Part shown: piece by piece, positions 1 to 45,755 of the stretch | How the letters are laid out: every line of letters begins with the position of its first letter | How positions within the stretch are numbered: position 1 is the first letter of the stretch | Origin: Methylovulum sp. | GTDB lineage: Bacteria > Pseudomonadota > Gammaproteobacteria > Methylococcales > Methylomonadaceae | Length of the DNA stretch: 45,755 nt | NCBI GenBank assembly: GCA_028712695.1 | Contig: JAQTQZ010000025.1 | Coordinates: forward strand, 1-45,755 | Direction of reading: 5' to 3' | Notes under the pieces: generated by a model | The model's input: the letters and a program-made list of their open reading frames with translations, nothing else | Told to the model about the DNA's origin: nothing | Databases searched by the model: none | Translations under genes and position numbers: made by a program

Positions 1-80
1 GCCGACAAGCCCGTCGCCGTTGCTAAGCCTTGGTTGCAGATCAGGTAGTCTGTGTAGAGTTCGGTTTTTTCTTTATCCAT
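1..80 (-). CDS. Transposase, N-terminal fragment (runs off window)
   Basis: An open frame starts with ATG at 80 on the minus strand and runs to the window edge. The 27 visible residues begin MDKEKTELYTDYLI and end ATGLSA. From memory this resembles the N-terminus of DDE transposases of the IS701/IS4 type that are common in gammaproteobacterial methanotrophs; this could not be checked. Only the 5' end is in the window, so intactness cannot be judged. The Shine-Dalgarno is weak, with AGG directly before the ATG. It is divergent from ssrA and would mark an insertion sequence ending just upstream of the tmRNA promoter. Confidence 0.5.
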   Translation of the reverse strand, partial: MDKEKTELYTDYLICNQGLATATGLS

Positions 81-169
81 CCTGGAATGATACGCTTTTT
101 GGGATGGGGGTGCGTAACATCAGTTACTAAAGTTTTTTAAATTCAATAGCAACATAAAATTATATGAAG

Positions 170-175
170 TAGAAT
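170..175 (+). promoter_or_regulatory. Probable -10 box of ssrA
   Basis: TAGAAT ends 10 bp before the first base of the mature tmRNA at 186, which suits transcription starting at or just before the mature 5' end. No good -35 box is seen at the expected distance, so the call rests on the -10 and its spacing. Confidence 0.4.
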
Positions 176-185
176 GACCCGCTTA

Positions 186-563
186 GGGGGCGACATGGCT
201 TCGACGTGGGTAGCAAAACCTTAAGTGCATGCCGAGGACTGTACATCTCGTAAAACATACAGAAAAAAAGTATTCGCAAACGACGAAAACTACTCAATGG
301 CTCTAGCTGCTTAAACACAGCACCATTCCTTTGACCACCTGTGCTTATGCGGGTGGAGTCCGGTTCGCTGGACGCTCAGAGGTCATTTACATAAGATCGC
401 GCTGAAACCTGTCCGGTGTGGATGCGCTAAAACCTTACGGAATCGCTGGTGTTTTTCTTGGCCCGTCGGGTAGCCACCAGCTAAATCAAAAGAACGGGAC
501 AAGCATGTAGACCTTGGGGCGGAGTACTTGCGGACGCGGGTTCAATCCCCGCCGCCTCCACCA
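186..563 (+). ncRNA. ssrA: Transfer-messenger RNA (tmRNA)
   Basis: tmRNA rescues ribosomes stalled on broken mRNAs and tags the nascent protein for proteolysis, together with SmpB. The 5' end GGGGGCG (186-192) pairs with CGCCTCC (553-559) to make the acceptor stem, with one G-U pair. A560 is the discriminator base and CCA (561-563) is encoded. The T-arm sequence GGTTCAATCCCC lies just before. The tag frame at 276-314 reads ANDENYSMALAA then TAA, resuming on GCA. The ALAA end is the usual ClpXP/ClpAP degron, and SM is extra relative to the familiar ANDENYALAA tag. The two ends are contiguous, so it is a one-piece tmRNA of 378 nt. The defence module begins directly downstream; the 3' end of ssrA is a classic integration site. 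Confidence 0.97.
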
Positions 564-591
564 AATTCAAGATTGAAAACACTCTTAAAAT

Positions 592-629
592 AAAAAACCC
601 GCAAGCCGTAAGACTTCGCGGGTTTTTTT
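592..629 (+). terminator. Rho-independent terminator of ssrA
   Basis: CCCGC (598-602) pairs with GCGGG (618-622). The stem extends through AAG/CTT with a bulged C, and an A-run precedes it and a run of seven T follows. It separates ssrA from the downstream defence genes. Confidence 0.85.
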
Positions 630-679
630 ATGTTCTTAAAACGGTTTTTTCGAATAAACTTAATTAACTCGGAACAGCT

Positions 680-2548
680 ATGGATATATTAATCAAAACA
701 GTAAGGGTTGCTGGGTTTAGAGGACTTCAAAATATAGAAGTCGAGCTTGAAGAAACAACAGTGCTAACTGGCATGAACAATTCAGGTAAAACTTCTTTTC
801 TAAAAGCCTTGCAAATAGCGTTAGGTAATAGGCAGTTTCTCTCGCCGGATGATTTTTATATCGGTAAACACCAATCACAGAATAACAAAATCATTATTGA
901 TACCTTAATTGTTCCTAAGGATCAAAATGGGAAAATAAACGAAGCGTTTTCCGAGAAATGGGAGATTTTGTTTACAACAGACCGAATTCGGGCAGATCAA
1001 TTAGGCACTTCAATTGTACCCTTGCGGACTACAGTCATTTTTGACCCAATAAAAGCTAACTTCAAAACCCAACAATTCATACTTCAATCATGGCCTAAAT
1101 TCAATGGCACTGCTAATGGATTTTGGTATGAATCTGGAGAAGGCAAAAGTCTAGCATTTCCTTTTTTCGATGAAATACCGTTTTTTTACATTGATGCCCA
1201 ACGCGATATTTTAGAAGACATCAAGTTAAAAAACTCTTATTTGGGTAAAATGCTCGCAAAAATTGAATACAGCGATTTAGCCGTCAAAGAAATCGAAGAC
1301 CAAATCAAAGCATTGAACGATACCGCTGTAAATAGTAGCGATGTTTTATCCACCATTAAAACGACGCTGAAAGAATTAGATACGGCGATGGATAGTAGTA
1401 GCGATGGTGTGGACATTACGCCTTTCACTAAAAAATTGCGCGACCTCAGTAAAGGCTTATCGATTTATTATTCCGATCAAGAAAATAGCTTTTCAATGGA
1501 ATATCACGGTATGGGAACACGGAGCTGGTCTTCTTTGCTCACGCTCAAATCGTTTATCACCTTGTTGTCGGTAAATGCCAGTAAAAATAGTGATGCTGCC
1601 TTTTTTCCAATTTTAGCTATTGAAGAACCCGAAGCCCATTTACACCCTAATGCCCAGAAAAAGCTCTATGGGCAAATTGCGAGTATTCCAGGTCAAAAAA
1701 TCATTTCTACGCATTCACCTTATATCGCGGCAGCAGCAGAATTGAGGCAAATTCGCAATTTTTATAAAAGTGATATGGTTAATTGCGGCAAAATTGCCAC
1801 GGAGCAATTAACTAACGAAGACATCAGAAAAATTAATCGGCAAGTTATCAATACACGCGGGGAGATATTTTTTTCTAAATTGTTAGTGTTTTTTGAGGGT
1901 GAAACCGAAGAGCAAGCATTACCCATATTTTTTGAAATACATTTTGGCAAAACTTCGGTGGAATTGGGTGTTGATTTTGTGGGTGTCGGAGGGCATGGCA
2001 ATTACCTACCTTTTCTAAGATTTGCAGAATGGTTAAATATACCTTGGATTATTTTTAGCGATAATGATCAAAAAGGAAAAATTAAGAAAAGTGTTGAAAA
2101 TGCAGTAAATAAGCTATATCAATCTGATAGCGAAAAAGACCAACTGACAAACAATGTCTTATTTTTAGAAGATGAATCTGATTTTGAGAAATATTTAATA
2201 GATTCAGGTTTTGTTGCGGAAATCGAATCTTCGTTTGAAAAACTGCATTCTAGCGACTATTTGGCAGAACATATAAAGAAAAAAGATGGTGCAAAAAAAG
2301 ACCGAATAGAAACGGCAAAAACTTGTAATTCATGCAAGCAAAATATCTACGAAGATGTTCTAAGAGACTATAAAGGCGATGAAGGCTTCAAGATGGCCTT
2401 ATATGACTGCATGACATCTCAAAAAGCCCAATTTGGGCCCCTAATCGCTGAGGTAATAGTCAATAGCGGAAAGCCCTTGCCCACAAAAATCATTGAACTG
2501 TTTGAAAAAATAGCATCTTTACTAAACAATACGGAGACTAGATCATGA
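680..2548 (+). CDS. gajA: Gabija-type OLD-family ATPase/TOPRIM nuclease (GajA-like)
   Basis: Predicted overcoming-lysogenization-defect (OLD) endonuclease of 622 aa. The N-terminal ABC-type ATPase has Walker A GMNNSGKT (31-38), Walker B IEEPEAHLHP (314-323) and the STHSP switch histidine (343-347). The C-terminal TOPRIM nuclease has the EGETE glutamates (406-410), DND (461-463) and a further acidic stretch LEDESDFE (496-503). In Gabija, GajA is a sequence-specific DNA nuclease held off by nucleotides and released when phage replication depletes them; that is family knowledge. A CNSC pair (549-552) may bind metal. The gene overlaps the next by 4 bp (ATGA), so the two are translationally coupled. 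Base composition is clearly AT-richer than the flanking housekeeping genes, which suggests transfer. The alternative is a non-Gabija class 2 OLD nuclease, but the UvrD-like partner favours Gabija. Confidence 0.85.
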   Translation: MDILIKTVRVAGFRGLQNIEVELEETTVLTGMNNSGKTSFLKALQIALGNRQFLSPDDFYIGKHQSQNNKIIIDTLIVPKDQNGKINEAFSEKWEILFTTDRIRADQLGTSIVPLRTTVIFDPIKANFKTQQFILQSWPKFNGTANGFWYESGEGKSLAFPFFDEIPFFYIDAQRDILEDIKLKNSYLGKMLAKIEYSDLAVKEIEDQIKALNDTAVNSSDVLSTIKTTLKELDTAMDSSSDGVDITPFTKKLRDLSKGLSIYYSDQENSFSMEYHGMGTRSWSSLLTLKSFITLLSVNASKNSDAAFFPILAIEEPEAHLHPNAQKKLYGQIASIPGQKIISTHSPYIAAAAELRQIRNFYKSDMVNCGKIATEQLTNEDIRKINRQVINTRGEIFFSKLLVFFEGETEEQALPIFFEIHFGKTSVELGVDFVGVGGHGNYLPFLRFAEWLNIPWIIFSDNDQKGKIKKSVENAVNKLYQSDSEKDQLTNNVLFLEDESDFEKYLIDSGFVAEIESSFEKLHSSDYLAEHIKKKDGAKKDRIETAKTCNSCKQNIYEDVLRDYKGDEGFKMALYDCMTSQKAQFGPLIAEVIVNSGKPLPTKIIELFEKIASLLNNTETRS

Positions 2549-4371
2549 CTCCGACCAAAATAGCATTATCTCCTAAGCAACAAAAGATTGTTTATGCCGA
2601 GGAACGCGCCATTTATGTTAAGGCCAGTGCGGGTTCTGGCAAGACGCGCGTATTAACTGAACGGATACGTTATCTTTTAAGTAAAACCAAAAAGAAAATA
2701 TTAGCGTTAACCTTTACCAATAAAGCCGCTGAAGAAATAAAGCAACGCTTAACGGATATTAACGACATTGATAGCCGCTTATTTACAGGTACATTCCACG
2801 GCTTTTGCCAGCATGTGCTTGAGAACCATGGTAGTTTGCTTGGTTTTTCCAAAATGCCACATATTTTTGAAGAAGAAGCTGACAGATTAGAATTGGTTGG
2901 ACAAGCGATTCTTCAAACACCTTCATATAGTGACGAGTACAAAAACATTAATCTCAAAGAACAGCAAAATTTGCGCTATCAGGCACTGAATTTTGTAGCT
3001 AAGGTAAAAAGAAAGCTTATAACCAGTGATGAAGTCTATAAATACAATGATGATGAAAACGTCGTGTTGCTGTATTTAACCTACGAAGATATTTTGCGTT
3101 CTCAAAATGCCATTGACTTTGATGACTTGATAAGACTTACCTACGAATTATTTACAAATTATCCGAACATTGCCGGATTGTATCGGAGAAGTTTCCATGC
3201 CATTTGCGTTGATGAAGCACAGGACTTAAATAACGCACAGTACAAACTACTGCAAGCATTGGCTAATGGGGAATTTAAAAATATCATGATGGTGGGTGAT
3301 CCTAACCAATCCATTTTTCATTTTAATGGTTCATCGCCTGAATTCATGAATCAAGCATTTGTAAAAGATTTTGATGCCGATGTGGTTGAGTTAAAGGAAA
3401 ACTATCGTTCTTCAAAAGCGGTGTTGTCGGCAGCTAAAAAAATACGGCCTGAAAACGAAAATATTTCCGATACCGTTAAAACAGGCATTTTTGAAATCCA
3501 TGCGCTAGAAGATGAGCAAGCTGAAGCACAATGGATCACTGATAAAATCCAAGAATGGTTAGCAATCAAGCATCACGACGATATAGAAGGCGAAATTTGC
3601 CCAGAAAAAATCGCCGTGTTGGCGCGAAATAAATACGTTTTTAACGCATTGGAACAAAAATTCAAAGACACTGGGATTTCGTATTATTTCAAAATGACAC
3701 CTGGTGCCATTAAATTTGAATCCGAACTCATGAAGCTGTTTGATTTGGCTTTTAGGATAAAAATTAATCCGCAAGATGTGTTACATAAAGAGCGTTTGTT
3801 AAAAATGCTTAATTGTGAAAACAGCAATCTGGAAAACCTTGTAGCATTTACCAAGTCCTTAAACCCAAGCCAAGAACAGCAAGTCCTCAATATAGTGAAT
3901 GGATTGGCTGATGATGGAAGCAACCTTAAAGAATCGTTTATACAGTTCAAAAACGGTTTAAATATCATTGATGAGAACGAACGTAGTATGGTAATTAATG
4001 ACATTGACGAGTTACTTAATCATTGGCTGGTTTATGCCAAAAGCACTGACAATAAATCATTACACTATTTTAAAAATGCAATGGCATTAGGACAAACCCA
4101 TCCATTAACGCAACATCAGGGAATCACTTTAAGCACTGTCCATACGATGAAAGGTCAGGAATTTGATATTGTTTTTCTAATGGGAATGGATGATGAAACC
4201 TTTCCAGATTATCGTGCCGTCAAAAATAACGGAATTCAATTAACTCAAGAACATAATAATTTATATGTTGCTTTCACTAGGGCAAAACGGTTTCTTTATG
4301 TAACTTGGCCTGAAAAAAGACAGATGCCTTGGGGGGTGAGATATAGAAAAATATCTCGTTTCTTGAATTGA
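2545..4371 (+). CDS. gajB: Gabija-type UvrD-like superfamily 1 helicase (GajB-like)
   Basis: SF1 DNA helicase of 608 aa. Visible motifs are Walker A ASAGSGKT (27-34), motif Ia ALTFTNKAAEEI (54-65), GTFHGFC (82-88), DEAQD (223-227), motif III VGDPNQSIF, motif IV ENYRS, STVHTMKGQEFD near the C-terminus and the final NLYVAFTRAKRF. In Gabija, GajB senses DNA ends or ssDNA and activates or assists GajA. It is about 100 residues longer than the well-known Gabija helicases of roughly 500 aa, so it is either a long variant or a UvrD/PcrA-type partner of a related OLD system. It starts inside the stop of gajA. The 3' end abuts a truncated toxin gene, marking the edge of the acquired module. Confidence 0.83.
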   Translation: MTPTKIALSPKQQKIVYAEERAIYVKASAGSGKTRVLTERIRYLLSKTKKKILALTFTNKAAEEIKQRLTDINDIDSRLFTGTFHGFCQHVLENHGSLLGFSKMPHIFEEEADRLELVGQAILQTPSYSDEYKNINLKEQQNLRYQALNFVAKVKRKLITSDEVYKYNDDENVVLLYLTYEDILRSQNAIDFDDLIRLTYELFTNYPNIAGLYRRSFHAICVDEAQDLNNAQYKLLQALANGEFKNIMMVGDPNQSIFHFNGSSPEFMNQAFVKDFDADVVELKENYRSSKAVLSAAKKIRPENENISDTVKTGIFEIHALEDEQAEAQWITDKIQEWLAIKHHDDIEGEICPEKIAVLARNKYVFNALEQKFKDTGISYYFKMTPGAIKFESELMKLFDLAFRIKINPQDVLHKERLLKMLNCENSNLENLVAFTKSLNPSQEQQVLNIVNGLADDGSNLKESFIQFKNGLNIIDENERSMVINDIDELLNHWLVYAKSTDNKSLHYFKNAMALGQTHPLTQHQGITLSTVHTMKGQEFDIVFLMGMDDETFPDYRAVKNNGIQLTQEHNNLYVAFTRAKRFLYVTWPEKRQMPWGVRYRKISRFLN

Positions 4372-4534
4372 TACGTAATAAGACGCCGACCAATTTTTCA
4401 TAAGGTGGCGGGTTTTGGTACGGGTCGATTTTTAGGATTTCCAATAACAGTAAAGCTTTGTCCTTTAACCCTGCTGTTGCTAGTTTTTTGGCATCTTTCA
4501 ATGCTTGTTTGGCGTAGATAATTTCCCAGCTCAC
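4277..4534 (-). pseudogene. Truncated YoeB/RelE-family toxin
   Basis: The frame opens with GTG overlapping the antitoxin stop (GTGA) and encodes a Txe/YoeB-type mRNA-interferase start: VSWEIIYAKQALKDAKKL, then NPPPYEKLVG at residues 41-50. Family similarity stops at about 4385, only 13 bp from the stop of gajB. From there the frame reads antisense through the end of gajB to a stop at 4277. The missing C-terminal half should carry SRRIN..HRLVY and the terminal His/Tyr, which include catalytic residues of YoeB-type toxins. The chimera is 85 aa, about normal length, but should be inactive. I infer that arrival of the gajAB module replaced the toxin's 3' end. Confidence 0.75.
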
Positions 4535-4773
4535 CAATCCAGTCCCTTGCTGCATTCATCGGGATTTTCCGCCATGCCTTCTAAAATAGCTTCGCGCATT
4601 TTTGGTACGCCCAGCAAATAGAGGGTTTCTTGTATGGCTGACCAGTCTTCGGCAGACAGCAAAACGGCATTGGCGCGTTTTCCGGTGATGGCAATGGGTT
4701 GGTGTGATTCGGCGGCTTGGTCAATCAGACGGTAGAGGTTGGCGCGGGCTTCGCTGGCGGTTAAGGTTTGCAT
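4531..4773 (-). CDS. YefM/Phd-family antitoxin
   Basis: An 80-aa type II antitoxin. The N-terminal DNA-binding half reads MQTLTASEARANLYRLIDQA, followed by PIAITGKRANAVLLSAEDW, both typical of the Phd/YefM fold. The C-terminal tail normally wraps the toxin. It overlaps the toxin start by 4 bp, as in ordinary yefM-yoeB pairs. Its partner is truncated, so this gene is probably a relic or acts only as a repressor. A GTAC-type inverted repeat upstream fits autoregulation. Confidence 0.88.
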   Translation of the reverse strand: MQTLTASEARANLYRLIDQAAESHQPIAITGKRANAVLLSAEDWSAIQETLYLLGVPKMREAILEGMAENPDECSKGLDW

Positions 4774-4803
4774 AATGGCACTTTAGTGATACAAAAATAT
4801 ATC

Positions 4804-4819
4804 GTACGTCAATGCGTAC
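4804..4819 (-). promoter_or_regulatory. Probable operator/promoter of the antitoxin gene
   Basis: GTACG (4804-4808) and CGTAC (4815-4819) form an inverted repeat about 30 bp upstream of the antitoxin start. YefM-type repressors bind GTAC-cored palindromes. On the minus strand a TTGACG (-35-like) overlaps it at 4812-4807, so bound antitoxin would block the promoter. The -10 is poorly defined. Confidence 0.45.
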
Positions 4820-4896
4820 TTCTTGGCGAATTTTATTCGGTAGCTACTGTGAAGAATGGCTTTAATCGGCGGAACCAAAAACCTGTTTAATTAGCG

Positions 4897-5964
4897 TCAT
4901 ATTGGCAACGCCGAAAACGCATCAAGGTCTTCCACCGCAGCCGCCGCCCGGCGTATCAATTCCAAATTGCTGTCCAAGTGCATCATGCCACCGACCGCCA
5001 AGGTGACAACCATGGCTTCCAACGGATAGACCAAGTGGGCGCGGTAGCGTTGCATCAGATCATTGCTGCCCAGATCAACGCCATTCTCCGCCAGCGTTTG
5101 CTGGTACATTTCCAGCAGTTCGGTTTCGTGTAGCCTACGGGTTTCGGGCAGTAGGGCGGTGGCTAAAAAGTAGGCGACATCGCTAATGCCATCCCCCATG
5201 CGGACCAATTGCCAGTCAAGAAAACCCGCTTGGGATTGCTGCCAAAACAAATTGCCGGGATGGCAATCATGATGGGTGAGTGTTGGCGGCGCATCAGCAA
5301 GAAAGCGCATCGCTTTACTACGATGGCGCGCATAATGCAATGCCTTGTTATGAAGGGTGGCGGGCAATATTTTATTGGCCAAGTGCAAGCCCTGTTTCAT
5401 TAACGGGACAGCCAAAGCTGTTCCCAACGCATCTTCTAAACGCCTGACAGATCCGGCTAACCACGGATAGGTTAGCGGTAAATTCGCGCTATTCCAAAAA
5501 TGCGCATGGAAACGGCCAAGCTGCACGATAACCGCCGCCGCTTGGTCAACGGTCAAGGTGTCACAAGGGAAGCCAGGAATGCCGTCAAATTCTGTGATGT
5601 CAGTCAGTACCAGTGTCGAACCCCAACCAATCCGGCTATACGCTGCCAAGCAAAAAGGTGCAAAAATCGGTATAGATTGAGCGATTTCTTGGTAAAAACG
5701 TACTTCGGTATGTAATAACCTTGGCAACGCAGTAATCAACCTGGCCCGCCATGCTAATGAGGGTAATTTTACAAACCAGCGTTTAGATAGTATTGCCGTG
5801 CTGTCATGCTCGACGGTCACGCGGACCCGCGTTGTTGTGCCAATATCGACAGAAACAATATTGACATTGGAGACAACTGCATTGGCGTCGTGCTGATGGA
5901 CGATTCGTTGCGCCCAGGCAACTGTCAAATCGCTGGGTCGGTGTACTAGGATAGTATGCGGCAT
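4897..5964 (-). CDS. Aminoglycoside phosphotransferase/choline-kinase-like protein
   Basis: Predicted small-molecule kinase of 355 aa in the APH/ecdysteroid-kinase-like fold. The Brenner motif HHDCHPGNLFW lies at 231-241, with catalytic Asp233 and Asn238 that binds Mg. FLDWQLVRMGDGISDVAYF (about 248-266) supplies the metal-binding Asp250. The N-terminal lobe contains a KRWFVKLP strand (61-68) that would provide the ATP-binding lysine. The substrate cannot be told from sequence. The broad ecdysteroid kinase/DUF1679 set is the nearest match, so drug resistance should not be assumed. It appears monocistronic, lying between the toxin-antitoxin remnant and the spermidine synthase-like gene. Confidence 0.8.
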   Translation of the reverse strand: MPHTILVHRPSDLTVAWAQRIVHQHDANAVVSNVNIVSVDIGTTTRVRVTVEHDSTAILSKRWFVKLPSLAWRARLITALPRLLHTEVRFYQEIAQSIPIFAPFCLAAYSRIGWGSTLVLTDITEFDGIPGFPCDTLTVDQAAAVIVQLGRFHAHFWNSANLPLTYPWLAGSVRRLEDALGTALAVPLMKQGLHLANKILPATLHNKALHYARHRSKAMRFLADAPPTLTHHDCHPGNLFWQQSQAGFLDWQLVRMGDGISDVAYFLATALLPETRRLHETELLEMYQQTLAENGVDLGSNDLMQRYRAHLVYPLEAMVVTLAVGGMMHLDSNLELIRRAAAAVEDLDAFSALPI

Positions 5965-6386
5965 GGTTATTGTCGGCCCGATTGCACATTAGCAAGTGCT
6001 GATAAAGCCATTATTATGGGTGTGGATGCAAATAACACAACCGGAACCCGAAAAAAATTTCGGTGAAGACCGAAGGTGCCCAGAATTTTATAATGGAATG
6101 CTCACCCATTACCCAAATTGGAATTCCAAAAAAAATCAACGCCTTCTGAAGCAATAAAAAACCATGGATAAAGATAAAACCCGCCTCGTGCAGCGCAGGT
6201 TTTTTATTAGTTATAATCCTTTATCTTTCGATTCGGCGGGTATGATGGCAGTTAATCACGATGCTTTCACCTTGGTGCGTTACCACAGGAATGGCCGCCT
6301 TACCCTCACTTTAACGGCGATAGCATAGCTGACCGCATCTGCATTAACCGAATTTTTCTGAAAAAATCCGTTCCTCAGCAATACGC
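5965..6386. other. Intergenic stretch, no gene seen
   Basis: This 422-bp gap lies between two minus-strand genes. It holds a small perfect hairpin (TTCGGT 6059-6064 with ACCGAA 6069-6074) and a terminator-like hairpin at 6176-6205. No frame with coding character was recognised. Confidence 0.5.
6176..6205 (-). terminator. Possible terminator downstream of the spermidine synthase-like gene
   Basis: AAAACC (6176-6181) pairs with GGTTTT (6198-6203), with an imperfect GC-containing interior. On the minus strand it is followed by a T-rich run. It sits about 180 bp past the stop of the 6387-8621 gene, so the assignment is tentative. Confidence 0.4.
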
Positions 6387-8621
6387 TTATTTCCAGATAC
6401 TGACAATATTGGTGAAATCATCTGTCCATGGTTTCATATCAAAATACAGCGGCATTTTCTGCCAGTTGCCAAGGCTGCTCACGCTTAACGGTTGCAGCGT
6501 TTCCGGCTTGTTTGCCATCACCACCCAATCCGTCGCGACGATCAGCGGCATAGCTTGTGCCGGTTCAAATTCTTCGATAAGGGCGGCAAGTTTTAGTTGC
6601 TCCGCATGTATCGACAAAACTTTTTTCAACATCAAATGACGGTTGGTGATATGAAAAGCCAGTATGCCATCCGGTTTAAGCTTTTTGAAATACAACTCGA
6701 TGGCTTCTTTAGTCAACAGGTGGGTCGGCACTGAGTCTGAGCTGAACGCATCCATAACCAATAAATCAAATTTGTGGTCCGCCTCTTTTGCCAATGACAA
6801 ACGCGCATCGCCAATGCGTATCGTCGCGCTCAGCCCACACTGATTAAGATACGAGAAATAAAGCGGGTTGCTGGCAATATCGACCACTAACGGATCAATC
6901 TCATACAACGTCCATTTTTGCCCAGGCTTGATATAACAAGTCAATGCGCCCGCGCCCAAACCAACGATACCGACTTCCCAGTTTTGGTTGCGGCTGTCAT
7001 ATTCCTTAAACAATTGTCCCATCGGCCCAGGGCGGCTGTAATACGTCAAGGGAATCCGGCTTAAGTTGGCTGGCAGCCGTTGCGCCCCATGTTTAGTCGT
7101 ACCGTGGAAAAGTTCATGATAGGTTTCGGGCTTGTTCTGCTCATTATTCAGCACACTTTCCCGCACGGCCAACACGCCAAAAAACGTGCGTCCTTGATAT
7201 AAGGTATGGGAAGACAGGCTATGCAAACCCTGCGCCAGGAAGATAATCGACCCTGTCAAAAAAGCAAGGGCAACGGGGCGCTTTCTAAACACCAAAGTCA
7301 ACAACGTCAAGCCCATTAAACTGATGACAATCCAATCAAAATACTGGAGCAAACCTTTGACAGTGGCATACAAGACCAAACCGATGCCCATTAACAGAAC
7401 AGGCACCATGATTTGCCATAACCAAGCTTTTTTGCCGTCAGGCTGCAAACCTGGACGTAGCCATAAAGCGGCCACAATCATCAGCGGATATTCATAAATG
7501 CCGTTGAAAATGAACGGCGCGACAAAGGTATTGAACATCCCTCCCAACATGCCGGCAAACGACATGATCAGGTAAAAACGGGTCAGATAACGGGTATGCG
7601 GACGCAACTTCGCCAGCTCGCCGTGACAAACCATGACGGCGAAAAAAAACGCCAACACATGCAGCACCAAATACGCCCAATAAGGCAAATCGGCAGGATT
7701 GATAAAGGCGTAGGCAACAAATGGCACTAAAAAAATCGGCTGCAACGTGACCATCACCGGATGTATCTTGTCATTCCATTTTGAAAATACAATCACAAAT
7801 GACAACAGGTAGACCGTCAACGGGATAATCCACAACAACGGCACAGAGGCAATATCGGTGCTGATGAAGTTAGTCAGCCCCAGCAACAGGCTGGATGGCA
7901 CAAAAGCCAGCGCCAACCAATGCAATTGTATGCGTAGGGAAAGCCGTTCTGGTTCCAGATTATCTGCCTGCGCGGTAGCGACCGCTTTCTTACTTTGCCA
8001 CAAAACAAATGCGCAAGCCGCTATCAGCAGGCTTAAGAAAATATAGCCGAACCCCCAGTAAATTTTCTGTTCGGCAAGGCCAATAGTGGGTTCCAATAAA
8101 AATGGGTAGCTCAGCAACGCCATCAGACTGCCGGTATTGCTGGCCGCATAAAGATAATAAGGGTCATGGCTGGTATGGTGGCCGACCTGCGAAAACCATT
8201 TTTGGATCAACGGCGCAGTGGTTGACACGACGAAAAAAGGCAGGCCGATAGCCAGGAATAATGTCCACAGCAACCAAAAAGTGGGGTTGCTGTCGGTAGG
8301 TGGCGTCGTATTTTCAGGCAATGCCAGCGGCAATGCCAAAAAACTGACCAAGATGACCGCCGCGTGCAGCTGGATTTGCCGGTGCGGGTTAAGGCGCGTG
8401 GAAACCGTATGTGCGTAAAGGTAACCAAGAAACAAAATGCTTTGGTAAAACACCATGCAGGTGTTCCATACCGCCGGCGACCCGCCCAACAAGGGCAATA
8501 AAATCTTCCCAAACAAGGGCTGCAATATAAACATCAGCGACGCACTGATGAATAAGGTTCCGGCAAACAGAAAAATCAGGGAGAGACGGCGGTCGTTTTT
8601 TAGTTCGTGGGAATGGCTCAT
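6387..8621 (-). CDS. Fused membrane/spermidine synthase-like protein
   Basis: A 744-aa protein with an N-terminal membrane part of roughly twelve hydrophobic segments (about residues 15-480) and a C-terminal Rossmann-fold domain like spermidine synthase. The second domain has VGIVGLGAGALTCY (the SAM/dcSAM-binding glycine loop), LYEIDPLVVDIA, IGDARLSL and LLVMDAFSSDSVPTHLLT, in the order expected for a SpeE-like aminopropyltransferase. Such MFS-spermidine synthase fusions are common in bacteria and their substrate is generally unproven, so polyamine synthesis is a family inference. The start ATG at 8621 is chosen because the first hydrophobic segment begins soon after, at LSLIFLFAGTLF. It seems to be transcribed alone. 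Confidence 0.85.
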   Translation of the reverse strand: MSHSHELKNDRRLSLIFLFAGTLFISASLMFILQPLFGKILLPLLGGSPAVWNTCMVFYQSILFLGYLYAHTVSTRLNPHRQIQLHAAVILVSFLALPLALPENTTPPTDSNPTFWLLWTLFLAIGLPFFVVSTTAPLIQKWFSQVGHHTSHDPYYLYAASNTGSLMALLSYPFLLEPTIGLAEQKIYWGFGYIFLSLLIAACAFVLWQSKKAVATAQADNLEPERLSLRIQLHWLALAFVPSSLLLGLTNFISTDIASVPLLWIIPLTVYLLSFVIVFSKWNDKIHPVMVTLQPIFLVPFVAYAFINPADLPYWAYLVLHVLAFFFAVMVCHGELAKLRPHTRYLTRFYLIMSFAGMLGGMFNTFVAPFIFNGIYEYPLMIVAALWLRPGLQPDGKKAWLWQIMVPVLLMGIGLVLYATVKGLLQYFDWIVISLMGLTLLTLVFRKRPVALAFLTGSIIFLAQGLHSLSSHTLYQGRTFFGVLAVRESVLNNEQNKPETYHELFHGTTKHGAQRLPANLSRIPLTYYSRPGPMGQLFKEYDSRNQNWEVGIVGLGAGALTCYIKPGQKWTLYEIDPLVVDIASNPLYFSYLNQCGLSATIRIGDARLSLAKEADHKFDLLVMDAFSSDSVPTHLLTKEAIELYFKKLKPDGILAFHITNRHLMLKKVLSIHAEQLKLAALIEEFEPAQAMPLIVATDWVVMANKPETLQPLSVSSLGNWQKMPLYFDMKPWTDDFTNIVSIWK

Positions 8622-8834
8622 TATTAATTTTTATAGTTAATGTATGGCGATATTTTAGCCGCTAATGATAAAACATTTGCCGGTTTATCGGGTACTCTTA
8701 ATGGATAACAACGGTAGATATGGCGTATTCAAGCGCCTTGTCCAAATTACGCCACAAATGGATAACCCAACAAACGGCCACGCTTTAACAAAACCATTTA
8801 GCAAAATGGAACTATATTTAAGTGCTCAAAAGTT

Positions 8835-8928
8835 TTCAACAAACCTAAACTGTTAAGCTAACGTCCATGAAAAAAATTAGCTTGGAATATGGTTGAATCG
8901 TCAGGCTCTAACGTTTGTTGAAACAGTT
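8835..8928. repeat. Nested inverted repeats upstream of the PEP-CTERM-like gene
   Basis: TTCAACAAAC (8835-8844) and GTTTGTTGAA (8913-8922) are perfect 10-bp complements. Inside them AAGCTAA (8855-8861) pairs with TTAGCTT (8877-8883). A further pair, AACTGTT (8848-8854) and AACAGTT (8922-8928), crosses the outer one, so it could form only an alternative fold or pseudoknot. The rest of the 345-bp gap 8622-8966 shows no gene. This may be a structured leader or the remains of a small palindromic element. Confidence 0.5.
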
Positions 8929-8966
8929 CAGATTTTTTAATCCTAAGCATAGGAAAAATAAGCATA

Positions 8967-9569
8967 ATGATAGTGAAACACGCGCTTACAGCCTTAAAAC
9001 TTGTCCTGCTGCTATTCGGCAACCAATCAGTAATGGCAGCCAACTTTAGTTTTATAGGCAATTTCACCTACGACAGCGACATACAATTTTTTGACTTTTC
9101 CATCGCGGCCGATTCACCCTCCGTCCTTATCCACACCTTTTCGCTGAATGGCGGTGTCAACGCGGATGGCACACCTATAGCGGGCGGTGGTTTTGATCCC
9201 TATCTTGCCCTATTCAACAAAGCCGATGGCGCTTGGGTTTATTCTACTGAAACGAAGAACGATGCGGATGAAGCGGTTATTACCGCGAATCCTTTATTAG
9301 CCGGCAATTACATTTTGGCATTGACACAGTTCAACAATATCAGGGCTGGCGATTTTTTGTCAGATGGCTTTGCTTACGCGCTAGGATTGGCTACTTTTGG
9401 CATTACACCTTTTACTGCCTATAGCGGCGGTGGTAGCGGCCATTGGGCGGTTGACATCAACAATGTCAATGCAGCCAGCGCTTCGTCCAGTGTCCCGATA
9501 CCTGAAACGTTGACATTGACACTTATCGGTCTGATCGGTTTGGGCGTAATCAGACACCGCAAAGCCTAG
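8967..9569 (+). CDS. Secreted DVUA0089-like protein with PEP-CTERM-type tail
   Basis: A 200-aa protein with a hydrophobic N-terminal signal (about 1-25, ending near SVMA). A beta-rich middle reads NFSFIGNFTYDSDIQFFDFSI...FDPYLALFN, which resembles DVUA0089/PPC-like extracellular domains. The C-terminal anchor is VPIPETLTLTLIGLIGLGVIRHRKA: a Pro-Glu motif, a hydrophobic helix and a basic end. This matches the three-part PEP-CTERM sorting signal, but the motif is IPET rather than PEP. Exosortase would process it during export of surface or exopolysaccharide-associated proteins; no exosortase gene is in the window. The stop is only 47 bp before the first collagen-like paralogue, so co-transcription is possible. 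Confidence 0.65.
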   Translation: MIVKHALTALKLVLLLFGNQSVMAANFSFIGNFTYDSDIQFFDFSIAADSPSVLIHTFSLNGGVNADGTPIAGGGFDPYLALFNKADGAWVYSTETKNDADEAVITANPLLAGNYILALTQFNNIRAGDFLSDGFAYALGLATFGITPFTAYSGGGSGHWAVDINNVNAASASSSVPIPETLTLTLIGLIGLGVIRHRKA

Positions 9570-9616
9570 ACCGCCCCAACTTTGCGGCCTAACCATCCCA
9601 AACCTAAGGAACCACC

Positions 9617-10906
9617 ATGAATTTCCCCCTAAATGCACTCCGTGCCACCATCCTGTTGACCTGCCTTGGCCCGTTGGCGGCCCAGGCCGTAATTGCCCCC
9701 CTCACCGCCGACACCAACGTGGCCTTGCCGAATGCGGGCGCCGCCCAAGCCATCAACATCCGGCCCGCCACCAAAGCGTTGCTGGCTTTTGATTTGTCAA
9801 CCTTGCCCGGCGGTATCACGTCCAGCGACATTGCCAAAGCGACGCTGGTATTTTATGTAAAAACCGTGCCGGTCAACGGCAAGATCCAAGCCAGCCCCGT
9901 TACCCAAACCTGGAACGAAACCACCGTCACCACCGCCCCCAGCCAAGGCGCGGCAACGGCAAGCAGCGCCATCATCAGCCGAGGCAACACTTATTTTGCC
10001 CTCGATGTCACTAATCTGGTGCTGGACTGGGTTGATATCCCCGCCAGCAACAAAGGCCTCGTGCTTGAGCCGGATAGCTCGACACCGGCAGCGTCAATCA
10101 CGCTAGACAGCAAAGAAGCCATCCAAACTAGCCATCCCGCCTATATCGAAATCGCCTTGAAAGGCCCGGCTGGTGCGAAAGGTGACACGGGCACGACAGG
10201 CTCACAAGGCCCGGCCGGTGCAGCGGGTGCGAAAGGTGACACCGGAGCGAAAGGTGATACGGGAGCAACCGGTGCAACGGGTTCAAAAGGTGACACTGGC
10301 ACCACAGGCACCTTTCAAGCCGGTACTGTAGCCGGTCAAATGCTTTATTGGGATGGTAGTGCATGGATTACCATAGCGCCGGGAACGCATAAACAATCAC
10401 TAAGCTATTGCAACGGCGTACCCACATGGGGGGATTGCCCAATATTAGTGGGTGATGACTACCTAGGCGGTAAAGTCGCGTATATTTTACAGGCTGGCGA
10501 TCCAGGTTACGATGCCCATGTCCAGCATGGTTTAATAGCGGCCCCCAGTGATCAAAGTACTCATATCGGGTGGGGTTGTGATGGAACCGCCATTTCAGGA
10601 GCCCATGGCACCGCCATAGGTACCGGCCAACAGAACACCTCAGCTATCAAAGCGGGTTGTTTAGAACCAACGGCAGCAAGATTTGCTACCATAAATGGTT
10701 ATAACGACTGGTATTTACCCAGCAAAGACGAGTTAAAGCAATTGTATGTCAATAGAACCGCTATCGGGGGGGTTGCCGATGACTTGTACTGGAGTTCGTC
10801 CGAGGTCATCAACAACCTCGCGTGGTGCCAGAACTTTGGTAGCGGTCTTCAGAGCAACTGCGTTAAGTTCTTCCCGATAGCAGTCCGTGCGGTGAGGGCT
10901 TTTTAG
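9617..10906 (+). CDS. DNRLRE/collagen-like/DUF1566 surface protein, paralogue 1 (putative DGR target)
   Basis: A 429-aa secreted protein. It has a signal peptide (1-24, cleavage after AAQA), a DNRLRE domain (about 28-181, beginning [20 protein letters not shown]), 16 collagen-like Gly-X-Y triplets (about 183-231, rich in GAK/GDT/GAT), a short linker with [11 protein letters not shown], and a DUF1566/Lcl domain (about 270-429) with the [13 protein letters not shown] and LYWSSSE motifs and the terminal VRAVRAF. The Lcl domain is C-type-lectin-like and is a known type of DGR target. A strong AAGGA lies 7 bp before the ATG. The final 126 bp is hypervariable relative to the two paralogues. A fibrous stalk presenting a diversified binding tip is the likely job; the ligand is unknown. 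Confidence 0.8.
   Translation: MNFPLNALRATILLTCLGPLAAQAVIAPLTADTNVALPNAGAAQAINIRPATKALLAFDLSTLPGGITSSDIAKATLVFYVKTVPVNGKIQASPVTQTWNETTVTTAPSQGAATASSAIISRGNTYFALDVTNLVLDWVDIPASNKGLVLEPDSSTPAASITLDSKEAIQTSHPAYIEIALKGPAGAKGDTGTTGSQGPAGAAGAKGDTGAKGDTGATGATGSKGDTGTTGTFQAGTVAGQMLYWDGSAWITIAPGTHKQSLSYCNGVPTWGDCPILVGDDYLGGKVAYILQAGDPGYDAHVQHGLIAAPSDQSTHIGWGCDGTAISGAHGTAIGTGQQNTSAIKAGCLEPTAARFATINGYNDWYLPSKDELKQLYVNRTAIGGVADDLYWSSSEVINNLAWCQNFGSGLQSNCVKFFPIAVRAVRAF
10778..10903 (+). other. Putative DGR variable region 1 (VR1)
   Basis: Last 42 sense codons of paralogue 1. Runs of codons ending in C (five between GAG and GCG-TGG, then more after TGG) differ from VR2 while the codons between them match. 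The 3' 24 bp including the stop (10883-10906, starting GTCCGTGCGGTGAGGG) equals that of VR2 apart from the last base, and would be the initiation-of-mutagenic-homing segment. At most altered sites the pattern is what adenine-specific mutagenesis of AAC template codons would give. No template repeat is in the window. Confidence 0.72.
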
Positions 10907-10934
10907 CTTTAACCTTGGTGGGTAGGTTTTGACT

Positions 10935-10986
10935 TGGAGTGCGTACATCTTGACCGCATAAGGCGGACAGCGAGACCTGCGCTCCA
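10935..10986 (+). other. Conserved hairpin after VR1
   Basis: T10935-C10942 pairs with G10979-A10986 (8 bp including one T-G pair). An inner CCGC (10954-10957)/GCGG (10963-10966) hairpin lies inside. Equivalent structures follow VR2 and VR3 at the same distance, about 30 bp after the stop, with wobble-preserving changes. DGR targets typically carry such a hairpin or cruciform just past the variable region. Confidence 0.65.
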
Positions 10987-11120
10987 GCTAAGGGCCAACC
11001 CTTTAATTTTTTAACAAAACCACGTTAGCGGTCAAATTTTTGGCATAAAAAAAACCGATTTTTTTACGCTGGCTAAAATTTACTAAAATTTCATGACCCT
11101 AAAATCTCCAAGGAACCGCC

Positions 11121-12440
11121 ATGAATTTCCCTTTAAAACCCCTCTGTGCCGTTATCCTGTTAGCCAGCCTTAGTCCATTGGCGGCCCAGGCTGTGGTTGT
11201 CCCCCTCACTGCCGACACCAACGTGGCCTTGCCGAATGCGGGCGCTGCCCAAGCCATCAACATCCGGCCCGCCACCAAAGCGTTACTGGCTTTTGATTTG
11301 TCAACCTTGCCTGGCGGCATCACGTCCAGCGACATTGCCAAAGCAACCCTGGTGTTTTATGTAAAAAAAGTGCCGACCAGCGGCAAGCTCCAAGCCAGCC
11401 CCGTTACCCAAGCCTGGAGCGAGGCCACCGTCACCACCGCCCCCAGCCAAGGCGCGGCAGCGGCAAGCAGCGCCATCATCAGCCAAGGCAACTCTTATTT
11501 TGCCCTCGATGTCACCAATCTGGTGTCCGACTGGGTTGACAATCCCGCCAACAACAACGGCCTTGTGCTTGAACCGGATAGCTCGACACCGACAACGTCA
11601 ATCACGCTGGACAGCAAAGAAGCCAAGCAAACCAGCCATCCCGCCTTTATAGAAATCGCATTGAAAGGCCCGGCTGGTTCAAAAGGTGACACGGGCGCAA
11701 CCGGCGCACAAGGCCCGGCAGGGGTGAAAGGTGATGCCGGGGCAACAGGCGCACAAGGCCCGGTAGGTACAGCAGGTGCGAAAGGTGACCCAGGTGTAAA
11801 AGGTGATACCGGGGCAACAGGCGCTACAGGCACCTTTCAAGCCGGTACGCAAACCGGTCAAATGCTTTATTGGGATGGTAGTGCATGGATTCCAGTAGCA
11901 CCGGGAATAAGTAAACAAACACTAAGCTATTGCAAAGGCATACCCATATGGGGGGATTGCAAATTATCGGTCGGTGATAGCGACCTAGGCGGTAAAGTGG
12001 CATATATTCTACAAGCGGGCGACCTAGGTTACGATGCCAATGTGCAGCATGGTTTAATAGCGGCCCCCAATGATCAAAGCACATCGGCGACATGGGGGTG
12101 TTATGGATCCGCCATTGCAGGGGCCGATGGCATAGCCATAGGCTCAGGCAACCAAGACACCTCAGATATAATAACGGGCTGCACAGCAGCAGGGATAGCG
12201 GCAAAAATTTGTGCCGACCTAGTATTGAATGGTTATAGCGACTGGTATTTACCCAGTAAAGACGAGTTAAATAAATTGTATGTAAATAGAACCGCTATCG
12301 GCGGTTTTGCCGGTGTCTTGTACTGGAGTTCGTCTGAGCACGACGGCAGCGGCGCGTGGGGCCAGGGTTTCGGTAGCGGCGTTCAAAACTTCGTCAGCAA
12401 GGGCAGCACGCAATCAGTCCGTGCGGTGAGGGCTTTTTAA
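11121..12440 (+). CDS. DNRLRE/collagen-like/DUF1566 surface protein, paralogue 2 (putative DGR target)
   Basis: A 439-aa paralogue of the preceding gene with the same order: signal peptide ending AAQA, DNRLRE domain (to about 181), 18 collagen triplets (about 183-237, including [19 protein letters not shown]), [11 protein letters not shown] linker and DUF1566/Lcl domain. It has the same AAGGA ribosome site. From the end of its collagen stretch to about 12275 it is almost identical at the DNA level to paralogue 3, then abruptly diverges in the last 126 bp. Its C-terminal end, and the DNA of its last 24 bp, match paralogue 1. The 214-bp spacer before it repeats the spacer structure of the other copies, so the array arose by tandem duplication. 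Confidence 0.8.
12312..12437 (+). other. Putative DGR variable region 2 (VR2)
   Basis: Last 42 sense codons of paralogue 2. Compared with VR1, 19 of 42 codons encode a different residue, and in 17 of these 19 the third base is unchanged, the reverse of ordinary divergence. Constant codons (GAG, GCG-TGG, CAG, AAG, and GTC-CGT-GCG-GTG-AGG) punctuate the variable ones. The homing-type 3' segment is 12417-12440. Confidence 0.73.
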
Positions 12441-12469
12441 CGCTTCAACCTTGGTGGCTAGGTTTTGCT

Positions 12470-12521
12470 TGGGGCGTGGTCATCTTAACCGCACAAGGCG
12501 GACAGCGAGACTTGCGCTCCA
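12470..12521 (+). other. Conserved hairpin after VR2
   Basis: T12470-G12476 pairs with C12515-A12521 (7 bp with one G-T pair at the place where copy 1 has an A-T pair). Inner CCGC (12489-12492)/GCGG (12498-12501) is retained. Position relative to the stop matches copies 1 and 3. Confidence 0.65.
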
Positions 12522-12579
12522 GCTAAGCACCAACCACCCCTTTAATCTTTTAGCGAAACCTCGTAGCGGTCAAATTTTT

Positions 12580-12603
12580 GGCGTAAAAACCAGTTTTTAC
12601 GCC
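12580..12603. terminator. Palindromic terminator-like hairpin after paralogue 2
   Basis: GGCGTAAAAAC (12580-12590) and GTTTTTACGCC (12593-12603) form a perfect 11-bp stem with a 2-base loop. A T-run precedes it. The same element, less perfect, follows paralogues 1 (about 11042-11076) and 3, so it belongs to the duplicated unit. It may terminate transcription or simply be structural. Confidence 0.5.
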
Positions 12604-12660
12604 TGATGAAATTTACTAAAAATCAATTTACTCTGACCCTAAAATCTCCAAGGAACCACC

Positions 12661-13860
12661 ATGAATTTCCAAAACGCACTTCGCGCCACCATCCTGTTAG
12701 CCAGCCTTAGCCCGTTGGCGACCCAGGCCGTAATTGTCCCCCTCACCGCCGACACCAACGTGGCCTTGCCGAATGTGGGCGCCGCCCAAGCCATCAACAT
12801 CCGCCCTGCCGCCAAAGCGTTGCTGGCTTTTGATTTGTCAACCTTGCCCGATGGCATCACGTCCAGCGACATTGCCAAAGCGACCCTGGTGTTTTATGTA
12901 AAAAACGTGCCGGTCGGCGGCAAGATCCAAACTAGCCCCGTTACCCAAGCCTGGAGCGAAACCACCGTCACCACTTCCCCCAGCCAAGGCGCAACAGCGG
13001 CAAGCAGTGCCATCATCAGCCGCGGCAACTCTTATTTTGCCCTCGATGTCACCAATCTGGTGTCCGACTGGGTTGACAATCCCGCCAACAACAACGGCCT
13101 TGTGCTTGAACCGGATAGTTCGACACCGACAACGTCAATCACGCTGGACAGCAAAGAAGCCAAGCAAACCAGCCATCCCGCCTTTATAGAAATCGCCTTA
13201 AAAGGCCCGGCGGGGGCTGCTGGTGCGAAAGGTGACACGGGCGCCACAGGCACCTTTCAAGCCGGTACGCAAACCGGTCAAATGCTTTATTGGGATGGTA
13301 GTGCATGGATTCCAGTAGCACCGGGAATAAGTAAACAAACACTAAGCTATTGCAAAGGCATACCCATATGGGGGGATTGCAAATTATCGGTCGGTGATAG
13401 CGACCTAGGCGGTAAAGTGGCATATATTCTACAAGCGGGCGACCTAGGTTACGATGCCAATGTGCAGCATGGTTTAATAGCGGCCCCCAATGATCAAAGC
13501 ACATCGGCGACATGGGGGTGTTATGGATCCGCCATTGCAGGGGCCGATGGCATAGCCATAGGCTCAGGTAACCAAGACACCTCAGATATAATAACGGGCT
13601 GTACAACAGCAGGGATAGCGGCAAAAATTTGTGCCGACCTAGTATTGAATGGTTATAGCGACTGGTATTTACCCAGTAAAGACGAGTTAAATAAATTGTT
13701 CGTGAACAGAACCACTATTGGGAGTTTTTCATCCGCCCTCTACTGGAGCGCGTCTGAGTACAATGACAACTACGCTTGGATCCAGTACTTCGGCAGTGGC
13801 GACCAGTTCGGCGGCCTTAAGAACACAGGATTCTATGTGCATGCTATAAGGGCTTTTTAA
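12661..13860 (+). CDS. DNRLRE/collagen-like/DUF1566 surface protein, paralogue 3 (putative DGR target)
   Basis: A 399-aa paralogue with a signal peptide ending ATQA, a DNRLRE domain and only five collagen triplets (about 181-197, [16 protein letters not shown]), so a much shorter stalk than copies 1 and 2. The linker and most of the DUF1566 domain are nearly identical in DNA to copy 2. The C-terminal 126 bp differs strongly and ends VHAIRAF instead of VRAVRAF. That includes changes in the conserved homing segment, so this copy may no longer accept new variants or may follow another template. It has the same AAGGA ribosome site and ATG context. Confidence 0.8.
   Translation: MNFQNALRATILLASLSPLATQAVIVPLTADTNVALPNVGAAQAINIRPAAKALLAFDLSTLPDGITSSDIAKATLVFYVKNVPVGGKIQTSPVTQAWSETTVTTSPSQGATAASSAIISRGNSYFALDVTNLVSDWVDNPANNNGLVLEPDSSTPTTSITLDSKEAKQTSHPAFIEIALKGPAGAAGAKGDTGATGTFQAGTQTGQMLYWDGSAWIPVAPGISKQTLSYCKGIPIWGDCKLSVGDSDLGGKVAYILQAGDLGYDANVQHGLIAAPNDQSTSATWGCYGSAIAGADGIAIGSGNQDTSDIITGCTTAGIAAKICADLVLNGYSDWYLPSKDELNKLFVNRTTIGSFSSALYWSASEYNDNYAWIQYFGSGDQFGGLKNTGFYVHAIRAF
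13732..13857 (+). other. Putative DGR variable region 3 (VR3), divergent
   Basis: Same length (126 bp) and same constant landmarks (TAC-TGG, GAG, TGG, CAG, GGC, AAG, AGG-GCT-TTT) as VR1 and VR2, with C- or T-ending codons at the same variable places. Unlike the others it also has changes in the framework codons and in the 3' segment (GTGCATGCTATAAGG instead of GTCCGTGCGGTGAGG). Confidence 0.6.
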
Positions 13861-13890
13861 CGCTTCAACCTTGATGGGTAGGTTTTGACT

Positions 13891-13942
13891 TGGAGCGCGG
13901 ACGTCTTAACCGCACAAAGCGGACAGCGAAACCTGCGCTCTA
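13891..13942 (+). other. Conserved hairpin after VR3
   Basis: T13891-G13900 pairs with C13933-A13942 (about 10 bp with two G-T pairs). Inner CCGC (13910-13913)/GCGG (13919-13922) is kept. It is the longest stem of the three. Confidence 0.65.
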
Positions 13943-14004
13943 GCTAAGGGTCAACCACGCAACCTTTAATCTTTTGACAAAACCTCGTGGCGGTCAATTT
14001 TTTG

Positions 14005-14027
14005 GCGTAAAAACCGGTTTTTTACGC
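14005..14027. terminator. Terminator-like hairpin after paralogue 3
   Basis: GCGTAAAAACC (14005-14015) faces GGTTTTTTACGC (14016-14027), an almost perfect palindrome with one extra T. It is the counterpart of the element at 12580-12603. Confidence 0.5.
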
Positions 14028-14099
14028 TGGCTGAAATTTACTGAAACTTCATTTACTCTGACCCTAAAATTTCGTGCCCCTAAATGCCAAGGAACCACC

Positions 14100-14281
14100 A
14101 TAAATTTCCTCCTAAAACCAACTCCGCGCCATTATTCTGTTAGCCAGCCTTAGCCCGTTGGCACCCCAGGCCGTGGTTGCTCCCCCTCACCGCCGACACC
14201 AACGTGGCCTTGCCGAATGTGGGCGCCGCCCAAACTGTCGACATCCGCCCTGCCGCCAAAGCTTGGAGCGAAACCACCACC
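14100..14281 (+). pseudogene. Truncated fourth copy of the DNRLRE/collagen-like gene
   Basis: The sequence after AAGGAACCACC repeats the start of the three paralogues, but the initiator ATG is ATA and there are frameshifts in the signal-peptide region. The part encoding [15 protein letters not shown] is still legible in DNA. An internal deletion then joins the AAKA of the early DNRLRE domain to the AWSETT segment, after which homology ends at the edge of a transposase remnant. The middle and 3' end, including any variable region, are gone. Confidence 0.75.
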
Positions 14282-15110
14282 CCCCACGGCTTTCTCATAA
14301 AAACCTTACTTGCCTGAGCATGGATCAGGGTAGGAACAGACTCGGCGAAATTCTCTATGGCAGCCTGAAAGTTTTTCGGTGAGGTTTTTCTGATCAGTTC
14401 AATGGCAAGGCCTCGTAACAACGCCATGATTTGCGCTTGGTGGCCCGCTTTTGTTTTGATGTGGCCTTCATTAAAAGTGACATCACGTATCCAATTATTG
14501 GATTCCACACCCCAGTGACAACGGATAGCCTTGGCCAATTCATCGGCAAGAGGGCCGATGCCCCCAGAGCTGAATTGCTGACATAATAAGCCGTTTCTAA
14601 ACTGGTTTTTTGTTTAGCAATCCCGGATGTTTCACGCCCCACAACGATCAGAACCGACAAACCGCTGTTTTTCCATCGTGGACCTAAGGTTAACGATGCC
14701 AAGGGGAACACCTCAACCCAGCGAGGGTGACACGGCCATGTGCTTTTTCATGACCCGTTGTTTCGGCAAGCGGCAGGGACTGGAGACGCAACAGTTTGCA
14801 TTGCTTCAGGAAGGCCGCTTGATTTTCTTTGGCCTGCGTCAAATAAATGCCATCGGCCTGATGAATCTGGGCCGTAGTCATCAGATTAAAGTGATGGGCG
14901 CCCAGCGACACTTTGTGTTTTTCCAAACCGTTGTCCTTTAACAGCCCACGCACTACCGGACAACACTGGACTTGTCGCCACATTGTCTGGCTTGTGCCAC
15001 GACATCACGCGAATTATGGCCAACCGCCAGAACCCAACCCTTGTTTTGCGATTAATTGGCGTGATGGAAAACTACGCTTGCCCAGCCACTTAACCTGTAT
15101 CGGATGCTTT
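14282..15110 (-). mobile_element. Decayed ISAs1-like transposase
   Basis: Several minus-strand frames, joined by frameshifts, read as one DDE transposase. They contain IYLTQAKENQAAFLKQC followed by TTGHEKAHGRVT (about 14740-14860), then SGIAKQKTSLETAYYVSN (about 14570-14640), then AKAIRCHWGVESNNW and IRDVTFNEGHIKTKAGHQ (about 14430-14540), ending FAESVPTLIHAQ near 14300. HWGVES..WIRDVTFNE resembles the C-terminal glutamate region of ISAs1/H-repeat transposases. No intact frame spans it and terminal inverted repeats were not found; the upstream edge near 15110 is approximate. Confidence 0.65.
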
Positions 15111-15289
15111 TTTATTATTGTCCGTAAAATCCAGCAACCCAGCTAACGTTGAAATGCCGGATAAAAGTAGGCCGAAATACCCGATAAAACAACCTTGACC
15201 GTGTACTGGAGAAACCGCTAATGCAGGCATTGCCTGCTTTAAGATTATAATACGCCAATCTCTCAATTATCCCGCTACAGGCCTTCTCT

Positions 15290-15904
15290 ATGAAAACAAG
15301 CATGAAAATTTTAACCTGTCTGATGCTGATGCTTTTGGCTGCATGTTCAAGCCAGAACGTCAAGCAGCAAGAGGTGCTGACAACAAAACCCGCCATAGCC
15401 AATAAACCACCCTCCGTGGCAAGCCAAAATCCACCGATGATGATGGCCCAAAATGGCAAGACCTTAAATCTAGTTAGAATTATGGATGGGGCGGCATGTA
15501 AAAATGAGCTTGAAGGCGCGAAAGGCATCTTTCTTGTGTACGCCGACCCCAATGATATAGAACGGATTAAACAGGAAAAAGGCGCAAAAGTTTTTACTGA
15601 ATTTGAAGCCAAAATCCAAATCTTCTCAGAACACGCGTTGCAGCACGCCGTTAATACAATGAATCTGGCCAAAGACCCTTTTGCGCTCGGCGATGATGTC
15701 ACACAGCAGAAACTGGCCCAACAATTAACAGATAACTTTCGTGTTGCCGTCATCGATTCCCTCGATACCTTTAAAAAAGAAACGGCGTTGACTATAGACG
15801 TTGCGGCATTTCCGCCCTCGTTTGTGTTTTATCAAACAGGCTGTCAAGCAACCTTGCCGGAATCTGATTCTTCAGAAGACGACAACTACCTAGAGGCTAA
15901 TTGA
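15290..15904 (+). CDS. Predicted lipoprotein of unknown function
   Basis: A 204-aa protein with a lipoprotein signal: a basic start, MKILTCLMLMLLAACSS, and a lipobox LAAC placing the lipidated cysteine near residue 19. The following residue is Ser, which predicts outer-membrane sorting under the +2 rule. The mature part has a Pro/Lys/Ala-rich spacer (about 20-55) and then an alpha/beta region with CKNELEGAKGIFLVYADPNDIERIKQ and two further features, a late Cys (QTGCQAT) and an acidic C-terminal tail. No family was recognised. ATG 15290 is preferred over the in-frame ATG at 15302, which lacks a ribosome site. A TATAAT-like box lies about 45 bp upstream. Confidence 0.75.
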   Translation: MKTSMKILTCLMLMLLAACSSQNVKQQEVLTTKPAIANKPPSVASQNPPMMMAQNGKTLNLVRIMDGAACKNELEGAKGIFLVYADPNDIERIKQEKGAKVFTEFEAKIQIFSEHALQHAVNTMNLAKDPFALGDDVTQQKLAQQLTDNFRVAVIDSLDTFKKETALTIDVAAFPPSFVFYQTGCQATLPESDSSEDDNYLEAN

Positions 15905-15984
15905 TTGCCTGCATTAACAAGAAAATGGCAACAACGTCTTAAAATACGTTCTTAGTTTTATTCACAAAAAGGATGCCCCCCTCT

Positions 15985-18306
15985 ATGAATTCCCACGACG
16001 CGTCAAAAGAAGAACTCCGTAGCCAGTTGCGGCTAGCGGCCCTTGAATATCACGAATTCCCCACGCCCGGCAAAATAAGCGTTACCCCGACCAAACAACT
16101 GGCTAACCAGCAAGACCTCGCACTGGCCTATTCGCCGGGCGTTGCCGCCGCCTGTGAGGAAATCGTCGCCGATCCTGCCAACGTCTTCAAATACACGGCA
16201 CGGGGCAATCTGGTTGCGGTCATCACCAATGGTACCGCCGTATTAGGCTTAGGCAATATCGGCCCGTTAGCCGCCAAGCCAGTGATGGAAGGCAAAGGCG
16301 TGTTGTTTAAAAAATTCGCCGGCATCGACGTGTTCGACATTGAGATCAACGAATCCGACCCCGACAAGCTGTGCGATATTATTGCCGCATTGGAGCCAAC
16401 CTTTGGCGGCATCAATCTGGAAGACATCAAAGCGCCCGAATGCTTTTATATTGAGCACAAATTGCGCGAACGGATGCAGATTCCAGTGTTTCATGACGAC
16501 CAACACGGCACCGCCATTATTGTTGGCGCGGCTATCCTGAACGGCCTAAAAATAGTCGGCAAAGACATGGGGCAATGCAAATTGGTCGTTTCCGGCGCGG
16601 GTGCGGCAGCGTTGGCTTGTCTGGACTTGCTGCTTTGCTTGGGGTTTCCGGTCGAGAATATCTACGTCACCGATCACATTGGCATGGTTTACCAAGGCCG
16701 TACTGAACTGATGGATGACAACAAAGCCCGTTTTGCCCAAGACACCGATGCCCGCACCTTGGCAGAGGTGATACCTAATGCCGATATTTTTTTAGGCCTG
16801 TCCGCAGGCGGCGTGCTAAAACAGGATATGGTCAAAATGATGGCCGACCAGCCATTAATTTTGGCGTTGGCCAACCCCACGCCGGAAATTTTGCCCGAAG
16901 ACATCAAAGCAGTGCGTACCGATGCCATTATTGCCACTGGCCGCTCCGATTATCCCAACCAAGTCAATAACGCGCTGTGTTTCCCTTACATTTTCCGTGG
17001 TGCGCTCGATTGCGGGGCGACGACCATCACCCGGGAAATGGAAATTGCCGCCGTCTATGCGATTGCCGGACTGGCGCAGGCCGAACAATCGGATGTGATT
17101 GCCAGCACCTACGGCACCGGCGAATTGTCGTTCGGCCCCGATTACCTGATCCCCATGCCGTTTGACCCGCGCTTGATGATCCAAATCCCTCCCGCCGTCG
17201 CCAAAGCCGCCGAGCAATCCGGGGTTGCGACGCATCCGGTGCAGGATATGCAGGCTTATACCGAACGCCTGCAACAATTTGTTTATCGTAGCGGCTCGCT
17301 GATGAAACCGGTTTTTGAGCATGCCAGAAAGGCCGACGCCACTGAAAAGCGGATTGTTTTTGCCGAAGGCGAGGACGAGCGGGTGTTGCGTGCCGTGCAA
17401 ATTGTCGTTGATGAAAATCTTGCGGTGCCAACCCTGATTGGCCGCCCGACGGTTGTGCAATACCGCATCGAAAAATTGGGTTTGCGGCTCAAGATGGGCG
17501 TTGATTTTCAAATCGTCAACCCTGAATTTGACGAACGCTACCGCGATTTTTGGCAAACCTATCTCAGCATGACCCGCCGTAAAGGCGTCACTGAACAATA
17601 TGCCAAGCTGGAAATGCGCCGCCGCCATACCCTAATCGGCGCCATGTTAATGCACAAAGATTACGCCGATGGCATGATTTGCGGCACGTTCGGCACCCCT
17701 CCCCTGCACTTGCATTACATCGACCAAGTGCTGGGCAAACGTGCTGGCGTCAATGTCTATGCCGCGATGAATTATCTGGTCTTACCAGACCGGCAGATTG
17801 TCCTCGTTGACACCCATATCAACGAAAACCCAACCGCCGCACAACTGGCGGAAATCACCCTAATGGCCGCCGCACAAATGCGCCATTTTGGCCTGGTGCC
17901 CCGCGTCGCTTTGCTGTCACATTCCAATTTTGGCTCCAACAATAGCGAGTCTGCACAAAAAATGCGTGCCGCGCTGGCGCTTATCCGGCAACTCGCACCA
18001 GAGCTGGAAGTTGATGGCGAAATGCACGGCGATGCCGCGTTGGATTTTGCCATGTTGAAAAAAGCCATGCCCGACACCCAACTGACCGGCAGCGCCAACC
18101 TGTTGGTTGCACCCACCATAGATGCCGCCAATATTGCCTACAATTTGCTGAAAACCGCCGCTGGCAACGGCATTGCGATAGGCCCGGTCTTGCTCGGCTG
18201 CGCCCAGCCCGTGCATGTTTTGACCGAATCGGCAACCGTGCGCCGGATTGTCAATATGACCGCGTTGTGTGTGGTCGATGGCATTTTGCAGGAAGATGCT
18301 GTTTAG
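15985..18306 (+). CDS. maeB: NADP-dependent malic enzyme with PTA-like domain
   Basis: Oxidative decarboxylation of malate to pyruvate with NADPH formation, in the cytosol. It has 773 aa from this start, close to E. coli MaeB (759). N-terminal malic-enzyme domain: [55 protein letters not shown] and the NAD(P) loop [16 protein letters not shown]-terminal phosphotransacetylase-like domain (from about 425): [15 protein letters not shown] and [22 protein letters not shown]; this part is usually regulatory (acetyl-CoA sensing) rather than catalytic. The ATG at 15973 is rejected because AAAAAGGA overlaps it, whereas the ATG at 15985 lies 11 bp after AGGA. Confidence 0.95.
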
Positions 18307-18590
18307 GTGCCAATCCGCGACTTGCCCTCCTCCCTGCCGGCGCGGAATGATAGGCTGGCAAAATGGCAAGGGTTTACGCAGCAAAATAACCCATCCCATA
18401 GTTTTTGAAGATTTTCGGATAGGAAAGCAATGGAACCTTTACACAAATAACGACTCATTAGTCTAATTCAGCGCATTAACCTTACGAATGACAGGTGATC
18501 TATTAATAATTAGCTATCATTTATGGCATTCAAAAAGCGTAAAAAATCTGCTTAATAGCAGTCTTACAACACCCTGAAAGAGGATATGAC

Positions 18591-21269
18591 ATGGCGATTT
18601 TAAAAGGCACCAACGGTGACAACTCCATCACCGGAACAGCAGGTAACGACATTATTAGCCCACTATTAGGCAAAGACGTTGTTGACGGTGGCGGTGGCAT
18701 CGATTTGCTTATCATCAATTATGGCTCAATTGGCCGCAATATAACCTTAAGCGGCAACAGGTTCGGTGACGGCATTGCCAACTGGGTTGATTTTAACAAC
18801 ATCGAGCGGTTCGACATAACGACGGGAAGCGGCTCTGACTATCTTCGTGGTGGCAGTTTAAACGATGTCCTAAAAAGCGGCGCAGGCGACGACACCTTAG
18901 ACGGTGCTGGCGGCAAAGACATCATTAACGGCGGGGCGGGGACGGACACTTGGATAGAAAATTATTCCGGTGTTTCCAGCCCCGTCACTATCACATTATC
19001 CAACACGCTGGTGAACGGCAACACAACCGCTGTCGTCAAGTTAGGCGCAGCAACGGGCTCCACCGTGCTTAATGTCGAAGCCTTATCGGTACAGACGGGA
19101 AGCAAGAACGACACGATTTCGGTGGGCCCGTATGCCAACAATGACGACATCCGTACCGGTGCCGGAGATGATTCGATCAACGTGGGCACTGGCGGCCGTG
19201 ACTATGTCCATGGCGGGGATGGCATCGATTTAGGCATTTTTAATTGGTCCGCATCCGTCACGGACATCACGGTAGACCCTTATTACGATGACTACTCGGA
19301 TGGCGAGAACCGCTATGTCAATTTTGATGCGGTTGAACGTTTCAATCTGACCGGCGGCTCAGGGAACGATTCTTTGGCCGGTGACATTTACAACGACACT
19401 TTAATCGGTGGCGCAGGAAATGACACGCTCAACAGTGCCCGTGGCTCCGATTGGATCGATGGCGGCGCAGGTGTCGATTTGTGGCAAGCCGACTACAGCA
19501 CCGCCACCAACAATATTAATGTGCAACTTTCTGCCGCCACGGATGTTAATGCCATTAAAAGCGGAATCACCGGCGGAGTGGTTAAAAACATAGAACAATT
19601 GAATTTTAGTTCCGGAAGTGGGAATGATGTCATATCCACCGCGCCGTTCAAATACAATGACAGCATCTGGAGCAACGGGGGCAATGACACGATCAATGTC
19701 GGCATAGGCGGGCGCGACTACGTTCATGGCGGGGATGGCGTCGATTTAGGCATTTTCAATTGGTCAACATCAACCACCGACATCACCGTTGACCCTTATT
19801 ATGACGACTACTCCGATGACCAAGGCCGCTATGTCAATTTTGATGCCGTTGAACGTTTCAATCTGACCGGCGGTTCAGGAAACGACCACTTGGCGGGTGA
19901 CATTTACAACGACATTTTAACCGGCGGCGCAGGAAATGATGTCCTTGAGAGCGGCCGTGGCAGCGACATCATCAATGGTGGCACTGGGGTTGATTTGTGG
20001 CAAGCGGATTACAGCACCTCCACTAATGCAATTAACGTACAGCTTTCCACCACATTGAATGCTAATGGCATTAAAGGCGGCATCGCGGGCGGCGTGGTTA
20101 AAAACGTAGAGCACCTCCATTTGTCATCAGGTAGTGGTAATGATGTCATTTCAACCACCCCCTTTGCATACGACGACAATATATGGAGCAATGCTGGTGA
20201 TGACAGCATCAATGTCGGCAAAGGTGGCCGGGACTATGTTAACGGTGGCGCTGGCGTCGATTTAGGCATTTTTGACTGGTCAGCATCAACCACCGCCATC
20301 ACTGTTGACCCGTATTATGACGATTATTCGGATGGTGAAGGCCGCTATGTCAATTTTGATGCCGTTGAACGTTTTAACCTGACTGGCGGCTCTGGCAACG
20401 ACTTTCTTGCGGGCGATAGTTACAGCGATAGGCTTATCGGTGGTTTAGGACGGGACACGCTTAATTCCGTCAGCGGTGCTGATTACGTTGACGGCGGTGG
20501 CAATGTGGACTTATGGAAAGCCGATTACAGCGCTTCCACTAACGACATTAATGTGCAATTGTCAGCCGCGTTAGGGGTTAATGCAATCAAAGGCGGCATC
20601 GCGGGCGGTGTGGCTAAAAATGTCGAGCGTTTGGATATTTCTACCGGCACAGGTGACGACATCATATCCACCGCTGCATTTGCTTACAATGACAACATTT
20701 GGAGCAACGATGGTGATGACACCATCAATGTCGGCAAAGGCGGCCGGGATTATGCAAACGGTGGCGCCGGTGTCGATTTAGGCATTTTTGACTGGTCAGC
20801 ATCAACCACGAGCATCACTGTTGATCCCTACTATGACGATTACTCGGATGGTGCAGGGGGTCGCTATGTCAATTTTGATTCCATCGAGCGCTTTAACCTC
20901 ACCGGCGGGTCGGGTAATGACTATTTGGCTGGCGACATTTATAACGATACCTTATCCGGCGGCAACGGTTATGACACATTGGAAGGCTTTGCCGGCAACG
21001 ATACGCTCATAGGTGGTGGCAACGGTGATATTTTTGTTTTCGGAAGCGGCAACGGCCAAGACATCATCCGAGATTTTAACCAAGGTTTAGGCCTAGAAGA
21101 TGTGGTTCGCTTCAATTACGTGCCCTTCGCCGACATGAGCCTTACCACCCTCAAAAGCAACATGCAACAAACAGGTAGCGATGTCGTGCTGACTTTATCG
21201 GATACCGACTCGATCACCTTGATAGGCACCACAATAGCTGGCTTTACAGCAGACGATTTTGTTTGGTAA
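18591..21269 (+). CDS. Large RTX-type calcium-binding repeat protein
   Basis: An 892-aa acidic Gly/Asp/Asn-rich protein without a Sec signal. Hemolysin-type nonapeptides such as GGAGNDTLN, GGSGNDYL and LSGGNGYDTLEGFAGNDTL recur throughout and would fold into a Ca-loaded beta-roll on leaving the cell. Between residues about 201 and 790 there are tandem 172-residue units, each with a GGRDYVHGG/VDLGIFNWS/VDPYYDDYSDG/RYVNFDAVERFNLTGGSGND succession. The C-terminus (FVFGSGNGQDIIRDFNQG...ADDFVW) looks like the type I secretion end of RTX proteins. No type I transporter genes are in the window, so an exporter elsewhere is presumed. The ribosome site AGAGGA sits about 8 bp before the ATG. Function is unknown; surface layer or adhesion is plausible. 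Confidence 0.82.
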   Translation: MAILKGTNGDNSITGTAGNDIISPLLGKDVVDGGGGIDLLIINYGSIGRNITLSGNRFGDGIANWVDFNNIERFDITTGSGSDYLRGGSLNDVLKSGAGDDTLDGAGGKDIINGGAGTDTWIENYSGVSSPVTITLSNTLVNGNTTAVVKLGAATGSTVLNVEALSVQTGSKNDTISVGPYANNDDIRTGAGDDSINVGTGGRDYVHGGDGIDLGIFNWSASVTDITVDPYYDDYSDGENRYVNFDAVERFNLTGGSGNDSLAGDIYNDTLIGGAGNDTLNSARGSDWIDGGAGVDLWQADYSTATNNINVQLSAATDVNAIKSGITGGVVKNIEQLNFSSGSGNDVISTAPFKYNDSIWSNGGNDTINVGIGGRDYVHGGDGVDLGIFNWSTSTTDITVDPYYDDYSDDQGRYVNFDAVERFNLTGGSGNDHLAGDIYNDILTGGAGNDVLESGRGSDIINGGTGVDLWQADYSTSTNAINVQLSTTLNANGIKGGIAGGVVKNVEHLHLSSGSGNDVISTTPFAYDDNIWSNAGDDSINVGKGGRDYVNGGAGVDLGIFDWSASTTAITVDPYYDDYSDGEGRYVNFDAVERFNLTGGSGNDFLAGDSYSDRLIGGLGRDTLNSVSGADYVDGGGNVDLWKADYSASTNDINVQLSAALGVNAIKGGIAGGVAKNVERLDISTGTGDDIISTAAFAYNDNIWSNDGDDTINVGKGGRDYANGGAGVDLGIFDWSASTTSITVDPYYDDYSDGAGGRYVNFDSIERFNLTGGSGNDYLAGDIYNDTLSGGNGYDTLEGFAGNDTLIGGGNGDIFVFGSGNGQDIIRDFNQGLGLEDVVRFNYVPFADMSLTTLKSNMQQTGSDVVLTLSDTDSITLIGTTIAGFTADDFVW
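19191..21000 (+). repeat. Tandem 516-bp repeat units within the RTX gene
   Basis: The GGRDY landmark begins at 19191, 19707, 20223 and 20739, exactly 516 bp (172 codons) apart. There are three full units and a fourth that breaks off into the C-terminal domain. The fourth carries one extra codon in the YSDGAGGRYVNF segment. The DNA of the units is similar but not identical, and silent differences show that the duplication is not brand new. Confidence 0.9.
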
Positions 21270-21322
21270 AGGTAGTTTTTGGGTCTGTACCCACTAGATT
21301 GGTAAAACTTTAAGCACAAGCA

Positions 21323-21354
21323 CGGCTGCCAGCCTGTTGATTGACTGGCAGCCG
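21323..21354. terminator. Bidirectional terminator between RTX gene and usp
   Basis: CGGCTGCCAG (21323-21332) and CTGGCAGCCG (21345-21354) form a perfect 10-bp stem with a 12-base loop between convergent genes. It lies 53 bp after the RTX stop and 13 bp from the stop of the minus-strand gene. Confidence 0.75.
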
Positions 21355-21367
21355 TCGTTTCCGAAAA

Positions 21368-21811
21368 TTAACCGTCCTTCAAACGCACCGCCAACACATC
21401 GCACTTTGCATAATGCAAGACACTGTTCGCAGTCGCGCCCAACAATAATGCCAACCCATGCCGCCCGTGCGAACCCAGCACAATCAAATCAACCCGTTCT
21501 TGTTCTGCAATCCGGACAATTTCCTGTTTAGGCACGCCCCAAATCAACCACCTATTGTCCGGCTCAACACGCAGTTGCCTACCGAGCTGCATGAATCTGG
21601 CCTTTTCTTTTTCAAGCAATTCATAACCGGAATTTTTATCTACCGGAATCACTGTCCCGTAATTGGTGTCCGGCATGGGTATGTTATCCAGGACATGGAT
21701 GATGCTGAGTTTCGCCTGATAGCTATCGGCCAATGCCCGCGCCTTGCCAGCAACCATAGCACCATGATCCGAGTAATCAAGCGCCAATAAAATATGTTGG
21801 TATTCTTGCAT
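21368..21811 (-). CDS. Universal stress protein, UspA family
   Basis: A 147-aa cytoplasmic protein with the alpha/beta Usp fold. It starts MQEYQHILLALDYSDHG (first strand with the conserved LALDYS), and has IIHVLDNI for the second strand and VDLIVLGSHGRHGLALLLGATANSVLHYAKCDVLAVR at the C-terminus. The GSHG..LLLG stretch is close to the ATP-binding G-x2-G-x9-G(S/T) motif but ends GAT, so nucleotide binding is uncertain. The start at 21811 is chosen over one 51 bp upstream because AAGGTG lies 7 bp before it and the protein then begins at the conserved strand. It is a single gene, convergent with the RTX gene. Confidence 0.88.
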   Translation of the reverse strand: MQEYQHILLALDYSDHGAMVAGKARALADSYQAKLSIIHVLDNIPMPDTNYGTVIPVDKNSGYELLEKEKARFMQLGRQLRVEPDNRWLIWGVPKQEIVRIAEQERVDLIVLGSHGRHGLALLLGATANSVLHYAKCDVLAVRLKDG

Positions 21812-22065
21812 TATTATCACCTTAAGGTTAATTAGGAATGAGTGCAAAATAAAGGGATCCAAAGCGTTTTTTCTGACCGATACGTCATGACCGGCAGCTA
21901 TTTTATCGCTGCAATTATTTCATACCTGCCCGTTAGAAAGTGTTTTTGGTGTTTCTGGAGAATGCCGTTAAATTTACAGCAATTGCTTTAGAATGGCTAA
22001 AAATATGTATATCCGGCAAGTAAATGACTACGTTGCCGTCCCCCCGGCTTTTTATTGGATAATTT

Positions 22066-23811
22066 ATGTATTACCAAGGCATCAAAAAAATCATTGCCCC
22101 CCGTCCTATTGGCAAAAAACGCACCCAATTTGGCGACCTCCATCCGCTGCTACAACGGATTTTTTCCGCCCGAGGCTTGACCAGCGCCGAAGAACTGGAG
22201 CGGACGCTCACCAAACTGCCGTCCCCGTGGCTGCTGTCGGGCATGGAGGTGATGGTCACCCACTTGATCACCGCCATCAACGGACAACAACGGATTACTA
22301 TTGTCGGCGATTTTGATGCCGATGGCGCAACCAGTTGCGCAGTTGCCATCAAGGGCTTGCAATTGCTCGGCGCAGCAGACGTCCTGTTTGTCGTGCCCAA
22401 TCGCTTTGAATACGGTTATGGCTTAACCCCTGAAATCGTCGGGCTAGTCCAACAACAAAACCCTGATGTGATTATTACGGTCGACAACGGCATCTCCAGT
22501 ATGGACGGGGTGAAAGCCGCCAAAGCTGCTGGTATCACCGTGCTGGTGACCGACCATCATTTGCCGGGGACCGAACTCCCCTGTGCGGATGCGATTGTCA
22601 ATCCTAACTTGCCGGATGACCCGTTCCCCAGCAAGGCGTTGGCGGGCGTCGGCGTGATGTTTTATGTGTTGATGGCTTTGCGCAGCCGCTTGCGTGAACA
22701 GGGCTGGTTTGCAGCCCAGCAAAAAGCCGAGCCTAACCTCGCCCAGTTGCTGGATTATGTCGCCTTAGGCACGGTTGCCGATGTCGTAGCGCTCGATCAA
22801 ATCAACCGCACTTTGGTGCATCAGGGCTTGCTCAGGATACGCACCGGACGCAGCCACCCAGGCCTGACCGCATTGATTGAAGTGGCGGGCAAAAACCCGC
22901 AAACCATTGCCGCCACCGACTTGGGCTTTTCGCTAGGGCCACGGTTGAATGCCGCCGGACGTATGGACGATATGTCCTTAGGCATCCAATGCTTGCTGAC
23001 CGACGACCCAAAACTGGCCAAAACCATTGCGTTGCAACTGGATGATCTCAATAACGACCGGCGGGAAATTGAAGGCCAAATGAAGCATGAGGCAATGGCC
23101 TTATTGGCGGAAATGAAGGCGTTGGATGCGCAGCATTTGCCCGCTGGCGTATGTTTGTTCAATGCCGAATGGCATCAGGGCGTGATAGGGATTTTGGCAT
23201 CGCGCATCAAAGACCGCCTGCATCGGCCAGTGATTGCTTTTGCCCCAGCAGGTAAAGACCTGATTAAAGGGTCGGCACGGTCAATTCCTGGGGTGCATAT
23301 CCGCGATGTGCTCAGTGACATTGCCGCTGCACACCCTAAATTGCTGAGCAAATTTGGCGGCCATGCGATGGCTGCGGGCTTAAGTCTGACGATGCACGAC
23401 TATCCGGCTTTTGCCTTGGTGTTTGATGAAATGGTCAGCAAACGCTTAGAAAATGTCGATTTGGAACAAAAAGTATTGTCCGATGGCGAACTGACCGAAC
23501 AGGAAATGACGCTTGAATTAGCGGACTTATTACAAAACGCCGCCACTTGGGGGCAAGCGTTCCCTGAGCCGGTTTTTCATGGCGTGTTTGATGTCATCCA
23601 AGCACGTATTGTCGGGCAACGGCACCTTAAACTGGTGTTGCGCAAACCGGAGGGCGATTTATTAATCGACGCGATTGCTTTTTTTATCGACCAGCCTGAG
23701 CAATGGTTAGGGCTAAGGCAAATCATCGCCGCCTACAAACTGGATATTAATGAGTTCAGAGGCCAGCGCAGTGTGCAGTTCATTTTGCAATATTTGGAAA
23801 AAATGGCGTAA
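22066..23811 (+). CDS. recJ: Single-stranded-DNA-specific exonuclease RecJ
   Basis: 5'-3' exonuclease acting on ssDNA in RecF recombination, mismatch repair and base-excision repair. It has 581 aa, near the E. coli length of 577. DHH-family motifs are present: VGDFDADGATS (80-90), TVDNGIS (138-144), VTDHHLPG (161-168), the LGTVADVV segment, and in the DHHA1 half NAAGRMDD, GVIGILASRIKDR and FGGHAMAAGLSL, followed by the OB-fold C-terminal region (about 460-581). All metal-binding Asp/His residues looked for are present. The ribosome site is modest (GGAT before the ATG). It is flanked by unrelated genes and seems to be transcribed alone. Confidence 0.95.
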   Translation: MYYQGIKKIIAPRPIGKKRTQFGDLHPLLQRIFSARGLTSAEELERTLTKLPSPWLLSGMEVMVTHLITAINGQQRITIVGDFDADGATSCAVAIKGLQLLGAADVLFVVPNRFEYGYGLTPEIVGLVQQQNPDVIITVDNGISSMDGVKAAKAAGITVLVTDHHLPGTELPCADAIVNPNLPDDPFPSKALAGVGVMFYVLMALRSRLREQGWFAAQQKAEPNLAQLLDYVALGTVADVVALDQINRTLVHQGLLRIRTGRSHPGLTALIEVAGKNPQTIAATDLGFSLGPRLNAAGRMDDMSLGIQCLLTDDPKLAKTIALQLDDLNNDRREIEGQMKHEAMALLAEMKALDAQHLPAGVCLFNAEWHQGVIGILASRIKDRLHRPVIAFAPAGKDLIKGSARSIPGVHIRDVLSDIAAAHPKLLSKFGGHAMAAGLSLTMHDYPAFALVFDEMVSKRLENVDLEQKVLSDGELTEQEMTLELADLLQNAATWGQAFPEPVFHGVFDVIQARIVGQRHLKLVLRKPEGDLLIDAIAFFIDQPEQWLGLRQIIAAYKLDINEFRGQRSVQFILQYLEKMA

Positions 23812-23900
23812 ATAATACGAATTATCCAGTAGTCGATTGAGTCTTTGTACTAGAATAAATGCATGGGCAGATCACATGAATAATCAAATCGGAGACTACG

Positions 23901-25463
23901 ATGGCACTTATCAAAGGCGATGCTAACAATAACATCCTCAACGGCGGCGAGGACAACGACAGGCTTTATGGCTTTGCGGGCAACGATATTTTATATGGGA
24001 ACGGCGGCAATGACTGGCTAAATGGCGGGCTTGGCATTGATAAACTTATAGGGGGCGCTGGTAACGACACCTATATTGTCGATAATACGGGCGATACTGT
24101 TAAGGAACGTGGTGGCCAAGGAGTTGATACCGTAAGGTCATCAATCAGCTTTACCTTAGGGAACTACATAGAAAATCTTTTTTTAACCGGCACTGCCGCG
24201 CTTAATGGCACCGGAAATAAATTAGCGAATATTATCACCGGCAATGCTGCGGACAATACGCTCAAGGGTAATGACGGCGATGACAATTTGAAGGGACGGG
24301 CCGGCGATGATCTGTTAGATGGTGGAATGGGAAAAGACATCCTTGCTGGCGGTACGGGAAACGACACTTATATTGTTGATAATAAAAACGATAGCATCAT
24401 AGAACGGCATGATACCGGAACCGACACGGTAGAAGCATTACGCAGTTGGGCATTAGGGGCTAATATAGAAAACCTCGTTCTGATTGGGGGTGCAGATGGC
24501 ATCGGCAATGCGTTGGACAATAACATTACTGGAAATAATGGCGGCAATACACTTAGAGGCGCTGCAGGTAACGACATCTTAAACGGCAAAACTGGCGTCG
24601 ATGCGTTATATGGCGATACGGGGAATGATCTATTAAAAATAGAGGATTTTAACGGCGATGTGATAGACGGGGGAAGTGGTTCGGATATATTAGACATCTA
24701 CGGTTCTGATCAACACATTGATTTATCCATTACGGGCGTCTCTATCTTCGGTGTAGAAACTATAAAATTCTCTGGTGCTGGTCATAATGGTCTGACATTA
24801 ACCGCCCAAAGCATTCTTGATCTGAGTAGCGACAGCGATACACTGACAGTGGATGGCGATGCCGATGATACGCTGTATTTAAACGATGGCGGATGGCGCT
24901 ATGGCGGCATTATCAACAACGAATATCAAGTGTTAAAACACCAAGGAGCCGCTGTTTACGTAAACAAGGATATTGCAATAGAAAAAACACTCCCTTACAT
25001 CATTTCCAATGCGCACAACGCAGCACAGGTCGGTGATTTTTTCACTCCGGCCGTTGAAAAAGTTATTATTGATCTTGGCGGAAAAAGATACAGCCAAACC
25101 AGTCTATCAGGCGGCACAATAGACCTGACTGGTTTTGGTTTGGAAGACACCCTTGTAATTGCTGTACACGATGGCGCCATAACAAGAAATAGTGCAGATT
25201 ATTCGACCAGCGACAGAAGCTCTTATATCTACCAGTCTGACATCACCTCCACCATCACTAGCACCTATGGAGGAGGGTTTAGCACCCATTTCCTTGACCG
25301 AGTATCATGGAAAACAGCAGCAAGTACAGCAAAGCTACTATCACACATTACTGTTGAGTGTTTCGGCGGCCCCTGCGATGGAAAAACCTACCAATCAGAG
25401 GGGAGCATACAAATCATCGGCCTGCCAACAGGTTTGCCTGATAGCCACTTTGTGTTTGTATAG
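23901..25463 (+). CDS. RTX-type calcium-binding protein
   Basis: A 520-aa protein opening MALIKGDANNNILNGGEDNDRLYGFAGNDILYGNGGNDWLNGG, nearly ideal RTX nonapeptides from the first residues. Two paralogous blocks follow, each with GGAGNDTYIVDN..D.. and IENL.L.G (about 50-110 and 140-200), then further nonapeptides to about 255. The C-terminal half (about 260-520) has no RTX repeats and contains two cysteines (VECFGGPCDG); its fold was not recognised. Like the other RTX gene it begins M-A-I/L-x-K-G without a Sec signal, pointing to type I secretion. GGAG lies 8 bp before the ATG. A strong terminator follows the stop. Confidence 0.8.
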   Translation: MALIKGDANNNILNGGEDNDRLYGFAGNDILYGNGGNDWLNGGLGIDKLIGGAGNDTYIVDNTGDTVKERGGQGVDTVRSSISFTLGNYIENLFLTGTAALNGTGNKLANIITGNAADNTLKGNDGDDNLKGRAGDDLLDGGMGKDILAGGTGNDTYIVDNKNDSIIERHDTGTDTVEALRSWALGANIENLVLIGGADGIGNALDNNITGNNGGNTLRGAAGNDILNGKTGVDALYGDTGNDLLKIEDFNGDVIDGGSGSDILDIYGSDQHIDLSITGVSIFGVETIKFSGAGHNGLTLTAQSILDLSSDSDTLTVDGDADDTLYLNDGGWRYGGIINNEYQVLKHQGAAVYVNKDIAIEKTLPYIISNAHNAAQVGDFFTPAVEKVIIDLGGKRYSQTSLSGGTIDLTGFGLEDTLVIAVHDGAITRNSADYSTSDRSSYIYQSDITSTITSTYGGGFSTHFLDRVSWKTAASTAKLLSHITVECFGGPCDGKTYQSEGSIQIIGLPTGLPDSHFVFV

Positions 25464-25487
25464 CCCACAACGGCGTCTTTACCGATC

Positions 25488-25518
25488 AAACCTGACAGGC
25501 TCTTCGCCTGTCAGGTTT
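25488..25518 (+). terminator. Rho-independent terminator of the RTX gene
   Basis: AAACCTGACAGGC (25488-25500) and GCCTGTCAGGTTT (25506-25518) make a perfect 13-bp stem with loop TCTTC, 24 bp after the stop; a short T-run follows about 8 bp later. It also shows that the downstream gene cannot start upstream of it. Confidence 0.88.
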
Positions 25519-25575
25519 AGTCGGTTTTTCGCACCGGACATATACAGCCTTCCCCCAATCAACCTACCCCTAAAA

Positions 25576-28140
25576 ATGCCATCAACACTTCCGTCCATTA
25601 GGAATCTGCAACAACAAGGCCAGATTGATGCGGCTATCACCACCTGCCAACAGATTCTGGCGACTAACAATGACGTGACTACTCTGGCATTATTGGGTAC
25701 GCTCTATTGCCAGCGCGGCGAATTTGAAGCAGGCCGCGAATGCCTGGAAAAACTGCAAAACCAAACAATAGCTGATGCTGTAACCCTAACTGAAATTGCC
25801 GGCATCCATCTCTTATTAAAAGAGCCGACCATAGCGCTGCAACAGCTTAACCAAGCGTTGGCAATAAATCCAGAATATGCACTAGCGCAAATCCGACGTG
25901 GTTTGGTGTTAATGCAAACCGGGCAATATGCCAAGGCAATGATTGACTTGGACAATGGACTTAAACACTGTCAAGAGCCACAACGCCCTGCGCTGCACAT
26001 TAATCTGGCACGTTGCGCCATCAATTTAGCGGATGCGGAAACCGCCATCCTACATGTCCAACAAGCACAATCCCAAGGCGGACATAGCCAAACACCGTGG
26101 CTATTCGTGGCGGTTGACACCTATATCGCTTTAAATCGCTGGTCGGATGCTGAAACAGCCATTCAGCAAGCATTAGCCGCCGGAACCGATGAAATCCAAT
26201 GTGTCAAATTGCTGGCACTGGTGTTGGCTGCACAAGATAAACATGACGAAGCGCAGCACCAGCTCCGCAAAGCCTTGGCCAAACACCCCGAAAACAGCAG
26301 CCTTTTAGTGCAGTTGGCATCCCTCACCAGCGTAAATGGGCATTATGGTGAAGCGGCACATTGTTTGCGGGCTGCTCTAAAAATAGAGCCTGAAAACGCG
26401 TCATACTGGGCGCAGCTCGCGCAGCTGGCTAAACGCCATTTTGATGGACAATACGCCCATGCCGCCGCCGAAAAAGCCATGCTGCTCACCGAAGAGGATA
26501 CTGGTATAGAACGGGCTGAAGCTTTAGTTGCCATGGCGGGCGCAATAAGCGATATAGATGAATGCCAAGCGGAACGCCATTACCGTGAAGCATTGGAGCT
26601 AGTGCCGGATTATGTGGCTGCCCGTTTAGGCATTGGCTATTTATTGTTGCAATGGGGGCGTATCGATGAGGCGATAGGTCAATTTGAAGCTGTCACTGCC
26701 AGACATCCGGTTGCCGGCTACAGCGCATTAATTAATGCCAGACGATTTCCTGATGACCCGAAAATCTTAGCAAGCATCGAAAAAATGGCGTATATCCCTA
26801 GCCTGCAAGGGCCTGTTTCCATTGGTTTGTTGTTTGATTTGGCGGCTACGTGGGAGCATCTTAAAGACTACGGCAAAGCCTTTCACTTTGTTAATGAGGC
26901 CAATGTTGCCTGCCGTAAATATTTATCGTACAGCGCGGCAAAGCACCATAACCGATGCCTGGCTATCAGACAGACTTTCGATCAAGCATTTTTTGCCGCA
27001 CGCAGTGATTATGGCAATGATTCAACCTTACCTGTTTTCGTCCTTGGTATGCCACGTTCCGGCACCACCTTGGTGGAACAAATTTTAGGCGGCCATCCTG
27101 ATATTTTTGCCGCCGGTGAAATAGGCATTATGTCAAGCGTCATACAAAAGCTGGAGGCATGGGAACAGCATGTCGGGTCTGGAAACCAATATCCCGACTG
27201 TGTCACCGATCTTGGTAGCGAACAAACCGATAAATTTGCGGCATCCGTGCTGGAAGAATTGCAAAACTATGCGCCTGATGCACGTCATGTTGTTGATAAA
27301 TTGCCACATAATTTTGAGCATATCGGTTTGATCCGCCTGCTCTTCCCTAATGCGGCAATTATCCATGTGTTGCGTGAACCGCGCGATGTGGCTGTTTCCA
27401 ATTATTTTACCGATTATCAGGCAAAGTTCGGCGGGATGGGCTTCGCTTATGATTTAGTGGACATCGGCAAACAGCTCCGTGATTACCAAGGCTTGATGGC
27501 ACATTGGGATAAGGTATTGGCCAAACCGATATTGACTGTACGTTATGAAGATGTAGTCACCGATGCCGAGGCCGCCGCCCGAAAAATCTTGGCTTATCTT
27601 GAACTGGAATGGACGGAAACCGTGCTGGGCCATCAAAATTTACAACGGGCGGTAAAAACAGCCAGTATCTGGCAAGTGCGGCAACCCATTTATAAATCGT
27701 CCACTGGCAAATGGCAGCGTTATAAGCCTTTCTTAGAGCCTTTAGAAACCGTGCTTAATGCGCCTGAACCTGATTTGCCAAGCCCTAAAGAACAACAATT
27801 TCTTCCCGCAGGAATATTTTTTAAGGGCATGGAACACCTGCATGCTAATCAAAGCCAGCAAGCGGCAAACATTTTTGAGGAAATTCTCAGCCATAACCCC
27901 AACCATGCCGCCGCAATGCACATGCTAGGTGTGGCTATGCTCCAGCAAAACAAAACGGAAGCCGCCTTAAGACTGATTAAGGCCGCAATTGTCCGCCAAC
28001 CTAACCACGCCAGCTGGCACCATAATCTGGGCTTGGTTTTTGATAGGTCAGGAATGCCGCAAGAAGCGAAAATGGCTTATGAAAAAGCGCTGGAATTAAA
28101 AACGCTTCATAATGAACAAGACACGTTTGGCATTAGCTAA
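25576..28140 (+). CDS. TPR-repeat sulfotransferase family protein
   Basis: An 854-aa protein with about ten tetratricopeptide repeats (1-450, e.g. TIALQQLNQALAINPEYALAQIRRG), a PAPS-dependent sulfotransferase domain (about 485-740) and two or three more TPRs at the C-terminus (from about 750). Sulfotransferase signatures are the 5'-phosphosulfate loop VLGMPRSGTTLVEQILGGHP (about 488-507), the 3'-phosphate motif LREPRDVAVSNY (about 599-610) and RYEDVVTD. It would sulfonate a glycan or peptide; the TPR part may hold the acceptor. The frame is open upstream to 25192, but that part overlaps the RTX gene and its terminator, so ATG 25576 is taken. No clear Shine-Dalgarno is visible, so the exact start is uncertain. 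Confidence 0.83.
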   Translation: MPSTLPSIRNLQQQGQIDAAITTCQQILATNNDVTTLALLGTLYCQRGEFEAGRECLEKLQNQTIADAVTLTEIAGIHLLLKEPTIALQQLNQALAINPEYALAQIRRGLVLMQTGQYAKAMIDLDNGLKHCQEPQRPALHINLARCAINLADAETAILHVQQAQSQGGHSQTPWLFVAVDTYIALNRWSDAETAIQQALAAGTDEIQCVKLLALVLAAQDKHDEAQHQLRKALAKHPENSSLLVQLASLTSVNGHYGEAAHCLRAALKIEPENASYWAQLAQLAKRHFDGQYAHAAAEKAMLLTEEDTGIERAEALVAMAGAISDIDECQAERHYREALELVPDYVAARLGIGYLLLQWGRIDEAIGQFEAVTARHPVAGYSALINARRFPDDPKILASIEKMAYIPSLQGPVSIGLLFDLAATWEHLKDYGKAFHFVNEANVACRKYLSYSAAKHHNRCLAIRQTFDQAFFAARSDYGNDSTLPVFVLGMPRSGTTLVEQILGGHPDIFAAGEIGIMSSVIQKLEAWEQHVGSGNQYPDCVTDLGSEQTDKFAASVLEELQNYAPDARHVVDKLPHNFEHIGLIRLLFPNAAIIHVLREPRDVAVSNYFTDYQAKFGGMGFAYDLVDIGKQLRDYQGLMAHWDKVLAKPILTVRYEDVVTDAEAAARKILAYLELEWTETVLGHQNLQRAVKTASIWQVRQPIYKSSTGKWQRYKPFLEPLETVLNAPEPDLPSPKEQQFLPAGIFFKGMEHLHANQSQQAANIFEEILSHNPNHAAAMHMLGVAMLQQNKTEAALRLIKAAIVRQPNHASWHHNLGLVFDRSGMPQEAKMAYEKALELKTLHNEQDTFGIS

Positions 28141-28268
28141 GCTGTCCAGACAGGTGGTTTTGCGCTATATATGACGCAGGCATTCTGGCAATACCATGTT
28201 GGTGCGGGTCTCAAGCTAAAGGAAAAGTGGGCGAACCTAAAAGACGAGCAAATGCGCAGCCCATAAAA

Positions 28269-28292
28269 AAAGGGCGGTTTTATCCGCCCTTT
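28269..28292. terminator. Bidirectional terminator
   Basis: AAAGGGCGG (28269-28277) and CCGCCCTTT (28284-28292) form a perfect 9-bp stem with A-run before and T-rich sequence after. It lies between convergent genes and serves the minus-strand isomerase operon and possibly the sulfotransferase. Confidence 0.85.
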
Positions 28293-28318
28293 CTATTTTG
28301 CTTAACTAACAAATAGCG

Positions 28319-29404
28319 TTATTTTTTAGCTTTAGCTGGCTCTGGCTTTTTAGCCTCTTCAGTTTTTTTAGCTTCTTCAGGTGTTGCGGCTTCTTCGCCA
28401 TCATCTTCTTCACCTTCTACAGCACCGTCTTCTTCAACCGCTTGATCGTCAATAATGACTTCTTTTTCAACGGTTTTTCCTGAAGCATCTTTAACTTCAA
28501 TTTCTTCAACCGTTTCTTCAACAACCGGCGGCTGTCCAGCGGCGGCTTTATCACCTTCCGCTGCTTTTGGTTTTTCTTCTGTCAGCGGGATCAAAATTTC
28601 TACTTTGGCTTGTTTACGCAAGTTTTCCAACATGTCCTGGACTTTTTTGCGTTGCAGCATCGGTGTTAATTGATCTTTTACCGCTTCTAATGGAGGTGGT
28701 GTTTGTTGGCGTGAGTCTTCACGTAAAATAACGTGCCAGCCGAATTGGGTTTGGACAGGTTCTTTCGTGTATTTGCCTTTTTCCAAAGCGATGACGGCTT
28801 TAGAGAACGGTTCAACCATTTGACCCGCAACAAACCAGCCTAAATCGCCGCCGTTTTGCGCTTCTTTGCCATCCAATGAATTTTTGTTAGCCAACTTAGC
28901 AAAATCAGCGCCTTTGTCCAACTCGGCGATCAATTTTTTAGCCTCCGCTTCTGTTTTGACCAAAATATGGCGGGCTTTATATTCAGTCGCGTTAGCGCCA
29001 CCGACTTGTTTGTCATACTCGGCTTTAATTTCAGCGTCAGAGACTGGGCTCGCCTTCATGAAGTTTTGGATGTCAGCTTGGGTCAATAATGCTTTTTTAG
29101 CCTCATCAAGGCGTTCAACCACTTCAGGCGTCTTATCCAATTGCTTTTTCATGGCATCTTGAACTAACAACTCACGTTGGATCAGCTCTTCAAGCAGCTT
29201 TTCTTTTGGGAAAGTTTGGCCTTGGCTACGCGCAGAAACTTCTTTTTCAAGATTAGCTAGCGTTGATTTGGCAATATATTTGCCGTTTACTTCAGCAACC
29301 GCATCTTCTTTTTTAACGGCAGGCGCACTGTCTGTTGATGGTTGGTTACAACCAGTAATCAGTGCAGTACTTACGACCAGCAGAGGGATAAACTTGTTTT
29401 TCAT
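28319..29404 (-). CDS. Parvulin-type peptidylprolyl isomerase lipoprotein
   Basis: A 361-aa PpiC/SurA-PrsA-type periplasmic foldase. The lipobox LITGC gives a lipidated cysteine near residue 19. A SurA_N-like helical region (about 35-125) precedes the rotamase domain (about 140-235: ARHILVKTEAEAKKLIAEL, FAKLANKNSLDG, NGGDLGWFVAGQMVEPFSKAV, VQTQFGWHVI). The last 85 or so residues form an unusual acidic/Lys/Pro/Ala low-complexity tail (EEIEVKD, EEDGAVEGEEDDGEE, EAKKPEPAKAKK). It is the last gene of the yciB-yciI-bolA operon; its ATG directly follows the bolA stop codon. It probably assists outer-membrane or secreted protein folding. Confidence 0.88.
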   Translation of the reverse strand: MKNKFIPLLVVSTALITGCNQPSTDSAPAVKKEDAVAEVNGKYIAKSTLANLEKEVSARSQGQTFPKEKLLEELIQRELLVQDAMKKQLDKTPEVVERLDEAKKALLTQADIQNFMKASPVSDAEIKAEYDKQVGGANATEYKARHILVKTEAEAKKLIAELDKGADFAKLANKNSLDGKEAQNGGDLGWFVAGQMVEPFSKAVIALEKGKYTKEPVQTQFGWHVILREDSRQQTPPPLEAVKDQLTPMLQRKKVQDMLENLRKQAKVEILIPLTEEKPKAAEGDKAAAGQPPVVEETVEEIEVKDASGKTVEKEVIIDDQAVEEDGAVEGEEDDGEEAATPEEAKKTEEAKKPEPAKAKK

Positions 29405-29683
29405 TTAAAAGTTTCCTTTAGTTTCTTCAGAGGGTGAGAGGGCATTTATGCCTAGGGCATGAATTTGTTGTTTCATCATATCGCCGAGCGCTTTGTAGAC
29501 GAGCTGATGGCGCTGAACCATTGATTTGCCTTCGAAAGCCTCGGCAACAATGGTCACATTATAATGGCCACCACCATTACGCGCACCAGCATGTCCGGCA
29601 TGCGCCGCGCTATTGTCGATAATTTCCAATAGTTCAGGTTTAAAAGCGTCTGTCAACAGGCGTTTAATTAATTCGGAGGTCAT
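29405..29683 (-). CDS. bolA: BolA family protein
   Basis: A 92-aa BolA-like protein. Recognisable are the N-terminal helix [29 protein letters not shown], the loop and strand [34 protein letters not shown], and the terminal [13 protein letters not shown]. The conserved histidines that bind a [2Fe-2S] cluster together with monothiol glutaredoxins are present (H in VQRHQLVY and IHALG). BolA proteins influence cell shape and iron homeostasis. It overlaps yciI by 4 bp and abuts the isomerase gene, so all are one transcript. Confidence 0.92.
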
Positions 29684-29982
29684 TGTGGGAATACTTTTTT
29701 AAAGGGTTTAACCGTGACACGGGCATAAACACCTGCGTCAATATAAGGTTCTGCCGCTGCCCATTGTTGGGCGGCCTGCAGATTTTCAAACTCAGCCACA
29801 ATCAGGCTACCGGTAAAACCGGCTTCCCCTGGATTTTCACTGTCAATAGCAGGGTGGGGGCCTGCCAGTAGTAAATACCCCGCATCTTGTAGCTTTTGTA
29901 ATCTGTCAATATGGGCGGGTCGGGCGGCAAGCCGTTTAGCCAGACTGTCTGGGACATCTTCACTGATAATCGCGTATAGCAC
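29680..29982 (-). CDS. yciI: YciI family protein
   Basis: A 100-aa protein of the YCII superfamily (dimeric alpha-beta barrel). It begins [31 protein letters not shown] and has [30 protein letters not shown] and the terminal [17 protein letters not shown]. The conserved His in RPAHIDRL and Asp in the C-terminal PYIDAGVY match the family's putative active site; the reaction is unknown. Encoded between yciB and bolA with a 3-bp gap upstream and a 4-bp overlap downstream. Confidence 0.93.
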
Positions 29983-29985
29983 CGT

Positions 29986-30522
29986 TTATTCCTCGGTTTC
30001 GGGGATGTATTTATATAAAAAAATCATTTGTAAGACAATAAAAATCACCATCAGCCCCGGCACGCCAAAGGTTTTAAAGCTAACCCAATCATCCGTACTA
30101 AAGTTATACATGACATAAACGTTGATAGAACCAATGCTGAGAAAAAACACGCCCCACATGATATTCAGGCGTTTCCAGATGACAGCTGGCAAACTGAGAT
30201 TGGCAGACATCATCCGTTCGACAAAAGTTCGCTTGCCAATAAAATGGCTACCCAAAAAGGCAATGCCAAATAACCATTCAATAATGGATAGTTTCCATTT
30301 GATGAATTGCTCATTTTGCAAATAAAGTGTCGCACCGCCCATGACAAGCACCAAACCTAGGGTAATCCATTGCATGGATTCAACCTTACGGCGCCTAAGC
30401 CAGGTATAGCTCACATGGATAATGGTTGCAACAATAACTACGGCAGTAGCCACATAAATATCGTAAAACTTGTAGGCGATAAAAAATAGGATAACCGGAA
30501 TGAATTCGAGTAACTGTTTCAT
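29986..30522 (-). CDS. yciB: Inner-membrane septation protein YciB
   Basis: A 178-aa integral membrane protein with about five hydrophobic segments. It starts MKQLLEFIPVILFFIAYKFYDIY, typical of the IspZ/YciB family, and has the conserved WKLSIIEWLFGIAFLGSH, ANLSLPAVIWKRLNIMWG and WVSFKTFGVPGLM segments. In enterics it affects cell-envelope synthesis and septation with the elongation machinery. The start at 30522 is preferred over one 51 bp upstream because it matches the family N-terminus exactly. It is the first gene of a four-gene operon (yciB-yciI-bolA-ppi). Confidence 0.93.
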   Translation of the reverse strand: MKQLLEFIPVILFFIAYKFYDIYVATAVVIVATIIHVSYTWLRRRKVESMQWITLGLVLVMGGATLYLQNEQFIKWKLSIIEWLFGIAFLGSHFIGKRTFVERMMSANLSLPAVIWKRLNIMWGVFFLSIGSINVYVMYNFSTDDWVSFKTFGVPGLMVIFIVLQMIFLYKYIPETEE

Positions 30523-30667
30523 GATAGCAAGGATGCTGTAGAGGTAGGAGTTTAGACTTGCCCTGCGGGGCAATTTAAAGAGTCTGTTATTGTAAAATCT
30601 TTACTGGCGAATGTACATGGTTGCAGAGTAGTTTCTGTTAGAATGCCCGTTATTTAAGAGGTGGATT

Positions 30668-30967
30668 ATGGTTGACAACACGCAAACGGAATTAGAAGCC
30701 GCTGCTTTCAGAAGCTTGGTCACGCATTTACAGCAACATACCGAAGTGCAAAACATTGATTTGATGATATTGGCGGATTTTTGCCGTAATTGCTTGGCTA
30801 AGTGGTATGCCGCAGCAGCCTTGGAACGCGGCATTGCGGTCGATTATGAGCAAGCCCGGGAGATAATTTACGGCATGCCTTACAGCGAATGGAAAAACCA
30901 ATTCCAGCAAGAAGCAAGCGCCGGACAACTAGCCGCCTATAACCTTAAACAACAAGCGAAATCATGA
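30668..30967 (+). CDS. DUF1244 family protein
   Basis: A 99-aa cytoplasmic protein of the small all-helical DUF1244 family. The core DLMILADFCRNCLAKWYAAAALERGI followed by ARE IIYGMPYSEWK is highly typical, with the conserved CRNC pair. Function is unknown. GAGGTG lies about 7 bp before the ATG. It overlaps the following methyltransferase by 4 bp (ATGA) and is divergent from yciB across a 145-bp gap. Confidence 0.9.
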   Translation: MVDNTQTELEAAAFRSLVTHLQQHTEVQNIDLMILADFCRNCLAKWYAAAALERGIAVDYEQAREIIYGMPYSEWKNQFQQEASAGQLAAYNLKQQAKS

Positions 30968-31701
30968 GCTTAGAAGCCACCCAATACGATTCAATGTTCT
31001 CTGGCATAATCGGGCAAAATTACGATACGCTGAAACAAATTTGTCCTTTGGCAACAGAAATGAGCCGCTTGGTTGGTATTGCGGTCAGCGGCTATCCGGC
31101 ATCGACATCGCCGTTGGAGGTAGTCGAACTAGGTGGCGGCACAGGCATCACAACCCTGTCCCTATTGACAGCAAGAGCTGACCTCAATGTTTTTAGCGTC
31201 GATAATGCGCCGACCATGCAAAATCAAGCGAAAAAACATCTGCAACAGTGGATCGACGAAGGGCGGCTGGCATTTTGTGCTGATGATGCGCTGGCCGCAT
31301 TAAAAAATCTGGCAACCAGCAGTGCCGACATCGTGGCTTCCGCCTACACGCTGCACAATTTTATCAATGCCTATCGCCAAGAGGTGATCCAAGAAATTTT
31401 TCGGGTGTTAAAGCCAGGCGGCCAATTCATTAATGGCGACCGCTATGCTTTAGATGATATTTCCAACCACACCCGGCATATCCAAGAAGAAATCAGCGGA
31501 TACTTTAAGGTATTGATCCGGGCCAATAAACCCGATTTGCTGGAGCAATGGATAGTCCATTTATTTAATGATGAATCAGAAAACCACGTCATGCGCGAAT
31601 CCGCCGCCTTGCAACAACTGCATGGAGCTGGCTTCACCGAAATCAACCTGACCCACAGGCTCCAGGTTAATGCCTTAGTCACCGCAACCAAACCCCTTTG
31701 A
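30964..31701 (+). CDS. Class I SAM-dependent methyltransferase
   Basis: A 245-aa protein with the Rossmann methyltransferase motifs: motif I VVELGGGTGITTLSLL (about 53-68), the acidic end of strand 2 FSVDNAPTM, SADIVASAYTLHNFINAYRQEVIQEIFRVLKPGGQFINGDRYAL covering motifs II-III (about 120-165). The rest is a helical lid and a VNALVTATKP C-terminus. The substrate cannot be deduced; a small molecule is likelier than RNA or protein given the UbiE-like layout. It is translationally coupled to the DUF1244 gene. Confidence 0.85.
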   Translation: MSLEATQYDSMFSGIIGQNYDTLKQICPLATEMSRLVGIAVSGYPASTSPLEVVELGGGTGITTLSLLTARADLNVFSVDNAPTMQNQAKKHLQQWIDEGRLAFCADDALAALKNLATSSADIVASAYTLHNFINAYRQEVIQEIFRVLKPGGQFINGDRYALDDISNHTRHIQEEISGYFKVLIRANKPDLLEQWIVHLFNDESENHVMRESAALQQLHGAGFTEINLTHRLQVNALVTATKPL

Positions 31702-31886
31702 CCTCATTCTAAGCCGCTAAACAGCCAATTAGAACCGTGGCTACCCTGCACCTGCTCGGATTGATGGCTGGCACTCATGCCGTCACCTATTGTTTTGTTA
31801 CTGTTGGGTGTTGCAAAAAAACAATTCCATTTCCCCCCCTAATGTATTAATCATCTGCATTGGCGATATTTTTGCAGCTCCATTTA

Positions 31887-31915
31887 TTGACAAGGCTTAG
31901 GTGAGCTGATATTTT
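31887..31915 (+). promoter_or_regulatory. Sigma-70 promoter of hrcA
   Basis: TTGACA (31887-31892) is followed after exactly 17 bp by TATTTT (31910-31915). Transcription would begin around 31922, inside the CIRCE operator that follows. Confidence 0.75.
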
Positions 31916-31921
31916 CGCGGG

Positions 31922-31948
31922 TTAGCACTCTTCTTGCTTGAGTGCTAA
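31922..31948 (+). promoter_or_regulatory. CIRCE operator (HrcA binding site)
   Basis: TTAGCACTC (31922-31930), nine bases, then GAGTGCTAA (31940-31948): a perfect match to the CIRCE consensus. It overlaps the predicted transcription start of hrcA, so HrcA should repress its own operon until heat shock lowers its activity. Confidence 0.97.
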
Positions 31949-31971
31949 TTTTTTATTTCATAGAGGTTAAT

Positions 31972-33030
31972 GTGACTCATTGTGTGCAACAGTTAAACGA
32001 GCGGTCTCTACAGTTGCTAAAAACACTGGTTGAACGCTATATCAGCGATGGACAGCCAGTCGGTTCGCGGATATTAGCCAAGGATTCAGACTTAAAATTG
32101 AGCCCGGCAACAATCCGCAATGTGATGGCTGACTTGGAAGACCTCGGCTTAGTGCACTCGCCGCATACCTCAGCGGGACGGGTGCCTACGGCTAGCGGTT
32201 ACCGCTTGTTCGTTGACAGCCTGTTGACCGTTAAGCCATTAAATACACAGGATTTGACCCGCTTGCATGAGAGCTTGTCAGCACAACAAGACACCAATGG
32301 CGCTATTGGTATTGCATCAAAATTGCTGGCTGAGTTAACCCAAATGGCGGGGGTGGTGACCTTACCTAAACGGGATATTGTCTGTTTACGGCATATTGAA
32401 TTCCTATCCTTATCGAATAACCGGATTTTAGTTATTTTTGTGACAAATGAGCAGGAAGTCCACAATAAAATCATCCATACCGACAAAGTCTTTAGCGCAT
32501 CCGAATTACAACAAGCCGCCAATTACCTGAATTCCATTTATTCCGGGCGCAGTTTAATGTCGGTTAGGGAAGCGGTGTTAAAAGACTTGCGCAACGATCA
32601 GGCGCATATCAACCAAAGCATGCTTGATGCAATCAACATGGCGCAATTAGCTTTTAACCACGATAGCAAAAAAGACGATTATGTCCTGACCGGCGAAACT
32701 AATTTAATGGTGTTTTCTGAATTGGCCGACAGGACGCGTTTAAAAAACCTGTTTGAAGCATTTAACCAAAAACAGGACGTTATCCATTTGCTTGACCAGT
32801 GCATGAAAGCGGAGGGGGTACAAATTTTTATTGGCGAAGAATCCGGTTACCAGGCATTCCAGCAATGCAGTTTGGTGACCTCATCTTACTCAATCGATAA
32901 TGAAGTGGTCGGCGTGCTTGGCGTTATCGGCCCTACGCGCATGGCGTATGAAAAAATCATCCCCTTTGTCGATGTGACGGCTAAATTATTAGGTGCCGCC
33001 TTGAATCCTAAGTTCACACCCCCATTTTAA
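31972..33030 (+). CDS. hrcA: Heat-inducible transcription repressor HrcA
   Basis: A 352-aa repressor of class I heat-shock genes. The N-terminal winged helix (about 1-75) includes LKTLVERYISDGQPVGSRILAKD, LSPATIRNVMADLEDLGLVHSPHTSAGRVPTASGYR. The GAF-like and dimerisation regions follow, ending VLGVIGPTRMAYEKIIPFVDVTAKLLGAALN. The GTG at 31972 is taken as start: AGAGG lies 5 bp upstream, and the in-frame GTG at 31942 falls within CIRCE and the expected 5' leader. It heads hrcA-grpE-dnaK. Confidence 0.95.
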   Translation: MTHCVQQLNERSLQLLKTLVERYISDGQPVGSRILAKDSDLKLSPATIRNVMADLEDLGLVHSPHTSAGRVPTASGYRLFVDSLLTVKPLNTQDLTRLHESLSAQQDTNGAIGIASKLLAELTQMAGVVTLPKRDIVCLRHIEFLSLSNNRILVIFVTNEQEVHNKIIHTDKVFSASELQQAANYLNSIYSGRSLMSVREAVLKDLRNDQAHINQSMLDAINMAQLAFNHDSKKDDYVLTGETNLMVFSELADRTRLKNLFEAFNQKQDVIHLLDQCMKAEGVQIFIGEESGYQAFQQCSLVTSSYSIDNEVVGVLGVIGPTRMAYEKIIPFVDVTAKLLGAALNPKFTPPF

Positions 33031-33066
33031 GTTGCTTAATCAACTACTAACTATAAGGTATAGCTA

Positions 33067-33669
33067 ATGAGTACAGAGCAGGAAACACCTGAAACACCCG
33101 TAGACGTTGAAAACGAGGCGACCAACACTGAAGCTGCAATCGACGAAATGCCAGCTGAAGCGCCGCATACTGAAGTAGGCGAGCATGAATACACGATTGA
33201 AGAACTGAAACAAGAGCTTGAAGAAGCCAAGCAAAAAGCCCAGGACAACTGGGATAAAGCCCTACGCGTGCAAGCAGAAATGGAAAACCTAAAAAAACGG
33301 GTCCAAAAAGATTTGGAAGACGCGCATAAATTTGGCCTAACCCGTTTTGCCAAAGAATTATTGCCAGTCTTTGACAGCGTGGTGTTAGGCTTGCAAGCAG
33401 CGACTGGCGATAGTGAAGAAGTTAAAAAATTCAGGGAAGGCTGCGAATTGACCATCAAACAATTTGAATCAACGTTTGCAAAATTCAATATCGATGCGAT
33501 TGATCCGCTAGGCCAGCCATTTAATGCCGAACAGCATCAGGCAATGATGATGCAGGCGACAGCAGATGCAGAACCTAACACCGTAGTCAATGTATTTCAA
33601 AAAGGCTACTTGCTGAATGGGCGTTTATTGCGTCCTGCGATGGTTGTCGTTGCTAAAGCGGCAGAATAA
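33067..33669 (+). CDS. grpE: Nucleotide exchange factor GrpE
   Basis: A 200-aa cochaperone that releases ADP from DnaK and acts as a thermosensor through its long helix. It has an acidic disordered N-terminus (1-45), a long coiled coil (about 45-105: EELKQELEEAKQKAQDNWDKALRVQAEMENLKKRVQKDLE) and the beta-domain (about 140-200: DPLGQPFNAEQHQAMM, NTVVNVFQKGYLLNGRLLRPAMVVVAK). AAGG sits 8 bp before the ATG, 36 bp after hrcA, so it shares the CIRCE-controlled transcript. Confidence 0.96.
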   Translation: MSTEQETPETPVDVENEATNTEAAIDEMPAEAPHTEVGEHEYTIEELKQELEEAKQKAQDNWDKALRVQAEMENLKKRVQKDLEDAHKFGLTRFAKELLPVFDSVVLGLQAATGDSEEVKKFREGCELTIKQFESTFAKFNIDAIDPLGQPFNAEQHQAMMMQATADAEPNTVVNVFQKGYLLNGRLLRPAMVVVAKAAE

Positions 33670-33677
33670 CAAACAGG

Positions 33678-33705
33678 CTTGAAATTAAAAAAAACAGCCT
33701 TATAT
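33678..33705 (+). promoter_or_regulatory. Candidate sigma-32 heat-shock promoter of dnaK
   Basis: CTTGAAA (33678-33684), 13 bp, then CCTTATAT (33698-33705). The -35 matches the RpoH consensus exactly and the -10 matches CCCCATNT at six positions. It lies about 45 bp before the dnaK start and would let dnaK be induced separately from hrcA. Confidence 0.55.
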
Positions 33706-33751
33706 CAACAACAACTTTTACATTTTTACATATTCAAGTCTGGAGCATTCA

Positions 33752-35677
33752 ATGGCTAAAATAATCGGGATAGATTTAGGAACAACCAATTCGTGTGTCG
33801 CCGTGTTAGAAAACGGTGTCGCAAAAGTTATCGAAAACAGCGAGGGTGCACGCACCACGCCTTCCATTATTGCGTTTAGCAGTGATGATGAAGTGTTGGT
33901 TGGACAGTCTGCAAAACGTCAAGCAGTCACCAATCCGCAAAACACCTTGTTCGCCATCAAGCGTTTAATTGGTCGGCGCTTTAAAGATGATGTCGTACAA
34001 AAAGACATCAAAATGGTGCCTTACAATATCGTTGAAGCAGAAAATGGCGATGCGTGGGTTGAAGTCCACGGCAAAAAAATGGCCTCGCCTGAAATTTCGG
34101 CGCGTATTTTGATGAAGCTGAAAAAAGACGCCGAAGCCTACTTGGGCGAAACCGTCACTGAAGCAGTCATCACCGTGCCTGCGTATTTTAACGATTCACA
34201 ACGCCAAGCAACCAAAGATGCAGGCCGTATTGCGGGTCTTGACGTTAAGCGTATCATCAACGAGCCCACCGCATCTGCACTGGCTTTTGGCATGGACAAG
34301 CCCAAAGGCGACACCAAAATCGCGGTTTATGACTTAGGTGGCGGTACATTTGATATTTCCATCATCGAAATCGCCGAAATTGAAGGTGAGCACCAGTTTG
34401 AAGTGTTATCAACCAATGGCGACACGTTCTTAGGTGGTGAAGATTTTGACTCGCGCATTATTGAATATCTGGCAAGCGAGTTTAAAAAAGAAAGCGGCGT
34501 TGATGTGCATAACGACCCATTGGCATTGCAACGCTTAAAAGAAGCGGCGGAAAAAGCCAAAATCGAACTGTCATCCAGCCAACAGACTGACGTCAACTTG
34601 CCTTACATCACCGCTGATGCCACGGGGCCAAAACATTTAAACGTAAAATTGACCCGCGCCAAACTGGAATCATTGGTTGAAGAGCTGATTTTGCGCACCA
34701 AAGGCCCTTGCGAAATGGCCTTGAAAGATGCGGGCTTGTCCGCTTCAGAAATCAATGATGTGATCTTGGTCGGCGGTCAAACCCGCATGCCAAAAGTGCA
34801 AGAAATGGTTAAAAGCATCTTTGGCAAAGAGCCACGCAAAGATGTCAATCCAGACGAAGCAGTTGCATTAGGTGCGGCGATTCAGGCTGGCGTATTGGGC
34901 GGCGAAGTTAAAGATGTCTTGTTATTGGATGTTATCCCTCTGTCGCTAGGCATTGAGACCATGGGCGGGGTGATGACCAAACTGATCGAGAAAAACACCA
35001 CCATCCCAACTAATGCGTCACAGGTTTTCTCCACCGCAGATGACAACCAAACCGCAGTGACCGTACATGTGTTGCAAGGTGAGCGTGAAAAAGCATCGGC
35101 GAATAAATCGCTAGGACGTTTTGATTTGTCGGACATCCCACCTGCCCCACGCGGCATCCCACAAATTGAAGTGGCATTTGATATTGATGCGAACGGCATC
35201 CTGAACGTATCGGCTAAAGACAAGGCAACCGGCAAAAAACAATCGATTGTAATTAAAGCTTCTAGCGGCCTGTCCGATGAAGAAGTGCAACGCATGATTA
35301 AAGATGCCGAAGCGCATGCTGATGAAGACCGTAAGTTGACTGAGTTAGTCCATGCCCGCAACCATGCAGACGGCATGATTCATGCTACAGAAAAATCATT
35401 GAAAGAACTAGATGATCAAGTCGGCGCCGATGAAAAAGCGGCTATTGAAACAGCCATTAACGCGTTAAAAGAAGCCGTTAAAGGTGATGATAAAGAAGAA
35501 ATTGAAGCTAAAACAAACGATCTGACCGAACTGTCCGGCAAATTGGCAGAACGTGTTTATGCCCAAAAAGGTGCGTCTGAAGAAGCCGGCCACCACGCGG
35601 AAAGCGCATCAGCCCACGCTGATGATGGCGTGGTCGATGCCGAATTTGAAGAAGTTAAAGAAGACGATAAAAAATAA
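33752..35677 (+). CDS. dnaK: Molecular chaperone DnaK (Hsp70)
   Basis: A 641-aa ATP-dependent chaperone. Actin-like ATPase (1-385): [19 protein letters not shown], the TPSIIAF strand, [37 protein letters not shown] and [13 protein letters not shown]. Linker [19 protein letters not shown], substrate-binding beta-sandwich to about 505, helical lid and an acidic tail ending [13 protein letters not shown]. Length and motifs are standard. GGAG lies 8 bp before the ATG. It works with GrpE and with DnaJ encoded downstream; a terminator separates it from dnaJ. Confidence 0.98.
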
Positions 35678-35763
35678 CTTATGGTCTGGTGGGTCTGCCC
35701 TGCCATTAGTTTTGTTCCCTCGCCTGTTTGGGTGGGGGAATTAAAAATATGAGCGACACAAAC

Positions 35764-35786
35764 AAGAGGCTTACGCCTCTTTTTTG
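35764..35786 (+). terminator. Terminator after dnaK
   Basis: AAGAGGC (35764-35770), loop TTAC, GCCTCTT (35775-35781), then a run of T. It lies 87 bp after the dnaK stop, in the 260-bp gap before dnaJ, which otherwise shows no gene. Confidence 0.88.
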
Positions 35787-35937
35787 CATTTATACATTGA
35801 AGCCTTGTCCCACGTTAGCAGCTACAAGGCAAACGCGGCATAGGCACCATTTCCGGCTATTTAACTTTAATCATTAGCACTTGCAAAAAACCAAGGCCAA
35901 TTATTAAAATTAAATAAAACAAGGGTTAAAAAAAACC

Positions 35938-37892
<1,955 letters not shown>

Positions 37893-37938
37893 ACGCTTGT
37901 TCAATATCTACATATTCCATAAAAAACCGCTTAATATT

Positions 37939-37971
37939 TTGGTGTACAAAAATATGCGTTTTGTACACCAA
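37939..37971. terminator. 13-bp-stem palindrome downstream of dapB
   Basis: TTGGTGTACAAAA (37939-37951) and TTTTGTACACCAA (37959-37971) are perfect complements around a 7-base loop. It lies about 45 bp after dapB. It may be a terminator, although no clear T-tail follows, or one of a pair of related elements around the next gene (see 38612). The rest of the 311-bp gap to 38203 shows no gene. Confidence 0.6.
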
Positions 37972-38203
37972 GCTTGGCCAGTACGGCTGATAGCGCCATA
38001 AAACATAAGCCGCTAGCAATAAAACCCAGTCAGCACAGCCGCTTAATGTTGAAGCTAGCACTGCCCATCAAATTTATCCCCTGCCCACAAACCAGCCCAA
38101 GGAACCCACCACCACGTTAATCGCTCTTAATTTCGGCGGCTTCGCCAAAACCGCCCCAAGGCAGCACCCCATAACATCATATCCATCTAAGGAGAAGACA
38201 ATT

Positions 38204-38584
38204 ATGAGCACGACAAAACATGGCCTTTCAATAGGCATCGAAAGAATTGACAATGAATTTTTCCTTTCCCTAAAGGCTGTGGGCAGGCTTACCCATGAAG
38301 ATTACGAAATAATAACACCCATGCTTGATGCGGCCCTTAATGCGGTAAACGAACCCAAAATAAAAGCCATTGTTGATGGGACAGAACTGGAAGGTTGGGA
38401 ATTAAGGGCGGCTTGGGATGATTTCAAGCTTGGGCTTAAACACGGCAGTGAATTTGAAAAAATAGCCATTTACGGAAATAAGGATTGGCAACAGCTTGCC
38501 GCTAAAATTGGCTCATGGTTCATTTCCGGCGAAGCAAAATACTTTGAAAATTATGATGATGCCGTAGCATGGCTAAAGGGTTAA
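38204..38584 (+). CDS. STAS/SpoIIAA-like (DUF3478) protein
   Basis: A 126-aa soluble alpha/beta protein of the SpoIIAA-like/STAS-SEC14 superfamily. Features are FFLSLKAVGRLTHEDYEIITPMLDAAL (strand and first helix), KIKAIVDGTELEGWELRAAWDDFKLGLKHGSEFEKIAIYGNKDWQQLAAKI and the final EAKYFENYDDAVAWLKG. These proteins are widespread but their role is unproven; lipid or small-molecule binding is often proposed. AAGGAGAAG about 8-14 bp before the ATG is an excellent ribosome site, hinting at high expression. It lies between two palindromes and is probably monocistronic. Confidence 0.85.
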   Translation: MSTTKHGLSIGIERIDNEFFLSLKAVGRLTHEDYEIITPMLDAALNAVNEPKIKAIVDGTELEGWELRAAWDDFKLGLKHGSEFEKIAIYGNKDWQQLAAKIGSWFISGEAKYFENYDDAVAWLKG

Positions 38585-38611
38585 GAAAGCCAAAATATCA
38601 ACGTTAATAAT

Positions 38612-38637
38612 GGAGTAAAAAACATGTTTTTTACTCC
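38612..38637. terminator. Perfect 26-bp palindrome after the STAS-like gene
   Basis: GGAGTAAAAAACA (38612-38624) is directly followed by its reverse complement. It sits 27 bp after the STAS-like stop and could terminate that gene and, from the other side, dbpA. The 60 bp after it resemble the 60 bp after the palindrome at 37939, including a CAATAAAA-CCCA stretch. Confidence 0.6.
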
Positions 38638-38721
38638 GAACTTGGCTGATTGGTAAGGCTATAAGACATCAGCCCTTCCTCAATAAAAACCCACGCCATT
38701 AAACAAATTCCAACAAACCAA

Positions 38722-40110
38722 TCACCCCCACTGCGACTTACGCACATTAAAACTGCGGCCCTTGATTTTGCCGTTCCGTAAGCGGTTTAGCGCTTTGTCG
38801 GCGCTGTCACGTTTGATGGCGACATAGGCATGGGCATCGAAAATATCAATTTTGCCGACTTCGCTGCCCTCAAGACCTGCATCACCGGTCAATGCTCCCA
38901 ATATATCGCCCGGACGCATTTTGTTTTTACGGCCGCCATCTATCCATAACGTCACCATCGGCGGCTCAAAACGGTGCTCGTAGCCCATCGTAAAAGGCGC
39001 GACTTCATCCCAGCGGGCGGTGCTTGCCTGATAGTCTTCAATCGCTTTAACGCGGTTCAGTTCCTGCTGGGTCGCTAAACTGAGCGCCAGACCTTTGCTG
39101 CCTGCACGTCCAGTACGGCCAATGCGGTGAATGTAGACCTCGGCATCCCAAGGCAATTCGTAGTTAATCACGGCTTGCAGTTCTTTAATATCCAAACCCC
39201 GAGCAGCAACATCCGTCGCGACTAAAACAGAGCAGCTCTTATTGGCGAAACGTACTAATATTTGATCGCGGTGTTTTTGTTCCAGATCGCCGTGCAAAGC
39301 CTGCACCGAAAAACCGCAATTTTCCAAGGTAACCGCGACATCTTGGCAGTCTTTTTTGGTGTTACAAAAAACCACGGTCGATTCGGGGCGATGGTAAGCC
39401 AACAAATAGCCCAACGCATTGACCCGCGTCGCTTTGTCTATTTGATAAAAACGCTGCTCTATAACGCTGTCGTGATGACGGCTGTCAATACTGACAGAAA
39501 CCGGCTGGTTCTGAAACGCCCGGCTCATTTCGCGGATAGGATCGGAATACGTGGCGGAAAACAGCAAGGTTTGTTTATCGCGGGGCGCATAGGAAAGCAC
39601 ATCCCTGATGACGTCTTCAAACCCCATGTCCAGCATCCGGTCTGCTTCATCCAGCACCAAAACTTTAAGCTTGTCCAAATGCAAGCTGCGCTTACGCAAA
39701 TGTTCCTGCAAGCGTCCGGGCGTACCGACCACAATATGCACACCATGCTCCAAAGACCCCAACTGGGGGCCAAACGGTACGCCGCCGCAAAGGGACAACA
39801 CTTTGCAATTTTGAGTGGAGCGCGCCAATCTGCGCAGCTCTTTGGTGACCTGGTCAGCAAGTTCACGCGTCGGGCAGATCACTAAAGCTTGCACGCTAAA
39901 ATGGCTTAAATCCAGAAGTGACAGCAGACCAATACCAAAAGCGGCGGTTTTACCACTGCCGGTTTTGGCTTGGGCAATCACATCCCGGCCTTCGAGGATG
40001 TGCGGTAGCGTTTCTGCTTGGATGGGGGTTAAATGGGTATAACCCAAGGATTTGATGTTATCTAATAAAGCGGGGGTTAACGGTAATGACGAAAATTCAA
40101 CAGTGTTCAC
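38722..40110 (-). CDS. dbpA: ATP-dependent RNA helicase DbpA
   Basis: A 462-aa DEAD-box helicase acting in 50S ribosome assembly by recognising hairpin 92 of 23S rRNA. Q motif and motif I TPIQAETLPHILEGRDVIAQAKTGSGKT (about 27-54), LVICPTRELADQV, VVGTPGRLQEH, DEAD in VLVLDEADRMLDMGF, SAT, the second RecA domain with LVATDVAARGLDI and HRIGRTGRAG, and a C-terminal RNA-binding domain (about 385-462: MVTLWIDGGRKNKMRPGDILGALTGDAGLEGSEVGKIDIFDAHAYVAI) diagnostic of DbpA. It is transcribed alone, divergent from mrcB. Confidence 0.95.
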   Translation of the reverse strand: MNTVEFSSLPLTPALLDNIKSLGYTHLTPIQAETLPHILEGRDVIAQAKTGSGKTAAFGIGLLSLLDLSHFSVQALVICPTRELADQVTKELRRLARSTQNCKVLSLCGGVPFGPQLGSLEHGVHIVVGTPGRLQEHLRKRSLHLDKLKVLVLDEADRMLDMGFEDVIRDVLSYAPRDKQTLLFSATYSDPIREMSRAFQNQPVSVSIDSRHHDSVIEQRFYQIDKATRVNALGYLLAYHRPESTVVFCNTKKDCQDVAVTLENCGFSVQALHGDLEQKHRDQILVRFANKSCSVLVATDVAARGLDIKELQAVINYELPWDAEVYIHRIGRTGRAGSKGLALSLATQQELNRVKAIEDYQASTARWDEVAPFTMGYEHRFEPPMVTLWIDGGRKNKMRPGDILGALTGDAGLEGSEVGKIDIFDAHAYVAIKRDSADKALNRLRNGKIKGRSFNVRKSQWG

Positions 40111-40317
40111 AAAAGACTCTTAGGCAAGACGAATAGCGGCGCACTGCCGTAATTCAATAGACTATGATACCAGATACCCCGCTTTTTAAGATGCTTATAC
40201 AATGGGTTAAAAATAAACCTATCAACAAATTAAATTTAGGATCCAACATTTATTCATTTACTATTCATAGTATTACCCCAAAATTGACGGTTGCTAATTT
40301 CGACAATCCTATTTCTG

Positions 40318-40323
40318 TATAAT
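40318..40323 (+). promoter_or_regulatory. Probable -10 box of mrcB
   Basis: TATAAT lies 38 bp before the mrcB start in the 251-bp divergent dbpA/mrcB gap. TTGACG at 40284-40289 is too far (28 bp) to be its -35, so the promoter is only half defined. Confidence 0.4.
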
Positions 40324-40361
40324 ACTTGGCGATGACGTTTGAAACAGACGATTAAAAGGCT

Positions 40362-42698
40362 ATGGCAAAAAAACCACAAAAAACCAGTGTGAGATATGCG
40401 AGCAAAAAAAACGCAAAAAAAACCGGATTCCATTGGTTTAGAAACTTATTATTACTCATTTTTGCTGGCCTTTCCTTTGTCTTACTGAGCTATCTAAGTT
40501 ACTTGGATTACAACATCAGCAGTCAATTTGAAGGCAAACGCTGGGCCATTCCGGCGCGTGTTTATGCGAATCCCATCGAACTCTATGCAGGCCACGCAAT
40601 CACCCAACCCAAGTTTGAAGAATTATTGCAATTATTGCATTATCGGAAAGACCCCCATTTATCGGCTGAAGGAACTTATTTCAAAGATACCCAGCAAATT
40701 AGCGTCAGGACACGCGATTTCAAATTTTGGGATGAACAGCAGTCCAGCAAGCTGATGCAAGTCAATTTTACCGAGGCCGGTATTGCCTCAATGACTGACT
40801 TAAAGCAAGAAAAAAGCATCGACATCATGCGCATGGATCCGGTGCAAATTGGCAGTTTTTATCCTACCATCAAAGAAGACCGGGTATTAATCAAGCTGGA
40901 AGATACACCAAAGGCATTAATTGATGGCTTGCTCGCCTCTGAAGACCGTGATTTCTACCAACATTTCGGCATTTCCATGCGCGGCATTGGCAGGGCAATG
41001 TGGGCAAACCTACGTGCTGGTGGTATGGTGCAGGGCGGCAGCACGATTACCCAGCAATTGGCTAAGAACTTTTATTTAAGCTCGGAGCGCAGCCTGTCAC
41101 GCAAGGCAAAAGAAGCGCTTATGTCGTTGATACTGGAATTTCGCTACAGCAAGGATGAAATCCTGGAAGCCTATTTAAATGAAATTTATCTGGGTCAAAA
41201 CGGTGCCCATGCCGTGCATGGTTTCGGTTTGGCGAGTGAGTTCTATTTCGGCAACCCATTAAAAGATTTGCCATTGGAACAGATTGCCTCACTGGTTGCC
41301 TTAGTGCGTGGCCCCTCAGAATATGACCCACGGCGTTACCCTGAGCGGGCATTGCAACGGCGTAATCTGGTGCTTGATGAAATGGTGTTGGAAGGCCATT
41401 TGACAGAGAAGCAAGCCATTATCGCCAAGGCCAAGCCATTGAATGTGATTCCCCGCTCGCAGCGGCCAACTAACCGTTATCCAGGATTTCTTGAACTGGT
41501 CAAACGCCGCCTAAAAGAAGAATACCGCGAGCAAGATTTTACCTCAGACGGCCTGATTATTTTTACTACGCTGGACACCCAAATCCAAGACACCGTGGAA
41601 GACTCTGTAGCCGCCAAGTTGAATCAGCTAGAGAAATCACCCAAAGCCAGCAAACTTGAAACTGCCGTTGTCGTCACGCGCAGGGATAGTGGCGAGATTG
41701 TCGCGCTTATCAGTGGCCGCGAAAATTCTGCCGCTGGCTTTAACCGTGCATTGGATGCGGTGCGGCCAATAGGCTCGCTGATTAAGCCGGTGGTTTATCT
41801 CACCGCACTGGAATATCCTGACAAATACACCATTACAACCCCTATTAATGACACGTCCATCACAGTCAGAGGACAAAATGGCACAGATTGGATACCTAAA
41901 AATTATGACCATCGTGAGCATGGCCGCGTCCCGCTCCACACAGCGCTGGCAAAATCCTATAACTTGGCGACTGTGCGCGTCGGCATGGATGTGGGCATTG
42001 CCAGGACAGCCAAGACCCTAAAAGACATGGGGGTGAACAAAGAAGTTGACCTGTTCCCTTCGCTATTGCTGGGCGCGTCGTCACTGACGCCGTTGGAAGT
42101 CACACAAATGTACCAAACACTGGCGGGCGACGGTTTTTTAACCCCGCTTAAAGCAATCCGGGCAGTCATCGCGGCTAACGGCGAACATCTGCAAAGCTAT
42201 CCTTTTAATGTCAAACAAACGGTGGATCCAGCGGCGACTTATATCGTCAATACAATTTTGCAAGAAGTGATGCACGAAGGGACAGGTAAATCTGCGTACT
42301 CTGCATTCCCCGAAGACTATGGTCTGATTGGTAAAACCGGCACCACCAATGACGCTAAAGATAGCTGGTTTGCAGGCTATACCGGCGATTATCTGTCGGT
42401 TGTGTGGGTAGGCCGGGATGACAATAAGCCCATCGGCTTAACCGGTGCAACTGGCGCGTTACCAGTCTGGATAACGCTGATGCAAAAAATCTCCACCCAA
42501 CCCGTCATTTTAACCCCGCCTGATAACATAAAAATGGCATGGATTGACCGCAGCACTGGCTTGCTTGCTAAAAAAGGCTGTGGAAACGCCAAGGAATACC
42601 CTTATATTTCCGGTTCACAGCCAACCACCTATTCTGCCTGTGGAAATCCGGTTGTCCAGCCAGACCGGTCATGGTTCGGCGATTTCTTTCCCGAATAA
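40362..42698 (+). CDS. mrcB: Penicillin-binding protein 1B
   Basis: A 778-aa bifunctional peptidoglycan glycosyltransferase/transpeptidase. It has a basic cytoplasmic start, one membrane segment (about 30-48, LLLLIFAGLSFVLLSYLSYL), a UB2H-like region (about 60-150), GT51 domain with catalytic Glu in SEDRDFYQHFG (about 191-201), GGSTITQQLAKNF and RKAKEALMSLILEF, and a transpeptidase domain with SLIK (Ser near 472), SYN in AKSYNLATVRVG and KTGTT (near 657). Length and the UB2H-like insert favour PBP1B over PBP1A. Followed 20 bp later by lolA. Confidence 0.94.
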   Translation: MAKKPQKTSVRYASKKNAKKTGFHWFRNLLLLIFAGLSFVLLSYLSYLDYNISSQFEGKRWAIPARVYANPIELYAGHAITQPKFEELLQLLHYRKDPHLSAEGTYFKDTQQISVRTRDFKFWDEQQSSKLMQVNFTEAGIASMTDLKQEKSIDIMRMDPVQIGSFYPTIKEDRVLIKLEDTPKALIDGLLASEDRDFYQHFGISMRGIGRAMWANLRAGGMVQGGSTITQQLAKNFYLSSERSLSRKAKEALMSLILEFRYSKDEILEAYLNEIYLGQNGAHAVHGFGLASEFYFGNPLKDLPLEQIASLVALVRGPSEYDPRRYPERALQRRNLVLDEMVLEGHLTEKQAIIAKAKPLNVIPRSQRPTNRYPGFLELVKRRLKEEYREQDFTSDGLIIFTTLDTQIQDTVEDSVAAKLNQLEKSPKASKLETAVVVTRRDSGEIVALISGRENSAAGFNRALDAVRPIGSLIKPVVYLTALEYPDKYTITTPINDTSITVRGQNGTDWIPKNYDHREHGRVPLHTALAKSYNLATVRVGMDVGIARTAKTLKDMGVNKEVDLFPSLLLGASSLTPLEVTQMYQTLAGDGFLTPLKAIRAVIAANGEHLQSYPFNVKQTVDPAATYIVNTILQEVMHEGTGKSAYSAFPEDYGLIGKTGTTNDAKDSWFAGYTGDYLSVVWVGRDDNKPIGLTGATGALPVWITLMQKISTQPVILTPPDNIKMAWIDRSTGLLAKKGCGNAKEYPYISGSQPTTYSACGNPVVQPDRSWFGDFFPE

Positions 42699-42718
42699 TT
42701 TTTAACTTTGAGTATTCT

Positions 42719-43351
42719 ATGAACCTCCTTTATTTTCTTCGCCCCGCCTTAATAACTGCCCTGCTCGTTTTTAACAACACCGCCTATCCGGAAGACAAAC
42801 CGGTACAACAGTTAAAAGCTTTTTTATCAGCCACCCGTTCATTGACCGCCGATTTTAAACAAGTATTAATCAATGAAGCAGGCAATCCTGCGCAAACAAG
42901 CTACGGCGTTTTTTATTTGCAACGTCCAGGAAAATTCCGCTGGAATTACCTTAAACCCTTTCAACAACAGATTGTTTCTACCTCAGGAAAAGTCTGGTTT
43001 TATGACACGGATCTGGAACAGGTCACCATTAAAAAACTCGATGAATCGGTCGGTTCAACGCCAGCGCTATTGTTAAGCGGCGATGTTTCGTTGGAAGAAA
43101 ATTACACTATGGAAGAGCAAGGCACTGAAGGTGATATGCAGTGGATCAAACTAGTGCCTAAAAACCAGGACAGCAGTTTTAAATACTTGCTGATCGGCTT
43201 GGAAAAAGGCTCCCTAAGCGGCATGGAACTCAGTGATAATTTTGGTCAGCTTACCCGCATTTATTTTTCCTCCATCAAGCTAAATCAGCCAATAACCCCG
43301 TCAATCTTTGAATTCCAAGTGCCCAAAGGCGCCGATGTGTTTTCTGAATAA
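42719..43351 (+). CDS. lolA: Outer-membrane lipoprotein carrier protein LolA
   Basis: A 210-aa periplasmic chaperone that shuttles lipoproteins from LolCDE to LolB. Signal peptide MNLLYFLRPALITALLVFNNTAYPE, then VQQLKAFLSATRSLTADFKQVL, YGVFYLQRPGKFRWNYLKPFQQQIVSTSGKVWFYDTDLEQVTIKKL and SGMELSDNFGQLTRIYFSSIKLN, all typical of LolA. The start at 42719 is preferred over one 48 bp upstream because the latter overlaps mrcB and spoils the signal peptide. rarA follows after 5 bp. Confidence 0.95.
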   Translation: MNLLYFLRPALITALLVFNNTAYPEDKPVQQLKAFLSATRSLTADFKQVLINEAGNPAQTSYGVFYLQRPGKFRWNYLKPFQQQIVSTSGKVWFYDTDLEQVTIKKLDESVGSTPALLLSGDVSLEENYTMEEQGTEGDMQWIKLVPKNQDSSFKYLLIGLEKGSLSGMELSDNFGQLTRIYFSSIKLNQPITPSIFEFQVPKGADVFSE

Positions 43352-43356
43352 TACAA

Positions 43357-44661
43357 ATGTTTGACGATTTGACTAAACCGTTAGCCGACCGGATGCGGCC
43401 ACGCGTTCTGGATGACTATGTCGGCCAAGCGCACATTATAAAGCCCGGCAAGCCGCTTTATGAGGCCATTGCCTCAGGCCGGCTGCATTCGATGATTTTT
43501 TGGGGGCCGCCAGGCACCGGTAAAACCACGCTGGCAAGACTAATTGCCCAGCATTCCGATGCTGAATTCATACCAATTTCAGCGGTGCTGTCGGGCGTTA
43601 AAGACATCCGGGCGGCCGTGGATGAAGCGAAAAAAAACCAGCTAAATCAGCACAAGCGCACTGTTTTATTCGTCGACGAAGTGCACCGCTTCAATAAATC
43701 GCAACAAGATGCATTCTTGCCCCATGTTGAAGACGGCACGGTATATTTTGTTGGCGCAACCACAGAAAACCCGTCTTTTGCACTGAATAACGCCTTGCTG
43801 TCACGCGCCCGCGTTTATGTGCTTAACGCACTGACCCCTGATGATTTGCTGATCGTGCTGGACAAAGCGCTGACCGATCAGCAGCATGGCCTAGGCCACC
43901 TTGCAGTAAAAGTCACAGATGACATTAAACTGCAATTTGCTGAAGCCGCCGATGGCGATGCCAGAAGACTGTTGAATTTGTTGGAGCTTGCCGTCGAACT
44001 TGCCGCCGCCAAGGGCGACCCGGAAATTACCGCAGCAATTGCCCAAGAAGTGCTTAGCGGCGGTGTCAGACGTTTTGATAACCAAGGTGAAGAGTTTTAT
44101 AACCAGATCTCGGCGCTGCATAAATCGGTGCGCGGCAGCGCGCCAGATGCGGCACTGTACTGGCTGTGCCGGATGATGGACGCAGGCTGCGACCTAGCTT
44201 ATCTTGCCCGCCGCATCGTCAGGATGGCATCGGAAGACATCGGCAATGCCGACCCGCGCGCTTTGCAAATTGCCATTAATGCGTGGGAAGCCCAAGAACG
44301 CCTCGGCAGCCCCGAAGGCGAACTGTCCTTGGCACAGGCCATCGTTTACTTGGCTTGTGCGCCTAAAAGCAACGCCGTTTACAAAGCCTACAATGCCGCC
44401 ATGGGGCATGCCAGGCAAAGTGGCAGCTTGCCTGTACCGGTACATTTACGCAATGCACCCACCCAATTAATGAAATCACTGGATTACGGCAAAGCTTACC
44501 GTTACGCCCACAACGAACCTGAAGCCTACGCGGCGGGAGAAAATTATTTTCCCGAAGAACTCGCTTGCACGCATTATTACGAACCGGTAGAGCGTGGATT
44601 GGAAATAAAAATCAAGGAAAAACTAAAGCATTTGCAAGAACTGGATAAGAACAGCAGGTAA
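43357..44661 (+). CDS. rarA: Replication-associated recombination protein A (RarA/MgsA)
   Basis: A 434-aa AAA+ ATPase related to clamp-loader subunits, acting at stalled forks and gaps with SSB. It starts [24 protein letters not shown]; Walker [16 protein letters not shown] (near 45-60), Walker [24 protein letters not shown], sensor 1 [10 protein letters not shown], arginine finger LLSRARV, and the C-terminal tetramerisation region with [23 protein letters not shown]. The lolA-rarA pairing is conserved across gammaproteobacteria. Confidence 0.96.
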
Positions 44662-44720
44662 TGACCAACGGACCGCGTTACCTTTTGACTAACTTGAGAA
44701 CCCAACCATTGCTCGCAACC

Positions 44721-44797
44721 GTAGGTTGGGGGTGAGGCATGAACCCCAACATATCGAAGCGTTAAATGTTGGGGTTCGCACACTCACCCCAACCTAC
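44721..44797. repeat. REP-like palindromic element
   Basis: GTAGGTTGGGG (from 44721) and CCCCAACCTAC (to 44797) are outer complements. Inside them AACCCCAACAT (44742-44752) pairs with ATGTTGGGGTT (44766-44776), giving one long stem with a short internal asymmetry. A second CCCAACC at 44701-44707 also faces GGTTGGG. The 3' side could act as terminator between the convergent rarA and mltB genes. The composition resembles dispersed intergenic palindromes seen in many environmental Proteobacteria. Confidence 0.75.
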
Positions 44798-44803
44798 AGC
44801 ACT

Positions 44804-45755
44804 TCAACCTTGATAACGACGCTTTATCGCCTGAGCCAATTGATGTACCGCCATCGCATATTTGTCGCTGTTGTTATACCGTTTGATGACTTTAAAATTG
44901 GGATGGACATGCCAATATTCATTGCCTTCATAAGTGCTTAAGGTAATAACGCCTGAATCGTTGACCGCATGGGTCTGGTAAGCCACTGGGTTATGCAAAT
45001 GCCAGCCACTGTTCGAGAAATAATGCGCGACACTACCTACCGCATCATCCGGATCCCAAATGTCACGGCGTCCGTTGTTGTCAAAATCGACCGCCAGTTT
45101 ACGGAAACTGCTGGGCATAAACTGCCCCAAGCCCATCGCGCCTGCCCAAGACCCTACCGGCTCGCGCGGCTCGTAACCCTCTTCGCGCGCCATTAGCAGA
45201 TAGTTTTCCAATTCTGAGGTGAAAAATTTGGAGCGCCTATGGGTATCAAACGCCAAGGTGGTCAGCGCATCAAAAATACGGGTTTTGCCGATATTTTTGC
45301 CAAAATATGTTTCCACACCAATGATCGCAACAATGTATTCAGCATCAACGCCATAAGTGGAGCTGGCCCTTTGGATAGCAAACGCATGGTCACGCCAGAA
45401 CTCGACACCATTATTAATGTGGGCGTCGGTAAGGAATTTATTACGGTAACGCGTCCAGCTACCTGTCCGTGATTTGGTGGGGCCTGTATAAGGTGCGGGC
45501 GATTCCAAACGGATCACCGATTCCAAGCGATTAGCCTCTGAAAACAGGCCATTTAAATAAGTTTCTGAAAAACCATGCTTTTGCACCATGTGCTGGATAA
45601 ACATATGCAATGCAGGATAATCCGCATAAGTGCCCGTTAATGTGCCTGCCGAATAATTATAAAAATCTGGCGCTGGCATTTGCGCCTGGGGATAAGGCTC
45701 AAGCGGCTGCACCGGTATTTTAGCCATCGGGGTGATACTGACAGGCTGCGCTACA
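44804..45755 (-). CDS. mltB: Lytic murein transglycosylase B (5' end outside window)
   Basis: Cleaves the MurNAc-GlcNAc bond of peptidoglycan to give 1,6-anhydro ends; family 3 lytic transglycosylase. Visible are the catalytic Glu in YIVAIIGVETYFGKNIGK, TRIFDALTTLAFDTHRRSKFFTSELENYLLMAREEG, GAMGLGQFMPSSFRKLAVDFDNNGRRDIWDPDDAVGSVAHYF and the C-terminal YNNSDKYAMAVHQLAQAIK. An ATG occurs at 45727, but the frame stays open to the window edge and MltB proteins carry a signal or lipobox upstream, so the gene most likely starts outside. Confidence 0.93.
   Translation of the reverse strand, partial: VAQPVSITPMAKIPVQPLEPYPQAQMPAPDFYNYSAGTLTGTYADYPALHMFIQHMVQKHGFSETYLNGLFSEANRLESVIRLESPAPYTGPTKSRTGSWTRYRNKFLTDAHINNGVEFWRDHAFAIQRASSTYGVDAEYIVAIIGVETYFGKNIGKTRIFDALTTLAFDTHRRSKFFTSELENYLLMAREEGYEPREPVGSWAGAMGLGQFMPSSFRKLAVDFDNNGRRDIWDPDDAVGSVAHYFSNSGWHLHNPVAYQTHAVNDSGVITLSTYEGNEYWHVHPNFKVIKRYNNSDKYAMAVHQLAQAIKRRYQG

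Follow-up and report, generated by a model that had tools for sequence, protein, structure and literature searches.

Probable relict variable repeats of a diversity-generating retroelement in tandem Lcl_C genes of a Methylovulum genome

According to PMC6642488, DUF1566 (Lcl_C) is the Pfam domain found most often in the targets of diversity-generating retroelements (DGRs). In the account of the DUSEL4 Nanoarchaeota given in PMC4372165, variable repeats (VRs) without a reverse transcriptase (RT) are explained either as fossils that followed loss or as products of remote diversification, and a metagenome survey is described as having classed DGRs as active or inactive by single-nucleotide variants (PMC8144416). 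DGR reports from methanotrophs were absent among the literature matches listed, and such reports may still exist.

The genome of a Methylovulum species has two tandem genes whose 3' tails carry a DGR signature, while congeners hold the matching templates and DGR genes. The reading preferred here, at a probability of roughly 0.78, is that these two tails are relict DGR VRs, inherited after the cassette was lost from this lineage.

Tandem Lcl_C paralogues and the codon pattern of their tails

The window, which is the whole 45,755-nt stretch of DNA analyzed, corresponds to contig C24. The draft genome that it belongs to has 3.79 Mb in 110 contigs and a completeness of 99.98%. This genome is coded G000, and codes such as G001, G007, and G013 are used for comparison genomes. 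It has four intact paralogues in all; p1 to p3 lie in the window as listed below and paralogue 4 (p4) is on contig C38.

8967..9569, + strand: gene for a PEP-CTERM-like protein (named by eye), the synteny anchor; a 90% identical protein lies directly upstream of the p1 orthologue in M. miyakonense
9617..10906, + strand: paralogue 1 (p1), with a signal-peptide-like N terminus (by eye), CBM96, collagen-like repeats, and a C-terminal Lcl_C (DUF1566) domain; probable orphan DGR target (ORF, Pfam, and a syntenic M. miyakonense orthologue, L103/L150)
10787..10903, + strand: VR of p1, a core of 39 codons (TAC TGG ... GCT TTT), from mismatches to the G007 template
11121..12440, + strand: paralogue 2 (p2), with the architecture of p1; probable orphan DGR target (ORF, Pfam)
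12321..12437, + strand: VR of p2, from mismatches to the G007 template
12661..13860, + strand: paralogue 3 (p3), of the p1/p2 family, its collagen-like stretch shortened and without a Pfam collagen match (ORF, Pfam)
13741..13857, + strand: VR of p3; its backbone (GCT TGG, GGC AGT GGC, TTC TAT) is a different one, similar to those of M. miyakonense gene 2 and G010
14091..14277 (about), + strand: further paralogue, a pseudogene of which only a truncated start is left, with leader homology but no ATG; it falls in repeat families D9 and D10 (D14 for the spacer before it) and matches the other paralogue starts

The truncated paralogue runs into unrelated sequence that, by eye, resembles an insertion-sequence remnant. 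The Lcl_C domain scores above the Pfam gathering cut-off in p1, p2, and p3, and the VR of each lies at the 3' end of the gene in this C-type-lectin-like family. Ligand binding at the cell surface is presumed for this domain. When the structure of the p2 Lcl_C region was predicted from 11 sequences, the mean pLDDT was 47.2, which makes the model too poor for judging the fold, and a PDB sequence search returned HbP1 (8q4e, E 2e-20) as the sole relative. The same genome has three further Lcl_C matches, two on C80 and one on C40, with tails that look unlike those of p1–p4 by eye.

In ORFs 9617-10906 and 11121-12440, the final 42 sense codons occupy 10778-10903 and 12312-12437, respectively. A first-pass annotation of the DNA had counted 19 codons with different residues between them, 17 of these with the same third base, and both the counts and the coordinates were reproduced exactly. 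Of these 19 nonsynonymous codons (third base kept in 17/19), 11 are altered at positions 1 and 2 together, and the p1/p2 tails have four synonymous differences besides. Upstream, in the other 384 aligned codons, the third base is kept in 46 of 83 nonsynonymous differences (Fisher p=0.004 against the tail). The ratio of first- and second-position differences to third-position ones is 30:6 in the tail and 96:95 in the upstream region (p=1.5e-4). The intervening codons had also been described as constant, and this holds for GTC CGT GCG GTG AGG, which is the same in p1 and p2, but one CAG is CAA in p2. The G007 template has this closing segment too, and p3 has GTG CAT GCT ATA AGG in its place. The VRs of p1 and p2 thus share a conserved 3' end with the template, which we take to be the IMH region. 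The third-base pattern is clean only for p1/p2, two of the four intact paralogues. The tails of p3 and p4 are noisier; in the five pairs that include one or both of them, the third base is kept in 12–14 of 21–26 nonsynonymous codons among the last 42.

Templates in congeners and mismatches at adenines

RVT_1 and tail searches across the genus led to contig C207 of G013, which holds a whole DGR cassette with target, Avd, template, and RT.

369-1547: target gene, with the same architecture as the window paralogues (Pfam)
1710-2051: Avd gene (NCBIfam DivGenRetAVD, Pfam bAvd, PHROG 3206)
2193-2342: template repeat, a tail repeat outside the target gene, read as noncoding; mechanical ORFs overlap it
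3226-4467: RT gene (RVT_1 match, E 4e-22)

The Avd gene product matches PHROG 3206 ("Avd protein of DGR"), scores 81 bits with Pfam bAvd against a cut-off of 40, and matches NCBIfam DivGenRetAVD at E 2.8e-18 with 66 bits, short of the 80 bits set for that family. Among named RT families the G013 RT is best matched by group II intron RTs, at 104 bits and far below the cut-off of 300, and its best PHROG is 1423, "Reverse transcriptase." A DGR-specific RT model for it was found neither in NCBIfam nor among the best 25 of 62 PADLOC families, and it is filed as a DGR RT because of the cassette that surrounds it. The VR of this cassette differs from its own template at 16/37 adenines and 1/59 other bases.

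A second template adjoins a target gene and an Avd gene on contig C352 of G007, and its non-A backbone is nearly that of p1 and p2. In both genomes the AAC-rich template repeat is found beside Avd and not within the target gene, its register being the same, and one of the two has the RT. The G007 template reads GAG AAC GAC AAC AAC AAC GCG TGG AAC CAG AAT TTC GGT AGC GGC .... The first-pass annotation had predicted a template in which GCG TGG AAC CAG comes after five AAC codons, and the G007 stretch AAC GAC AAC AAC AAC GCG TGG AAC CAG, outside the target gene and adjoining Avd, is close to it. No RT gene follows on the remaining 2.1 kb of C352, and the G007 genome, which carries 7% contamination, gave no RVT_1 match. 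Two short stretches of it resemble pieces of the G013 RT (C447:883-1056, E 1.8e-9; C352:2059-2199, E 0.002).

Mismatches were counted by template base over the codons from GAG to AGG, which hold 37 template adenines and 59 other bases; the stratified version of the test shuffles within codon positions (20,000 shuffles). Against the G007 template, p1 differs at 19/37 adenines and 6/59 other bases (p=1.2e-5; stratified 2.5e-4), and p2 at 20/37 and 4/59 (Fisher p=2.9e-7; stratified 5e-5, the shuffle floor), with the templates coming from other species and being cognate to p1 and p2 by homology only. At codon position 2 alone, p1 and p2 each differ from this template at 11/19 adenines and 0/13 other bases. 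The differences of p1 and p2 are concentrated on the adenines of the G007 template, and the outcome that had been named as speaking against a DGR, mismatches off the adenines, does not hold for these two genes. Their adenine-directed mismatches indicate that p1 and p2 were derived from a G007-type template. With the congener templates lying in the same register beside Avd, they also bear out the earlier proposal that a DGR made the p1/p2 tail pattern.

The other two paralogues match neither template cleanly. Against the G007 template, p3 shows a weak bias (18/37 adenines, 18/59 other bases; Fisher p=0.06, stratified 0.015) and p4 differs at 24/37 and 16/59 (p=2.8e-4; stratified 0.0024). The G013 template suits p3 better than the G007 template does (22/37 and 15/59). 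Judging from the tails, p3 was probably derived from another template type, common to M. miyakonense gene 2 and G010.

DGR machinery, the p1 orthologue, and the readings of the tails

The window's own genome has five RVT_1 matches, on C69, C107, C70, and C72 (two). On C69 the match is an RT of the St85/type II-A kind of retron, accompanied by its effector. The matches on C107 (378 bits) and C70 (373 bits) and the first on C72 (407 bits) all pass the NCBIfam cut-off of 300 for group II intron RTs, and the second C72 copy is by eye the same 467-aa protein as the first. The G013 RT as a query returned two weak matches, both within group II intron RTs. A DGR-type RT was not found in this draft by these searches, and an RVT_1 search of the same kind recovers the G013 DGR RT (E 4e-22). 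Template searches of the genome returned only the four VRs with the p1 tail as the query (p1 itself included), only the p1 and p2 VRs with the G007 template, and no match with the G013 template. The predicted template core AACGCGTGGAACCAG, allowing up to two mismatches, gave 5 matches, below the control (16). No Avd was found at E<=10, by sequence or by profile. Avd is a usual accessory of DGRs, not a universal one. Comparison of the window spacers and 14100-15290 with 29 loci gave paralogue repeats and short matches, with no recognizable Avd or template, and no DGR remnant was found adjoining the window's genes.

The draft therefore shows none of the three parts looked for in a functional DGR: DGR-type RT, template repeat, and Avd. 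The first-pass annotation had expected a template repeat and a DGR RT in the genome, and had named their lack as one of the outcomes that would count against it; neither was found, so that outcome holds for this draft. Present-day hypermutation, which it implied, is also disfavored by the state of p1, whose mutations are common to an orthologue in another species.

In M. miyakonense (G001, one contig, 99% complete) a PEP-CTERM-like gene is followed by two tandem paralogues in the same order as in the window, and the region is 89% identical over 2.8 kb. Template queries of that genome return only its VRs, no Avd match is better than E 0.73, and the sole RVT_1 match is a group II intron RT (394 bits). 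Where a template-A site is mutated in both p1 and its M. miyakonense orthologue, the base is the same at 18/20 sites, against 3/13 for p1/p2 (p=1.6e-4). Differences between p1 and the orthologue show no preference for adenines (5/40 adenine sites vs 6/77 others, p=0.30), whereas those between p1 and p2 do (25/40 vs 9/77, p=2e-8). At the level of sequence, this comparison between species speaks against active diversification of the VR, and at least p1 seems to have stopped changing long ago. The tail is not wholly static, however: It differs from that of the orthologue at 11/117 positions, with three multi-base codon changes, and the 300 nt upstream are at 0.98 identity (taken as 6/300; p=0.001). 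Since the tail is more divergent than the region upstream of it, some change came after speciation.

Other members of the genus provide a graded series. The tail is present at E<=0.001 in 16 of 20 genus genomes (the window's own included), while a full-length Avd of this lineage is found in two of the 20, G013 and G007. G013 has the whole cassette, and G007 has template and Avd with no RT gene found. Short Avd fragments occur in G019, G012, G014, and G016 (E<=1.1e-6), that of G016 lying where its contig ends, and G002 gives a weak match (E 0.17). In G012, a piece of RT sequence interrupted by two stops is also present, about 0.8 kb ahead of its target tail. At the end of the series are the window's own genome and M. 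miyakonense, where no part was found. The DGR cassette looks lost or decaying in several congeners. More distant DGR-like RTs, each with a divergent Avd match, are present in G013 (C103, C153) and G017 (C37), and a search of 237 genomes of the family found near relatives of the G013 RT in G063 (84% identity) and G030 (81%) and a broken one in G186. A contig profile search with the tail alignment gave 14 loci, including M. miyakonense and a RAAP-1 contig; the rest served the pattern list and some served alignment A2. The tails of G014 and G018 were also among those compared.

If the p1 and p2 tails are relicts, an ancestral DGR RT with Avd would have reverse-transcribed an AAC-rich template RNA, making errors at its adenines, and the mutant cDNA would have taken the place of the 3' ends of secreted Lcl_C genes. 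AAC and AAT codons would have been randomized at their first two bases and the scaffold bases left untouched. The cassette (Avd, template, and RT) would later have been lost from the window's lineage. The absence of the cassette is thus taken as a real loss, and loss as the direction of change. The tails would have remained as a small frozen repertoire, p1 passing vertically and p2 and p3 being duplicated or recombined.

Possibly, gene conversion (homologous recombination) that involves relatives as well as the tandem paralogues now shifts the DGR-made tails as cassettes, so that their present diversity is a shuffled frozen repertoire; this would be compatible with the relict reading as a later stage. 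Over the seven 60-nt blocks just upstream of their divergent 3' ends, p2 and p3 agree at 417/420 positions, compared with 119/180 over the last three blocks, the spacers downstream of the two genes repeat each other, and the p3 backbone is like M. miyakonense gene 2 and G010 and unlike p2, all of which favors shuffling. However, overwriting of a duplicate by a DGR with a second template would look no different, and a donor tail identical to that of p3 was absent among the compared tails. The p2/p3 picture may have either origin, an overwritten duplicate or recombination of whole tails. The broader idea, that after DGR loss the tails were kept as a fixed repertoire and the surface proteins are now varied by whole-tail recombination between tandem paralogues, a change from mutation-driven to cassette-shuffling variation, is doubtful.

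It is quite unlikely that a working DGR was missed, either because it sits in an assembly gap or because a plasmid or phage supplies it at times in trans, with the tails still diversifying. The draft is in 110 contigs and a cassette could sit in a gap, yet its completeness is 99.98% without a DGR RT, Avd, or template being found, and M. miyakonense likewise shows only VRs, with a group II intron RT as its only RVT_1 match. A supply in trans draws some credit from viral contigs, where 28 loci have the template core motif GCGTGGAACCAGAAYTTC; at E<=1e-4, 22/28 match the G013 RT, 20/28 match its Avd, and 5/28 match neither, and the RT and Avd matches support the motif as a DGR template. Several VR codons do still differ between p1 and its orthologue, but the p1 state is conserved between the species and the differences lack an adenine bias. 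Ordinary divergence by positive selection at a binding surface, without a DGR, is most improbable as the main cause for p1 and p2, because although the tail sits in the Lcl_C domain and surface proteins can diverge fast, it leaves unexplained why p1 and p2 keep nearly all non-A positions of another species' template while changing half its adenines, and why each shows 0/13 non-A against 11/19 A changes at codon position 2.

Comparison with known systems

The relict reading makes several points of wider use. A DGR signature can be read from the targets alone, and a DGR target can remain nearly fixed across a species split once the mutator is gone. VR-like patterns are for the same reason no proof of current activity. 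The genus series lets one ask about the fate of hypervariable binding proteins after diversification ends.

Variable surface gene families driven by gene conversion exist, and the window resembles them in having tandem paralogues that are nearly identical over the gene body and diverge at the 3' end (p2/p3). What sets the tails apart from such families is their template-adenine signature, which conversion does not produce by itself. The likeness to DGRs with Lcl_C/DUF1566 targets extends to the target domain, the C-terminal VR, the AAC-rich template, and the adenine-directed differences, with the full cassette in the congener G013; the difference is that the window's genome shows targets only, without an RT, Avd, or template found. 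As with the DUSEL4 Nanoarchaeota in the account of PMC4372165, a target gene and its VR bear the marks of past DGR mutagenesis where an RT is missing. The genomes described there held other whole DGRs, whereas none was found in the whole draft here, and in the present case the frozen state is backed by an orthologue in another species. With VR fossils without an RT already described in that account (PMC4372165), the window's tails are a new, well-resolved relict case of a known system and not a new system.

Additional features of the window and its genome

The window and the draft genome to which it belongs carry several features besides the tandem Lcl_C surface-protein genes.

Window, 186-563: tmRNA gene, with tag peptide ANDENYSMALAA
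Window, 18591-21269: large RTX (hemolysin-type calcium-binding) repeat protein
Contig C69 of the same genome (G000), 58772-62377 (locus L005): retron of the St85/type II-A kind

The RTX protein gene contains 516-nt internal repeats. The reverse transcriptase (RT) of the retron is 307 amino acids long, and a gene for an STM3845-family/NDT effector lies directly 5' of it.

A further, truncated paralogue is found after the third tandem gene (window 14091-15100), and the sequence abutting it looks like a decayed insertion sequence. A minus-strand open reading frame at 14140-14538 carries a motif that we take to resemble the end of a transposase, a reading that found no support in the Pfam search of the window.

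DGR and DGR-like loci in congeners

Between the template and the RT of the intact DGR of G013 (L052, contig C207) are two small open reading frames of 77 and 118 amino acids (2570-3143), which by eye look like a toxin-antitoxin pair. The same genome has two more DGR-like loci (L153 on contig C153 and L057 on contig C103). Their RT and Avd matches are divergent, and the repeat is present in several copies. The G007 locus (L143, contig C352) retains Avd and a clean template at 3414-4066. The RT gene is absent from this contig and an RVT_1 search of the G007 genome gave no match; this is apparently a template without its polymerase.

Possible carriers outside the genus

Related sequences also occur in a metagenome-assembled genome named Desulfobacteraceae RAAP-1 (L104, 8001-8769), where a target tail is 62% identical to that of the second tandem gene and an Avd match spans 39 residues at 74% identity. 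No match to the G013 RT was found in 16.6 kb of this locus; the contig may be mis-binned and carry a cassette that is decayed or incomplete. The viral contig IMGVR_UViG_2582580686_000001 (L158) encodes an RT and an Avd that are 61% and 78% identical, respectively, to their G013 counterparts and also has a template-like match, making it a possible phage carrier of the G013-type DGR lineage.
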